Shown here one piece after another: positions 1 to 64,000 of a stretch of 64,000 nucleotides of DNA. Every line of letters begins with the position of its first letter. The stretch's first letter is position 1. The notes beneath the pieces were generated by a model, which saw only the letters and a program-made list of their open reading frames with translations, was not told the origin of the DNA and made no database searches. The translations under genes were made by a program, and so were the position numbers. This DNA is from Parelaphostrongylus tenuis (lineage: Eukaryota > Nematoda > Chromadorea > Rhabditida > Metastrongylidae). The stretch spans positions 124,001 to 188,000 of the forward strand of contig JAHQIW010000389.1 in NCBI GenBank assembly GCA_019055375.1, given 5' to 3'.

Positions 1-2920
1 AAACGCAGACAGGTTGCCGAGCAGTGAAACAAACTGAACAACCTCATAAGGGATAGTTGAGTTGTAATCATAAGGAAGCCGGCGTTTTGGCTTACATAAA
101 TGGCGAAATCCGTTATTTAAGTGTCCAATGGCTGAGAAGAAACATTTTTCATAGTCAGTCTATTCAGACAACGTGATCTAGATTCCGCCTTGTAGGTCTT
201 AGCTGTGAAGTCGAATTACTATCGATCTCGATTCGTGATATTTTTTCTTACTTGGTAGACATCTCTTTATTCACATATCACAGATCAAAAGACAAATTCT
301 AAAGACCAGTCATCCCATAGCCAACTAAATCAATAAAATGTACTAGTTTTGAGCAGCTGGACAATTTTCGCTAATAGGAGCATCGAAACGTAAAATTCCC
401 ACTTACCGTACACTTCAAAAGTCCAAAAACTATGTAAGCACCTCTGAAATTTGAAGATTTCGTTGAAAAGCTTGATGAGACACAAAACCGACAGGATAGA
501 CCTCAACAAACAGATATTCGACGAAAAATCAGTAAGAAAAAAAAACAAAAGTTACGGTAGATAGTAAGTGTAACACTCGACGCACCAACTGAGCGCCAAT
601 GTCAAAATGAAATTATTATTCTCAATAATTGAGAATCAATAAAGATTCAGTGCCCTGACATTTGGGATATCCACTTTATTACTCGGCCCAAAAATGAAAA
701 AAAGCTTGAAAAGACTTTGAAAAATTGCTCGAAAGGGCCATAATTACCGTACTTGCGAAACACTATAGTGCATGAATATTAGGTTTCGTGTTAACATATG
801 AGATATGATGATAGAAAACTATAACAGTTGAAAAAGAGACGCTATAAACACAAAGAATAAAAAATTGCTACCAAAGTTGGATGAGAACACTTCTTACAAA
901 GTGTGTCACCTGGACTTACAACATAATGATTCAGTACTTTAACACAATTTTCTTTAGAAATATAATCACACTGAATAACGAAAAAAAAAACAGATACACA
1001 CATAAAGAATGTATTAAAAGAAAAAAAGACAAGAAGAGGAGCGAAACTGTGTAATGGACGTAGGTTGAAATTATTATTCACGATGTGAAAAAAGATTAAT
1101 CAACTTCTTAATAAGTACTGATCAATAAAATATTAAACTCTGTATTTTCGCTAACTGCTTGAAAAAAGTAGCTGAGTGTCAATTCGAAAAGAGTACAATA
1201 AACGAGATATTCTGTGTACGATTTATCAAGGTACCAAGATGGTGGTATCAGACAGGAAACGTGAAATGAACCGACAGTGTATGCGCTTTTTAAAAAAATT
1301 AAAACAATTAGAGAGAAAACATGCAGCATCCGATCTTCAAAAGAAACCTGACACTTCCAGTGAAGTGGAGTCAGATAACCATTAATGATGTTTTCTCATC
1401 TCACAATTTCTACCACTTAAGGTCTCATGATTTCGTAGTTATCAAATAAAGATAGGAGACGAAAATGAAAAAGAAATTGAAATTCTCTTCCATAAATGAA
1501 AAGCCACAAAGTGCCCGCCAAAAACAGCTATCTAGATTCACATCTAATTGAAATAATCATTAACTCAACTTCATCTCAGTGGTCTACTGATTTCCTCGTA
1601 GCTAAATTACCCCTGGAATTTGGAAGTGCAATGCATAACAGATGTTCACGCCATAGCAAGGTTGCTCAAATTGGAAATGAACTTGACATATGCATCAGAA
1701 ATATACTACTTCGAAAAGAAATCTAACCAAAATATGACAAATTTCCCTTATATGCATAAAGACTAAGCTCTGCCCATGATGACGACCTTGAAACGTTTCT
1801 CTACGGGCTTACGGAAGCAAATTGAGTCAAACCGGTAACGCATCAATTGAATGGGAAAGCAACTAGCACGTGCGATTTGTCATCAGCAAGAGCCCACGTA
1901 AGTCAGCTATTTTAGCAGCGAATGCTCGCTGACCCCAACAATGAACATATTTACTAGTTGATTTAGCTGAATATGCAATACACTAATGAAGCAATCAAGC
2001 TGGAACAAGACAGAATTTTTGACTTCTTACGAATCAATACATGGAAATTTTGTGTGAAATACCGCTCAGTGAACCTCAAACTTGAGTAATTCAGTCTTGG
2101 CGAATAAATATTACAACGGGAATTAGATAACGAAGATAACAGTGTGCAACGAGAATGTGACGACGTACGCAGCAACATGAAAACTCTAATGATGCAGGAC
2201 TATTACTAGCCACCATGAAGACATAAGTGAGAAAGATAAATAAGAACAAACAATTTTCACAATCTGATGACGACCTTCAAATAGCAATTGAAAGCAGATT
2301 CTAGGCCTGTCCATCCAGCTCCGAAACAAGAAATAGGACTACCTGTTTTCACGCAGTCTACAGATAGTGCTAGGAAATTTTATGATATAGAGTAAAAACA
2401 ACATGTGAACATAAGATGGTGAGGAAAGAAAAAGAGGATATTTCCACGAATTACAGAACGGTGTAATAGATCGAGAACCTGATATTCACTGAACATCGGC
2501 AGTGATGGTTCCATGAACGAAACGAGATAATCACTTTATGTCCGCCTGAAAGAACACCTAAATAGAAGGTCAAAAAGTCGAAAAAGTACTTCTCTAGGAG
2601 CATGTAAACAGCAAGCTCTAACACTGACGACTTTGAGGTTCTAGTTAGAAAGCTGGGCTTAAGTCAAAAAGTAGACGCCGCGAAAGAACTCTTAAAGCCA
2701 TGAGTTTCAAAAGTCCAGGATAAACAGAACAAATCATCTCAGAGTGATTGGATCTTTTCTAGTCTTGCCGCACTTGGGCTTAGGCCTAAGTGATATTGAT
2801 TTTGACTTATACGATCAGACAGTAAGAATAAAGATACTTGACAACAGCATTATCTGATTTTCATAGTGCAACATGATGCTTAGAAATGCGGTAAGATTCT
2901 AGAAAAGGATGTTTAAAAAT
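1..2920. other. No recognised gene
   Basis: AT-rich. The best open frame is 1239-1385 (+), 48 codons from ATG with a basic first half (KREMNRQCMRFLKKLKQLER) and an acidic end; it could be a terminal exon, but I recognise no family. Segments at 1750-2800 contain repeated GATGACGACCTT-type blocks and may be decayed retroelement sequence. Confidence 0.4.
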
Positions 2921-3557
2921 GCGGCGCCACTTGAGACCTTCGGTAAAGATACATTTTTTGCATTTGCAAAAAGTTTCTTAAGAGTTTATCGACAGCTCAA
3001 ATCAAGTGAATTTCAATGGCGTGTTGAATTTCTCAAGTAGCTTATTTTTGGCGCCGTACCAGTCAAAATAAGATTTCGTCTCTCATTCGAAGATTTCTCA
3101 GTGGACAAAGTTTCGGTGTAGTGAATTTTTAATCGCTAGATAAAGATAATTTTTCCGATCATAATGGTATATTTGGCGCTTGGAAAGGACTTCCTTGAGC
3201 ATTGTAACGACCGAAGGAGTATTGAGTTTCACACTCAGTGAGCACTTCTAGTCGGCTAGGGTGCGAATTTCAGAGCTCTAAAAAGTTCTTTCTAAAGAGC
3301 AAACACATTTTCTTGATCAGAAAGAGTTACTTTATCTAATGGTTGAAATGTTGCTATGAAAAAAAAAACTTTTATCAGATGAGAAATCTTCAAATGTAAA
3401 GCAAAATCTCATTTTGACTAGTACGGCGTCAAAAACAAGCAATATGAGAAATAAAATATACCTTTAAAATTCACTTGACTTAAGCTATCAGATAATCATA
3501 CATTCGGCATATGCAGCAAGGAATACGCTTTTACCAAAGACCTCAAGTGGCGCCGCC
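2921..3557. mobile_element. Fold-back MITE with long degenerate TIRs
   Basis: Left arm from GCGGCGCCACTTGAG (2921) and right arm ending CTCAAGTGGCGCCGC (3557) match imperfectly over roughly 200 bp (shared blocks CAAGTGAATTT, GACGCCGTAC/GGCGCCGTAC, GTCAAAATGAGATTT). No coding capacity. DNA transposon superfamily not assigned. Confidence 0.7.
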
Positions 3558-3796
3558 GTAATAGAAAACTACGAAGAATGCGGCAGGATTCTAAAAAAGA
3601 TCCGAGTGATTTCTAGTTTGAGTATAGATGCGTCACTGCCACGCATCAACTAACATCTATCGGTGGTCTTACACGTGACAAAACGATGACTGCTTTTTCC
3701 TCAAACAAAGTGACGTTTATGAATAAAACAGATTTCCATTGTTACTGTAAGTAACCCAAAAGCTTATCCGCATTGCGTTACACAGAATACGTTCTG

Positions 3797-3831
3797 GGTC
3801 CTGATGAACGCGAAACGCTGAAACGTCAGCC
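3797..3831 (+). ncRNA. Hammerhead-like motif, Penelope type, isolated
   Basis: GGTC CTGATGA ACGCGAAACGCT GAAACGTC AGCC. Core bases intact, stem II GCG/CGC with a bulge, stem I partly mismatched. No other Penelope sequence recognised nearby. Confidence 0.5.
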
Positions 3832-4660
3832 ATCGATGTTGAAGCAAATGAAACAACGTCGCCCAAACTTTTAATAAGAGGACTGTGAAGTGTAGTTCCT
3901 TCGCTACAAATGAAACATGATAACCTCCATAAGGATGTACAAATAGCACAAGATGAATATACTGGGATGTGTGAGATGGAAACATAGATAAAGATGATAG
4001 AAACTACTACTCACGGTATAGAGAACAAGTACTGTACCATATGGGTAAACCACGCTTACGATTTCATCAAAATATCTGATTTCACTGGGAAATCTGTACA
4101 GCGCAAGTGACTCAGATAGTTTTTATTCATTGAACAAATAATGTTAGTCATTATCTCAAGTACATCAACATTTGAAATTACAATAAATTTTAAAAAAAGA
4201 CCAATAAAAGCGAAAGTAAGGAGTTTTCTTTTGTGGTATTCCTTACTGTTTCATGTCCATTTGTTCTGTTTTCTTTTTTTTTATCGTTGATCTACAAACT
4301 TCACTTCCCTTTTTTCTCCTTGCGATATCCCACCTTCAAGGACCTGCCGCAAAATTGACTCAGGTGGAGGTCAAATGTATTTCAAAACTGTCTTCACAAG
4401 TTGTGAACCCCTTAATGTTTCAAAAAACACAGAGAAAACTCCTAAGTATCACTCCAACTAGCTCCTGGAAGCTTCTATCACTGAAATCATGACAGATGCC
4501 TTTTTTTTCTCTTTGAAATTTGATCATTTATGTACATGCCGAACTTCGTACTGTTTGCAATAAAATGAGTTAAGGTTGGTGTCGCTTTAACAAAAGTGTG
4601 AACAGTGGAGACATTACTTACAAGTGAAGCAATCGCATAGCTATTGGCTGGATGAAGGAG

Positions 4661-4718
4661 AAAGCTCTCAGCGTTGATCAGTCCGTGAGAGATGCGCCAG
4701 CATGAGTCTTCAATTTTA
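4661..4718 (-). repeat. tRNA-derived SINE, 3' part, split by mariner
   Basis: Complement of the SINE 3' block (GATGCGCC, TGATCAACGC). It continues after the mariner at 5465-5702. Confidence 0.75.
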
Positions 4719-5464
4719 TTAGACCTCCAACTAAGTTTCCGAACTTGATCCAAAACCGAAAATTTATTTTTCAAGTAATCGATAGTATCGAATAACTTTA
4801 ATTGAAGTATTCTCCGTCTGCCTGGATGCTATTCTGCCAACGCTCCGGCAATAAATCAATTCCGCGCTCATAAAACTTATTACTCTTGGTTGTATTCCAA
4901 CCAGTCAATTCTCGACGCACATGGTTGATGTTTCAAAACTTCTTCTTGTCAAATCAGTGCACCAATTATGTAAGAGATGGAAATGGGACGTAGACAGATC
5001 TGACGATTACAGCGGATGATTAAAGCGCTCCCAGCCCAAATCGGTCAACTTTTTCCTTGCTTTCTTGGCAACGTGTGGCTTTGCATTGTTTTGGATCAAA
5101 ATGACTTGAAGACGGCAGTGACGTGGAATTGCTTGATTGCAAAGGTCCAGTTGCTGACAGTATTGCTCAGCGTTGATGGTCTGACCGGCTTGTAAGAAGT
5201 ACCAATGAATCGGCCCACTTCGGTCTCAAAAAATGATTAACGTTGCTTCTGGCGCAAGCGATTCGGTCTTGGTGTTGATGTTCCTTGCTGACCTGGTGAC
5301 AACCACTGTGGACGAAGCTAACTCTTGAAGAAGATCCACTTCTCATCAATGGTGTTCAGGCAGACGGAGAATACTTCAGTTAGTGATATTTGATACTTTC
5401 AATTATTTGGAAAATAAATTTTCGAATTCTTGGATCAAGTTCGGAAACATAGTTGGAGATCTAA
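4719..5464 (-). mobile_element. Internally deleted mariner, inserted at TA inside a SINE
   Basis: Long terminal inverted repeats of ~100 bp start TTAGACCTCCAACTAAGTTT at 4719 and end with the near-perfect complement at 5464, flanked by TA (4717-4718, 5465-5466). Inside, the minus strand reads INAEQYCQQLDLCNQAIPRH then ILIQNNAKPHVAKKARKKL, the second-Asp region of mariner transposases. At 746 bp it is roughly half a full element. SINE sequence continues on both sides of the insertion. Confidence 0.85.
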
Positions 5465-5702
5465 TACTTTCTTTTTGAGGTGATTGAATGCGTAATTGGC
5501 TTTTAGAATCTCTAGGTGGCCTACCGCTATATCGAGTCACTGCATATGATAAGCTTATCCTCTCATACAAGTCAGGGACTGGTCCGGTAGCAATTTATCA
5601 ACTCTGAAAATATAGATGTCTTGGTAAGCTTTGAGTGCGAGATCAAACCAACGACCTTGTTTGCGACGCACAGCACCCCTAACAACTGCGCCAGATGCGC
5701 TC
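5465..5702 (-). repeat. tRNA-derived SINE, 5' part, split by mariner
   Basis: Minus strand from the tRNA-like head (GCGCATCTGGCGCAGTTGTT at 5702) to the CATTCAATCACCTC block at 5471, where mariner interrupts it. Confidence 0.75.
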
Positions 5703-7081
5703 CTAATAGCTGCGATATGCTTTAAATCTACATATAACCTAATGGACTCTATCTACAAGTAACCTCCAACGTGAATTGGGTGAACGATCCAAAAATCTTG
5801 GAATGATGTAACTTAGTACCGTCCAATGGCTGTAAGCAAGTCGTAATTATTCATCGCAAGCACATAATTCACGATACTTCTTGTGATTACCTTCGTCAGA
5901 ATATAAGAATAGAATTTTCTAATATAGATGAATAATATGAGAATGGGAACGCGAATAAAGCAGCGGGTGGCGATGGCGCTTCATACACACACTAGACTCT
6001 CTTGTAGAACAATGAAGGTCTCCCTCTGGAGTCGGTGAATTGCCACGAGACTTGTCTGGAAACTATGATACCTAGGAACGCTCTAGATAAGCCATCCTAG
6101 GATTCCAAAAGAAGCCTTCTTCATCCAATTTCCACAACATTCGCAAGGAAGACCAAAAATTCTCGAGCTGTAGCCAATTGCACAGGCTAATTCTGAAGGC
6201 CTTCGTAAACGATGGATGTAAGACAATGAACGGAATAACACAAGTGCTGAAATCCAAGAATAGGTAAAGACAAACTAGATAAACAAACAAATGTATATCG
6301 CTAACGATTTTCATTTACCAGGATAACCAGTCAAAACATATTATCGTTGATGATTAAGGTGTAGTACGAGGCTATCAATGAACACTTTTATTCGGCAATC
6401 GTTTTCGACGCGTTTCGTCTTCTTCAAAGCCGATAATTCGAATCAATCGTCCCCTGTAATCCGTCTTCGTTTTCTTCGAGCCCAACCTTGCTCGGTGGAG
6501 TACCGTTTGAATGAGGAACCTCACTAGACGGGCTTCTCACATAAAGGATGAAGCGCTGGCTAATTAGCTATTCTATGTCATTAGCTCGTTGATTAGCTAA
6601 TTGGATATCTTGGTAACTAACTATGTCGGTCAGACAGAACAAGTGTACTATCACTATCAACGACTGATTAGCTAATAAGTCATATAAGAGAAATAAAAAC
6701 AAAACAAATATGAAAAAGAGCATGCGTGCCACTTGAGCAATAACGAAAGGAATCTACATGTTGCACCAAGCAAATCCACAAATATTTCGACACCCAGCTC
6801 TGGTTATACGTTTATGGATACAAAAATACGAAAGGAGAAGATGTGGATTCCGGATGGGTAGAGTCGGTGCAATCGATTTCAAGCGTACACTCGTACACAC
6901 ACTCTCTCCCTCCCATTCTTTATGGAAAAACGAGCGGCAATGCATAGACAGGGGCCCCATAAACGCGTGCAGAGTCAGCACGACGAGCGTATGCGACAAT
7001 GGCCAGTTTTTTAGTTGAGCGTATCTATGTTTGTTTGAAATCGTTTTAGAGCATTGAATATCGATAACATAAAAGGTTGTA
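5703..7081. other. No recognised gene
   Basis: A short SINE body scrap near 6018-6063 and a weak Penelope-type GAAGAAGACGAAACGCGTC motif on the minus strand near 6410-6435. Nothing else supported. Confidence 0.4.
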
Positions 7082-7629
7082 GAGAAAGTTCTGTCGCACT
7101 TCCTGGGAAAATGTTTTTTAGACATGTATTTTGTGCGAAATTGAGCTCAGCAGATATTCGCTTCCTTGCGCATCGAACTATATATCGTTTGTCTACATAT
7201 TCTTCAGAATGGAACTGTCCAGGGAAGAAATTTGTCTGCTGCTCTGCGTGCACTAAAAATTAGGTGTAAACATTTCTGAGGCTCATCTACTCACACAACA
7301 GACGCGACAGAGAATCATTTGGCAGGCTTTGGATGGGAGGTTTAGGAGCATCCGCCGTTCGTCAGATTTGCCGTCGAGTAACTATCATTTATCACGTTCG
7401 ATGGAGCATTTCTGGAGAGGGAAGAACTCCCAAAATGTTCCCGAAATTGGGCAGAATATTCAAGGTTCCCTCAAGTCGAAGAAATGCGAATCTACTGCCG
7501 CGGAACCTTTATGCTGTCGAATATGTGACTGAATCGTCCTGATAAGGAAGGAGACAAACTATAGTTCGAGATTAATTGGCGTACAAATAATTTTTTCTTC
7601 GCATTTTGAGAATGCGACAAAACTTTTCC
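7082..7629 (+). mobile_element. Mariner with internally deleted transposase
   Basis: TIRs GAGAAAGTTCTGTCGCA and complement of GGAAAAGTTTTGTCGCA, flanked by TA (7080-7081, 7630-7631). The frame from ATG 7209 reads MELSREEICLLLCVH, stop, KLGVNISEAHL (mariner N-terminus), then jumps to DLPSSNYHLSRSMEHFWRGK (C-terminus after the third Asp). The catalytic centre is gone. Confidence 0.8.
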
Positions 7630-7631
7630 TA

Positions 7632-9264
7632 TAATTAATTATTCCAGAAGCATGTAACTCAGTGATTAAAGGAGCCTTGTAATGTAGACATAGGATCTTT
7701 GATATGATTTGGTACCTCACGCAAACCATGATTTGACATGTATCCAGAATATTGAATGATATGCAAAACTTTGCAAGTCAGACGGGCTTCCGAACCCGTA
7801 TTTCACTCTCTCCGAGGGTGGCGAAGAAAGAGCGATAACAGAACAGTAGCGTGGTATGCAATGGTCAGCACGCGTCAGAAAAGGGTGAGATGCGGGTCTC
7901 AATCCGGCTGATGTCCAAAGTTTTGCATATCACTCAACATTGAAATATATATTTGTAACATTATACCACCGCTAAAAGCAGCTGAATAAAAAGAATTTCA
8001 GTTGATGCTTGGCATTTATGTGCAACCGCCAACTTAGTATCAGGCCTATCTAGATTACCTATCACTCCATGGATTAGTGGGATTCCGCAACACAGAATGT
8101 AGCCATTTATACATTTAATTATTTCTGCTGTGTCATCTTTGATGAGTGATGTTTTGAGGAGAAACGCGGTGCACGCAGCATCCAGTATGGTCAACCAAGC
8201 GTACGAGATTTGCGTCTGGAAGCCCGACTAATAATTAATCCATTCAGTATACGAGCTCCGAGAGTAACCTGCGACTACGTATAGTTTCCTCCGGAATTGC
8301 TTAAGAGTGAATGTTTCAACTTTTATCCTTTTACTCTCTTTACATCACCCTTGAGAGGTTAGACAATTTTTTTAGATGGCATAATGACCTATATCTAGGC
8401 AGTATCTGACTACAAATATCTAGCTTTGTATACTTTTGACTCATATACCACCTACAATTCCATCAACACTCTCGCGACGAGGTCACACCTATAGGTGTCA
8501 AGCTTGTTCTTGACAGTTTATTTTGATACACAAAAAATTTTTCATGGAGTTCTTGTAATCAGTCGATAGTTCAAATGGAAAGATCTCTTCATAGTAACTT
8601 CCGACTTGATTGTTCATGGAAGTTTCTAAACTTTGAATGAATCGTTTGGTAGCAAGGTTTGCTGCAAATACTCAAATGGTGAATTTAATGACAGAACAGC
8701 TTATCCTAAGATTTCTGCGTTTCTCTTACACTTTGAATGCTCCCATGATTTCCTCTACACCCTTATATGCTTTTCTTGCATAAATGGCTCATGTGCACGA
8801 AGAAAAAAAGCTACGAACATACTTCACAGTAAAACCGAAACTTTTGATTGTGAAAAGTAAACGGAAGAAATCCAAAATGTCAAAAATTTTTTCAAAGTAA
8901 TTACATACAAAATAAAAAACACACAACTAAAAGTATATAAGGGGTGATAATTGCACAAAATTCGCTGAAATTGCATGATTCGTTGTATTTGTACAAATAT
9001 ATTTATCCGCTAAATATAAATACAAATGTTTGTTATAAGATATATATGTATGTATACACCGTACACGATATACTCTGCAAAATAGTATGCAGAAGACCGC
9101 TAATGGCTATGATAAGAAAAATCGCAGCACCTAAAAAAGTTTGACACCAATAGATGTCAAGCTTCTTTCTAATGGTTTATTATTGGTGCATGAAAGTTGC
9201 TTCGTAAATCAATCTGTAGCGTGTAAAATGTAGATTTGAAATCACAATTTACTCAAGATATGGT
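7632..9264. other. No recognised gene
   Basis: ~7745-7935 is a tRNA-like/SINE fragment bounded by inverted GATATGCAAAACTTTG and CAAAGTTTTGCATATC. A GGTGTCAAGCTTGTTCTT block at ~8495 recurs imperfectly at ~9155. Otherwise AT-rich spacer. Confidence 0.4.
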
Positions 9265-9570
9265 GTGCGCTGTGGCGCAGTGGTTAGAGGTGCCCTGTGT
9301 CGCACACGAGGTCAATGGTTCGATCTCGCGCTCATGGCTCACCAAGCCATCCATCCCTCCGGGGTCGGTAAATTGGTACCAGACTGGTCTCAGACTTGTC
9401 TGGGAGGATGAGCAGCACTGACTCGGTTCAGCGGGAGGCCTCCGCGAGTCATTGTAAAGGCCAGATATGCATTCAATCACCTCAAACGAAGTTTAAAATT
9501 GAAGTCGAATGCATGGCGCATCCCTCAGGGATTAATCAACGCCGAGAGCTTTATCCTTTAGCTTTTTTAT
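9265..9570 (+). repeat. tRNA-derived SINE, full length
   Basis: Head with A box (TGGCGCAGTGGTTAGAGG) and B box (GGTTCGATCTC), body with ACCAGACTGGTCTCAGACTT and a 3' block GCGCATCCCTCAGGG. About 300 bp; reference copy for the family in this window. Confidence 0.85.
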
Positions 9571-12500
9571 GGTGTGCGCTCAATAATTTGCTACTTGATA
9601 TTTGTAACAAACTCGTCACCAAAAGGAGCTATAGACACTCTACGAAAATAAACTCTGGAAGGACCTATTGAGTCAAACTGCCGATTAATTACGAGTACCC
9701 GGAGAAAACGCAGTGAACAAAATTGACCACAAGAAAATGTGTGGTTTTTATACACAAGGCTGTTGTTGTGAGAGTGCTAATCAGTGAGCAATTAAAGCAG
9801 GTATGTGTAACATTTTCTGTCCTTGTAGCATATCAGAACCGCAATCCCCAGGCTAACTGGGCGCAAAAGTCAGACTTTTCAGTTATTAGCCGGATTCCGG
9901 AAGGAAACTTCGAATCCACAAGTGTCATCATGCGCGAAGAGTGATCATTTTGATACATCACAGTACGACACCCATAAACTCTTCATCGAAGATGAGCCGA
10001 AAAATGTTAGGATTACGCACTCTGAGAGGAAAAATACAAGTCCCGTGAATAGCCCAATCAGTAGGAATTGTATGATAGAGTCTCTAATAATCCATATTTT
10101 CACGCTTCGCAGCTTGATTCTCCAAAGCCACTGCTTCGTTGTGTGGTAGGTGTTCTTCGATGTCCTACTGCGAAGGTACATAATTGGAGTTCATCACTCT
10201 GTCAGGACCAGTCATGCTGCGAATTGCGACATCTCTACCCATAAGCTGTGCTAAGAAAACCTATGCCAAAGCATATACTGAGAAGAAATTTTTAGCTGAC
10301 GTCTCTGATGCAACGAGCGCACCGCATCAGGTTTTCTCGCACCGCTTAAGCGAGCAGAGTCCAGTGCGAAATCTTAGCGAACGACAGGAATAACAGATGT
10401 CCACTCGAATCACTCAATGGTTAGCAAAATTAAACATGATGCAAGAGTTATATTTCTAATCACTATTAAATATTTATTTACGCAGCATGGTATTAGATAG
10501 TCCTCAATTTGATCATAAGCTAGTTTTTGTTCGATAGCGGTGCGCAGCTACTTGGATAACAGTTTTCGCGGATTCTGCAAAGTCAACACATTCTCAAAGA
10601 AAGACTATATTTCGCTAGTTTAGTGCGCATTTTTTTGGACGCTGACAAAGTTGTGCCACTTTCGCCACATGAACTTGCTAGGTTTGCTTCAGCAGTTTAA
10701 GAAGTTGTCACCTTAATTTTGAATTTACACAAGAAAAAACTGACACCTCATGATAACAATCACAATCTTGATATTTGGAAGTGACAAGCTCTGCCAAAGA
10801 TGAGGAACGAGATGTCATACTAGGAAACCAGACTGCCATAAAGCCTCAACACGATAGTCATCAAAAAAAAAAAGGCCTCACTACCATAGAAATGAAGTGG
10901 TGTAGTTCAGATAGTACTTTCCTTCAATAAAATGCTACTTATTATTCTATTTCTACAATAGAACTTCTCTCTTATCTACAATTATTACTAAAGCCAATGT
11001 TTCAATTGTCATAACACTTCATTGTTTACCTTTTCACGACATTCTTTTACCGAGGCGACCCGAAAAAACCGAATGAATAAATTCCGATTGATTATTGATA
11101 CCCAATATCTGTCAGTATAAGTAGGTTCAATGCCGGTAGAGGCTGCTCCGTCAGACCGTCGACGGTTGGCTGCTGACGGATAACGCGTTGTAGCCTAGAA
11201 AGAGTGTTGTGCAAAACGAGCGTCGGGAGTGCAAGGGTTCAGCACGCGCTCCCATACCGGCCGACGCAAATGTTTTTTTGCATAGCACTCTACATTATTG
11301 GGTGTATTAGACAATCATACGACAGCAAGAGCCCGTCAAATGAATGAATTCCGATATATTATTTTTATTAATCAGCGAGAGAAAAAATGTAATGGTAGTC
11401 TGAAGATCATAAATATTCCTTATTGCTTAGTCTTCTTAGGAAGATCTACTTTCTAACTACTTAATGCTCACGATTAAAACTAGATACAAGTTACCAATCC
11501 TCTTCCCTATCCATATAAGCTGACATCTGCTTGTGATCATGAACCAAAAAATTCCCAGATATGGTTTTCTCAAAGCTCTAGTGAAAAAGTCTCGACAGTC
11601 TCGACCAGCGACATAGGTATCAACCTCGACACCATTCACAGTTGAGTTCGAAGATCACCTAACTGCTGATGGAGAAAACTTGGAATGCGACTATCGCTAC
11701 TGGTGGAAGATCAAGGCAAAATACAACATGTGTGCAAGTTTCTTCTAAATCTACACTTACAAATATCAAAAACGTTTGCCTTGACGAAGATCTTCAACTG
11801 GCACAGAGGTGATGATCAAAGACAAATACCACATAATTGTCTAGTCGGAAAAAGAGAGCAGTAAGACCAACATACGTCGACATAATTACGTCGCTCCTCA
11901 GAGAAAGGGTCTCGTTACGAAATAACGATGCATAGTCTTTGTTGCACAACTACCCATTAGCCATCATTTTTGTTCGTACATATATTTCTCACCATGCTTG
12001 GTCATCCTCGATCTTCTACCCCAAAAAGCTCACTCAACTCAAGCGTGCAGGAAGTGAAGAGCAATGGAAAATGCTCCATCGGGTTTGTTATTGAGAATTT
12101 AAATTGAAACGACAGTTACAACAAAGACGATACAAGCCGTAAAGTTTCAAATAAGCAGCGAAACAAAGCTAGAAAGCGTTCCGCTTGTTTCCTTATAACT
12201 TACGGTGAATGGTTTGTCCATGTGGAAACAGTATCGTAGTATTGTAATGGACTCGATTAGTGCGTCGTTGATGCAATAATTGTATTCAGCAGCAAATGAA
12301 AGAGAATCCTTTAGTATTGAGACATACTGAATGAACAAATTGAATAACTTTTTCCTTATATACTTGAAATACCAGAACGAGCTAAGCTCATGAATTCAAT
12401 GAATTTTTGGTGAAAAATGTCAAATACAGCAATGTTCTTTATTGAAATGTGGGAAGTTTATGAACACCTATCATGAAATTTTTTCAAGGACAACTTGAGG

Positions 12501-12943
12501 CAGCTCACACTGCTATGAGAGAAGAAGTATCTTAGATGGTAAGGAACCGATAATAAAAATTATAGTCATGACCGATCAGTATAATTATATGTAACTAACG
12601 ATAAGTCAGTGCCAAAAGTAACTGCCGTACTGGTAAAAAACCTCGTGGAAGCCGTGAAGCGAGAAAACTTTCCAATCTAACTGCTAGAGCGATTCCTTAG
12701 TGATTATAACTCAAAAACGTCCCAACAAAGTTAATTTCAAGCTCCAGGTAGAGTGTAGTAAATTGACCTTAATATATAAGACACTGAGTGCTCCAAGGTG
12801 CTATGACGTTGAGTGGAGAAAGGGCGAGCGACTCGTCTTCGAAGACGCCATTATCGGGCCGAACGACCTCAGTCTTTCAACGGATCGCGTCCTCATTACT
12901 ACAATGAAATTGCTTACAAGGCGATAAAACTCAAACATAACCG
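9571..12943. other. No recognised gene
   Basis: AT-rich spacer. A tRNA-like SINE fragment lies at ~11130-11290 (GGGTTCAGCACGCGCTCCC, then a TTTTTTTGCATAGCACTC tail). Confidence 0.4.
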
Positions 12944-13732
12944 GTTGAGAACCAGAGAACCTACCAAGCGTATTTGGCCCCACCCCTGGCCTCGCCTCCA
13001 CCAATCACGTCCATCCTTGGACGGATGATCGCGATAGCGATAGGGATGGAAGTGATAGTGACAGTGATGATAGAGATAGTGATCATAATGATGGTGGCGG
13101 GTTAGTGATAGTGATAGTGATGATAGTGGTATGATAATAGTGACAGTGATCATAGTGTTAGTGGTAGCAGTGGTAGTAATTACAGTGATCGTAATGACAG
13201 TGACGGTGGTGTGTCGCCACTATCACTTTGATCACTATCACTATCGCCACTATCAGTATGATCACTATCACTATCACTTCCCCACTAGCACTTTAATCAC
13301 TATCATCACTATCACTACCGTCACTATCATTATGATCACTGTCATCATTATCAATACCACCACTAGCACTATGCTCACTATAACTACCGCCACTAGCACT
13401 ATGATCACTATCATCACTATCACTATCTTACTCACTACCGTCACTATCACTATAATCACTATGATCAGTATCACTTCCGCCACTAGCACTATGGTCACTA
13501 TCATCACTATCACTATCGTCACTAACATTATGATCACTATCATCACTATCACTACCCGCCACTATCACTATGATTACTATCATCACGGTCACTACTGCCA
13601 CTATCACTATGGTTACTATCACGACCACTATCATCCCATCACTATCGCGATCATCTATCAAAAGACGGATGTGATTGATGGGGCCGGGCCAGTGGTGGAG
13701 CCAGACACGCCTGGTGGGTCCTGTGGTTGTCA
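12944..13732. mobile_element. Fold-back element with strand-switching minisatellite core
   Basis: Arms 12944-13055 and 13630-13732 are imperfect inverted copies (shared CCACC..TGGC, CAATCAC.TCC, GATGATCGCGATAG blocks). The core is GATAGTGAT-type repeat up to ~13215 and then switches to CACTATCACTAT-type repeat to ~13655. The long frames here encode only Ser-Asp or Ile-Thr-Val repeats and are not genes. Confidence 0.75.
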
Positions 13733-16700
13733 CTCGAATAAGCAGAATAAGTTCATATCCAGAAAAAACACAAAAAACCTCACCAGTGGGCTCTGGGATA
13801 CGGGAAGAAATTTTGGAGAAAATTGAAGAGAGTAACAGTCCCAATGGAAGACTCAATGCAACCTTCTCGTTTCCAATTTTGCGTCACGTGCTCCATTGAA
13901 CAAACGCTTAACTACCACATTTTCAGGCCACAATAACGAAATGGCTCAAGAGTTCCGACAAAATCTGTCTCAGAAATCCATGAGATGAAATATTTTCCAA
14001 CTCGAGTTCTTTTTACTGTTAAACGAACCTAGATTGGAAGAACATATAGGAGGATGTTTTTATGGTACAACAATATAAAATATGACTATTTTCATGCTAA
14101 GAGCAGTTGAAATCGGTCTTGTGATTATCATACAAAGGCTTGATAGGTGTGCCACCCTTCCTAATGAAAGTCAGCATATGGAGCATAATGAGGACTTCAA
14201 ATAAAATCTAAGTTACCGAGCAAGTACGATTTCCCAGATTGACTCTGTTGTGTGAACAACACTCAATCGTATCTCAGGTCATATATGTCTATAGAGATCA
14301 CTGCCTTCTGAGTCAACATTGAGCCGCCGCCACGCTGTCACAAGTTATGAAGCAAATAGTGCATTCATTTTAGATAAATACTCTAGAAAACTGACACAGC
14401 TTTCCATTGACTTTTATCAGTCCCACAAAAAAGCGACAAAGGGGCAAATACCACTACGCATCTTCACCACCGCATTGCAATTAGTCATGGAATCACTCAA
14501 CTGGAACCGAAAGAGAGTCGCATTGATGGTTTTCAACTCAAATGCCCACTTTGACGACAGCTTAGTCATACTGTCGATCAAACTAACTGATTCAGAACTC
14601 TGCGCTCAGCTTTCTCCTCTACGCTGCTACTACCGCTTTGTTAAACATATCAAACGTGATTCGGCAAAACCACGTCTCGAATTTTGTACACAAAGATGTC
14701 TTCTAAAATTCAGCTTCAGAACGCATCATCACAAAGAAATCTGTAGTTCAAAATCTGGAAAGATTCCTTGTTTTGGAAATCTGAAAAAATATATGCCCTG
14801 AGCAGAGTACGGCATTTATCAAAGAGGTGACAATAGAAGGATCAGATATGAACAAAACGGTATCCCAAGGAGATGTGGACATTTTCTGAGCCAACAACGA
14901 ACAATATTAGGGGACCTAAGTGCTTGCCAGATCGATCGGCTAGATCCACATAAGAGAACAATGCGAACCATAGAATGCAAACTGAACACATCACTATATA
15001 CAAAGCATACCATATGACGAATCGTTAGGAACAAAACAGTTGGAAAATGCAGCAGGAGTAACAATACTCAGACATCGCTTACCCGCTCTTGCTTTGCCTA
15101 GATGAGAAACGTCTTCCTAGAACAAAATTGGTAGCATGTATTCACATGAACAGTGTATATAAAGAGTGCCGAGTCAATTTCACAGTAGAATGAAGATAAA
15201 AAAGCAAAAATCCTGACTTCGTCAATACACACAATACTGCATCTCTTTTTTCAATGTTTATTGTAGCCAAAAAAAAAAAAACATTAATCAGTTGGAACAA
15301 TCGCATTTTGTTGCACAACACGTACGATGAAGCGGTTGTAAAGGCACTACATGATACCTAACCCTAGTAATTCAAATTAAGAACGAACACTGGAAATCAT
15401 TGATGTGAAAATGTGTTCACTAATCCCAAGGTTAACAAATAGCTGGCCTTGGGAATCATTAGTGGAAATATACAACAAATTAAGAAAGAGATACAACTAC
15501 GTGTCTCTATCGCTACAAAAAAGAAATACATGAAATTTTAGCGCTTTGATAAGTATAATCGTAAACAAATCATTAGTGCAAATCTTATAACTTCATACCA
15601 CAAAATAATATGCAGCAGAGACCCTATACGAATTATTATGAAAGCAAATTTTCTGGAAAAGAATTTTCATTCAACCTCAATATAGATAAACAATATATTT
15701 TCCTTCATTGAAAAGCTACGGCGAAGTCGATAAGAGACCTTGTTCGGCTCCTTCATTATTTTCAGAGTGGAACCGAATCTATTGCCTGAAGCTCTTCCAT
15801 CTTTCAGGCCGAGTCTATTGTCCACAGTTCCTCTATTACCCAATCCGTGCCTTCGTGATTTCATCGGGTTTTAAGTCAGCTTAGAAAGATCTGATGGCCA
15901 AAACGCCGAAACGCTAACTCTCTGAGAACGATGATAATTTTGCACAACGGCATATGGGAAATCAATAAAGTTCAATTCGTTCGTTCTGCTTCGCTTTTTG
16001 TAGTCCTGCCCTTTTTTTTTTTAGATTTCCGCCCTATAAATAGGCCTTTTTCTGCAGTTTGGAAAATTCCCGCGTTTATCTCTTACTGTGTATGTTTTAT
16101 TATTTTCTCTATACGCACTTTGTCGTCCGTCACCTGCATCTGACGAGGGATTCTCTGAACGGATTCTGACTTCAATCAATAGAAACGTGGGGTAATGAAC
16201 TTGTAATAGAAAGAAAAATTGTCATTATTAGCCATTACCAAAAAAATCCTGAAGTAAGCAAACTATTAAGAAAAATTAACAAAACAGTGAAAATTTGAGT
16301 AAGATGTATGTAAGACAGTGAACTGAACAAGACCACCAACCGCGATTGCAGCTATGACGTGGCGCGTAGCTCCCTTTAGGAACGGTATGCACCTTCCTGG
16401 ATCTAGGATTATTTGGAGGCCTTTTTGGCTGGACAGAGCCTTCCCTCTACGCATTTAACACCTTGCGAGAGGTCCACAGCTCCAGCCCCGCCCCGCCACC
16501 CGCGCGGCGGCGAGCAGTTCGTATCCAAGTGGTTAGTGATGTCGGCCATCGGAAAGAAGTTTCTCAATTCAATGCCCCCCCCCCCCCACGACGCTTCATA
16601 GCGGACTTTCTTATATCACTTTCCGATGCTGATTAGTTTGAAGATTCTCCAATAACGTAATTATTATAGCAAAAAAAAAAACTCGGTTGTCTTAAAAGTC

Positions 16701-18690
16701 ACCACCTTTTGATACGAAACGGAGATTCATAGGGTAGCAACGGAACCAACACACAAGTTTCGCAAGTCTGACAGTGCTCAGTTCCATAAAAGTTGCTTCT
16801 GAAATGTCGTACACTGTAGGAAACATATTTTCCAATCAGACTTTTACAACATCGTCGAAAGAAAGACGAAGAAAAGTTGGATATGCGTTACTCCCTATGG
16901 ATCACGTTTCCTAACAAAAAGGAGGGGAATAGTACTGAGCGACTTTTTTGCTATAATATTACGCCATAGAATAACAATCAATACTGGACGACAACAAAAC
17001 AACAGCAAGAAAATTTACAGCAGAGATTAGTAGTGGAGGATCACACCAGAAACCTTCCCGATGACAGACATCAGTAAACACTTGGCACTACCGACTGCCC
17101 GCCGCTCGCGGCGACATGGAACTGGCGCCGTGGGGCCTGTCGTACTCAAAGTGTTAATGGTCATTTGATAGCAGCCAAGGAATAATTATGTTCACTTTCA
17201 GAGTGCAATACATGCTCGGGTTTTACTAACACTAGTGCTCATTCAGTAGCTCAAAGCAATGATTTTGAAATTGGGGTTTGGATTTTAGAAAAGCCTTCAC
17301 AGTGTGCTGTATGAACAAAAAAGATTACGTTTCGTCCTCAGCGTTTCCCTCGCATAGAAGTTATAAACGTAATGCACCTATACGAGAGTGTAGAGGGAAT
17401 CGTGAGGTATAAGAATATCAGAATAAACTCAAGAATTATTCGAACGGAGAAGAAATTTGAAATCAAATAACAAGCCCAGGACGGCGATTGAGAGCACTGT
17501 GCGCAGCGTGATTTACGTTATTTGATTAGAATTTTTCTAAGTTTCAAATAAATTTTTACTTTTTGCGTATTACTTTATGCACCATGTTTCTTATATACCC
17601 TCCCATGTTTCGGTGCTTGAAAAACTCTTATGTGGAAAAAAATCAGAAAACAATGAAAAGTTGGTTAAAAATTATACCGCGCACTGCATGTTATGTCAGC
17701 CCTACGGGTGGTCTTGGCATTTTCCTCATTATTTAGGTACTTCTGGACTTGGGATCATCATAGAGTTTTAGAAGAGACGTTGTTCTATCGTTTTATGTGT
17801 ATCAGCTTCTTATTTTTTTTATCACAAATGAACACACTATGACTTTCAAAACGGGCTAAGTACTACAAATGAAATGCGTGATCTTCTTTTCGTTGGTACA
17901 GTGAATTAAAAAAATCCTAAGAGAAAATATGCTTACTTTTGTTTTCCTTACCTGAGCTATCAAATTATTTCTAAAAATATAGAGGGAAAACTCAGCTAAG
18001 TTATCAAAGTTTTCAAATAGTCGTATATCCAAAAATACCCACCTACCACCCACCACCCACTGTAAGTAGATGTGAGTACACATGTTTGATAGCTTATGTA
18101 CCTATGCACATGATAGCCGTTGCAAACTAAGCGCTTTCAGATCTTCAACATATCACCTATGGTTGGAGTAAGAAAAAAACTTTGTAGCTGTTTATAATAC
18201 CAACGATACCATGTAAAATTTGACAAAAAAATCACACTTTTGAACGGTCTATTTCATGGCCTAGAAACTTTTCCTTGCACATCTTGTGATATTTTGTGAA
18301 ACCTACGGAATGAATTCGCCCAAAACCGATTTTTTTTAAAATAAATGAAGTTTTACTGGGTAGATATCTTTCGATAGACGACGCTCGCCATAGTAGCTTT
18401 CATATGAACGAAGCTACAAAATGATATGAAGTGCATTTATGACCTGTGAACCAAAAGCAACTGCTGGAAACAAAATACATCCTATGGATTTCAGCGCATG
18501 TCAATGTATTAACCGAAAAAAAAATTTTCAATAAATTCATGTTAGCTTGTCAACGGATGAAGAAGCCTCAAAGTTTTCTCTACATCAATATGACTGAAGG
18601 ACGATGATTATTAGAAATGAACAGACTAATTGATCTCTGTTTACAATTTACACGTTTTCAATAATTAGCTTTTTTCTTAATAGTAGAATT
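13733..18690. other. No recognised gene; a few unassigned frames
   Basis: A 160-codon stretch without stops (14319-14801, +) starts at TTG and has no recognised domain. On the minus strand, 18060-17960 encodes IRLFENFDNLAEFSLYIF and ends at a strong donor (CAG|GTAAGG); it could be a lone exon. A hammerhead-like relic (CTGATGGCC..GCCGAAACG) is at ~15890-15915. A run of 13-14 C lies at ~16575. Confidence 0.35.
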
Positions 18691-24018
<5,328 letters not shown>

Positions 24019-24228
24019 CTGAACATTACATGTACATGGCTGTAGGAAATAACTCGACGGTGAAGTGTTGTGGATAGACCTGAGCAAGTTTGTAAGCACA
24101 ATACACAAAAGACTCACGATATCAGTCGCCCACTCGAAGACGGCTAAACTCTTAGAACTCTTTTCGTAACAGAAAATGTGCACATTAATACTTGTCCACT
24201 TTTTCATACGAGTTTAAGAACAAAGCTC

Positions 24229-24489
24229 TTGACGTTGACCAATCCCTGAGGGATGAGCCATGTATTCGTGTTCATCTAACATCGTTTGGGGTGAACGAAT
24301 GCATGTCTGGCCTTTAGCATGACTCGTGGCGGCTTATCGAAGTATCAAATTAGTGCTGCTGCTTTCCCAGACAAGTTTGGTAGTAATTCATGGACTGCGG
24401 AGGGATGGAATGCTTGGTGAGTCTTGAGGGTGGGATCCACCAATGACCACGTGTGTGACGATGCACTTCTAACCGTTGGGCCACACCCG
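24229..24489 (-). repeat. tRNA-derived SINE
   Basis: Minus orientation; the CCCTGAGGGATG complement lies at the left and the degraded tRNA head at ~24480. About 200 bp upstream of the first PGES2-like exon found. Confidence 0.75.
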
Positions 24490-27400
24490 CCTTATTTTGA
24501 TTCTTATCGGTTGTTATAATTTAAATTTGGTTGACAAGTGTAACAAATAATTATTTTCTCCCACACAATTCTGGCATCAGTTTCCTGACCAGTGAGAGAT
24601 AGGGGACTCGTTTAAGCCGGTAATGGATCAACGACTAAATGTCTGTATCAGAGCACTACTGCGTACACGAGCTCTGGCTCTTATAACAAAAAATTGGCAA
24701 TACTTACGTGAAGAAACTGTTATCATATATTCGATGATGGGTAGTAGTGCTACCGGTAATCTTTCATCGACCCTGACTCGAAATAGGAATCTCACCGGTG
24801 GGCTGTGTAGAAAATATAGTGCTATGTTTAGATATGTATTGGTACGCATCCGTTTTCTCAATCTGTCTTTCAATTCTCTGATGACAAGACCATTTGCGTT
24901 CACTTTCAGATCCCTGATAGCCAATCAATAGCTCAGATCTCAGAAATTCAACAATGTTTTTTGAGAATGGCCTTCTTAGAACACTTTAGCAGTGAAGATG
25001 AAATCACGTTTCTAAATAAGCACACTTTCTCCTTTCCTCATCTAAAGTTTGTAGATGGTCTTTCAATTGCCTTTTTGTAATTACTTAATAGCATGAGATT
25101 TGGTAATTCTGACGCTAATTTTGGCCTTCAAAAAAATTTCATAGTACGTTGAAAAACCCGAAAAGATTATGTCTCGAATCGAAAACTTAAGCTTGATAAC
25201 GGGTTACCTCGGTAATATAAAATAAAGATAGAGGTCTAACCCCATAAGACGACCGATCACCGTCTTTTCCACATTTATAATGCGTAAAGTCGAAATTTCT
25301 ATGAAACGGAAAGATAAATCGGGCACTTTAGAGGTGGCTTTGAGATCGTTGCGCACAGCGCGATAAAAGAGATAGGCAATGATGCAAGCCAAAAATGAAA
25401 GGTTATCTTCTTTTGGCAGATACAGAGCACTAATGAAGCCTTTCAGAAACCAAGCACAGTTTCAAAATGCCTAAACTCAAGTTACCAAATGACAACTACA
25501 TTAAGAAAGATTTTAGAAAATGAGAACAGTATTGGAATAGGCGAAATTTAATCTATCGAAGGATACTGAAAGCGTGTAAAAAAACAGACAAGGTCTTGAC
25601 TCTTTAGAGTTGAAAAATGAATTGAGATAACGGATCATACCTATTTATTATTTACTCACACAACCCGTCATCACAATGTACTATGTGAATCCCACGATTT
25701 TTTGTTTGTTCGATTGGTTTTCTTTCATTCATCTTTAACAAAGGTTTTCGAATATTTCACGTGTTGCTTGCTTGAGAATTTCGTCATAATAATGAATGTC
25801 GTAGAATGCTGCCAGAGACGATTCTCCATGCGATCCCGTTGGTAGCCAAGCTAAGGCGTTCTCATAGGCATTCGTCAATCCATTGCAAGAGAGTATTGGA
25901 AAAGGGGATTTAAGCAGCACCTTTATTTTCATCTTCTTGATGCAGTACATCACGAACCATTGCGCTGCCTCTCCCTCAACGTATGATCAGTGAGTTATTT
26001 CCACAATAAGAATTTTATTGAAAGCTGGAACCCAAACATAACCATCATACAATACTTTCACGCTGCACAAATTTTATTCATCTGCTTGAGATTGTCGTCA
26101 TCTAAAGATCAAAGGAAATAGACGTACATGATCCTCGAAACATATATTTTCTTTTTTGCTCTCCTTAAAAAGGAGGCTACCATGTAAGAAAGCTCACATC
26201 ATATTGGTACTGGCTAGTTGTAAACAGCATAGAAGCTACGAAGTGTGAATCTGTGATCTTGTCTAGTCTACACAATTCCTTGGAATTCAAAGTAGAACCA
26301 TAATTTTGCTCAAGAATTATGAAAAGTGCACCAAGTTCAAAGCTGTAGAGAATTACCTTACGACACACTCCTCCATCTACTTTCTCCTCGGCAACGAATT
26401 TTTTCGTTTGAAATCCGGTATTTTCACCATTACTGCTCAATCCGACGTAAGCGCGCTGCAGCGATAACAGTCAATTGTTTTCCTGCTCCCCTCATTCTTG
26501 GAAATAAATTTGCAATTTTTGAAGTAATAGACGACCTAAACTTAGATTTTATTCGGCCGTACATAAATGGGGTGACAAGACAGGAAACATGGGAAACTAA
26601 ACAAATGACAAGGTAATAAGACATAAACTACTGAGGTTCCTCACGTCTCCAATTAGTATAACTTGTAAATAGTACTTCAATAAGAACACCTCGTATAAAA
26701 CTATTCGCATGGAACAGTACTCGACCATGTGCCCAATGTGTTACACTGAATCAGATAGATGTATAAACAAAGCGCATACCGTTTAAACACCTCCTCATGC
26801 CTTATAAGTCCAGCCTAAACTTCTCCGAGCACAGACAGATAACCAGTGTAAGATAAGCCAATCACGATTGGAAAATCATCACATTTATGAGTGCAAGAGG
26901 GTAGTGTTAGCAACGGTCATCGTCGTCTAGTGAGACACTCAAATTGAAAAATGACAACTATTCACGGCTTTCGTCTCGTCCTGCGTCTCACGGCATAACT
27001 CACACCTTTGCTCATCCTCTATCCAATCCTTGCAACACTTTCCAGATCTACGTTGCGCAATCCGTGTGATTTTGGATGTAAGTCGCACCGCTACCAAAAT
27101 TCTTGGATGGCTGGAGATGACAAATCGTGTCAGGTAGATCAATTAATGCAAAAACTCAAAGTTTTGCACCCTGCACTTCTTCACTACTACTGCTTGTCGT
27201 CTTACCACAAGAGTTTCAATGATTTCTAAACGGATACCCATGCGAGGTTGGAAGACACCATAAGACAAAAGAGATGGAAAGTAAGGTGAACAGAAATCCG
27301 CATTTCAATCCTTAGGTACCTAACCGTCCGCCCACCTTAGTCCATTTTTGCGTGAAACCTGAAAAAGATGAGAGGACCACCACTGGACTTTTCAAAACAG

Positions 27401-29072
27401 TTGTTCTATAGTTCGGTTACTGCGAGAGAGGTCCGCACGATAACTGAGTCGCTTTCAATCACATATACTAGGACCTCCTTGAGCACATAAGCATCTTCTT
27501 AAGTAACTGAAAGCACTAAACGAGTAGATCACAACCGTTCAGCATCCACAAACTGACTACCATCGGTGTTTTGAAGATTAACCGGAAATAAAGGAAAAAA
27601 TAACACTGCTAATACTGGCCGACGTGATCTACAAGTAATCCAGTCACGACCGCATAAGATATCCATCTTACTGAGAAACTATCAGCTGTGATTTATGATA
27701 GCATTGGATATATAGATACGGTGATTACCGTCATATACTTTCAAGCTGCCAGTACTGCGCGATATATGCAAAACACAATATTTTACAAGAAAATACCAAC
27801 TTTCAACCTCAGAATATCGTCACTTTCACAAAAAAATCAAATCGGATTAATAAACAGTAGAAAATGAGATAGTACAGAAAATTCAACGAAACACATACAG
27901 TCGATGAAGCACGTTCTCGATCGGAATAGAACCGACTTTGATACTCGAAATGTAAATACTCTGAACATTTCTGAGATGTTACAGATAACGCCGTTTTAAT
28001 TTAAGGAGACAGACAGAGAGCAAGAGGCCATTTTTGACGATTTGTTACCGTCTCCGATCAGTCTCCCTCCACCCACTACAACTTCCAAATCAATGTTGGG
28101 ATTTTTCGATCGACAATAATTACAGATGAAACAAATGTACATAAAATACGTAAAAACAACTTAACAACTAACTTTGTCCTCTGCTTGAACAATGAAAACG
28201 TTTGAGCTCTGCACTATACAAAGACCATAGCAGTAGTGAGAGAGAAGAAATAGGAATGAGCAGCAAAAACCACTTATACATGAAAACAGAGTTGCATTCA
28301 CATTTAAGCAACATGAACATTCTTGAACATGAAAACAGCATTCTTGATATACATGAAAAAGCATTTCTTTAACAAGATGACAGTGACAAGAATTAACAAG
28401 AACATTTGAAAACGAAGGAAGCAAAACAACAGATAGACAGATAGTCGATACGAAAAAGAAGCAAAAAAAATATACATATACTTGACAGGAAGTATGAGAA
28501 TTATAGACTTTTACCGAGACAACAATTCGATTCCTCCTTGTCATCGTCCATCATCCGAATGGGAACAACTGAAAAAGGAAGACTATGTGTGTTGTGCTTC
28601 AATGCTCTTGCGTGAAGTCAGTGTGATGTTGTACAGCTTTGAGCATTCGCCACAAATATTTATCGAGACATTATACGGTCTGACACCAAAACTACCGCAA
28701 AATCTTTTCTTGAAAACGAAAATTCAATAAAATGGCGAGAATTTTAACCCATTGCAAACTGCTGCAGATCAATTCTAGCTAAAGGTACGCGATTCTCGTT
28801 TCTTCATGAGGATTTTTTTAACTCCTTTTTGGAAGAAAACTTCCAGTTTTTGTAATACTCTGAAAATTCATATTCGAATGATTACTGGAATTATAGTGAA
28901 AAAACTCTGCTCAGCGAAAAAGACCCTAAGTAGTCGTGCGTCCGATAACGATTCACGCCGCCCGCAAAGGTATAAGACATCCAAAAAAGAGTAAACGATA
29001 TTTCAGAAAAAAAAAAACGGAAAATGGAGCAAGAAGCAAACTCGCCTATAAAGAAAACGTCCATTACTAAAC
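24490..29072. other. Spacer between puf-9 and the PGES2-like gene
   Basis: The missing 5' exon(s) of the PGES2-like gene should lie here but were not identified. Minus-strand frames at 25990-25735 (SLAAFYDIHYYDEILKQATR) and 26340-26190 (FELGALFIILEQNYGSTL, ending at a GTGAGC donor) and a plus-strand frame at 28482-28730 look mildly coding; none is recognised. Confidence 0.35.
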
Positions 29073-32000
29073 TTATAGCATCAGATGACTGTTGGAATTG
29101 GTGTTTGGCACCCCTCCGAGTTCAAAATTCAGAGCTTGCTGATGAGGTTGTGCGTGGTTATTATTGTTGTTATTCTGCTTTTGAAAATATTTCTCCAACT
29201 TCGCTGAAATTGAAATCAAAAATAGGATGATTTGAGAAAACAATGAACTTCTTACATATCTCACGCTCGTTATCATTTGTAGCCATGGATTGATCGATGT
29301 ACCAAATAAACTCTAAAGGCCCTTAGTCTCCAGGTGTATGTGGGAAGGGTAAACCACCAAAACACACATGCACACACACACAAGTTTCTGCGAAAATAGC
29401 TTTAAGGTAGAAAAGGGAGAAGTGGTATTTCTACTACTGATATGTGGAGAAACCTTTGAATATCGGGAAGAGATGATAGACAATATCTGGAAAAAAAAAG
29501 AAGAAAAAAAAAACAAGACTATACTAGAACTGACTTATGATATGTTTTCCGTGACTAAATTTTCTGAGTATGGGGATATGTGGCTTGATGGCATACATCA
29601 TTTTCTTACGGTGTACAGGATCAGCCGTATCCAGCATTTTTTGCACTACATAGTTCGCGAACTGATCTTTCATCATGAGAAGAATGGGAGGTGATGGGCT
29701 GAATAATGATTAGATAACAACTGGAAAAAACATAGACAATTACCGATCATGAGAAAAATTACGGGAGAGGGGGCTACAGATTTATAAAATCAATCAAATG
29801 ATCAAACTTACTCGTCGTTATCTCCACAAACTTCATTGATGAGTTGAGCTTTATGCTGAGGTGCAACACAAATCAAACACTTCTCGACAACATTAGAAGC
29901 GAATTTGTGCTGAGCATATCTCAGGACGTTTCCAGTTATCTAAAAAAACGATCTCACATAATACTACGAAGGAAAGAAGACTAGAAGAACCTCAAAATTC
30001 GACAAAATGGAAACTAACCGCCGACAAGGAAATTAAACGAAGAAAATGAGGCAACATATGACATAATTCCTTTCACTTTGCCACTTATTTCACCCATATC
30101 ACAGTTTGGCTATTGTGCGGGTCCTCGTAATTTCAATGATCGATTCGTCGCTTCGCTTACTTCAGGATCATCTTCTAGTACGTCGTAAGGTGCTGGTCGA
30201 CCAAATCTCATTGCATTCCCAAGAATAGACTAGCTGAGTCGTTCGCAATTCACTGTCGGAAAGTATTTGGGGGTGGGGCAGGTGGAGAGGGTCGCAGATC
30301 AAGCTTACGTCAAGTCGCGCAGAATCAGTAGCTACTTAGCCACTAATCCCTTTATGATATAAAAGCAGCAAACAAGAGAACAAATAGTACTATAAACAAC
30401 CTCCTGTATGATACGATCTCTGTCCAGATCATTTCCATGTTCAATGACGTGCTGTATCACGTAATTTCCATACTGGTCCAGTACAAGTGAGCGAACATTA
30501 GCATGTAAAGCTTCCAGAACAGGTCTTTTCTGTTCATCCGTACAATGCTCTAGCACTCTTTGGATAACTCTGCATCCATACGGATGCATGGATAACTGCA
30601 CAATCTACAAAGACTTTTGTTATGTTCTGATAATGAGTTATCAATTGCATAAGTCTTGAATTGTCTACAACCATTAAAAAAAAGCGATAATAGGCTCTAA
30701 AAATGACCACAACTAAAATACTACATATAATTGAGAATATTGTGTGCTACGCAAAAATCTCGATCCCGCGCGGGAGTTGAATCCGTGCCTTATGTATACC
30801 GGGACGCGTATAACCACTACAGCAGCGACGTCACCGCCCTGCTACCACTCCTCTTTGATATGTGCTCACCACATCAAATCCGTTAATCGATGGCTACTGA
30901 CAGCTAAGAAGCCATTACGGAAAAAAGAGTTGTGGCAGGGCGGTAGCATCAGCGGTGTAGTGGTAGTACATACGCACTGCGCGGGTTAAATGAGGGTTCA
31001 ACTCCCGACCTACGTCAAATTTTTGCTTTGTTTTTTTTTGCGTACCACTCAACTTTCTTAGTTGAATATTTGTGATAACGTACAGTGTCAGGCCCGTTCT
31101 TCGTGAATGAATCGATTATAAACTGCAGTCGTTCAGGATTCACTTTTTCAATAACCTTTTGGATAACATGATTACCGTTCTGATCCTTGACGCACTTCAA
31201 GACCTTAAAAGACTTCTTCGAAGATAGACTCTCATCAAATTGTGAATATGCGTATTGAATTCCGACAGCTGTAATTCCCAAGACCGACTATCTATTATTT
31301 TCGGCATAGTTTGAATAAACAAACAGTTCCTTCTGTTTAGCCGTTACGAGGTGTTATTGATGTTAGTTATTGAATGTTAGCGAAGTTACAACAGTACAGT
31401 CATTAATGCACCTTGAATATACAATATTCGAGATGGCTGACGTTTCAGCGGGTAGCCTTCGTCAGAGCCTGGAAAGATCACATTGATCCACAATCCACTA
31501 AGCCAAAAGCCTCCATAACCCTAGCAGAAAACGTTAGAGATGTGTTTTGGATTGCATGGTAAAAGCTTCATTTTAAAACACCGTTCTTGATGTTTGGGTC
31601 TATCAATTATTAATTGAAGACCAGCCGCTTAAGGTCACTGCATCAGTGGGCTGTGCTTAACTCGGGCCGGAAAAATCAGTCTGAGGTATGGTTCGAGGTC
31701 ACGTGTGATTACGAGGCACTCCTCTTTTCGGTTCATTTTCGGGCCTTTGTTATGTATCCAAAAGGCGTCTAATGTTTGACGCGCAGATGTTCTTGATTCC
31801 TGTGCGAGGATCGTGAATTTGACGCCCAACATTACTCCTGCATGGCTAACCCAGCTAGGTGCTCCTTTACACGGAGAAATAGTGGTCTACCCGTTTCGCC
31901 AATGAACTCAACTCAATTAATAATTGATAGACCCAAACATCAAAACGGTGAGTGTTCTAAAATGAAGCTTTTACTATGCGATCCAAAACACATTTCTACC

Positions 32001-35000
32001 GTTTTCTGCTGGGGTTATGGAGGTTTTTGGCTTAGTGGAGTGTGGATCAATGTTATCTTTTCAGACTCTGACGAAGACGACCCGCCGAAACGTTAGCCAC
32101 CTCAGATATTGTATATTCAAACTGCATTACTGACTGTATTGTTGTATGCTTCGCTAATATTCAATAAATAATATCAATAACACCTTGGAACGGCTAAACA
32201 GAAGGAACTATGAATTCCGACAACCGAATATCAGTTAACATCTGCATTAATCGATATCCCACACTTTCCCTTGCAACAGATACGACACCCCTATGATACA
32301 ACTCATTCAAACATCTGAAGTTTCAGCAATTTCACCTTCTTTAGAGTTTGAAAAGACTAAATTGTCCAAAACACAGTAAGTCAAACACCACATCACTTCT
32401 TCAATTCTTTCGGGACCATGGACCCAATTCTCTGCGCCTCCAGCCCTCAGCGTGTCATTGTTAGATGCAGCACGCTGAGGGTTATAGATGCAGAGGGTTG
32501 AATCCATGGTCGCGAAAGTGCTAAGAAAAATCACCAAATCTAAATTTTTTTCTAAGATACGGAGTGGCCCATTTGCACTTTAATGTAGGAGGTGCTCATG
32601 TGATCTCTCCACGGTGCTTCTCCATATGAAGAACTCAGTGAACGACTCATGAAACGAAGGGTATTTGAAAACTGATTTAAGCTCGATTCGATTGGAACCT
32701 AGATTTGGCGATTTTTTTTCTGTTGAAGTAAAGGAAGTATTTGACTGAAAGAGCTGGAGGCAACCTGATTTCTTCAGTTCTGAAGAAGGCGAAACAGCCG
32801 AAACGTCAGATTTCAGAATGAATCGTGTTAGAAAACCTTATGTTTAACTTAAAAGGAGATATAAGTGATACATCCATGATGAATGTCATGGTAACGTTTT
32901 ATTCAAAAAAAAAAAAGATTTGGACGGTGAAAAATGATGTGGAGATGATCCGCACCGAATGCGATTCATGAAGAATTGGAGAAGATTAACAAAATTTTGG
33001 AGTCAATTTTTTTACTTCACCATTAAGTCTAAGTCTAACTTAGTTTTGTTTCGCATATCCAATTTTCCTTCTTTTTCTACTACTATTTTCTATTAATACA
33101 CAATTTTCTCCCACTTCTGTTTTGTCATAATTTGAAGTGAAAAGCTAAGACAACTGGAACGATGCTCTAAGAAAGAAAACAAACTAGGAAACACTCGATA
33201 CAACGATTCGATAAGGGTGCTAGTTGATCGCTGTGCGCGTTCGTTATTTGACCAAAGTACTGTTTTCCATTTCGAAGGACAAACTCAGATCTTTCTTTCC
33301 CCTGCTTGGATTTTCCGCCGAACAGAACATAAAATTCCAGTTTTTATGCGATAGCCTGAGAAAAGGAGATTTCAACACTGTACTTGGCTTTCACATAGGT
33401 CTTCTAAGTTTGTTGTAGCAGCAAAAAAATTTTTCTCGGCTTGTGTTTTATGCTTGACTGGTGCCTGTGCTTTGCTTTTCAGGAAACTTAAAACTCATTT
33501 AGTAGTTTGTATCTCGTTGAATCTGAGCCTGAGTTTGGTACTGAAAAGCGCCATCATAGATCAAAAAGCGTTACACTCTACCTATATGCGCTATAACATC
33601 TCTATTTGGTCGTTCCCAAGTTTTGGCACTAGAGTAATAAACACCATATTTATTAACTAAAAGTAGTCAAAATTGCATGGTTTTGGAATCATACGATTGC
33701 ACACTTTCTTACATATATTTTGGTGCACAAACTGTCTTTACTCAAAGATGCAGCTGTTCTGGAAACAAATTCCCTTGTTACTCATGCATGAATGGCGCGT
33801 AGGGGGAAATAGTACTGAAGCGGTGCGTAAGATTAATGGAGCTTAGGGCGATTTTACGGTTGCAGAAAGGACGGTTAGGAAGTGCTTCGCAAAGTTCAAA
33901 CTCGGAGAGCACAATCTGGAAGATCAGTCGCGCTCGGGTCGTCCATAGGAAGCTTCAGTGCTTCAATGTCTATTGCTTGAGTGTCAAAACTTATGAAATG
34001 ACCTAACAGAGCTAATATGGCATACATGGTTCGAGTGAGAAACGTTCTATGAAAACCCTTCTGAATATCAAACCCAGTTCCAGAATCGATGAGATTTAAA
34101 CTATCAGATGAGTTCTAACAGTCTTGTGAAAAGCGAAGCACAACGTCAGCTGAGCATAAAACGCAAACCGAAAAAACAGTATTCTTTCTGCTACTGCAGC
34201 TTACTTAGGGAGCTTTATAGAAAACAAGCACAACGTTGAAATCGTCTTTTCTCAGGTTATCGAATTACTACCAGAATTTAGTGCATTGTTCGGTGAAAAA
34301 TGTAAATGGAAACATGGGTGTATTCATTGATTACACGCCGCCCTCAAAAAATTAACAACGATCGCATAACCTTTTATGGCATTTAAAGACTTTCAAAGAA
34401 GAAGGCAATAATGATATAAACACATCGACTTAGACGTACCTGATTTTCTAACTCGCCTAGAATTTCCAACTGAATATTTTCATCAGCCGATTCCAGAGCT
34501 TTCTGTATAACACGACATCCATACATTTGCAGTGCGAGATTTGTTACTTCTCCTTTCAAAGCGCGACCAAGGGCCGCCCTCTGTTCTCGGGTTCCATATT
34601 CGAAAAATTTCTGGAAAATAGACAGCAGCCTGCCAGTCGTAGCAAGAAAAGGCACATGTATGATAAATACTGTAACAAGAAGCGACTTTACCTGTACCAC
34701 ATAATTACCAAAGACATCGACCATTAAGATATGAGCATTGTTCAAAACTTCATCAAAAAGCAATTGTTTTTCTTTCGTTGATGCTCGTTCAAGTTTTTGT
34801 TGTATAAATCTGTAATAAATGGTTGAAAAGTACCGATTCTGAATTATAGATGGACAACCTAGTGTGCATCTACAATTTTCCTCTCACTGGAACAAACGAT
34901 CATAACACCACCTTGTTGGAAACTTCAGCTACCTTTTTCGCCCTTTTCCAGCACAATCAATTTAGAGCGACATGGCTCACTAAAACCCATTTCAGTATAT

Positions 35001-38000
35001 ACAAATAGGCTGAGAGGCTGAATAAAAGCTTTTGTGAGAAAATTATACTATGAATTTCTGCTACAAGCGCATGTAATACAATAGTTAGAGGCGCGCAGCG
35101 ACACACACTAGTCGATAAGTCGACGGTACCATCCCGCGCTCAAGGCTCACCAAGAAATCCATCCCTCCGGGGTCGGTGAATTGATAGCGGACTTGTCTGG
35201 AAAGACAGCAGCACTGACCTGATAAATCGGCAGGCCACTGCAAGTCACTGTAAAGACCTGATATGCCTTCGACCAAGTATAACGATTTTTGATTAAGTCG
35301 AATGCAAGGCGCATCCCTCAGGGATTGTTCAACGCCAAGACTTTTATGCTTTTATCTTTTTTCATTGCCACTGCACTTCTAGGTACACCTCTCAAATGCG
35401 TAAAGTCTTGGAAAATTGCAAATTTAGAAAAATGCTGGTTCTTTTCAATTCCAAAGAGATACACACTGCGATTTTGAAAATTTCGAAAACCATGAATTCT
35501 ATTATGGCTACACATGTTTGATCGACCTTGAAGCAATAGGACAAAGATAACTTCTCTCTAGGAAATCTTATCGAATTTTGTCCTGATCGGAAGCATAGTA
35601 TCTTATAGGACAACTGAATTTGGAACCACAAAAGTCTACAAAGGATTTGGTTCCCAGGTTTCCATTTGCCTAGTCGTTACACATCAAGGACCAAAGCACT
35701 AAGCTCTTGGCGCCTATGAATCCCAGCGAGACTCTCCACAAATTCGTCCCTATCAATCACTGCACTGGCGTGATGGCAGTGCAAGGTGACGTGTGAGGTG
35801 ACTGAACTCATAACTGGCCTTGCAATGACTAGCGGTGGCTTGCTGATGTATCAGATCAGCGCTGTCAGCATCCCAAACAAGTTTGATACAACTGTATGTC
35901 AAGTGAAAATATCACCGAGCTTACAGTGCTTTACACTCGATTGCTCTTTGACTGGTATTTCATATTATTATACCTTTATTTCGAGTGTTTTCTCAAACCC
36001 ACGCTCGAATTTCAATAGATCCCTTCATTACAGTTTGAGCCAACATGTCATGTGGTCTGGTAAAGGCTCTTGTACAGTCCGATACACGTGACTCGATCCT
36101 ACAATCTCGTCACTCGGGCAGAACCCGTCGTCTTTCACTCCTTTTATGAGCTAATCCTCTCGGGAGCCTGCTTTCCCTAACAAGTGGCATTGAAGGAAGA
36201 CGAACGATTTACACTGTATATCAAGTGAAAATATCACCTAACTTACAGTGTTTTACACTCGATTGCTCTTTGGCTGGTATTTCTATAATATTATACCCTT
36301 ATTTCGAAATGAGGAAAGGATAGGTTTCGAATGCCCCTTCCACGCTCAACGAAACGACAATCTCCGAATGCTCCAGTTACGTCTATCTAAGTTGTTAAAC
36401 CAACATGATAAACGACCTAGCTCCAGAGTTGAGCAGGAGGAAACGAGCGGCTTGGGGAACGTTTAGGAGCATCGAAGATGTAGTGGTGAGGACAAAGAAC
36501 ATCCGACTCCGTGTCCACCTTTTCGACTCGACAATCTTCCCTGCCCTAACGTATGCAGCAGAAACGTGGTCGCTACGTAAGCAGGATGAAAGATCACTTG
36601 GCGTTATCGAACGCGCAGTCGAAAGGTCGATACTAGGAGTATCTCGTATTTCGCAAATGAGACAAAGGATCCGAACTTCCGACCTACGTCAACGATCGAA
36701 AATCAGAGACGCCGTTCTACACGCCAGGATATCGAAAATAAGGTGGGCCGGACACGAGATGCGCTTCAACGACAACCGATGGACGAGAGCCGTTACCGAC
36801 TGGATTCCTCGGGACGTCAAGCGGTCTAAAGGAAGACCGCTGACCCGTTAATCCGATTTCTTTACGAAAGCGATAGAAGAAAGATACGATGTTCAGCGAA
36901 TCCCTAGAGCGAGGAGGACTCACTGGGCTACTCTTGCACGCGATAGGGAAAAATGGAAGAGCTGCTGGTACCGGCTCGAGTCACTCGCCGATCAAATGGA
37001 CAACAGGTGATACGACAGGTGACAGGTGATTTCGAAAGTTTTTCTAAGAAATTTGAGCGTGGTCTTAAAAAAACACTCGAAATAAAGGTATAATAATTTG
37101 AAAATACCAGCCAAAGAGCAATCAAGTGTACAACAGTGTTAGTTCGTTGATATTTTCACTTGACATACAGTGCAAATCGTTCGTCTTCGAGAACTCTCTG
37201 TAAGGAGTGCAGGCTCCCGAGAGGATGAGCCCATAAAAAGAGTGAGAGACGACGGGTTCTGCCCGATTGACGAGACTGTAAGGTCGAAACACGAGGCTGT
37301 ACAGGAGCGTTTAACAGACTACATGACATGTTGGCTCAGTCAACAATGAAGGAATCTATTGAAATTTCAGCGTGGTTTCGAGAGAACATTAGAAATAAAA
37401 GTATAAAACAGTGTCTCTTTGACTTGCCGAGATCCATGTTGATCTTTAGCAAATTCCACTACATGCGACAGAATATCGGCTATCTGTAGATGTGGAGTTC
37501 GATTATTGCGGAAATCATCCAAAAGAAAACTTCGATTCTGCTGCCTAAATCGGAACATCGGTCATCAAAGAAAAACATAAATTAAAGAATAAAGCAGATA
37601 ATCTAAGTGAAGCAAAAAAAACCTTGGACTATTGTCGTCGGCTCGACGCCTGCCATGACAAGCTCCGCCACCACCACCACCACTATAGTGATTGATATTC
37701 GACGACTGTGTTGGCGGACTGAACATTGACATTCCTGCATTGTTATACCCATGGACAGCCCCCATTCCTGGATCGAGAGGTGGTGGCCCTGGCATTGGTG
37801 GAATTCCGCCAGCTAAAAGAAGCCCAGTTAACATATCCTCTTTCTCTAGGAATAATTTACTCTTCCTGGAGACAACTAAACATCACAAACGACGATATCA
37901 CTGCAAGGAAGATAATGCAGAACACATTTTAAAGATCGATTATTGATTTTTATACCGACTATTAGTAGCGCGCGAGTGGCTTAGTGAAGAGAGGTGTTCT

Positions 38001-41000
38001 GCGACAAACGTGGTCATCTGACCGATAGTCGATGGTTCGTATCCGCTCTCGGGGCTCATCAAGCCCTCCATCCCTCCAGGGTCAATGAATTAGTGTCAGA
38101 TTTCTCTGTGTAAAGGCCAGCTACACATTCAATTGTCTAATATGATCCTTAATGAAGACGAATTGTTGGTGCACCTTACAGAGAGTGATAATCGCCAAAA
38201 GCTTCATTTTTTATCGTCATAAGTATCTGCTTATTTATTACGAAAAAAGGATCTCGGCCGATCAATTCCTGAGGGATGCGCCATGCATTCCTCTTCAATT
38301 TTCAGCTTCGTTTGAGCTAAGTGAATGCATATATGGCCTTTGAAATGACTCACGTGACCCTAACGCTATACCGAGTCAGTGCTGCTTATCCTCTAAGACA
38401 GGTCTGGGACCAGACTGGTACCAATTTACCGACCCCTGAGGGATGGATGGCTTGGTGAACCATAATTGTAAGATCGAACATCATCGACCTTGTGGGCGAC
38501 GCAGAGCACCACTACCTTTAACCACTGCGCCACATGCGCTCATTTATAACGACACACTAAAAATTGACTCCCCATGATTCTAAAAAAACTGGACCCATGT
38601 TTCTCAAAGGACATTTTCAAATATAGATGTGATACGTCCGCTGACTTTACTTTATCTGTGTCACAGTTTACTTTACACTCAAGGATCTCAGCACATCTAG
38701 CATTTTATTCGTTTTTCGTTTTCACTATGAACGTCAGACGATAGTGATTAAGCACACAAGCACGTCTTCTTGCTATCTCGAAGATATCTAGGTTGAGGTG
38801 TCCTTAGAGCGCTTGCTATTGATTGTGGTATATTGGATATACTAAGGGGTGTGAATAGGTTCCCCAGCATCACGACCACTTGCCCTCCGCTCGTTGCCAA
38901 AAATATCGTATAATCCATTGGGAACAGCGTTGATAGACAGGCGGCGTCGTGCCGCCACTTGCGCTGCAGCCAGACAAGCCGCTGTGCATGTTAGGCTGTC
39001 TGCCTGCTTTACCACGAGACACGGCGCCGCGTGGTTTTTGAAAGGATAAAAATACTAATGCATGGTAATAACCTAAACAGCGGTCGTTCGAATCTTTCTC
39101 AAACCTTGCGCAAGCACAAAAAAAAAATCATTCCCAGCTCTCTCTAGCCCAGTTCCGCAAGCGATACAAAGTTACGGAAAAACTTCATCCAAAAATCGTA
39201 GGAGCGAATAAATTTCCGTAGCTTTTCAATTTTTCATGGCTCCTTATACTGCAGGTAAGCAGGCAGCGGAAATTATATCGGCAAGTTCGTTCAGTGGACT
39301 AAACAACACAATATCCTTTTCTGGAAAAGACATTGAACAAATCTGTTTCGGTCAACACCATCGTAAGCTAGGGCTAAGCCCAAGTACTGAGTACACAATG
39401 CCATGACAGGAGGTCAACGCCGGCAGAACCACGTATGTGAATTGACATGAAAATCTTCAAAACGAAAAGCTGGGAGTCCGCAACCGAGGTCGATCCCCTA
39501 CCCCCAGCACTTTTCAGTACTCAATAATGGAAGCCGTATGGCGCGGCTCGGTACGGCTCAACGACGCGAGGTTGACCACCCGCTGCTTGGTGTGGCTCGA
39601 CGTAGCTCGGTGCGGCTAGACGTGACTCAACGCGGCTCAGTGCGACTCGAGGCGAGGTTAATCCCAAACTCCTGACATTCTCGATCAATCAATAACGACG
39701 TCCTAAGGAACACGTCCGCTGGCGATACTCAGTGAGGCTCGGTGTGGGCTGAATCCCCTCCACACTCTCCGGCAATTCATAAGTAAGGCCGCAACGAAAG
39801 GCCCAGCTTGGCGATACTCGAGACTGCAAGAAGATGCGCTCAATCGATTTTCTACAAAAAACGTTAGGGAAGTGAATTCCTCAAGCAAGCGAGAAGGCGA
39901 GTCGAATGCTAGAAGTACTGAACCCACACCGCGAAAAAAACTGATACAGGTCATACACAGGGCTGAAAAAAATGTGAAATAATGAAGATTACCGAAAAAG
40001 TTTGGGTTGCCTCCTAGGCCTGGAGGAGGCGGAGGTGGTGGAGCTTGTGTTGGCGGTTGATTTAGTTTCATATACATCATCTGGTGCGGTGGAGGAGGCG
40101 GCGGCGGTGGTTGCGCAAGTGGTGGGAATACAGGCGACCCACAAATTCCTAAAACTTTGCCGTTCATTTCCAAAGCCCTCGAAATGCGAGAGCGATTTTT
40201 CCATATTCAAGTGGATAATGCTCTCATTTAAACAACAATAAATGACGTCATCTTGACAGATTTTGGTTTTCCAGAACTCCTCACCTGAGTAAGTGTGCTC
40301 CGAACGACTAGCACCGGTTTGAGTAGGAGGTGGTCCACCAAGCGAAAGCGCTGCCATACTATTAGCGACGTTTAGTATCTGACTTTGATAATAGGGCGGT
40401 GACGACGAAAATACATTCGATGACATCGCACCGTCCGGTCGTGACGTACCTATGCCTAAAACAATGACACTGCAATCGACCAATTTTTGTAACTGAATGA
40501 ACCTCAATCAAGCAAAATTCTTTCGCGCTGTAATGACAACTTGAATTCCTATTTAACGCGTAAATTTATTTTGGGCGGTACGCTACGCTGTGGTGCGGTG
40601 ATTGGAAGAATGCTGACATAAAAGCAAAACATGGAACACGGTCCTTTTATGACTGACAAGGACTCGAACCGTCATTATGCCTTGCGTGGAAGTGCGCTTT
40701 CGCATGACGCCATCGGGCGGGGAGGGTCATCAATTTGCTGCTCTTTCTCTCAGTCGTGTTCTGAGCCTCAATTTTCTTGAAATTGTCCGAAATATAAAAC
40801 AATTATACCCCCGAAAGGAAAAATGGCGGTTCGAATCCATGACAGGAAAACATCATATTCCGAATTCCAACTTTCTATCAGCATTCGAGAGGTTGTACTG
40901 CTTCCTTTAATTTGATAAGATCTTCAAACATTTCATATTCATTCTACCTAAGGTGTGTTGGGAGAATTCAACAGTAAAGCACTCCAGAAAACAGGTTTCT

Positions 41001-44000
41001 TCTGAGCAACAAATTCACCCAGACTCACAAAGTGACATTAGCTTTAAGAACCAGCGAAGAAACTAATGCCATAGCTACCCCCTAGTAAAAAAGTCTACCC
41101 CAGTCCGCCTTTGATCTGCACGAGATATAGCCAATCGGACCTGCCACTTGTTGTGAAGAGTCGAAAATCAGAAATCTATTAAAACAAAAACATGTCCAGA
41201 CGAAAAAATCCCATCACAAACTGAACACCACCTTGCGATCCACACGATTTTTTTCTAGGAAAACATATCATTCAGGCCATTTAGGTAAATTTCCCATTAG
41301 AATGTCTATTATATTACCCTATTTGAGAGGAAGATATGTCATTCATTTCTGGTAAAACTAACCATTCTGAGAATTTTCAATGTTTGTTGACGGAGCACTG
41401 AGTGGAGGATTTGCTGCATACGGTGGATTCCACGGTCCATATCCATAACTCGACGGAGACGACTGCATTGTTGATGGGCCACCGATAACGTGACCGCCTT
41501 TCACAAGATACTGAGTGATCTGAAATTGAAGGTTTCGTAGTGACAACAGTATCAGAAGTTTCTACTTGGATATGACTAGTTATGACAACAAAATGAACCT
41601 GTAAGTCCAAAAATTTGAGTGTGGCTACTGATTACATATGTACCTGATCATCAGGAATTAATCGTTTCGAGATGACGTGCATCCTTTTCGATGCATGATT
41701 ACTAAGAGGTTTTTTGGCCGGAACAAATTTTCGGTTGACTTTTTATAGCCATTCGACAGCATGGAAAACGGCGACTTAAATGCTGCACTAGTTTTTTTTT
41801 TTTTTTTTTGACTTCTTAGTACGCTGTAGCACTCGAAAAAAAGATACCTTTCACCTTCGAAGTGTTATATGCACGACTGGCATCTGGGCTTGTCTTTTCG
41901 TCAAACTTTTAGTGGCCGATTAATAGTCTAAATTTCGGCGATTCTAAAGTTACCTTAGATTTTGAAAAAATCTTCACAGTGCGCTGTCACAATGAAAAGA
42001 TGATCTTGTTTCGCACTTGGATATGTTAGCCCACTGTTCGAACTTCACAGCGAAATTGCTTAGCAGTAAGAATGAATTCAAGAGGTAGATAACGACTGTC
42101 GTGTCTCTTCAAGGCGACAATCGAAATCGCAGCGCGCAGCGGGATTAGCTAGCGGCGCGCAATTTTGGTTATTTAATTGGAATTTTCCTTTTTTTTTTTT
42201 GAACGAAAGTTTCCTTGTGTTATTCTGGTGATCCATATTCTCTCTACACACTCAAACGTTTTTGATGCATATATAATTCTTATGTGCCACGAATCGATCG
42301 TCAATGTTTTGATCCCCTACTCGAAGTTCACCAAATCTGTTTCTTTGCGGCCTAAGATTGATACCAGACCTGCTTGGGAGTATAGCAGCACTGACTCGAT
42401 ATATCGGTATGCCACCGCGAGCCATTGTGAAGGTCACAACAAGCGTTGAATATCCTCAAACGATGTTAAATGAAAACGGTGCGTCTCTCAAGGATCAACG
42501 TCGAGTGTTTTATGATTTAATTGCAAAGAAAACTCTGAAGGTGAAACATATGGTTCTTTTCCTCTTACAGCATTACAGCGCTCTGTGAAGTCCTTTCTGT
42601 ATTAGTTTAAAAATCACCATTTTGAGCGATCGAGTGAGCACTGAAAGTCGAATGACAAGTCATCCACAGACCCTAGCCGTACAAAGAAATCACTCTGGAA
42701 GCAGAACCTAACTTTACTCTCGCTCCTACAGCACAATAAAAAAGCTTTTTCAAAAATGAAACACAATGTTAAGATCGACGTTTTTCAAACTACTAAATTA
42801 TTTCTGTACAAGCCTAGGAGGAGCTCTCCGTCCAGCGAAAAAAAAACCTTCAAATAATCATGCAATCAAAAAGATGCACAACGTCCCGAAAAAGTTTACA
42901 TTAACATAGAGAACGTGAAAAAATTCTTAGATGGTCAACACTTTTTTGTTCTACCTAAAATTATATAAATTGGTTATCAATTTTCTTGAGCTGTGTTTCA
43001 CGGAAGCAAAATATCTTCACATTACTAAAAGTAACTCCTGCGATTTTCGTCTCACCACTAGTAAACATAGAAGCCTCCAGATTTTTAGATCTACGCTTAA
43101 AACGATATCATGAGGTTATTAGATTGCAGAGTGGTAGGAGTATATATAAATAAGTGATAGATAAGTAACCGTTACTAGAATTATTTCCGATACACCGAAA
43201 TGAAATACGCTCTTTTTAATTTTATAATTGATCGAACCTGAAAATCGGGTGTTCCAATGTGGCCTTCCGGATTTGAACCAAAGGGCATACCATACGACAT
43301 TGAAAGACCAAATCCATTAACGTCGGAACGCTTATCGTCATTACATCGTGAAGTGTGATCACTAAATTCGCTAATAAGAAAATTTCTATATACTTTTTCG
43401 CTGCCTGAATAATGGCCTAGTCCATTGCTATGATGAATTTGTGAGATGTGACACGCTTGAGAAAGATTATACTATCTGTTTCGATTGAGTGAAATGTACC
43501 TGCGATCCACAGAACGTGTTGACGTATCGCTCCTTGGTAGTATCTGAATAGAAGAAAAATTTATGATTAAAAGGATAAAATATTCCAGAAGATCATGCTT
43601 TGAAGTAATCTATTGATGATGAAGGCTTCTACTTAGCAACTAATCCAATAGATCCCTACATTGTTCAGATTATTCTGATAGTATCTTTCTTGTCCGTATT
43701 TGGAATGGTTACCTATCTGTTAGATCTACTACTGAACTAGGTAGAACTTCCACATCATGGAAGATGCACTTGTAGTTAAGAAGAATAAAAGAAAAAACAA
43801 GAACTGACGGATTTCGCCTTTATGGAAGCTGGTGATCCACTCAATACATTGTCAACAACCATTTGCAGAACACCTGGACCATATGATTCAGAACGAGGTG
43901 AAGCCGCTTGACTCACATTGTTACTGGCAACCATGATCGGTTTGCTAACGGAGTGATCTAAACCAGTAGAAAACTAGATATCATTTCATTTTCACGAGTA

Positions 44001-45272
44001 GTGTTCCTTGTACTAAGTTAAGGAAAAAGCTCCTCAACACCCGCACAAAAAATCAAATTTTATGTTCCACACAGTAATGAGCGCATTTGGCGCAGTGGTT
44101 AGAGGTACGCTGCACCGCACACGAGGTCAATTGTTCGATCTCGCGCTCATCGTGCACCAAGCCATCCATCACTCCGGGGTAAGTGAATTGATACCAGACT
44201 GGTCTCAGACTTGTCTAGGAGGATAAGCAGCAGTGACTCGGTTCAGCGGAAGGCCTCCACAAGTCATTGTAAAGGGGCCAGATATGCATTCAATCACCCC
44301 AAACGAAGTTAAAAATTGAAGACGAATGCATGGCGCATCTTTCAGGGATTGATCAACGCCGAAAGCTTAATCCTTTTATTCACACAGTGTCAATTATTGT
44401 ACATTCATGGGAATACCTCGAGAATATTTCCATAAGAAAGCAGCTGGACCGAGTTTACGACGCTTTAAAGGAAAAGTACCATACATTGATTTGTTAGAAA
44501 TGCACGGTGTTTCAGTAAGACAATACCAAATCACCACACGGCAAAGAAGACTTTGGTAAAGTTTAATAAAAGGGAAAGAGTCGAAGTCCTGCCACACTGA
44601 GCCGCAGTCCAGATGACGCGTCGTCCGATTATGGTCTTTTCCGCTCATAGAACATTTCTTGCGTGGACACTAATTCCAGACATTTGATCAAGTTGAATAG
44701 GCATGCCAAGAGTTTTTGATTTAAAATCTAAGGAATGGCGATTTCGAGCAGATTCAGAAGCTTGCAGATCGTTGGTATAAAACCGCGGAGATAATGATGG
44801 TCCTCATTCCAAAGGATACGTTGTTCTCAATTGAATTTATGTATAAACATTGAATTTTCAGAGGGCATTATGGAACTTTTTTCTCAACCTAATATCTTTG
44901 ACGTATTACAAATTACACAACTGCACAAATTGGATTCATAAATCTAACGTCCAAATGTCTAAGATTCTTACGCGTTATTTGACGGCTGCGCTCCCAGAAA
45001 CTAGGCAGGAATTAAAAAAATTGATCTTTAATAGAGCTAGAAGCACACTAGCTTAGATAACTATGTAGCCCATATAACACCACTATGCCTTATTCAGTTG
45101 CTCGAGTTCATCCATAAGGCAGACTTCTAGGAAGTCATCAGCACCGGTTATTTTAGAAAAGCGCTACTACTGTTATAATAGAGCTCTCGTTACCGCACGT
45201 ACCTGATCTACTTTGTGCAGCTCCATTCCAAAAATTTGTTGTAAAGCTGGCTGACCACTGCTGTTCGGTCAT
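29073..45272 (-). CDS. puf-9: Pumilio/PUF-family RNA-binding protein (PUF-9/PUM-like), 16 exons
   Basis: Post-transcriptional repressor that binds UGUANAUA-type sites in mRNA 3'UTRs in the cytoplasm (family knowledge). Exons, 5' to 3' on the minus strand: 45272-45203, 43957-43809, 43543-43500, 43370-43238, 41519-41363, 40455-40285, 40148-39993, 37812-37623, 37544-37428, 34809-34692, 34610-34440, 31203-31084, 30604-30401, 29939-29812, 29698-29535, 29203-29073. Phases agree throughout and give 740 codons without a stop. Residues ~24-70 (DHSVSKPIM, then SPRSES and a VLSGSP end) match the conserved N-terminal block of animal Pumilio. Residues ~240-330 are proline/glycine-rich. The PUM domain begins ~360 ([14 protein letters not shown]). 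The eight repeat signatures are SRFIQ, NYVVQ, CRVIQ, NHVIQ, CRVIQ, NYVIQ, SNVVE and NYVVQ, the canonical code. The tail is Asn/Gln-rich. The start is the first ATG of the earliest exon I could phase; upstream exons or alternative starts are possible. The puf-9 rather than other PUF assignment is inference. Confidence 0.93.
30735..31062. repeat. Inverted pair of a second tRNA-like SINE class in a puf-9 intron
   Basis: Minus copy at ~30735-30850 and plus copy at ~30935-31062, each with GCGGT..GTAGTGGT (A box-like) and GG.TTCAACTCCCG (B box-like) and a T-rich 3' end with TTTTTGCGTA. They nearly fill the 479-bp intron between exons 31203-31084 and 30604-30401. Confidence 0.7.
31435..31469 (-). 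ncRNA. Hammerhead-like motif, Penelope type
   Basis: Minus strand: stem I GGCT/AGCC, CTGACGA, an imperfect stem II (AGGC..GCT), GAAA, palindromic ACGT as minimal stem III, H17 = C. It lies 170 bp downstream of a GIY-YIG fragment on the same strand. Confidence 0.65.
31635..31910 (-). pseudogene. Penelope-like GIY-YIG endonuclease fragment
   Basis: Minus frame begins [16 protein letters not shown] (GIY-YIG core), meets a stop near 31830, then continues in another frame with [20 protein letters not shown].. and [20 protein letters not shown]. Matches the C-terminal endonuclease of Penelope-like retroelements. Broken by a frame change and lacking the reverse transcriptase. Confidence 0.75.
32064..32098 (+). 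ncRNA. Hammerhead-like motif, Penelope type (inverted partner)
   Basis: GACT CTGACGA ..GCC GAAACGTT AGCC. Stem I has one mismatch against the consensus GGCT/AGCC. Located in the right arm of the Penelope fold-back, in opposite orientation to 31435-31469. Confidence 0.55.
32776..32811 (+). ncRNA. Hammerhead-like motif, Penelope type, in a puf-9 intron
   Basis: AGTT CTGAAGA, stem II GGC/GCC with a 6-nt loop, GAAACGTC. Stem I weak. Same intron as the fold-back at 31325-32209. Confidence 0.45.
33717..34300 (+). pseudogene. Mariner transposase N-terminal relic
   Basis: From ATG 33749: [20 protein letters not shown], stop, then [20 protein letters not shown] and [10 protein letters not shown], the paired helix-turn-helix region of mariner. 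Several stops follow. Lies in the puf-9 intron between 31203 and 34440. Confidence 0.75.
35085..35348 (+). repeat. tRNA-derived SINE in a puf-9 intron
   Basis: Degenerate head, then CATCCCTCCGGGGTCGGTGA and the 3' block GCGCATCCCTCAGGG. In the GC-AG intron. Confidence 0.75.
35798..35892 (-). repeat. SINE body fragment in a puf-9 intron
   Basis: Complement of the SINE body (CTGGCCTT..CAATGACT..CAGCGCTG..CAAACAAGT). Abuts the ~322-bp hammerhead repeat. Confidence 0.6.
35891..36310. repeat. ~322-bp tandem repeat (second hammerhead family), 1.3 copies
   Basis: The block starting ACTGTATGTCAAGTGAAA at 35891 recurs at 36213 (ACTGTATATCAAGTGAAA), a period of 322 bp; the second copy is cut at ~36305, where RTE sequence begins. 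One hammerhead motif lies in the complete unit (minus strand). The tandem partial-dimer layout resembles retrozymes. Confidence 0.75.
36077..36119 (-). ncRNA. Degenerate hammerhead motif, second family
   Basis: Minus strand: stem I GCCCGA against TCGGAC, core GTGACGA (first base changed), stem II GAT/ATC, GAGT in place of GAAA, stem III CACGTG, H17 = A. Stem and spacing are preserved while the core is mutated, so it is a decayed relative of the copies at 37261 and 63395. Confidence 0.6.
36340..37010 (+). pseudogene. RTE-type retrotransposon reverse-transcriptase C-terminal fragment
   Basis: Open from [20 protein letters not shown] (36405) through [34 protein letters not shown] and [16 protein letters not shown], with one stop at 36849-36851, then in frame to a TGA at 37008-37010. 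Typical C-terminal half of nematode RTE endonuclease/reverse transcriptases; the 5' part is missing. Lies inside the GC-AG intron of puf-9 between inverted hammerhead repeats. Confidence 0.85.
37030..37410. repeat. Inverted copy of the ~322-bp hammerhead repeat
   Basis: Reverse complement of the 35891-36310 family, including the AAGTGAAAATATCA box, the GAGCAATC block and the hammerhead region. With the left copy it brackets the RTE fragment at 36340-37010. It ends next to puf-9 exon 9 (37428-37544). Confidence 0.75.
37261..37305 (+). ncRNA. Degenerate hammerhead motif, second family
   Basis: Stem I 5' strand GCCCGA, core TTGACGA (first C changed to T), stem II GAC/GTC with a 6-nt loop, then GAAAC. 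The 3' side of stem I is eroded (ACGAGGCTG where sister copies have ACGTGTATCGGGC). Lies in the inverted right-hand ~322-bp repeat copy. Confidence 0.6.
37970..38160 (+). repeat. tRNA-derived SINE, truncated
   Basis: Head with GGTTCGTATCC, then CATCCCTCCAGGGTC and ACACATTCAATTGTC. In the puf-9 intron between 37812 and 39993. Confidence 0.65.
38256..38541 (-). repeat. tRNA-derived SINE, near full length
   Basis: Minus orientation with the tRNA head GCGCATGTGGCGCAGTGGTT at 38541. Forms an inverted pair with the copy at 37970-38160. Confidence 0.8.
39530..39665 (+). repeat. GC-rich imperfect tandem repeat in a puf-9 intron
   Basis: Repeating ~10-12 bp GGCTCGGTGC / GGCTCAACGC units between 39536 and 39655. 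No coding sense. Confidence 0.65.
42350..42515 (+). repeat. SINE body and 3' fragment
   Basis: Begins at TTGATACCAGACCTGCTTGG and runs to GTGCGTCTCTCAAGGATCAA. Head missing. In the puf-9 intron between 41519 and 43238. Confidence 0.65.
44079..44382 (+). repeat. tRNA-derived SINE, full length, first puf-9 intron
   Basis: Head GAGCGCATTTGGCGCAGTGG, body GGTCTCAGACTTGTCTAGG, 3' block GGCGCATCTTTCAGGG. Close to the 9265 copy over its whole length. Confidence 0.85.
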
Positions 45273-46639
45273 TTCCGTGTACAGAATACGAATAACAAAA
45301 CTATGATAGAGAAGATATTGAAATAAGATTAGAGCGAATAACACAAAGAAGATGTATTGTTGAAAGTCGGTAGTCGAATTCTATTGATGATCAGGTAGAC
45401 GATGAAGGTGAAGACGATGTCGTTGGGTTGACAATGATAGGCGACGATAGCAAAGGCTAGCGACGATGGGAACTCGACTACACAAAATTTCGTCATTCAC
45501 GAAAAACCGCACCGGCTAGGTGAGATCCCCCCCAATCTATAGCAGTAGCGGATCGTCTATAAAATCTCACAACCTGAAACGATTTTTTTTTTTCAAATGA
45601 AAGTGAGCTAGTGAGTGACGGAAGCGAGGACGAAATATGTCGCAGAACACACGAAGGCAGACGATGAAATGAATGAATTGGATGGACATCATCGGATTTG
45701 AATAACAAACTATCTTGGCTATCATCTATTAACATTCGATCAGACAGATGAACGAAAAGGAGACCGATGAGAACAACCTGATTATTCCTATCTATCACTT
45801 CGCATATCACTCATCTTCAACAACATCGATAATTTCATGCAAGAGAATAATTTCATTACTTTGTCGATGAATGAAGAAGGACGAAAATTATCTGATCAGT
45901 AGATAACACATAATGAAAAGATGTTAACAGGATTTACTGATATGTATTTTCTGCTCAATCAGACGGTCCGTCTTCACGATTACGCAGAACCCAGCATACA
46001 TTCTATGCTAAATATAGTAGAAACAGATTCGAGAAAAAATATTAGAGGAACAATGAAACTATTTGAAGAAGAATAACGCCGATCAGCACTAATGTAAAGT
46101 ATGGAAAAAAAGGTAGAGTTTTTGCTGGAAAACATATACGAAAGAGCGCATGAGGAAAACGCAGAAGAAACTAGTTGGAGTGCGGAAGTTCCCAAAAATG
46201 AATGAAATTATGGAAGAAAAGGAACAAATACCGATAAAACAAAGGATGAAAGACAATAACGTAATGCAGCACTAACATATATTCTGCAGTGGTATTAGAT
46301 AACCATCATTTTCAATTGTTCTATACTCTAGAAAATAAAATAAAATACACAACATGATATTCGTTTAGGTAGAAAATACTCCGAGATCTAGAGGAAAAAC
46401 TCCAAATTCTTTCTAAATGCAAAAGAAAAAAAAACTCCTGGTCCACAAGTACTAAACCACCATAAATCCGCTACAATACACATACCTTTTAAATACTAAT
46501 AATGTAATGATATGATGAAAAAAACTAGTTACAAAGAAACTTGAAGAAGCATTAGAATGTGACAGTGGTAAGACAATCGAATATAATAAAAAAAAAACAC
46601 CACATAAGTCCGAATGTGATGGAATGCCTCAACTGAAAA

Positions 46640-46835
46640 TAAACCTTCTGTATCACCTGTACCCTCTGTATCCTCCTGTCCTGTTGATCGCCGAGTAGTC
46701 ACTCGAGCCAGCACTCCCGGCATAAAAACTTCCATTTCTTCCTATCACATGCTCCACGAGTAGCTCAGTGGGTGGTCGATCGGTCGGGTGTGCAAGTTGT
46801 GCGTAGAGGAAATTCGTTGAGCATCACATTCTTTC
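46640..46835 (-). pseudogene. RTE 3'-terminal remnant
   Basis: Resembles the extreme C-terminal and 3' tail of the 60.78-kb copy (CCTGTCCTGTTGATCG, ACTCGAG, TTCCTATC blocks in the same order). Short and degenerate. Confidence 0.5.
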
Positions 46836-47574
46836 TCCGTGAAATCTTTTTCGGATGGAAGATATGATGTTCGAGATACTTTAACAGGAGTACTGACGAC
46901 AGTCAAATTGTTCTACAGAAAATCACAAAGCTACAATGTAATCAGCAGAGTTACTCGATAGTATGAAAAAAACGGGAGATACAAAATCACGCAAACGAAT
47001 GTCGCGGTTTGTAGATCACTACGAAACAGAAAAAATTGATCAATTTCGCAAGAAATTTGAATAAGATGGTCCACCACTAGAGAATAAGAGATCCACTATC
47101 GAAACAACAAATCCGTAGAATCACTCTCGATTAAGACGACTTCCGTTAAAAAGTCAAAGAATGAATCTCATGTATAGATTTGTTGGATAGCTAACGAGAT
47201 AGGCAGAAAACAGAAAAAAATTTTGTTGACAATCATGATATTATTAAAATATTGTCGTTTTCTCACTGAGAAAATTCTCTAATAGATCAGACTGACACAA
47301 ACGAAGGAAGCGAGTGATAGTCTCCGACTAGGAACGAGAGGGAACCTAGTGATCTCCTAGTGACTCTAAGAAGACGTAGGCGTAATCGAGATCGATTGAA
47401 AGAGAAGGAAAAAAAACGGCGATGACGTAAGAAATCCTATGATCGGTCGCCGGGGTTTAAGAGGAGGGAAATTTGAATATGAAATGCGACGCTGAATGGC
47501 GGTGAGCTGACGACGTGCGTACGATAAACTGCGTACATCGTTCGTCACGGGACCCACACCTCTCTCCCTGTCGA

Positions 47575-47695
47575 TCTCCCTACCTCTCTCTCTCTCTTTC
47601 TTTCTCTCTCTCTCACTCTCTCTGTCTCGGCTCTTCGCTGCCTCTCGTCTCGATGCTGCCGTGCGTGACGAACGAACGAACGAACGAACGATCGA
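47575..47695. repeat. CT-rich tract and (CGAA)n microsatellite
   Basis: Runs of CTCTCT with TTTC interruptions (47582-47627) followed by six CGAA units near 47668-47691. Creates spurious Arg/Glu-rich minus-strand frames. Confidence 0.85.
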
Positions 47696-47837
47696 CGTCA
47701 AAAGGTCATATCGAGTACAACAAGGATGGGGCCGCTTGGCTAACCGACTGACTGACTATTTGATGATTCTGTCTGCGGTCTGTGTAAAGGAACACATCAA
47801 AGACGACTTGAGAACGATGACGATGACGATGGCTCGG

Positions 47838-48060
47838 CGTAGATCGTAAGTAATTCGGCGTAGATCATGGGTGACCTAGTGTAGAGCATATGCCACTCAG
47901 TAAATCATAGGTAACCCACATCAAATGATAGGTAACTCAGCGTAAATCATAGGTAGTCTAGTGTAGTTCTTAGGTAACCCAGCCTAGACCATAGGTAACC
48001 CAGGGTAGACCATAGGTAATCCAGCGTCAATCATGGGTAACCCAGCGTGGATCATGAATA
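47838..48060 (+). repeat. Minisatellite, ~21-23 bp unit, about ten copies
   Basis: Imperfect tandem copies of a GTAGATCATAGGTAACCCAG-like unit. Confidence 0.8.
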
Positions 48061-49224
48061 CACCCTACATATCATGGACAGGTCATGGCTCCAAATATGA
48101 TCTTTGATCTACCCATCCCATTTTACATTAGTGTCGAGGTACCAAGCACTGAATCGTAGAGTTACTGCTGAATCGTTCTAAATAGGGACGTTTTTTCTCG
48201 TTCGATTCTTCGATTTTCACGAATGACACGATGTGGATAGTTCAGGTGTACTCCTGTCTATAGGGCTGTACTATTCTTAGTCATGTGTAGACCACTTTTC
48301 ACTAACATAAAAGCATCCTAATGTCATTATCGATCAGCGACTGGTGTCGACTATTACATTATGTCGAGTATTATCTATTGATATTACGGTGCGAAGCTCA
48401 CCTCAAAGTGTCTGGATTGTTCAGGAATATCCAGAGGAAAAAACTTCCTACAATTTTTGAAGATGGTAGGTTTTAATGAAGCATATAAATGGATATACGA
48501 GCTTCATTTTTGAAGAGATCCAGCTGAAAAAGGCTATATCTTTGTTTCCATCTCAAAACGAGTGGAGCATAATGTCGTAATAGATAGCCGGTATAGAAGG
48601 ACTAGTATTGTTAAGATGATATTTTATGATGAGAGTTAATGAGTCGCGCTACCCGAACGCTAAGAAAGAACGTGTGAAAAGTGAGACTTGCTCGGTCAAT
48701 ACTACAAAATACTAATTACTAGTTCGGAAAAAAGTGAGAAGAATAGGAAATTGTTAAAATAAAAGAATAAACAGGTTATCTGGGGTGAGGCTAGCTACCT
48801 AAAACTAGAACGAGATGAGAGAGAATGAGAATAAGGTTTCGCCTAAGTAATCGATCGATAACATAGTACGCAGTAGCGGCTTAGCGCGGCGCGCAGCTAG
48901 ATATCGACTGATCTGGTTTGATCTACAAATGTCATGTTGGCGATAATCGATATTGGAATTCTATTAGAAAATCCAGACTAGTAACTTGGACACAAATCAC
49001 ATTGTAGAAAAGCTGACGAGCTATTTTATGTCGTTAAGATTACAGAGTGAGAAAATAAGTTTTCTTTCGGCTCTAAAAATCGTTAAGGAGACGATTTGCT
49101 TGAGAGCTATCGTTTTACAATGTTTATTTAGCGCGTTCAATACTATAAGCAGAAACAAGCCGGATATATCAATAGTATAGGCTGACGGATGATAGCTATG
49201 ATAGAGATCGATTGAAGAATGAAA

Positions 49225-49335
49225 ATGGGTAAGCTGTGGCCCTTGGTGATGCAGTGGTAGCAAGCGTCCCCGGTGTGGAATCAGAGCCGAGTTCAACTCC
49301 CGCCTGAGGTCGGATTTTTGCTCGCCACTCATATC
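49225..49335 (+). repeat. Second-class tRNA-like SINE copy
   Basis: GGTGATGCAGTGGTAGCAAG head, GAGTTCAACTCCCGCC B box, TTTTTGCTCGCCACTC tail, like the 30.7-31.0 kb pair. Confidence 0.6.
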
Positions 49336-49524
49336 TCTTATATTTATATTGATAGTTTTAGACAAAATTATAATTAGTTACTTAATTATGTATTCCGCGC
49401 TTTCAATAGAAAATGACTAAATGTACAAAAGTTCTTGAAGAGATCCGCGATTCAAAAAAAAAGGTTACTGCATATTGGTGGTTAGTCATTGGAACTATTC
49501 ATGTCATCGACGAATCCTCCGAAT

Positions 49525-49640
49525 GTGATGATGATGAATGAATGAATGAATCAATCAATCAGTGGATGAATGAATAAATAAACAAGAAATAAATAAATGA
49601 ATGGAATGAATGGAGGAATGGAGGACCATCATGGAGGGAG
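49525..49640 (+). repeat. (GAAT)n / (TAAA)n microsatellite
   Basis: GATGATGATGAATGAATGAA start, with mixed GAAT, CAAT and AAATA units to ~49622. Confidence 0.85.
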
Positions 49641-49788
49641 GGTTTGCCGTCGCGACTACTGACGCGTCCTTGAGTCGTCATTTTCTCTCCTTTTTTTAAA
49701 TCGTTTTTTATACGATCAACGAAATTGCTCTTTTGTTTTTGTTCTTTCGTTCATTTGTTCGTTTGTTAATGCATCACTTGGTCTGTTA

Positions 49789-49812
49789 TAAGTAGTAGTA
49801 GTAGTAGTAGAA
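49789..49812 (+). repeat. (AGT)n microsatellite
   Basis: Seven to eight consecutive AGT units. Confidence 0.85.
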
Positions 49813-49943
49813 TAACTTTTTTTAAACATTTTCTTCTTATGTTACACATTTTTCTATTAACTTTTCTTTCACAAACTATTCCTTTCTTTGAAATAACATA
49901 TCTTTCATTTCGAGTGTTTTCTTAAGACCACAGCTCAAATTTC

Positions 49944-50106
49944 AATATGCCTGATAATCATTATTTGAGCCACGCATGTCAGTGGTCTGTCAATGAGGGC
50001 TGACTTGCCTTATAGAGCCCGATACACGTGTTTCGATCTTGCGAAGTCTGCCCTCATTGACAGACCACTGACATGCGTGGCTCAAATAATGATTATCAGG
50101 CATATT
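49944..50106. repeat. Perfect 57-bp inverted repeat around a hammerhead 3' half
   Basis: Arms 49944-50000 and 50050-50106 are exact reverse complements (57 of 57) with a 49-bp loop. The arms contain the GAGCCACGCATGTCAGTGG block of the ~322-bp family. The loop on the minus strand reads ATCGAAACACGTGTA then TCGGGC, the 3' half of the second-family hammerhead; the CTGANGA half is absent. Confidence 0.9.
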
Positions 50107-50166
50107 CCTTTCTTTATTCAAAACTTGCACGAGGTTGGTAATTTCTCCTTTTTCTCAAAATTTCAT

Positions 50167-50202
50167 GGCTAACGTTTCAGCGGCAACGCTTTCGTCAGAG
50201 CC
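50167..50202 (-). ncRNA. Hammerhead-like motif, Penelope type, well preserved
   Basis: Minus strand: stem I GGCT/AGCC, CTGACGA plus one extra A, stem II AGCG/CGCT with loop TTGC, GAAA, ACGT stem III, H17 = T. The extra A before stem II recurs in sister copies. Confidence 0.65.
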
Positions 50203-50308
50203 TAGACGTAGAAATCATACCATATCTGATTACTAGGTTATTATTTCGCAAGTATCGAAAATCTAGTAGAACACAAATCAACAGTCTAGTCATTTTGAAA
50301 AAGGCATT

Positions 50309-50342
50309 CCCTCCCCCCGACCCCCTCCCCCCCCTCCCGCCC
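50309..50342 (-). other. Potential G-quadruplex tract
   Basis: Minus strand has GGGCGGG, then G runs of 8, 5 and 6 separated by single A or TC: at least four G-runs with loops of 1-2 nt. Isolated in an AT-rich setting. Confidence 0.6.
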
Positions 50343-50957
50343 TATTCATTTCCGGTCGTTTGTGATGCGTCCAATTATTCTTCTTTCACAATGTTACTAC
50401 GTTTATACGATCATAACATTAGCTCAAGAGTTCATTGAAGTTGAGTGGCACTGCAAAATCTCGAGCCTCGGGCGAGGTTTGAACCCGCTGCCTCTCATCT
50501 TTACCGAGGTCTTACAACATCATAACACATTTTCTAAAGGTGTAAAACAAAGAACACTTGTAGATTAGCTGTAGCATTCCCTGAAAAATCCCTAACGGCC
50601 AATAAAAATACTATCAAAACCAGTAATTTTCGGCTTTTGAAACTCTTCTATGACGATAAATTCTCTTATTCAGCCTAGGAAGCAGTCACTGAGATTGCAT
50701 ATTTCACGTCATATATCGGATATGCTTGGTTTCAACAACTTTTATGCTGTTATGCTGATGAAGAAGCAATTGTGGTTTGTACATTGATGACATATACCGT
50801 TTGGTGGAGAATATTGGAATACATTCTCCACTAAATCTGGCTATGCTGTATCATTTCAATGCGTATTTCTCACATTATGCTTTCTTGCCAATGATGTTTT
50901 ACTTGCTCTTTATTGCTCTTTATTTTATAAGTATTCAGCCTATGAAGAGGATGTTGC

Positions 50958-51323
50958 TTGGTGCAAAAGTAATTGCGGTTGATGACCTTCAGTTCAAAAC
51001 CGGTCGTAAAAGCAGCTCACACAACTCGAAACATCAACAACACATTTGGCCCAGAAACTACTAGCGCATGTGCAATGCAGTGGTAATAAAACAAATTTCG
51101 TAAAGAAGAAGCGTTCAACAATACACAGAACATTCACTTTTGCACCAACCTCATTAGAAATCACTGGAAGAGTAAATTATTGAAGTTGTTCCCCTCAAGA
51201 TTACACGATATATTGCAGAACTCAACGTCGACCATGCTGACATTTTCGCTATTTGAAGGAAATTAGAAAAGCAACTACGATTGTACCACGGTCTGAAACC
51301 GCAAGTACTTTTGCACCGAACTA
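50958..51323. mobile_element. Short mariner-derived element (MITE-like)
   Basis: Left end TTGGTGCAAAAGTAATTGCG (from 50959) and right end complement TCGGTGCAAAAGTACTTGCG are the classic mariner terminal motif in inverted orientation. A third partial end (ACTTTTGCACCAACC, 51136-51150) lies inside. Between 51174 and 51300 a plus frame resembles the second helix-turn-helix of the transposase (ITRYIAELNVDHADIF). Confidence 0.65.
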
Positions 51324-52065
51324 ATGTCACTCGCCTGTTGTCCATCAACCGGATGAGAAGACCTCCCCGCTCATTCTGCCGGCCAGCGACACCCGAACGC
51401 AACGCGTTCATCGTTTGTTTGATTGTGTCATCATTTCTATACGCGGTATTTATCGTGAGGTTGGAAAGAATCGGTATATTCCATGCGAAACTCCCACCAA
51501 GTGGGATAAACCGGGAAAGTTTCGTGAAGGAGAAACTGCTGGTTGTAATACGATTTCGTTGTTATGTCCAATGGTACTACGAGTATCCTGATAAAACCTC
51601 GAATTGTCTTAAATTGTTGTCTGATTATATTCATCAAACGACGGTGCTAGCAGAACAGGAGCCCCGATTGAGCAGTGTGGAGTACGCATCGCCGAAAAGA
51701 GCGAGACGCAGGTTCAACTTCCGCACGAGGTTTGAAGCTCTGCATATCACTCAACATTCTTAGATATCTCATAAATGCTCTCTAATGAGCTTTTTAGTGT
51801 CGTTCACTGTGTAGCCAATAAGCCAATATGTCCAAGGCCGATATGTGACTCGTCCTTTTCGTACTTCACAAACTTTGATGACAGAGATTATTCAAAAATC
51901 TGGTCGTTTCTTATAGAAGGAAAAGATTCTCCTATGTACTGCTAATATCACGTGGCATAACAAATTTCAAGGACATACCGTGACCTTTTATAGGGTATAT
52001 AAACCATCATACATTATTTATTAGTGGCCTTCGCTAACTACCAAATATTTTTTTTACGTATGAAA

Positions 52066-52152
52066 GGCGAGGTAACGCAGTGGCAAAATCATGCAATATG
52101 TCAGAAACAAAGAGATAAGCAAGGAAGTGGTTCAATCCCCATCCAACAGTTT
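52066..52152 (+). repeat. tRNA-like fragment
   Basis: GGCGAGGTAACGCAGTGGC (A box-like) and GTGGTTCAATCCCCATCC (B box-like) about 60 bp apart. Probably a SINE head. Confidence 0.4.
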
Positions 52153-52732
52153 CTTGCGATCAATCAAGAAACACCTTCAGGAACCCCTTAGCTCGGCCAG
52201 CTTCAAGACTGCAAAGAAAATCGTCTCATCCAGCTTTCTTCCCCATTCACAAAGAAGATGAATACTCAAGCAGCAACTAAAGCAACGCAGAAATGTTCGA
52301 AGTGCTTTGTGGAGGATGAATGAAAGGATACGAATCCATCGCGGGACGTGCTGGAAACCGTACAGTAATCTGTGATGGTGGATGGTTAAAATAAATCAAT
52401 TACTACTAAATGTAGTTGTATGTAGAACTCATCGAACTTGATGCTTGGTGACGTAATTGCGAATGATGCTTGTTATAGACAAGTTTGGAATTATGGTATG
52501 CTTTGCTTTTTATTTTTCTCCATCTGAGTGAAGAACAAGAGGTCAAAGTGACTAAGTGGCAGCAAATGAAATGTAAAAATTCAAAAGTATTGCACAAATT
52601 TCAGAACCGTCTCCGCTTGGACTCACCGCAAAGGCTTTGAAATCATGAAGAACTCTTTTACAAGAATTACTTTAACACTTTCTTTTGTCGTTTAGGTCAA
52701 ATTTATCCAAGTAGTCTTACATCCGATAACAC

Positions 52733-52768
52733 GACCCTGAAGAAGGCGAAGTGGCCAAAATGTCAGCC
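52733..52768 (+). ncRNA. Degenerate hammerhead-like motif
   Basis: GACC CTGAAGA, GGC/GCC stem II, then AAAATGTCAGCC: the GAAA has become AAAA. A relic. Confidence 0.4.
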
Positions 52769-53872
52769 GTCAATATTGAAAAAGATAAACCAACTTCGCG
52801 AAAGCCTTTACTAGTGATTAGTTCTCAGAGTATCCTAGTAGTATTTGGCCGATGGTCGTAAGAAATTTTAGTCTGAGATCGCTGAGCTGAAGTTAATAGG
52901 ACTTTTCTGGCTAAGATTTCAGCCTTTTTTCATAAGAAGTATGAATTATTCAGGCTCGTTTTTGAAATCATGGTTCATTGTAAGATTTGACTTTTGATCT
53001 GCAAGGGTTAAGACAAAAGCTGCTGATAAGAGATCTATGTCGAAATCGTTAGAGCACTGAAAATCTCTTGTGTTTTCATTGTAGACAGTTGAGCGGCCAC
53101 AACATCCTAAAACAGCAAGTGAAAAATTTCATGGGAGGGAAACTTCAGTTTCTAAAAAATACTTGTGTCACATCGTGTCTATCAATTTTACCTGCATCAG
53201 TAAATGTCTGAGAAATTATAGAATAGGAATGTTCGCCTATAAATTCTTGAGATGATAGTTGAAATTCAGAGCATTCTTTTTTTACGCTGTGAATGAATAA
53301 AAGAGTTTGAATATTCAACAAAATATTCTGTTTGTTCCATGACGTTCATGATACTTAATACAACCACAGTGGTGTCACAAGCTCAAAGAGTGTTTCGAAG
53401 AAATGACAGTGCTTGGATACCGTTTTATTTAGTGCAAAATCCATTTCTAGGTGTAACTTGAAATTGATAGTACAGTGGAAAAAAAATTCTTTTCTCATTT
53501 TCTCTTTTTGCTTACTGAAGCCGAATTCATGGTGGCCCTGAACAAATTGGAAAGTTGTTGTGGATGAAAATGAGAGGAAAACTGGAGATTGTTTTGTCAT
53601 TCAAAAGGTTTATCGGTGCTAATCTTGCTGCTAACAGTTTTATTAGTGAAAAAGTATGTTATTGTTCCATCAAAATTTCCAGTTGTGTAGATATAATGCC
53701 TCCGTATAACGCTGCGCTATCATTTTATTGTATTAGATTAATTTATTGATAATGATCTGTTTTAAACAGTCACTACGAGATGCTGCAATAGCTTGGTTCA
53801 AACGCAATGTTCTTAATTGCAATAAGAACAATTCAAAATTGCATGTTTTTGTTTGAAAGATACTAATTCATT

Positions 53873-53942
53873 CAAAAAAAAAGAATGATTTAAGCTCAAA
53901 AAAGGGGTTGGTAAGCCCAGGGTCATACACCGGTGTTTCGGA
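53873..53942 (-). repeat. Inverted partial retrozyme unit at the array's left end
   Basis: Reverse complement of the unit segment from the ribozyme GAAA through stem III, stem I 3' strand and the T-rich stretch. It abuts the target duplication on the left and the direct array on the right. Inverted 5' fragments like this are common at Penelope-type insertions (family knowledge). Confidence 0.85.
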
Positions 53943-54136
53943 TGTCATTCTTTTTTTTGGAATTATATTGAATGTTTTTTGGGGGTTTCAAAAACAGTCG
54001 ATCTTTTGATATAGTTTTGATCTAACAGCAAAAATCTATCGACTGAGAGGTGGTGATGGTACAGTGTCATAGTACACTGTGCCATCACCACATACGCCAC
54101 CCTCCTTGCTTCAATGCAGGGCTGAATGTGGGGCGG

Positions 54137-54184
54137 GGGTCACTGATGAGGAGGACGAACCTCCGAAACACCGGTGTATGACCC
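54137..54184 (+). ncRNA. Type I hammerhead ribozyme, array unit 1
   Basis: Stem I GGGTCA (54137-54142) pairs with TGACCC (54179-54184). Core CTGATGA at 54143-54149. Stem II GGAGG/CCTCC closes a 5-nt loop (54150-54164). GAAA at 54165-54168. Stem III is the palindrome ACACCGGTGT (54168-54177), foldable as ACA/TGT. H17 is A54178, so predicted cleavage lies between 54178 and 54179. Every conserved core base is present. A short palindromic stem III is typical of animal satellite and retrozyme hammerheads that work best as dimers. Confidence 0.92.
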
Positions 54185-54407
54185 TGGGCTTACCAACCCC
54201 TTTTTTGAGCTTAAATCATTCTTTTTTTTGGAATTATATTGAATGTTTTTTGGGGGTTTCAAAAACAGTCGATCTTTTGATATAGTTTTGATCTAACAGC
54301 AAAAATCTATCGACTGAGAGGTGGTGATGGTACAGTGTCATAGTACACTGTGCCATCACCACATACGCCACCCTCCTTGCTTCAATGCAGGGCTGAATGT
54401 GGGGCGG

Positions 54408-54455
54408 GGGTCACTGATGAGGAGGACGAACCTCCGAAACACCGGTGTATGACCC
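54408..54455 (+). ncRNA. Type I hammerhead ribozyme, array unit 2
   Basis: Identical to the unit 1 ribozyme; core CTGATGA at 54414-54420, 271 bp downstream. All stems and core residues intact. Confidence 0.92.
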
Positions 54456-54678
54456 TGGGCTTACCAACCCCTTTTTTGAGCTTAAATCATTCTTTTTTTT
54501 GGAATTATATTGAATGTTTTTTGGGGGTTTCAAAAACAGTCGATCTTTTGATATAGTTTTGATCTAACAGCAAAAATCTATCGACTGAGAGGTGGTGATG
54601 GTACAGTGTCATAGTACACTGTGCCATCACCACATACGCCACCCTCCTTGCTTCAATGCAGGGCTGAATGTGGGGCGG

Positions 54679-54726
54679 GGGTCACTGATGAGGAGGACGA
54701 ACCTCCGAAACACCGGTGTATGACCC
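54679..54726 (+). ncRNA. Type I hammerhead ribozyme, array unit 3
   Basis: Core CTGATGA at 54685-54691. Stems I, II and III intact; one G is lost just beyond stem I (CCCTGGC for CCCTGGGC). Confidence 0.91.
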
Positions 54727-54947
54727 TGGCTTACCAACCCCTTTTTTGAGCTTAAATCATTCTTTTTTTGGAATTATATTGAATGTTTTTTGGGGGTTTC
54801 AAAAACAGTCGATCTTTTGATATAGTTTTGATCTAACAGCAAAAATCTATCGACTGAGAGATGGTGATGGTACAGTGTCATAGTACACTGTGCCATCACC
54901 ACATACGCCACCCTCCTTGCTTCAATGCAGGGCTGAATGTGGGGCGG

Positions 54948-54995
54948 GGGTCACTGATGAGGAGGACGAACCTCCGAAACACCGGTGTATGACCC
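54948..54995 (+). ncRNA. Type I hammerhead ribozyme, array unit 4
   Basis: Core CTGATGA at 54954-54960; ribozyme sequence intact. This unit has one G-to-A change at the edge of the upstream hairpin (GAGATGGTGATGG). Confidence 0.92.
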
Positions 54996-55218
54996 TGGGC
55001 TTACCAACCCCTTTTTTGAGCTTAAATCACTCTTTTTTTTGGAATTATATTGAATGTTTTTTGGGGGTTTCAAAAACAGTCGATCTTTTGATATAGTTTT
55101 GATCTAACAGCAAAAATCTATCGACTGAGAGGTGGTGATGGTACAGTGTCATAGTACACTGTGCCATCACCACATACGCCACCCTCCTTGCTTCAATGCA
55201 GGGCTGAATGTGGGGCGG

Positions 55219-55266
55219 GGGTCACTGATGAGGAGGACGAACCTCCGAAACACCGGTGTATGACCC
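55219..55266 (+). ncRNA. Type I hammerhead ribozyme, array unit 5
   Basis: Core CTGATGA at 55225-55231; all stems intact. The array ends about 100 bp downstream, within a partial sixth unit. Confidence 0.92.
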
Positions 55267-56429
55267 TGGGCTTACCAACCCCTTTTTTGAGCTTAAATCA
55301 CTCTTTTTTTTGGAATTATATTGAATGTTTTTTGGGGGTTTCAAAAACAGTCGATCTTTTGATATACTAATTCATTATTCTTATGACCTAATATTCTAAA
55401 ACTTTATTACCGGCAGATTCTTCCAGAGAATTGTGGGAACGGTTTTGCTTGGTAAACAATTATTTCTTGAGGAATTTTTTAAAATGACTGACGAGTTGTA
55501 GACTGCCTGGAATGAGGTCCGTTAACCCTTTCGGGACCGCGTGTTCTTCCCATGGTGTACGCGAATTTTCGTGATTTTCTCGTCAACTATAGGCTTCTCA
55601 TCAAACTTTAAATATTCACTCGATAGCTGAAAAAGTCACGGCTCTGACGGTATCTTTGGCTTTTAAGAATGTTTTTTTCAGTGATCTGTAGCAAAGAAGA
55701 GAAAATCGCGTTTTTCTCTTCGGAGTGAACAGTGTGATTTGCACTCGTGTTCACGTTGTCTTTTCACAGAGCAAAGGTTTTTCACCAAAGTTCTAGTAAT
55801 CTTTCTATAGCTTGAGAAATAATGACTCTAAATATATACTTAGTTCTCGAACTGAATAGCAAATGTAGGTTTTTTAAGCGCTGTGAAAACGATTAACAAA
55901 AACTGCATTTCGCTTCCGGAGTGGGATTAGCTTTCACACTCTAAGTGAACATCTAGTCTCTTGAAGTTCGCAGTTGGTCTTATGGTGATTATATAGTAAA
56001 ATTCGTACCCTAGAGACATTTTATGATCATAGAGAATGATGTGATACTCGAGGCTTTCTTCAAAAGTCTTTCTTAGTAAAAAAGAAATTTTACGTGTTTT
56101 AAAAATTCCCACGTTTCAAATACCAAGATAACATCAAAGGGAAAATAGCGCATCTCCATTTCTTCTTATTTTTTCACAATATGCAACAGTGCGATCACTA
56201 GCAGTTCACCCTAAATATCGCTACCGGTCAACATTCACCCGCGTTGCATAGATATTTGCTTGTTACAATCAACAAATGCGTTTTATATCAACCAAGATCG
56301 AATCCTAAAATAATCAGTTCTCGGTTCATTATTGTCTTGGTACTCCGTGATTTCCTTTTCTTCAGCAAATACGAGATTTTTAATACAAGTTTATTTTATA
56401 CAAAGTAGTACAATAGAGATCGTATCCGT

Positions 56430-56465
56430 GGCTAACGGTTCGGCAGTCTTGCCTTCGTCAGAGCC
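56430..56465 (-). ncRNA. Hammerhead-like motif, Penelope type, inside piggyBac
   Basis: Minus strand: stem I GGCT/AGCC, CTGACGA, stem II GGCA/TGCC with loop AGAC, but GAAC instead of GAAA at the A15.1 position. About 240 bp from a GIY-YIG fragment on the opposite strand. Confidence 0.55.
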
Positions 56466-56689
56466 TGAAAGAGTCTGACGGATCTACATCAGCTTAGTCA
56501 AACACTTCCATGACCAAAGCAAAAAGAAGGAAATGAGAAGAAAAGAAAGAAAGCAACTATTTAAGCAATTTTGAAACGCAAAATAATCAGCTAGATTCGA
56601 CTCACCGTTTTGTTGTGTTGGTATCCACTATATATATAAACCAACCGCACTGAGTCTTACACGGACGAGGTGTGTGCTTATCAGTAAAG

Positions 56690-56935
56690 ATCGATCCAAG
56701 ATCACCGTAGCTCATTAGGTACGCACAGGGCACAGATACATGAGGGGGAAAATTTTGTGGCGAAGTAAACATCCTTGCGCAAGAACGTAAGACCTCGGAG
56801 CGCAAAGTCCTTGAGGTGTTTTGGATCCATTCCGAAAATCCCAATATGAATTGTAAAGATGAATGCCTCCTAATCACGCATGATTTTGGGCCATATCTTG
56901 AATCGATATTTACCGATCTGAGTCAGGCACGGTAT
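56690..56935 (+). pseudogene. Penelope-like GIY-YIG endonuclease fragment in piggyBac
   Basis: Frame reads EVNILAQERKTSERKVLEVF.. then NMNCKDECLLITHDFGPYLE, parallel to the copies at 31.7 and 61.5 kb. Upstream part carries a stop. Lies within the piggyBac element, so it appears to be nested. Confidence 0.7.
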
Positions 56936-57119
56936 CTGCGGTATTATACAACATAATTTTTCGACCTAAGTTATACAACTTGACGGACGCCAAAATGTCG
57001 AAGAACACAGCCCCAATGAGAAGTATTGAAACAAGGTAAACAAGTGTACTGCTTACATCGACTGCACTTCATGCTTACTCTTTTAGTTTTGTTTCGAGCA
57101 TAAGCATTTTTTTACAGTA

Positions 57120-58033
57120 TTACCAATTTTCTACAACATCCAATACAGCGTCTATGACGTGGTAAAATGATTCCGAGAATACGCCTGAGTGTCGGCTGTG
57201 GAGCGACATGGTCTTGTAAGTACTTATGATAAACATCCATCTTGAAATCGGTCAACGAAATTTTCTTCACGCCGTCTTTGTGGATTTTCCACGCGTTCAT
57301 CACACACATATGCGTCGATAGGTGGAAGAACAGTCGGATGTACCTAAACTGTGAAATTAATTATTGCGAAGCAATATCGCAGCAAAATGCACTCATCATT
57401 TACATGTCTTCCTGGTGTATGAGCAATAGGCAGCCGTTTGGTCGGTGAAATCGACGAGTAACTTGCGCTTGTTGTAACTTTCCATGACCTCATATTCTTG
57501 AGAAGGGGCTCCTAGAAGATGGATAGGTGCTCCAATAATTTCGGTAGCTTTACAACACTTGTTTGCATACACAAAGCTGTGAATGTCTTTATTTCTTCCA
57601 CAAAGGTGTCCTCCCAATCGGCGTACTTCTGAGTGCCACAAATATTTGTCTGCTCTGCAATCAACTCTCAAGGATCGGTCATGAGCAGTTCGTAGAAATG
57701 AGCTGGTTGTCGGCACTCGGTGACAATACTTTGTTGGACACCTGCTGCTGGATCATTAAAGAGCAGGACGGTGGGTGGCTGCACATTGGTGGTCCAGTCA
57801 CCAACTACAATATCAACATTCAGAAAAGGTCCTTGTGCATCGTCAAGTCCGTCATCGTCATCCTCGAAACATTGTGAAGTGTGCACGTTTTTGTCCAAGC
57901 TCGAGTCTGATTCGTTGCCAATGTCCTCGTCAGCGCTTACAGCCAAGCTTTCGAGCATCGTTTCCAATTCCTCATCTTCAAAACCTTCCCAGTCTTCCTC
58001 TCCTGAGGCTTCCCCGTCTTTTTCTTTTGACAT
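57120..58033 (-). pseudogene. piggyBac transposase relic
   Basis: The ATG frame at 58033 starts MSKEKDGEASGEEDWEGFED, acidic and typical of piggyBac N-termini, and reaches HFYELLMTDP before a TGA at 57668-57670. The same frame continues ELIAEQTNICGTQKYADWED. A later frame holds YNKRKLLVDFTDQTAAY, the third-Asp region, and a further segment MCVMNAWKIHKDGVKKISL is the piggyBac C-terminal side. The part carrying the first two catalytic Asp residues appears deleted. Non-functional. Confidence 0.8.
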
Positions 58034-58904
58034 GACGGCGCTGAAAGGTAAACTGTCGATATTTGCAAATAACATAGCAAGTTGTAGATGTAATGGAGTA
58101 ATAAACTTACTTCGATAGTAATTTGAAGAAGAGAAGCGGATACTTGTAAGCAGCTAAACGACCAAAACGATAACGATGTGACAGCTAATTAGCGAGAATG
58201 CTACAGAGCAATCGATGAAATTTTATATTCTTACCTTCGCGCACAAGCGCTATGGCTTTAATCTGTATGATTGATTTGCTCGATCTACACATCTGGCAGA
58301 AGTTCGCAACACGTCTTCGGAGGAAGTGTGGAAGATTTCAACTTTCATTAGTGTAAAAGGCCATTCATCCAAAGTATTTATTCAGGTAAAACTTCTCTCA
58401 CAATATGAACAACTGGAAGCTCATCTTCATCGTGTGCATCATTATATAAATTATTAGAAATGAACGAATCCCTGCTATAAAAACTTGGTTATGGTAAAAA
58501 CTATCGATAACCTGGAATCGCATGCATTATGCGACAGCTTCTTTTGACATACTGTTCATTATTTTCCAACTTCCACTCACGGTTATAAATTTTAAGTATT
58601 GTTTATGATGAGGTATATCAAAACTGACCGATTTATATAATTATATTCTTTGTACAACTTATTACGATTGACAGAATGCCAGCATCAAGGTGCTTTCATA
58701 GTAAAGGAGAGCTTTTTCTTTTCGAGCAAAAGGATGTATTTGCACTGAAAGCATACAAAAGTGTATAGAAAATATTAAAATACCGAAATGTACAAGACAA
58801 CCTAGACTTTCATCCAAAACGATGAAAAAACTCTAATCAATTACCTAAAGTCGGCGATTCGCACTGTGTGTGGCTATTACAACTTGTGGTCCCGGAAGGG
58901 TTAG

Positions 58905-59997
58905 ATAAGAAAGATGACGCACGGCCGATGCCCAACTTGTCCAATTTTTGTAACTTTAGTTATATGAAACATTGGCTATGACCGTTGTCATCAAGAAGGA
59001 CAGTGCCTCTTCTTGTTAGCAATCCCGAATACACTCAGTGCAATTTCTCATTGAAATCATCAATTTTCTTTCAGTAGTCCTCGTTGCGATGCATTCATCG
59101 CAATCAACAAAGTTTTCATGGATTAAATCAGTCGCCCAATTCTAAGTTGTAACGACGATTTTCTCGTGCGCGAATTTAGAGGTAATTTAAAGCTTCTGTT
59201 CGGCCCAAACATTGAACTGAACTATTCGGTTGTGTGGTAGTCATCACTTTTCGTCGGAAATGGAATAAAAAGTAATTCTGATTTCTGTGAGGTTAATGTG
59301 AAGTGAAAAAAAAAACGCAAAAGAGGCTCCATAATAATCATTTCCCTGCTCTCTTTTCATTCTCTGAAAAGCCTATTCTCCAAGAATTTTCCACCGTTTC
59401 AGTGCCTTTTAAGTGACAAACGATTATCGAGTTGCGTTTACCATGCTGTTTTCTGTCTTTTGAGCGGTTTTTAAAGAGTGGACTTGGCATTATAAATACC
59501 TTTAGATGGTGGTCGTCAACGTCGAGGGATGCTCTCAACATTCACCATCATCAAGGTTCATTTCTATGATACGAATCTCGATCAAACACATGTTTGATCA
59601 TTACGTACCATTCAGACTTGTGTTCAGTAACCCGGCTACTTCCTACGGACTGATTCCAAGTTTAAACTATTGAGCTAAACTGACACAATTTGTCAACTTA
59701 ATAATTTTTTCAAATAATCAAAGATTATTGTATAAGTAGTATCAGAAGAAGTACTGCATAGAAAACTTGCTTTACAAGGACTTGTTTTGAGAGAATTTTT
59801 ATCTTACGACTAAGATCACCATTATTTAAAGAGTATGCTCCACGCAGTGTTGATGGTGATGAGAATTTCTATTCTCTTGGTTCAATCCCTTATACGATTC
59901 AAAACTACTCTGCTGTCCACTCTCTTTTCTACAACTTCGGACTTCTTCATTTCGCCTGAGAAGTTCTTATTGTATGATTGCTATCCTAAAGATGAGT
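58905..59997. other. No recognised gene
   Basis: AT-rich spacer between the piggyBac right end and the 59998 direct duplication. Nothing supported. Confidence 0.4.
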
Positions 59998-60775
59998 TTC
60001 TCCATTCAGCAAATCTTGAGCGAACATTATCAATACATTGGACATTAATTGTTATATATTTACTTACTTAGATACTTGAACAGCCCATTCATTGATAGTG
60101 CGAGTCCCAGCACGGGAAAACTGTGCTGCTTTGGCTGTTCTGTTCTCTGGAGTCCCAAGATTAGCCTTTCTGGGGCTTTTTCGGGAAGTCACCACGTTAG
60201 AGCAGTCGCCAGCTCTTGTGGATCAGAGGGAGATTACCAACATGCATCTAGTAACTATCAAAACGGAGGTTATTCATGATACAGTTTACTCTCAGCTGGG
60301 TTTCGGAGTGGAAACGGCGGACTATTTCTTGGCTTGGGTGACCGTGCTAATGGTTGAACCCTTCGCACTAGTTTGCCCTACCCAAGAACACCTCTCAGTC
60401 ACCACGAGGCGGTAAAACAACTAAGTGGATTGTTATTTTTATAGAGAAATTAATTTCAGATATAATTACCATCCTGGCGTGAAGGACGTTTCTCCATTCA
60501 GAAAATCTTGAACAAGCATTATCAATACATAAGACGTCAATTGTTATTTATTTACTTACTTAGATACTTGAACAGCCCATTCTTGGATAGTGCGAGTGGC
60601 AGCACGGGATAACTTGAGCCTGTTTGGGACTTTTTCAGGAAGTCACTAAATTAGAGCAGTCGCCAGCTCTTGTGGATCAGAGGGAGATTACCACCTTGCA
60701 TCTAGTAACTACCAAGACGGCCATCATTCATGGTACAGTTTACTCTTAGCTGGGTTACAGAGTGGAAACGGTTCT
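59998..60775. repeat. Direct duplication, ~493-bp spacing
   Basis: The segment starting TCTCCATTCAGCAAATCTTG at 59998 recurs from ~60491; both copies continue through TTACTTACTTAGATACTTGA and CAGTCGCCAGCTCTTGTGG. The second copy is shorter and runs into the RTE tail, so this may be the 3' region of an RTE-related element duplicated in tandem. Confidence 0.65.
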
Positions 60776-61190
60776 ACACGCTGTCCTGTCACCTGTCGCC
60801 TGTCGTCCCGTTGATCGTCAAGTGACTCGAGCGGGTACCAGCAAGTCTTCCATTTTTCCCTATCGCGTGCAAGAGTAGTCCAGTGGGTCCTCCTCGCTCT
60901 AGGGATTCGCTGAGCATCAAGAAATCGGACCAACGGGTCAGTGGTCTTCCTTTAGAGCGCTTGACGTCCCGAGGAATAAAGTCGGTAACGGCTCTCGTCT
61001 ATCGGTTTTCGTTGAAGCGCATCACGTGTACGGCTCACCTTATTTTCGATATCCTGGCGTGTAGAACGGCGTCTCTGATTTTCGATCGTTGACGTAGGTC
61101 GGAACTTCGGATCCTTTCTCTCATTTTCGAGATACGAGATACTCCTAGCATCGACCTTTCGACTGCGCGTTCGATAACGGAGAAAAACGC
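60775..61190 (-). pseudogene. RTE reverse-transcriptase C-terminal fragment
   Basis: Minus frame: ERAVERSMLGVSRISKMRER.., [20 protein letters not shown], then [12 protein letters not shown] and the [11 protein letters not shown] tail with internal frame breaks. Same family as 36340-37010. Joined at 61190 directly to a mariner fragment. Confidence 0.8.
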
Positions 61191-61196
61191 GTTTTT

Positions 61197-61420
61197 TTTG
61201 GCTAATTTTCGCTGAGCTGGCGCGTCTTTGTCGTGAGGCAACCAGTAGGCATGGCGCGTGATGTTCTCGTAGTAGACCTAGGACTCATCTCCAGTGATGA
61301 CCGAGCTGAGAAAGTCCTGACTGTGGTGCCGCAAAAGAAGACTTTCGTAGATGATCATGCGCGAAGATGGGTCGTAGTCAGTCAGTACATGCGATGTTGA
61401 ACGAGACCATCACTTAGCGG
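61197..61420 (-). pseudogene. Mariner transposase central fragment
   Basis: Minus strand reads DFLSSVITGDES, stop, VYYENITRHAYWLPHDKDAP, QRKLAKK: the first-catalytic-Asp (ITGDE) region of mariner. Fused to RTE sequence at 61190. Confidence 0.7.
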
Positions 61421-61436
61421 TAATCCATTTCGTTTT

Positions 61437-61692
61437 GATGGCGAGCGATGGTGCTACGGTCGTCTCTAGGTGTCTGATCTATACCAAACCTTTAGGTTTA
61501 CATAGGGCACAAAAACACAACAACAAGGATTTTGATGCAACTGTCACAGTCCTAGCGCAAGAATCAAAAACATCCACGCGCAAAACTCTTGAGGCATTTT
61601 GGATAAACGCCCAAAATCCCGGAATGAACCGGAAGAACGAGTGCGTCACCATCACGCGAGATCTCGCGCCCTTTCTTCGTTTGATCTTCTAA
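61437..61692 (+). pseudogene. Penelope-like GIY-YIG endonuclease fragment
   Basis: ATVTVLAQESKTSTRKTLEA.. and MNRKNECVTITRDLAPFLRL, ending at a stop at 61692. A hammerhead-like motif follows 69 bp later, the expected order of a Penelope 3' end. Confidence 0.75.
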
Positions 61693-61760
61693 ACTGACCT
61701 AGTCGGCATATGAATAAGACCATCCGAATCATTCAAATAGGCTAATACTACATACGCCCA

Positions 61761-61795
61761 GGCTCTGAAGAAGGCGGGTCTCCGAAACGTCAGTC
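61761..61795 (+). ncRNA. Hammerhead-like motif downstream of a Penelope endonuclease fragment
   Basis: GGCT CTGAAGA, GG..CC stem II, GAAACGTC AGTC; stem I pairs with one wobble. Lies 69 bp after the stop of the GIY-YIG fragment at 61437-61692, same strand, as in Penelope 3' ends. Confidence 0.6.
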
Positions 61796-61865
61796 GAATT
61801 TCTACGACTAATTTACCAACTTCGCGTCAGCTAATCAAGATAAGTTTTCTCGATTTCCATACGAA

Positions 61866-62515
61866 AAGAATATGTACGAATGCCCAGCTACGTCTATCTA
61901 GGTTGTTAAATCAACATGATAAACGACCTAGCTCCAGAGTTGAGCAGGAGGAAACGAGCGGCTTGGGGAACGTTTGAGTTTATCGAGGATGTAGTAAAGA
62001 GAACAAAGAATATCCGACTTCGTGCCCACCTTTTCGACTCGACGATTATCCTTGCCCAAGCGTATGCAGCAGAACCAGGTCGCTACGTAAGCAGGATGAA
62101 AGATCACTTGTCGTTATCGAACGCGCAGTCGAAAGGTCGATATTAGGAGTATCCCGTATCTCGCAAATGAGATAAAGGATCCAAAGTACCTGCCTTTGTC
62201 TACGATCGACGATCAGAGACGCCGTTCTACACATCAGGATATTTAAAATAAGGTGAGCCGGACACGTGATGCACTTCAACGACAACCAATGGACGAGGGC
62301 CGTTACCGGCTGGATTCCTCAAAACATCAATGCTCTGCAGGAATATCACCGACCCGTTGGTCCAATTTCTTCACGAATAGCTTAGAAGAAAGATATGATG
62401 CTGAACGAATCCCTAAAGCGACGAGGACTCATTGGGCTATTCACGCGATAGGGAAAATGGAAGTGTAGCTGGTGCCCGCTTAAGTCACTCGATGATCAGC
62501 GGGACAACTGGTGAT
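61866..62515 (+). pseudogene. RTE reverse-transcriptase C-terminal fragment
   Basis: YVYLG.. with a stop, [20 protein letters not shown], then multiple frameshifts; the tail GHVMHFNDNQWTRAVTGW is still readable. Shares the YVYL-to-stop truncation with 36340-37010, suggesting a common defective ancestor. Confidence 0.8.
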
Positions 62516-63337
62516 ACAGGTGATATTATCTCAGATCAAACAGTACAACTGCTTTATCTCCACCAATGCTTAAACCTTTCGTAGTCAACACCTTTTCAGC
62601 TTTTTTCAGGCTTTTCAGCACTCATTCGATCGCTGAAATTTCGTTGATGTCAACACTTTATTTCTTCAAAATCTTCTGTGGGAGCCGTAGCAGCGAAGTT
62701 AAGATTATTTTTCACACTCGCGTGCACTTTTTGCTAGGCTATGATTTGTGCTTAGTCTTTCAGCAGATTTCTAGTAGTTATTTGGCAGCGTGAAGTTTGA
62801 TTAATCTAATGCTCAGTTTGATTTCAAAAGATTTTGGTGGAGCGCTGGAAGAACTAGAAGAAGATTACGTTTTGTGCTTCTGAGCATAGGCTTAGGCTTA
62901 GGCTTCATAACAGCTTTATTTGGAAATATGAAAAAAAAATAATAGCCTAAGCTCATAGAATTAAAAACCAAAGTTTCTTTCAAAGATCTAGCACGGAAAA
63001 CATAGAAATCCCTGCGAAATGGCGGAAAACGTTCGAAATAAATAGTGAAAACGACGTTCTTTTGAAATGACTTTGAGATCACTGTGCGCAGTGCAATACG
63101 AGAGACGCGATATTGCGCGCGGATTGACAAATTTAGTTTTATCATTGCTACGCACACTGAGACGGCCTGTTCAAAAACCAAATACGATACTGCAGTTGCT
63201 AGAATTTGAGATGAAGATCGATTGCTGGAAATCCGAAATGGCGGAAAAGCCTTGTCATAGAGTGTTGGAAAATGGATGGAGATGAATTAATTGCATTTAT
63301 CGCAGCAACAGTGATCAATTGAAGTAAACATTAGTAT
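62516..63337. other. No recognised gene
   Basis: Contains the TTAGGC repeat. A CACTGTGCGCAGTGCAATACG block (~63080) is similar to sequence at ~17495 and ~25350, suggesting another low-copy repeat. Confidence 0.4.
62887..62905 (+). repeat. Short interstitial nematode telomere-like repeat
   Basis: About three copies of TTAGGC, the nematode telomere hexamer. Too short to mark a former telomere by itself. Confidence 0.6.
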
Positions 63338-63715
63338 ATCTGGTAATTATTTTTGAGCCAATATGTCATGTGGTCTTGAATGGGCACTTATAGAACCCAA
63401 TACACATGTTTCGGCCTTGACAGCCTCATCAGTTGTGCAGCACCCTTCGTCTTAGCCAATCCTTTTAGAGTTCCCTACGTCCCCCTATACAGAGTTGGCG
63501 ACGACGTATAATTCACACGTGCCGTCAAGTGAAATTAATCACTAGGTCGGCAGTGTTTTGCACTCAATTGCTCTTGGGTGCTATTTTCAAAATGTCATAA
63601 TGCTCGCTTCCAGTGTTCTTTTAATACCACGCTCACGAATCGATATACCTGATTTTTATTTCTGAGCTCAGAAATAACTATAAGGTATATTGAATTTTGA
63701 GCGTGGTCTCAAAAA
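63338..63715. repeat. Third copy of the ~322-bp hammerhead repeat family
   Basis: Shares the order of blocks with 35.9-36.3 kb: GAGCCAATATGTCATGTGG, hammerhead, GTCAAGTGAAAT, CTCAATTGCTCTT, then GTGTTCTTTTAATACCACGC. A nested inverted pair follows at 63649-63710. Confidence 0.7.
63395..63438 (-). ncRNA. Hammerhead ribozyme, second family, core intact
   Basis: On the minus strand: core CTGATGA (63432-63426), stem II GGCT/GGCC around a 5-nt loop, GAAA, a short ACA/TGT stem III and H17 = A. Stem I is GCACAA against TTGGGT, with three good pairs and further wobble or mismatch. It lies in a copy of the ~322-bp repeat also seen at 35.9-37.4 kb. Of the copies here its core is best preserved. Confidence 0.7.
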
Positions 63716-64000
63716 ATCATTTAAAACAAACAGTGAGACATCAATATACTTTGTGGAGTTCACCTCAAAATATAGGTCATTCGCACGGAATTCAAAGAAC
63801 ATCATTTTTTTGATTTCCTGTTGAACACCTCGCCATATTCCGATAAAAAATCTGTTCGATTACGAACATTTCTTGCAGAACCAAATTCTTACTCATTTTG
63901 AAAACAGAAATGTTGAATAAATCATCCATAAACGCAGAAAGTCAGTGATTCTTCTAAAACAAAATGACTAAGACCTGTTCTCAACTATTTAGGAAAGAGG

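Follow-up and report, generated by a model that had tools for sequence, protein, structure and literature searches.

The window analysed here, which is the whole stretch of DNA at its full length of 64 kb, carries on its forward strand a tandem array with five hammerhead motifs, preceded by a short inverted fragment and bracketed by two copies of a direct duplication. The features are listed below with their strand (where one applies) and the means by which each was located.

53860..53872, no strand: left copy of the 13-bp target-site duplication ATACTAATTCATT (repeat search, junction analysis)
53875..53942, minus strand: inverted 5′ fragment, exact over 68 nt (circular placement against the unit, inverted repeats)
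53945..55366, plus strand: tandem array, 5.25 copies of a 271-bp unit (TRF, unit alignment, length)
54050..54091, plus strand: hairpin with 18-nt arms and a 6-nt loop; it occurs five times, this being the first copy, and one copy has 17-nt arms (inverted-repeat search)
54136..54185, plus strand: hammerhead motif 1, predicted cut 54178/54179 (descriptor)
54407..54456, plus strand: hammerhead motif 2, predicted cut 54449/54450 (descriptor)
54678..54727, plus strand: hammerhead motif 3, predicted cut 54720/54721 (descriptor)
54947..54996, plus strand: hammerhead motif 4, predicted cut 54989/54990 (descriptor)
55218..55267, plus strand: hammerhead motif 5, predicted cut 55260/55261 (descriptor)
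55364..55376, no strand: right copy of the 13-bp target-site duplication (repeat search, junction analysis)

The array was recovered by TRF with a period of 271, 5.3 copies and 99% matches, and its length of 1422 bases corresponds to 5.25 copies of the unit. The five predicted cut sites divide it into a left partial copy of 234 bp, four complete cut-to-cut units of 271, 271, 269 and 271 bp, and a right partial copy that stops at unit position 106. The preliminary description of this locus had counted five 271-bp units; there are indeed five hammerheads and 5.25 copies, but only four of the units are complete, and one of these measures 269 bp. Complete units 1 and 2 are identical, while the third (54721-54989) shows three private differences from the other units: the loss of one G from a run of three, the loss of one T from a run of eight, and a G-to-A change that cuts the arms of its hairpin from 18 to 17 nt. 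In the alignment the lost G is spread over neighbouring columns, and a single loss is its simplest reading. One-base losses in homopolymers are a common long-read error, and the two in this unit may be sequencing errors. A further difference, T-to-C at unit position 41, is common to the fourth complete unit and the right partial copy, such that this position is C in the two 3′-most copies and T in the other four as well as in the inverted piece. The unit has a G+C content of 44%, and the longest reading frame in the array spans 71 codons, with no frame for a reverse transcriptase or a GIY-YIG endonuclease. An LTR layout could not be made out by eye in the array, and within the 64-kb window nothing beyond 12-nt matches to the unit was found outside it.

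Structurally, a hammerhead is defined by the sequences CUGANGA and GAA, an A15.1-U16.1 pair, a residue other than G at H17, and three helices arranged around the core, and all of these are present in each of the five motifs. The motifs are complete type I hammerheads on the plus strand and are letter-identical to one another over 50 nt. Stem I is an open helix with six Watson-Crick pairs and one G-U pair, and it leads into the core sequence CTGATGA, a 5-bp stem II closed by the 5-nt loop ACGAA, and then GAA. Stem III is short and lies inside the 10-nt palindrome ACACCGGTGT, where A15.1-U16.1 is joined by two more pairs to make up the helix, and H17 is A. The anatomy that had been described earlier, from CTGATGA and the 5-bp stem II to GAA, the palindromic stem III and H17 = A, was thus recovered in all five copies. 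A strict structural descriptor matched only these positions in the 64-kb window (five on the plus strand, none on the minus strand), while in 150 first-order Markov sequences of 64 kb, searched on both strands, it matched once and its loose version six times. No hammerhead arose when the unit was shuffled 20,000 times with its dinucleotides preserved and the products, treated as circles, were searched on both strands. The five descriptor matches and the empty shuffles support the earlier naming of the array as retrozyme-like. A viroid-like agent with hammerheads on both strands was also considered, and was ruled out because the minus strand carries no such motif.

The Rfam covariance search, set beforehand as a check on the preliminary description, went against it. 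Across the whole 64-kb window, no family reached its gathering score, and a permissive scan of the array region (1,701 bases) gave 28 matches, none of them a hammerhead and all far below cut-off, with a best E-value of 0.051. When a 101-base stretch holding one copy was scanned, four matches were returned, all below cut-off, and these included RAGATH-1-hammerhead (15.6 bits against a cut-off of 56.3, E 1.4) and Hammerhead_3 (14.4 bits against 48.5, E 0.94). The type I hammerhead model is absent from this output, in which only the best overlapping match per clan is kept, and it may have been outranked within its clan or have had no match. We take the scores below cut-off to reflect limited sensitivity of the models to motifs whose helix III is very short; the failed threshold counts against the assignment, although for us the intact catalytic anatomy weighs more heavily.

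Folding predictions describe an RNA that pairs extensively with itself. The linear unit reaches −97.4 kcal/mol, compared with a mean of −71.5 kcal/mol for its shuffles (z −5.28), none of 200 being as good. When the unit is modelled as a circle with the hammerhead forced, the predicted structure lies 2.4 kcal/mol above the minimum, and the gap is equal in all four complete units. These models suggest a trait that is typical of retrozymes, namely a highly self-paired RNA in which the hammerhead is left free to form. For the minimal 50-nt motif, the hammerhead fold has −15.6 kcal/mol against a minimum of −18.0 kcal/mol and an ensemble frequency of 0.003, while the stem III palindrome self-pairs between two hammerheads over 10 bp at −16.9 kcal/mol. 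Because the palindrome can pair in this manner and the minimal motif prefers another fold, the active form is likely to be a dimer of two neighbouring copies, as the models and the analogy with amphibian motifs suggest; axolotl motifs have been shown to act as dimers, and the same is reported for newts (PMC7229834).

The borders of the block preserve what appears to be an insertion scar. All 13 bp of ATACTAATTCATT stand without mismatch at both 53860-53872 and 55364-55376, and the sequence is found at no other place in the window. The first three letters of its right copy (ATA) double as the end of the array, so the unambiguous duplication is 10 bp, in agreement with the earlier figure of 10-13 bp. 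The block opens, as had been noted, with an inverted fragment, whose 68 exactly matching nucleotides correspond to sense unit positions 255-271 followed by 1-51. Since this fragment spans the predicted cleavage site, the junction would have been either uncut or re-joined in the template. Two unmatched letters follow, and the forward array then starts at unit position 38; at the left junction the letters ATTC are common to target and unit, beyond one mismatch. These features fit target-primed reverse transcription with a 5′ inversion, and the duplication, the inverted piece and the shared junction letters together point, at the level of sequence, to insertion of the block in a single event. The earlier statement that the block moved as a unit is borne out to that extent by the 13-bp duplication that flanks it and the 68-nt inverted piece at its start. 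A cut-and-paste transposon was rejected because the termini of the block are not inverted copies of one another, agreeing at 10 of 30 letters. The insertion had also been called recent, a view that would be favoured by the intact duplication and by how little the units differ, and we regard the array as a real and probably young retrozyme-type insertion.

Elsewhere in the window, a frame of 150 codons at 36399-36848 (feature 36399-36851, plus strand) encodes a remnant of an endonuclease-reverse transcriptase, the only reverse-transcriptase remnant identified there. It is 95% identical to a protein of the metastrongylid nematode Parelaphostrongylus tenuis, and the remaining relatives among the best 120 of 753 matches, the window's own protein apart, are 62-78% identical. 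Those that are named among these best 120 are nematodes, for example Angiostrongylus, Necator, Haemonchus and Ancylostoma. The remnant places the contig in Nematoda, in line with the attribution of this DNA to a nematode in the preliminary description. We take the remnant to be probably of the RTE type, and this class of element is thus a candidate donor of the enzyme for the array. An exon-like frame with Pumilio-family RNA-binding repeats lies at 34383-34883 (minus strand), and a comparison of six frames of the window with Pfam gave Pumilio repeats only. Two further repeats are a CACTAT-rich minisatellite at 13222-13621 (period 39 bp, 10.3 copies) and an array at 47837-48055 (period 21 bp, 10.5 copies, 70% matches). 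No tRNA gene was found in the window, and a search with loose patterns gave no internal Pol III boxes. A scan for promoters and terminators of the bacterial type gave promoter-like matches that recur with the unit and are not meaningful in an animal.

Relatives of the unit were sought in several collections. Exact motif patterns had no match in viral or genome contigs from collections of viruses, bacteria and archaea, the unit had no match in phage records, and two of its translated frames had none among 5.8 billion proteins, nematode proteins included, where the frames of a non-coding unit need not be called as genes. This absence says little, because the DNA searched is viral, bacterial and archaeal, by the descriptions of the collections, which may omit records close to the window's own genome, and because the unit is non-coding. 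The hosts of retrozymes named in the text seen of PMC7229834 are cnidarians, molluscs, rotifers, platyhelminths, annelids, crustaceans, insects “among others”, and amphibians. The string “nematod” is absent from the main texts of PMC7229834, PMC7761336, PMC6155905 and PMC3088659; it occurs six times in PMC8490949, with no hammerhead of a nematode at any of the places shown, and the passages shown of PMC11620745 name nematodes for HDV-like ribozymes and not for hammerheads. No natural nematode hammerhead appears in the portions consulted of PMC7761336, PMC6155905, PMC8490949, PMC11620745 and PMC3653858, or among the listed titles and abstracts of the literature that joins hammerheads with retrozymes, Penelope elements or strongylids. 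Such absence, from a search of openly available main texts and passages, is weak evidence. Engineered hammerhead switches in the nematode Strongyloides stercoralis are the subject of a 2025 paper (PMC12711028).

Taken together, we consider it highly probable that the array of five type I hammerheads is a non-coding, non-autonomous retrozyme, and that it was inserted when a hammerhead RNA, multimeric or circular, underwent target-primed reverse transcription. The array would be transcribed into RNA, and adjacent hammerheads would cleave the transcript, probably best as dimers joined by the 10-nt palindrome of stem III. A host ligase may then circularise the resulting monomers of ~271 nt, a step proposed here by analogy. 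Copying of the RNA at a nicked target would fall to a reverse transcriptase acting in trans, supplied by an RTE-type LINE or a Penelope-like element, and the inverted piece could have been made by further priming on the opposite strand of the target. Such twin priming is known from LINE-1. It had been stated earlier that no protein is needed; this can hold for cleavage alone, whereas insertion by reverse transcription would require an enzyme in trans. For animal retrozymes in general, the integration route is proposed and not shown (PMC7229834).

The form of the template can be weighed from the scar and the unit variants. A contiguous template fits both the inverted piece and the array, with the two cDNAs overlapping by 14 nt (unit positions 38-51). 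One variant of the retrozyme explanation, compatible with it, holds that a single monomeric RNA circle was copied for more than five rounds; it is the route proposed for metazoan retrozymes (PMC7229834), and the constant unit and the closed cleavage junction crossed by the inverted piece agree with it. Repeated reading of such a circle would, however, give identical copies, and the variant at position 41 speaks against the circle as the sole template: the two copies that would be made first carry C, all others carry T, as does the inverted piece, and one such circle could not produce this pattern without later exchange between copies. We hold the monomeric circle to be a possible template, though one with the odds somewhat against it. 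To account for the position-41 pattern, the template must have been a multimer whose units differed, or copies must have exchanged sequence once inserted. A bolder reading would see in this locus the first retrozyme of the Nematoda, and in its scar a hammerhead concatemer, not a single circle, that entered the nick by twin-primed target-primed reverse transcription; we put this forward tentatively and with considerable doubt. If true, animal retrozymes can move as unprocessed multimers that bring their array structure along.

Explanations in which the array is no retrozyme insertion fare less well. Were it ordinary satellite DNA, amplified at the DNA level by unequal exchange or rolling-circle replication with the hammerhead as a relic or passenger, its tandem order would be expected, and local exchange would yield a variant common to two neighbouring copies; yet the perfect target duplication, the inverted 5′ piece and the letters shared at both junctions indicate a single insertion, and the catalytic cores are intact in all five motifs, which makes this explanation improbable. 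Penelope-like elements carry type I hammerheads in tandem (PMC11167929, PMC7761336), and two short fragments labelled as Penelope, 227 bp in total, are recorded for the nematode Rotylenchulus reniformis (PMC7960049), so that the block might be a piece of an autonomous element of this kind, with repeated, hammerhead-bearing pseudo-LTRs. Against this, all frames of the array are at most 71 codons long, and the hammerheads of these elements are described as minimal, lacking helix III or the loop-loop contacts (PMC7761336), while those of the array have a short helix III; such an origin is very unlikely. Least probable of all, and barely credible, is that the array arose in assembly through collapse or expansion of copies. 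The units are near-identical, and of the three changes private to the third complete unit, two are losses of a single base within G and T runs, but the flanks are unique, the duplication is perfect at both ends, and the units are distinct from one another. The copy number of the array may still be wrong in the assembly.

The retrozyme reading gives this locus a wider bearing. It makes the integration step testable, as the scar and the unit variants bear on both the form of the template and the source of the enzyme. If the RNA is active, circular RNA made by ribozymes would extend to roundworms, and Rfam cut-offs could miss motifs of this kind.

The closest known kind of element is the metazoan non-LTR retrozyme, as described by Cervera and de la Pena in 2020 (PMC7229834). 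In common with these, the array has a type I hammerhead in tandem repeats within the range of 150-450 bp (its period being 271), a G+C content below 50% (44%), no recognisable gene and no LTR organisation, a target duplication of more than 4 bp (13 bp perfect, 10 bp unambiguous), and a highly self-paired unit (PMC7229834). It also has the short helix III under a tetraloop that is found in invertebrate retrozymes, of which those from mussels are without most of the canonical tertiary contacts between loops 1 and 2 (PMC7229834). It departs from the metazoan elements in its host, as nematodes are not among the phyla named in the portion of that paper seen, and in its 5′ inversion, the word “inverted” being absent from the main text of PMC7229834; unlike them, it is known from DNA sequence alone. 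Metazoan retrozymes are further marked by many dispersed genomic copies, abundant monomer RNA in linear and circular form, and Penelope-like elements in the same genome; the 64-kb window holds one array. Other systems share part of this profile. The type I hammerhead and the tandem order recall Penelope-like elements, from which the array differs by having a helix III and by having no reverse transcriptase or endonuclease frame (PMC11167929, PMC7761336). Plant LTR retrozymes are likewise non-autonomous, produce hammerhead RNA and are likely mobilised in trans, but they have an LTR organisation, a type III hammerhead and a target duplication of 4 bp, in contrast to the type I motif, the absence of LTRs and the 10-13 bp duplication seen here (PMC7229834, PMC7761336). 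Finally, the satellite hammerheads of newts and axolotls resemble those of the array in their weak helix III and palindromic tetraloop, for which a dimer is expected to be the better catalyst; their units are longer (330-350 bp compared with 271 bp) and their hosts are vertebrates, and where the newt-type hammerhead has a stem III of a single pair, the array combines A15.1-U16.1 with two more (PMC7229834).
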